Shown here piece after piece: positions 1 to 6,207 of a stretch of DNA of 6,207 bases (its first letter is position 1; each line of letters opens with the position of its first letter). Source of the DNA: Nitrospirota bacterium (GTDB lineage Bacteria > Nitrospirota > Nitrospiria > Nitrospirales > Nitrospiraceae); assembly GCA_020028595.1 (NCBI GenBank), contig JAIBHQ010000058.1, positions 1 to 6,207 on the forward strand. The letters are read 5' to 3'. The notes under the pieces were generated by a model that had not been told where the DNA came from, made no database searches, and worked only from the letters and a program-made list of their open reading frames with translations. Position numbers and translations under genes: made by a program.

Positions 1-868
1 ATTCATAGGCGAGCAGGGGTTGCTCCGCGCAGGGGTTACTGGCTTCGATGCGGCCGATGTGCGGCGTGGGGTTATGGGTATTGATGGTGTCCAGGAAGAT
101 CACGCCCGGCTCGCCGGTGCTCCAGGCAGCCTCCACGATACGATCGAAGACGGATGCGGCGGCGAGGCGTCCGGCGGGCCGGCCGGACCTGGGATTGATC
201 AGCGCGTAGTCCTGCTTCCGCTCCAGCGCGCGCATGAAGGCGTCCGTGATGCCTACGGAGATGTTGAAATTGGTCAGCTCGGCTTGATTCTGCTTGGCCG
301 CAATGAAGTCGAGAATATCCGGATGGTCCACGCGCAGGATGCCCATGTTGGCGCCTCTGCGGGCGCCGCCCTGTTTAATGACTTCGGTCGCCATGTTGAA
401 GACGCGCATAAATGAGATCGGTCCTGACGCCACGCCGCTGGTTGACGCCACGCGGTCGTTTTTTGGGCGCAGATGACTGAAGGAAAAACCAGTGCCGCCG
501 CCGGACTGGTGAATGAGCGCCTGGTGCTTGACCGAATCGAAGATGGATTCCAGCGAGTCTTCCACGGGCAGCACGAAACAGGCAGACAGTTGCTGGAGGT
601 CGCGGCCGGCGTTCATGAGCGTCGGCGAGTTCGGGAGAAATTCCAGGCGGGTCATCATGCCGTTGAAGATGTCGCTCGTGCGCGCGACGGTTCGTCGGGA
701 CCCGCCGTAGAGCCGCTCGGCCTGTGCCACGTTGCTTGCCACGCGACGGAAGAGTTGCGACGGGGTTTCCACCGGCTTGCCCTCGACGTTCTTGTCCAGG
801 TACCGCCGGCGCAGGACGGTCAGCGCGTTGGGGGAGAGGCGGAGCGTGCGTGAGGGTATGCGTGCCAT
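1..868 (-). CDS. nrdJ: Class II (adenosylcobalamin-dependent) ribonucleotide reductase, N-terminal part, cut by window edge
   Basis: Reading the minus strand from the ATG at 868 gives 289 uninterrupted codons to the left edge; the rest of the gene lies outside. The family reduces ribonucleotides to deoxyribonucleotides in the cytosol, using a cobalamin-generated cysteine thiyl radical and no oxygen. Visible landmarks: an N-terminal helical region followed by [12 protein letters not shown] (about residues 77-88), [12 protein letters not shown] with Cys97 as the expected redox cysteine, [15 protein letters not shown] (121-135), [12 protein letters not shown] (167-178) and [10 protein letters not shown] (277-286). 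In the last motif Asn278, Cys280 and Glu282 form the expected radical/catalytic triad. The second residue after Pro is Ala281, where I recall Gly being usual (NPCGEQ). The start is fixed by an in-frame TAA at 901-899 and by GGGAG five bases before the ATG. Class II rather than class I is inferred from the ASNPCxEQPLLxYE signature. The C-terminal redox cysteines cannot be checked here. Confidence 0.95.
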
Positions 869-897
869 CGTGACTCCCGACTTCCTGCCGGCCTCAT

Positions 898-926
898 ATT
901 ATATGGTAAACTCGGAGCCACACCAA
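898..926 (-). promoter_or_regulatory. Candidate sigma70-type promoter for nrdJ
   Basis: On the minus strand a perfect TATAAT (903-898) lies 17 bp from TTGGTG (926-921), which matches the -35 consensus in its first three bases. The expected transcript start near 891 gives a leader of about 22 nt that contains the GGGAG ribosome site. The same bases read on the plus strand give TATTAT (897-902), a possible -10 for the divergent gene at 950, but I see no good -35 at normal spacing on that side. No obvious NrdR-box pair or cobalamin riboswitch fits in the 81-bp gap. Confidence 0.5.
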
Positions 927-949
927 GTGGGCGGGAGTTCCCAGCAACC

Positions 950-1363
950 ATGAAAACCTACCGCGAAGAGCTTTGGTTTCAGACCGACACACGCCGGGCC
1001 TATCTCAACATCACGCCGCAGGTGGAAGCGGCGGTGCACACGAGCGGCATTCGCGAGGGGATGGTGCTGGTCAATGCCATGCACATCACAGCCAGTGTGT
1101 ATATTAATGATGACGAGCCGGGCCTCCTGAAGGATTACGATCAGTTTCTGGAGCGGCTGGCTCCGCATGAAGCCGACTATCGGCACAATCTGACCGGTGA
1201 GGACAACGGCGATGCACACATCAAGCGGCAACTGATGGGGCGCGAAGTGGTGGTGGCGATCACGAAGGGTCAATTGGACTTCGGCCCCTGGGAGCAAATT
1301 TTCTACGGCGAGTTCGACGGCCGCCGCAAGAAGCGGGTGCTGGTGAAGGTGATCGGAGAATAG
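950..1363 (+). CDS. yjbQ: YjbQ/UPF0047 family protein (secondary thiamine-phosphate synthase type)
   Basis: This 137-residue cytosolic protein has the usual full length for the UPF0047 family, whose E. coli member YjbQ has reported weak thiamine-phosphate synthase activity; the true physiological role is unsettled. Family landmarks seen: [17 protein letters not shown] (residues 42-58) with His45; YRHN with His79; [11 protein letters not shown] (87-97) with His90; then [21 protein letters not shown] (104-124) and the closing basic strand [12 protein letters not shown]. The three histidines are the expected clustered polar or metal site. The common GTWQ core appears here as GPWE (112-115), a variant I associate with a subgroup of the family. 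The start follows GGGAG (933-937) by 12 nt, slightly long. The gene is divergent from nrdJ and lies 106 bp before the next plus-strand gene. Family assignment is firm; the thiamine role is by family name only. Confidence 0.9.
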
Positions 1364-1432
1364 GCAAAAACAAAAAGTGAAACTGCGCGCTTGCTTCACG
1401 GTTCGAACTTTGGCAACATACGAATACGGCTT

Positions 1433-1447
1433 GGGGGATATGCCCCC
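1433..1447 (+). other. Short GC hairpin in the leader between yjbQ and the 337-residue gene
   Basis: Five G (1433-1437) face five C (1443-1447) across an ATATG loop, ending 11 nt before the GAGGAG ribosome site of the next gene. It is followed by TCTGCTGTTT rather than a clean T run, so it is a weak candidate terminator for yjbQ or a leader structure that could affect ribosome access. The rest of the 106-bp gap shows an A-rich stretch just after the yjbQ stop and no promoter with both boxes at normal spacing. Confidence 0.35.
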
Positions 1448-1458
1448 TCTGCTGTTTC

Positions 1459-1464
1459 GAGGAG
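1459..1464 (+). promoter_or_regulatory. Ribosome binding site GAGGAG that decides the start at 1470
   Basis: GAGGAG sits five bases before the ATG at 1470. The same reading frame stays open upstream to a GTG at 1377, but that codon has only an A-rich stretch before it, and the extra 31 residues look like translated leader. This supports the shorter 337-residue product. Confidence 0.75.
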
Positions 1465-1469
1465 TGTCC

Positions 1470-2483
1470 ATGTCGAGTTGGTACCGACCTGATCCGCTGA
1501 CCCGCGACCTGATCCATCTCATCAATGCCCGGCGGCATGACCATGGTGATGCTGATGCCGCGATTGACACCCTTCAGGCGTTGCTGGAGCAGGATCGCGA
1601 GCAGGATGTGCTCACGATCCTGGCGGCGCTGGACGAAGAAATGGCCGAATGGCTGTTCGACCTGCTGGCTGAGGCGGCCTGCTCGATCTCGATGGGCGAG
1701 GGGCCTGATGACAAGCCGCGGTATGCCATTCTTGGAGCGCTCGAGTTGCCCTTGCAGGCTGATGTGCGTACGCCCCTGCACTTGAAAATTGATCCCCTGG
1801 CAACAGCCGATCTGCTGCAGGAGCATTTACATTTGACGCCCGGCACCGTCGTGATGGTCGAACCACGACTCCTGACGGACTCGACGATCGAGCGGTTGAC
1901 GTTGCAGGAACTCCATCAACATCTGGCTGGAATGACGGAGGGTCAACGTCGCCAGTTGCTGGCCGCCCGATTGCATCCGCCCATGGAGTCGACGGCCTTT
2001 TTGCTGTTTGAGCTTCTGGGATCCCCGGAACCCGGACTGCCGGACTCGATCGAGGAGCCTAATCGGCAAGCGTTGCTCGCCGGTCTCGTCGCCCAATGTC
2101 CGGAGCTGGCGTCAGCGCCCCACATGCTGGAGGCGCCCGTGTTTTCCAGCTATGCGATGTTCGACGCGCAAAATGCCGTGCGGTTGCACCGGCTGGCCGA
2201 TGAAACGGTGGAGGTCTGGCGCGACCTCGACCCGGCCGTGCGGAGCCGGACGATCGTGCATCTCCATACGCAATGCGGCAACGGCGTGTACATGCCGGTG
2301 TGGACGGACCTCTTCGATCCGGAATTGCCGGACGATCACGGACCGGTGTGGACGTCTCCGGATGTCTGGGTGTTCACCGCCGATCTGCCGATCGAATGGC
2401 CGGGGGAGATGCTGACCAACCGGCTGCTGGCCGAGGGCTGTACCCGGTTCGAAAACCACATTGTCGAAACGCCCGACAACTAA
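1470..2483 (+). CDS. Unrecognised 337-residue cytosolic protein, coupled to the MBL-GGDEF fusion gene
   Basis: I do not recognise a family. No signal peptide or membrane segment is visible. The protein appears to have two parts. Residues 1-70 are helical and rich in Asp, Glu and Leu (ALDEEMAEWLFDLLAEAACS around 53-72). A mixed region follows with strands such as RYAILGALELPL (84-95) and TPGTVVMVEPRLL (123-135), then helices to about 215. The C-terminal part (about 220-337) is rich in Trp, Pro and His, with TIVHLHTQCGNGVYMPVW (261-278), SPDVWVFTADLPIEW (296-310) and a final LLAEGCTRFENHIVETPDN. His264, His266 and Cys269 are close together, but there is no further evidence for a metal site. The chain is acidic overall. 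Its stop lies 3 nt before the start of the MBL-REC-CNB-GGDEF gene, so the two are very probably co-transcribed and translationally coupled, suggesting related jobs. That link is inference from context only. Codon use matches its neighbours. Confidence 0.85.
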   Translation: MSSWYRPDPLTRDLIHLINARRHDHGDADAAIDTLQALLEQDREQDVLTILAALDEEMAEWLFDLLAEAACSISMGEGPDDKPRYAILGALELPLQADVRTPLHLKIDPLATADLLQEHLHLTPGTVVMVEPRLLTDSTIERLTLQELHQHLAGMTEGQRRQLLAARLHPPMESTAFLLFELLGSPEPGLPDSIEEPNRQALLAGLVAQCPELASAPHMLEAPVFSSYAMFDAQNAVRLHRLADETVEVWRDLDPAVRSRTIVHLHTQCGNGVYMPVWTDLFDPELPDDHGPVWTSPDVWVFTADLPIEWPGEMLTNRLLAEGCTRFENHIVETPDN

Positions 2484-2486
2484 CGC

Positions 2487-4772
2487 ATGGCACAGGATCC
2501 TTTAAAAGTACGGTTCTGGGGCACGCGCGGGTCGATCCCCACGCCGGGGCCGCAGACCGCGAAGTACGGCGGCAACACGTCGTGCGTCGAGGTGCGCGCC
2601 CAGGACGGCACGATCATCGTGCTGGATTGCGGAACCGGCGCGCGGTTGTTGGGACTCGATCTCTTGAAGTCGGCCTCCCGTCCCTTGCGGATCAATCTGT
2701 TCATCGGCCATACGCATTGGGATCACATCCAGGGCTTTCCATTTTTTTCGCCGGTGTTCATGCCCGATACCGAGTTGAACGTGTTTGCGCCGGCCGGCTT
2801 GCAGCGGACCGTCGAAGAAGCGTTGACCGGGCAGATGCAGTATTCCTATTTCCCGGTGACGCTTCGCGATTTACGCAGCCGCATTCACTTTACGGAGTTG
2901 GAGGAAGGATTTTTGCGGTTGGGCGACACGATGATCGAAACGCAGTACTTGAACCATACGGCACCGACGATTTCGTTCCGAATTTCGAGCGGCGGTGCGA
3001 CGGTTGCCTATGTGACGGACCATGAGCCGTTCTGGAACTCATCCGGCTCGCAGTTCAAGCATCCGGGGGATCAGCGGCACATCGCGTTTCTCAACGGAGC
3101 CGACCTCGTGATTCATGATGCGCAATACAGCCTGGAAGAATACCCCAGCAAGATTGGGTGGGGGCATAGCACGGTCGACTACGCGACGGAAGTTGCGATG
3201 GCGGCCGGCGTCAAGCAACTGGTGTTGTTTCATCATGATCCGTTGCACGATGATGACGAGATCGCGCGCATGGAAGGCGTGGCCAGGCATCTGGTGAAGG
3301 AACGTGGCGCGGTCCTGGACGTGGTCGCAGCGGCGGAGGGGCTGACCCTGGAGGTGCAGGGCACCCGCCAGGCCCAACTGCCTGACGAAGCCTCGGCCTT
3401 GCGGCGGCGTTCGATTGTCGGCGAACGCGTCCTGGTGGTCGGCGCCTCGGATGCCGAAGTGGCGATGATCGGGCAGGTCCTGGCGGAAGACGGACTTGTG
3501 TTTCTCGCGGCTCCGGATCAGCAGACGGCGCTCATTCAAGCCGGCGAAGTGCCTCCCAGTTTGATGATCGTGGACAAGCAGTTGCCGCAGGGCGACGGGG
3601 TCGGGTTGATCAGACAAATCCGGTCCAAGCTCGACCGCCCCAACCTGCCGGCGATGATGTTGACGAATGAGTCGGAGGCGCCCAGTGGGCGGATCCTGGT
3701 CGGGCCTGCCGACGATTATCTGGCGCGGCCCATTGTGTCCCCCATGCTGCGCGCGCGCGTACGGGCCTGGCTGACACGCGCGTTGACGGCCTTCGATGAG
3801 CAACGGGCCGACGCGGGAGTGCGCGGCGAGGCGTCCGATGAACCGCCCGCCAGTTTTGAGCCGGTCGGCAAGACACTGGGGGGAGCCTATGCCAGCCTGC
3901 TCGCCTCGGCGCCGCTCTTTCAATCGTTATCCCAGGATCAGGTGGCGCGGCTGGTTTCGAAGGCGGTTGAGCGGGTCTACTTGCCGGGTCAGGCGGTATT
4001 TCGGCAGGGCGAATCCGGTGCGCATGTCTACGTGATTCTTGGAGGACAGGTCCGCATTGTCGAATCGACGCCGGAAGCGCCGCTGGTGGATCGGTTTGTC
4101 GGCGAGTTGGGGCAGGGCGAGATCGTCGGCGAGATGGGCCTGCTGCTCGATCACTCGCGGACCGCCACGGTGATGGCGGTGGAGCGGACGCGGTGCCTGA
4201 TGATTCCCCAGGACGATTTTACGCAGGCGTTGGAGCAGTCTCCGCCGCTTGCGATGGGGCTTCTGCGCTTGCTGGCGGCGCGTTTGCAGAATGTCAATCG
4301 CCTCTTGTCCAGAACCGCTCCCGATCCGCTTACGGTCCTGGCCGGACGGCGGACGTTTCATGACCAGTACCGGCGCCTGGCAGCCGGAGCCCGCCGTCGG
4401 CGCAGCAGCGTGATTTTGCTGAGTCTGGATGTGCACCACCTGAAAGAAATCAACGACCATTTCGGGTATTCGATGGGCGACGAGGTGTTGCGCGCCGTGG
4501 CGGATGCGCTGGTGGAGTCCACCCGCACCACCGATCTCGTCTCCCGGTATGGGTCGGATGAGTTCGCCGTGCTCTTGGTCGACGCCGGGCACGAACAGGT
4601 GGAGGTGGTGGTCGACCGTGTCACGCACAAGCTGGCCGACTTGGTGCAGCGGCGAGCCCTGCCTCGCAAGGTGGAATGCAGCATCGGGATCGCAGTCAGT
4701 CCGGTTCCGCCGGAATCTGCCGAGGAACTGCTGCGCGAAGCCGATCTGGGCATGAACCGCCGGAAAATCTAA
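2487..4772 (+). CDS. MBL-fold hydrolase / degenerate receiver / cNMP-binding / GGDEF fusion protein
   Basis: This 761-residue soluble protein has four domains. (1) Residues 5-290 are a metallo-beta-lactamase-fold hydrolase of the PhnP/TaR3-like type: FWGTRGSIPTPGP (10-22), Asp47, HTHWDH (75-80), His157, Asp178, HDAQYS (210-215), GWGHS (224-228) and LFHHDP (247-252). The two-metal ligand set looks complete. (2) Residues 313-430 are receiver-like. Asp363 in MIVD is kept, but the acidic pair after VLVV is Gly-Ala and the usual Lys is Arg414, so phosphorylation is doubtful. A linker (about 433-468) follows. (3) Residues 470-605 are a cyclic-nucleotide-binding domain with a phosphate-binding cassette GEMGLLLDHSRTATV (548-562), including Glu549 and Arg558. 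(4) Residues 611-761 are a GGDEF domain with Asp648, Asn656 and Asp665, signature GSDEF (689-693), and an RxxD inhibitory site at Arg680-Asp683. Likely role: c-di-GMP synthesis tuned by a nucleotide ligand. The hydrolase substrate is unknown. The start has no Shine-Dalgarno and lies 3 nt after the previous stop, but FWGTRGSIPTPGP right behind it supports this ATG. Confidence 0.93.
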   Translation: MAQDPLKVRFWGTRGSIPTPGPQTAKYGGNTSCVEVRAQDGTIIVLDCGTGARLLGLDLLKSASRPLRINLFIGHTHWDHIQGFPFFSPVFMPDTELNVFAPAGLQRTVEEALTGQMQYSYFPVTLRDLRSRIHFTELEEGFLRLGDTMIETQYLNHTAPTISFRISSGGATVAYVTDHEPFWNSSGSQFKHPGDQRHIAFLNGADLVIHDAQYSLEEYPSKIGWGHSTVDYATEVAMAAGVKQLVLFHHDPLHDDDEIARMEGVARHLVKERGAVLDVVAAAEGLTLEVQGTRQAQLPDEASALRRRSIVGERVLVVGASDAEVAMIGQVLAEDGLVFLAAPDQQTALIQAGEVPPSLMIVDKQLPQGDGVGLIRQIRSKLDRPNLPAMMLTNESEAPSGRILVGPADDYLARPIVSPMLRARVRAWLTRALTAFDEQRADAGVRGEASDEPPASFEPVGKTLGGAYASLLASAPLFQSLSQDQVARLVSKAVERVYLPGQAVFRQGESGAHVYVILGGQVRIVESTPEAPLVDRFVGELGQGEIVGEMGLLLDHSRTATVMAVERTRCLMIPQDDFTQALEQSPPLAMGLLRLLAARLQNVNRLLSRTAPDPLTVLAGRRTFHDQYRRLAAGARRRRSSVILLSLDVHHLKEINDHFGYSMGDEVLRAVADALVESTRTTDLVSRYGSDEFAVLLVDAGHEQVEVVVDRVTHKLADLVQRRALPRKVECSIGIAVSPVPPESAEELLREADLGMNRRKI

Positions 4773-4847
4773 CCGCCCTGACCGGTGGTCTCCTGCCTGA
4801 AGACCCTTCCGCATGCGAACTGTTCCGTGTGTCTCCGAAACCGCCGT

Positions 4848-4876
4848 TTGTATATCCCCTCGGCGTAGGGTACACT
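4848..4876 (+). promoter_or_regulatory. Candidate sigma70-type promoter for the two small genes
   Basis: TTGTAT (4848-4853) and TACACT (4871-4876) are separated by exactly 17 bp, matching the consensus boxes at 3 and 4 of 6 positions. Transcription would begin near 4883, giving a leader of about 190 nt before the ATG at 5074. The match is moderate, and it is the best pair I found by eye in this gap. Confidence 0.35.
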
Positions 4877-4881
4877 GCACT

Positions 4882-4897
4882 ACCGTAGAGCCACGGT
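4882..4897 (+). other. Perfect 5-bp hairpin at the expected transcript start
   Basis: ACCGT (4882-4886) and ACGGT (4893-4897) are inverted repeats around an AGAGCC loop, six bases downstream of the candidate -10 box. This could be a 5'-end protective hairpin or an operator half-site pair. A chance 5-bp stem is also possible. Confidence 0.3.
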
Positions 4898-4979
4898 GAC
4901 AATCCCATCCCTCGCGCCCCCTTCTTACTAACCCCGTTCCCGCGCGATCGATTTTTCAGGCACGCTGCTCGTACGGCAC

Positions 4980-5015
4980 ATCTCTGTATGCCACGGGTCC
5001 CGTCAATGCAGAGAT
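4980..5015 (+). other. Long leader hairpin (10-bp stem) upstream of the small-gene pair
   Basis: Positions 4980-4989 (ATCTCTGTAT) pair with 5006-5015 (ATGCAGAGAT) over ten positions with a single T-G wobble. Inside, ACG (4993-4995) pairs with CGT (5001-5003) around GGTCC. No T run follows on the plus strand, so it does not read as an intrinsic terminator. It lies 58 bp before the start of the 111-residue gene, inside the likely untranslated leader, and could be an RNA control element or a repressor operator. Confidence 0.5.
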
Positions 5016-5064
5016 CAGGGCGGGCCGTCACGCAGTCCATATGGTGTGTTTCCAGGAGTGCAGC

Positions 5065-5068
5065 AGGA
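5065..5068 (+). promoter_or_regulatory. Ribosome binding site AGGA that decides the start at 5074
   Basis: AGGA lies five bases before the ATG at 5074. An in-frame ATG at 5041 would add 11 residues but has no purine-rich site at the right distance, so the shorter product is preferred. Confidence 0.6.
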
Positions 5069-5073
5069 AGAAT

Positions 5074-5409
5074 ATGGGACGACTCAACGCGGATCCGATC
5101 GTGACCTTTTCGGACGGTGAAAAGTTGCTGGTGAGCACGACCTATTTCGGTGAGGGGCATTTTGTCTGTGAGCTGTACATGGCAGGCGTGGGGCAGAAGG
5201 ACCGGATGGATTTGCGGGTCGTCTCGAGCCTGCCCGAAGCTCCGACCTGCCTCCAGGCCCAGGCCAGCGCCTATGCCCAGGCGCGACACCTCTATCCGGG
5301 CATGGCGGAAGGAATGAAGGAGCCTCCGTATCTCATCTGGCCGGGACCGTCGCTGCCATCGGTTGAACCGGCGACACGGGCGCAGAGTACTCATCGGCGT
5401 CGCGGATAG
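5074..5409 (+). CDS. Unrecognised 111-residue protein
   Basis: No family is recognised. Residues 6-52 look like a small beta-rich domain: DPIVTFSDGEKLLVSTTYFGEGHFVCELYMAGVGQK, then DRMDLRVVSS, with alternating hydrophobic and polar residues typical of strands. Residues 58-80 (TCLQAQASAYAQARHLYPGMAEG) look like one amphipathic helix. From about residue 83 the chain is rich in Pro and then Arg, and is probably disordered, ending in HRRRG. There is no signal peptide or transmembrane segment, so it is likely cytosolic. It is the first gene after a structured leader and lies 33 bp before the 81-residue basic protein gene, so a two-gene operon is likely. A longer minus-strand frame covers this locus, but it is rich in Arg, Pro and Cys and has no ribosome site, so the plus-strand gene is preferred. 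Confidence 0.7.
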   Translation: MGRLNADPIVTFSDGEKLLVSTTYFGEGHFVCELYMAGVGQKDRMDLRVVSSLPEAPTCLQAQASAYAQARHLYPGMAEGMKEPPYLIWPGPSLPSVEPATRAQSTHRRRG

Positions 5410-5442
5410 GCGCACCTCACTGAAGAGAACAAGGAGACGGAT

Positions 5443-5688
5443 ATGGCCTGGCGCATCGTCAAAAAAGGATTCAAAGCCAAGCGCATGAAACGGCAACCCC
5501 GGATCAGATGGGAACGGTTTGGGCCGGACATGATTGTGCCGGAGAAACTCCCCACACCCATTGAAGAGATCCGGCGGGAGGTATTGAAGCTGGCCAGTCG
5601 GGGGATGAAGCCGGGCACGCGGGCTTTGCCGGCAGTCCTTCATTCTGGAAAGACAGTGCGCCGCAGGCGGCGCGGAGCCACCGAGTAG
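5443..5688 (+). CDS. Unrecognised 81-residue highly basic protein
   Basis: A good ribosome site (AAGGAG, 5431-5436, six bases before the ATG) fixes the start. The protein has 24 Lys/Arg against 7 Asp/Glu. It has a basic N-terminus (KKGFKAKRMKRQPRIRWERF, residues 7-26), a short predicted helix PIEEIRREVLKLASRGM (39-55), and a tail with five consecutive arginines (73-77). It has no Cys pairs, signal peptide or membrane segment. The charge pattern suggests binding to nucleic acid or another polyanion, but no known fold or family is recognised, so this is inference from composition only. It follows the 111-residue gene by 33 bp and is likely in the same transcript. Its stop faces the convergent secreted-protein gene across 79 bp. 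Confidence 0.75.
   Translation: MAWRIVKKGFKAKRMKRQPRIRWERFGPDMIVPEKLPTPIEEIRREVLKLASRGMKPGTRALPAVLHSGKTVRRRRRGATE
5658..5673 (+). other. GC hairpin inside the polyarginine codons
   Basis: GCGCCG (5658-5663) and CGGCGC (5668-5673) form a perfect 6-bp stem with a CAGG loop, in the codons for the five-arginine run, 12 nt before the stop codon. No T run follows. It may simply result from alternating CGC/CGG arginine codons, or it may stabilise the 3' end of the transcript. Confidence 0.4.
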
Positions 5689-5767
5689 ACGGAGATTCCG
5701 CAGACCGCATTCGTGTGTGAACCACGCGTTCGATCACATCGTGTCGGATCGTGACTGTGCTGCTTTC

Positions 5768-6199
5768 TTAACGACCCAAGCGGCCGCCACCGTTTCCAAA
5801 TGTATTGAACGTTCCCGTATTCGGTGTCAGCGGCACCACCGGCGCCATCTGCTCGCGTGGCACGAGAGGCCCTCTTGGCGTGAAGGGAAGAACCGGCGCA
5901 GGTGTGAGGCCGGCTGGCGGCGTATTGAAACTGGAACGGGGGGAAGGCAGGGTCAAAATTGTACCGGACTGCATGCCTCCATGCGGCGACGTGAACTGAT
6001 AGGTTTGGAACCCGCCTCCCAGGTCCATGATCGTGCCCATGTTTCCGTGAGAATCAGAATAGGTCCGAAACCCATTGCCGAGCTCCATCACGGTACCGCT
6101 CGTCCCGTCGCTGCCTTGAATAATACTGATGCCCTGCGCCCCTGCATTTCCAGCTGACAACAGAAAAATGATTGTGAGGATCCGTGATGCGGTGTTCAT
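5768..6199 (-). CDS. Small exported Pro/Gly-rich repeat protein, function unknown
   Basis: The 143-residue product starts with a clear Sec signal peptide: polar MNTASR, hydrophobic ILTIIFLLSAG, and a cleavage-type AGA before Gln22, so the mature protein is likely periplasmic or secreted. No lipobox cysteine is present. Residues 35-47 (GTVMELGNGFRTY) and 55-67 (GTIMDLGGGFQTY) are near-identical repeats 20 residues apart; a shortened third copy, GTILTL, is at 79-84. From 85 to about 126 the chain is rich in proline, and it ends in a Gly-rich tail (FGNGGGRLGR). Repeats of this 'GxxMxLGxGFxTY' type look like short beta hairpins, and I have seen similar units in small secreted proteins of unknown role. 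Only eight bases precede the ATG, so its ribosome site and promoter lie outside the window; the signal peptide supports the start. The gene is convergent with the small-gene pair. Confidence 0.8.
   Translation of the reverse strand: MNTASRILTIIFLLSAGNAGAQGISIIQGSDGTSGTVMELGNGFRTYSDSHGNMGTIMDLGGGFQTYQFTSPHGGMQSGTILTLPSPRSSFNTPPAGLTPAPVLPFTPRGPLVPREQMAPVVPLTPNTGTFNTFGNGGGRLGR
5948..6097 (-). repeat. Coding tandem repeat (two full units and one partial)
   Basis: The repeats of the exported protein lie at 6097-6059 (unit 1), 6037-5999 (unit 2) and 5965-5948 (partial unit 3). Units 1 and 2 are 60 bp apart start to start and differ at the protein level mainly by Val/Ile, Glu/Asp, Asn/Gly and Arg/Gln exchanges, so they look like an old internal duplication kept under selection. 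Confidence 0.65.
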
Positions 6200-6207
6200 G
6201 ATCGGCC

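Follow-up and report, generated by a model that had tools for sequence, protein, structure and literature searches.

Why should a metal-dependent hydrolase, a response-regulator receiver, a cyclic-nucleotide sensor and a diguanylate cyclase share one polypeptide, and what signal would such a protein convert? The question is raised by a gene in the window analysed here, which is an entire contig of 6207 bases from an assembly of 1.3 Mb and 77% completeness. The gene (positions 2487..4772; all features lie on the plus strand unless marked otherwise) is a 761-aa ORF with an ATG start. Pfam assigned its product Lactamase_B_2 (PF12706) at residues 44-250 (E 3e-14), Response_reg (PF00072) at 315-425 (E 2e-9), cNMP_binding (PF00027) at 496-584 (E 4e-21) and GGDEF at 613-760 (E 6e-35), all four exceeding curated cut-offs. 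A first-pass annotation had proposed this one-chain combination of MBL, receiver, CNB and GGDEF domains, and it is borne out by Pfam, by alignments and by relatives of the fusion.

Three bases upstream of the fusion start is a gene for a conserved Nitrospirota protein of 337 aa (1470..2483), its start at 1470 being inferred from relatives of that length. The protein is 72-93% identical across 47 aligned relatives, belongs to no Pfam or NCBIfam family, and as a model (pLDDT 75) matched nothing in the PDB at E 0.001 or lower. It may be co-transcribed with the fusion. We rejected it as a lineage-wide operon partner and give it no weight in judging function, since it was found in three (L007-L009) of the 18 full-length loci described below, some of the others having short flanks. 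Relatives of two further genes occupy the same place in L007-L009: a UPF0047 gene (950-1363), a name we take to mean YjbQ-like, and a ribonucleotide reductase gene on the minus strand (2-868). An Rfam scan of the window gave no match at gathering score, while promoter and terminator scans gave one promoter-like site (1.2 expected) and eight terminator-like sites (4.0 expected).

The first-pass annotation was aware of no described system with this domain order. The architecture is in fact widespread. In a protein search, 7992 candidates were scored and 4733 matched the fusion; the best 120 of these all carry MBL, CNB and GGDEF domains by precomputed Pfam, and 115 of the 120 also a receiver, a repetition that rules out a chance arrangement. 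At least 587 stretches in the genome collection encode relatives, and among the best 80, which we kept, 18 (L007-L023 and L025) align along the whole fusion or almost the whole of it, with the exceptions that the match in L022 lacks its start, L018 stops at a contig end and L008 has a broken frame. Their labels are Nitrospirae, Rokubacteria, Acidobacteria (also Sulfopaludibacter) and Chloroflexi, although MAG labels may err. The closest two, the MAGs L007 and L008, are labelled Nitrospirae/Nitrospiraceae and have neighbouring genes in common with the window. The fusion is present in 14 of 41 related genomes, with the match in G002 divided over two frames. The L008 copy (G002:C1) has an in-frame stop and a split frame, reflecting either decay or an assembly error.

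The remaining loci of the best 80 align only to about residues 1-450, and include 24 proteins of about 440 aa (MBL-REC) and 35 of about 600 aa. A GAF domain was found at the C-terminal end of all seven of the longer proteins that were scanned; Pfam thus supplied the GAF label for 7 of 35 and the MBL-REC label for 2 of 24, the others being assigned by length and alignment. One locus (L024:7874-9667) encodes a 598-aa MBL-CNB protein without GGDEF, in which Pfam gives no receiver at E 0.01; this is a possible intermediate form. The hydrolase is a shared module that also occurs as MBL-REC and MBL-pseudoREC-GAF, which the first-pass annotation had missed. Each single part is already known. For the combination, either as MBL-REC-CNB-GGDEF or as an MBL-REC/GAF/CNB family, we found no account in the titles and abstract starts of the papers that searches of the openly licensed PMC literature listed, and the word "lactamase" is absent from the main text of a review of c-di-GMP sensors (PMC8846402).

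The MBL-fold hydrolase domain lies at 2502..3368 (residues 6-294; PF12706, with a fold match over residues 1-294) and contains an HTHWDH metal-binding motif at 2709..2726 (residues 75-80). Alignment to B. subtilis RNase Z supported the earlier claim of a complete set of metal ligands, namely H75, H77, D79, H80, H157, D178 and H249, and placed H227 at the HST motif of RNase Z. Conservation was tabulated over 197 rows, consisting of 121 full-length proteins and 17 full-length loci, two sets that overlap, with 35 GAF-length and 24 MBL-REC relatives (L008, with its broken frame, and L037, with an early stop, were left out, and L024 and L031 belong to no class). The HTHWDH motif is conserved in this table: H75, H77, D79, H80, H157, D178 and H227 are invariant in 197 of 197 rows, and H249 is kept in 196. 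Fused catalytic domains frequently end up regulatory, and the MBL domain could by the same route have become catalytically silent, a mere binding or dimerisation module. We find this very improbable, as these proteins retain the ligands across three architectures whereas their receiver has decayed. The domain could also be an RNA-processing or other RNase Z-clan phosphoesterase under sensor control, with c-di-GMP synthesis as a separate second output. The fusion scored far below the curated RNase Z cut-off (TIGR02651; 83.9 vs 292.95 bits), several more RNase Z-like genes are present in the genomes, some outscoring the fusion in the same search, and the partner domains are sensors of small ligands or phosphorylation, all of which makes this reading improbable.

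When the MBL fold was compared with known structures, the cAMP/cGMP phosphodiesterase YhfI matched modelled residues 1-294 nearly as well as RNase Z did. No chain titled Apyc1 was among the 50 structure matches listed, which says nothing against a shared fold. To our knowledge, YhfI, CpdA and Rv1339 have no sensor or GGDEF domains, and Apyc1 is a small phage or bacterial enzyme that also lacks sensor domains. YhfI, CpdA and Rv1339 are atypical class-II phosphodiesterases characterized, in the account cited, by an MBL fold, an HxHxDH motif and PF12706 (PMC9293780), and the fusion has all three as well as the full ligand set. The residue leading the motif differs, being T or S in that account (PMC9293780) and G in the fusion, where the [T/S]HxHxDH form is absent: G74 is found in 121 of 121 full-length members, and S or T takes its place in 34 of the 35 GAF-length relatives and 17 of the 24 MBL-REC relatives. 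Apyc1 and its relatives are described as MBL-fold hydrolases of cyclic mononucleotides with HxHxDH (PMC9117128), and the fusion has such a domain with the same motif. The fusion did not reach the curated cut-off of NF041851 (39.4 vs 400 bits) or that of the typical class-II phosphodiesterase family PF02112 (11.7 vs 23.7 bits). Precomputed annotation places PF23023, which we take to be named Apyc1-like, on many of the best 120 of 4733 relatives, and the local Pfam results for the fusion do not include it.

A receiver-like module had also been noted from the letters, and Pfam confirms its presence but its pocket is degenerate. This pseudo-receiver (3423..3785, residues 313-433; PF00072) reads VLVVGASDAE, lacks the acidic pair and has R414 where Lys is expected, with D363 retained. 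The pocket (acidic residue, Asp and Lys) is complete in 20 of 24 MBL-REC relatives, in none of the 35 GAF-length relatives and in none of the 121 full-length proteins or 17 full-length loci; the acidic pair, phospho-Asp and Lys of a phosphorylated response regulator do not occur together in any of the 121 full-length members. At least six MBL-REC genes (L040, L042, L045, L050, L053, L071) have a histidine-kinase ORF 0-35 bases away. Scans of five of these ORFs found HisKA, HATPase, receiver and Hpt domains, and the kinase in L045 was assigned through its BLAST cluster. Because the pocket is complete and histidine kinases adjoin, the hydrolase of the MBL-REC branch looks like a genuine two-component output. 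Dictyostelium RegA, which joins a receiver to a phosphodiesterase, is a functional parallel to it, although the RegA phosphodiesterase is of class I (PMC11988041). In the other branches, we infer from the pattern that phosphorylation was abandoned where a ligand-binding domain joined. Together, the pattern of receiver decay and the alternative partners suggest that a single hydrolase module moved from phosphorylation input to ligand input.

The ligand would be bound by the CNB domain (3882..4238, residues 466-584; PF00027). As the first-pass annotation had stated, its phosphate-binding cassette, GEMGLLLDHSRTATV (4128..4172, residues 548-562), contains an Arg, in the pattern G548-E549...R558-T559, with E549 in every one of the 121 full-length proteins and R558 in all but one. 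A predicted helix at 4242..4313 (residues 586-609) links this domain to GGDEF and is likely to be the coupling helix between the two. The diguanylate cyclase domain follows at 4314..4766 (residues 610-760), again as annotated earlier, with the motif reading GSDEF (4551..4565, residues 689-693). D691 is present in 121 of 121 full-length proteins, and at the second position of the motif 88 of them have Gly and 27 have Ser, so GSDEF is common to a minority of the family. Residues D648, N656 and D665 correspond to D327, N335 and D344 of PleD. An I-site, RTTD (4524..4535, residues 680-683), keeps R680 in all but one, and D683 in every one, of the 121 full-length proteins and likely serves product inhibition. 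The fusion has the sequence features of XC_0249-like proteins: cassette Glu and Arg, GGDEF catalytic residues and I-site. XC_0249 of Xanthomonas campestris is a CNB-GGDEF protein activated by cGMP, and the fusion likewise joins CNB to GGDEF, where a cyclic mononucleotide is predicted to gate c-di-GMP synthesis; in the cited account XC_0249 has neither MBL nor receiver and is linked to the guanylate cyclase gene XC_0250, whereas we found no cyclase beside the fusion (PMC3770947). Such gating of c-di-GMP turnover through CNB, predicted for the fusion, also resembles Bd1971 of Bdellovibrio, a CNB-EAL protein that hydrolyses c-di-GMP, which the fusion is predicted to make, and for which no MBL is named in that account (PMC8846402).

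Gene neighborhoods of unfused relatives point to cyclic mononucleotides. MBL-domain relatives occur on 244 plasmid records, of which 239 belong to Rhizobium, Sinorhizobium, Ensifer, Phyllobacterium, Mesorhizobium or Allorhizobium. Fifteen plasmid stretches were read, 12 of which are annotated, and 8 of the 12 carry an adenylate/guanylate cyclase or CNB gene, a raw count; L112, L116 (truncated where its record stops), L120 and L122 do not. The first four stretches came from the whole-protein search and are biased toward MBL beside CNB, and since most rhizobial stretches form one syntenic cluster, there are perhaps two independent contexts. In most rhizobial stretches the cyclase is 2-5 kb from the hydrolase. 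The hydrolase of Ensifer sp. PDNC004 comes immediately after a CHASE2-class III cyclase, with an overlap of their annotated ends, and a CNB-only protein of 148-153 residues precedes the hydrolase by 6 bases in Mesorhizobium WSM1497 and by 105 in Rhizobium ACO-34A. All 12 aligned plasmid relatives keep the metal ligands; Ensifer also retains W78 and H179, which the other rhizobia do not. The gene group around the rhizobial hydrolase is partly conserved (L108, L109, L111, L114, L115, L116, L119, L121), with a polysaccharide deacetylase, a glycosyltransferase and a cyclase in most stretches and CNB or DUF3095 in some.

Among the best 80 of at least 587 loci, a cyclase flanks the family only in L054, L060, L061 and L085, none of them full-length; the scan used a home-made profile from two seeds that may miss some cyclases, and we treat the result as null. 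Upstream of one GAF-length relative, at a distance of 40 bases, is a CRP-family regulator ORF (L065:7152-7961). In other Nitrospirota (L100, L101, L102, L103, L107), a class III cyclase adjoins a hydrolase of 255-272 residues with HxHLDH, in regions chosen for the closeness of the two matches. The one cyclase scanned (L100) is a CHASE2-cyclase, and the three hydrolases scanned all exceed the PF02112 cut-off. The fusion's own genome also encodes a PF02112-type hydrolase (L106, G000:C59), which shares 38% identity with the cyclase-linked hydrolase of L100. A PF02112 gene is located 6-8 kb from the fusion in G001, G002, G011 and G014, a spacing we set aside as uninformative because L007 and L009 are colinear throughout the region.

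Co-occurrence points the same way. All 14 genomes with the fusion encode class III cyclases, against 15 of the 27 that lack it (Fisher p 0.003), with mean counts of 5.3 and 1.6 over the 41 genomes. Permutation within families gave p 0.011, and p 0.003 when MBL-REC and stand-alone relatives were also counted. Genomes with the fusion have the smaller assemblies (mean 2.3 vs 3.0 Mb), and matches to the whole protein per genome were similar (14.1 vs 14.6), a weak control since at most 26 candidates were scored per genome. Across the phylum sample of 148 genomes, the MBL subfamily (E 1e-37 or better, with the weaker or split matches of G053, G128 and G144 counted as absent) occurs in 20, and a cyclase in 20 of these 20 vs 93 of the other 128 (p 0.004). 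Within families p was 0.002 over the 24 listed genomes of the mixed families f14, f19, f27 and f29; kinship inside families remains in these tests. Were the MBL domain to hydrolyse an unrelated metabolite (a sulfate ester, a lactone or other), with CNB and GGDEF reporting an unconnected signal, this association with cyclase and CNB genes would not be expected, and we regard that reading as unlikely.

c-di-GMP signalling likely exists in these genomes: PilZ and HD_5 (HD-GYP type) domains were found in 8 of 8 tested and EAL in 4 of 8, with none in the three of the genus (G000, G001, G002). The missing EAL could mean that CNB-GGDEF is a cNMP-gated diguanylate cyclase and the MBL domain acts on c-di-GMP or pGpG, making the protein bifunctional in the manner of GGDEF-EAL. 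That MBL and GGDEF share one chain fits this, as do a PAS-GGDEF ORF 36 bases from a GAF-length relative (L035:9836-10915) and a PilZ gene 127 bases downstream of a Leptospira plasmid relative (L122, 29% identity). However, HD_5 in all eight genomes means that a c-di-GMP hydrolase is already there and the MBL domain is not needed for removal, many MBL relatives lack GGDEF (REC, GAF, CNB-only and stand-alone forms), and the cyclase and CNB neighbors of unfused relatives favor cyclic mononucleotides. An MBL domain acting on c-di-GMP or pGpG is thus unlikely.

The first-pass annotation had envisaged one protein that by itself converts between two nucleotide signals. This remains the most likely reading given the neighbors, the co-occurrence and the YhfI fold match; for its suggestion that the hydrolase produces the CNB ligand we found no support. 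Our favored reading, held at somewhat less than even confidence, is that the fusion is a diguanylate cyclase switched by a CNB-bound cyclic mononucleotide and that the MBL domain hydrolyses the same nucleotide, ending the signal. We hypothesize that a class III cyclase supplies cAMP or cGMP, which would dock at the CNB cassette and shift the CNB-to-GGDEF helix, altering c-di-GMP synthesis in one direction or the other, with the I-site limiting output. Occupancy of CNB would also alter MBL phosphodiesterase activity, which would deplete the nucleotide and reset the switch, and the pseudo-receiver, having lost its role as a phosphorylation site, may couple hydrolase to sensor. A cNMP sensor and a cNMP hydrolase are united in GbpA and GbpB of Dictyostelium, which are MBL phosphodiesterases of class IIb that each contain two CNB domains (PMC11988041). 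Compared by description, they share with the fusion an MBL N-terminal to CNB on one chain; the fusion has one CNB, its hydrolase substrate is a prediction, and no receiver or GGDEF is named for GbpA and GbpB in that account (PMC11988041). More tentatively still, we entertain the possibility that a cNMP phosphodiesterase module was rewired from phosphorylation (MBL-REC) to ligand (GAF or CNB) input and in one branch gained a diguanylate cyclase, so that the protein reads a cNMP, writes c-di-GMP and erases its input, a bacterial counterpart of GbpA with an extra output.

If this is true, the fusion would by itself act as a pulse generator linking two second messengers, with reading, rewriting and erasing of nucleotide signals within one polypeptide, and crosstalk between cAMP or cGMP and c-di-GMP could be tested directly on a single purified protein. 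It would give a function to a broad family that the listed records name, for example, "MBL fold metallo-hydrolase" or "diguanylate cyclase", and the decay of the receiver would show a route by which a hydrolase passes from phosphorylation to ligand control.
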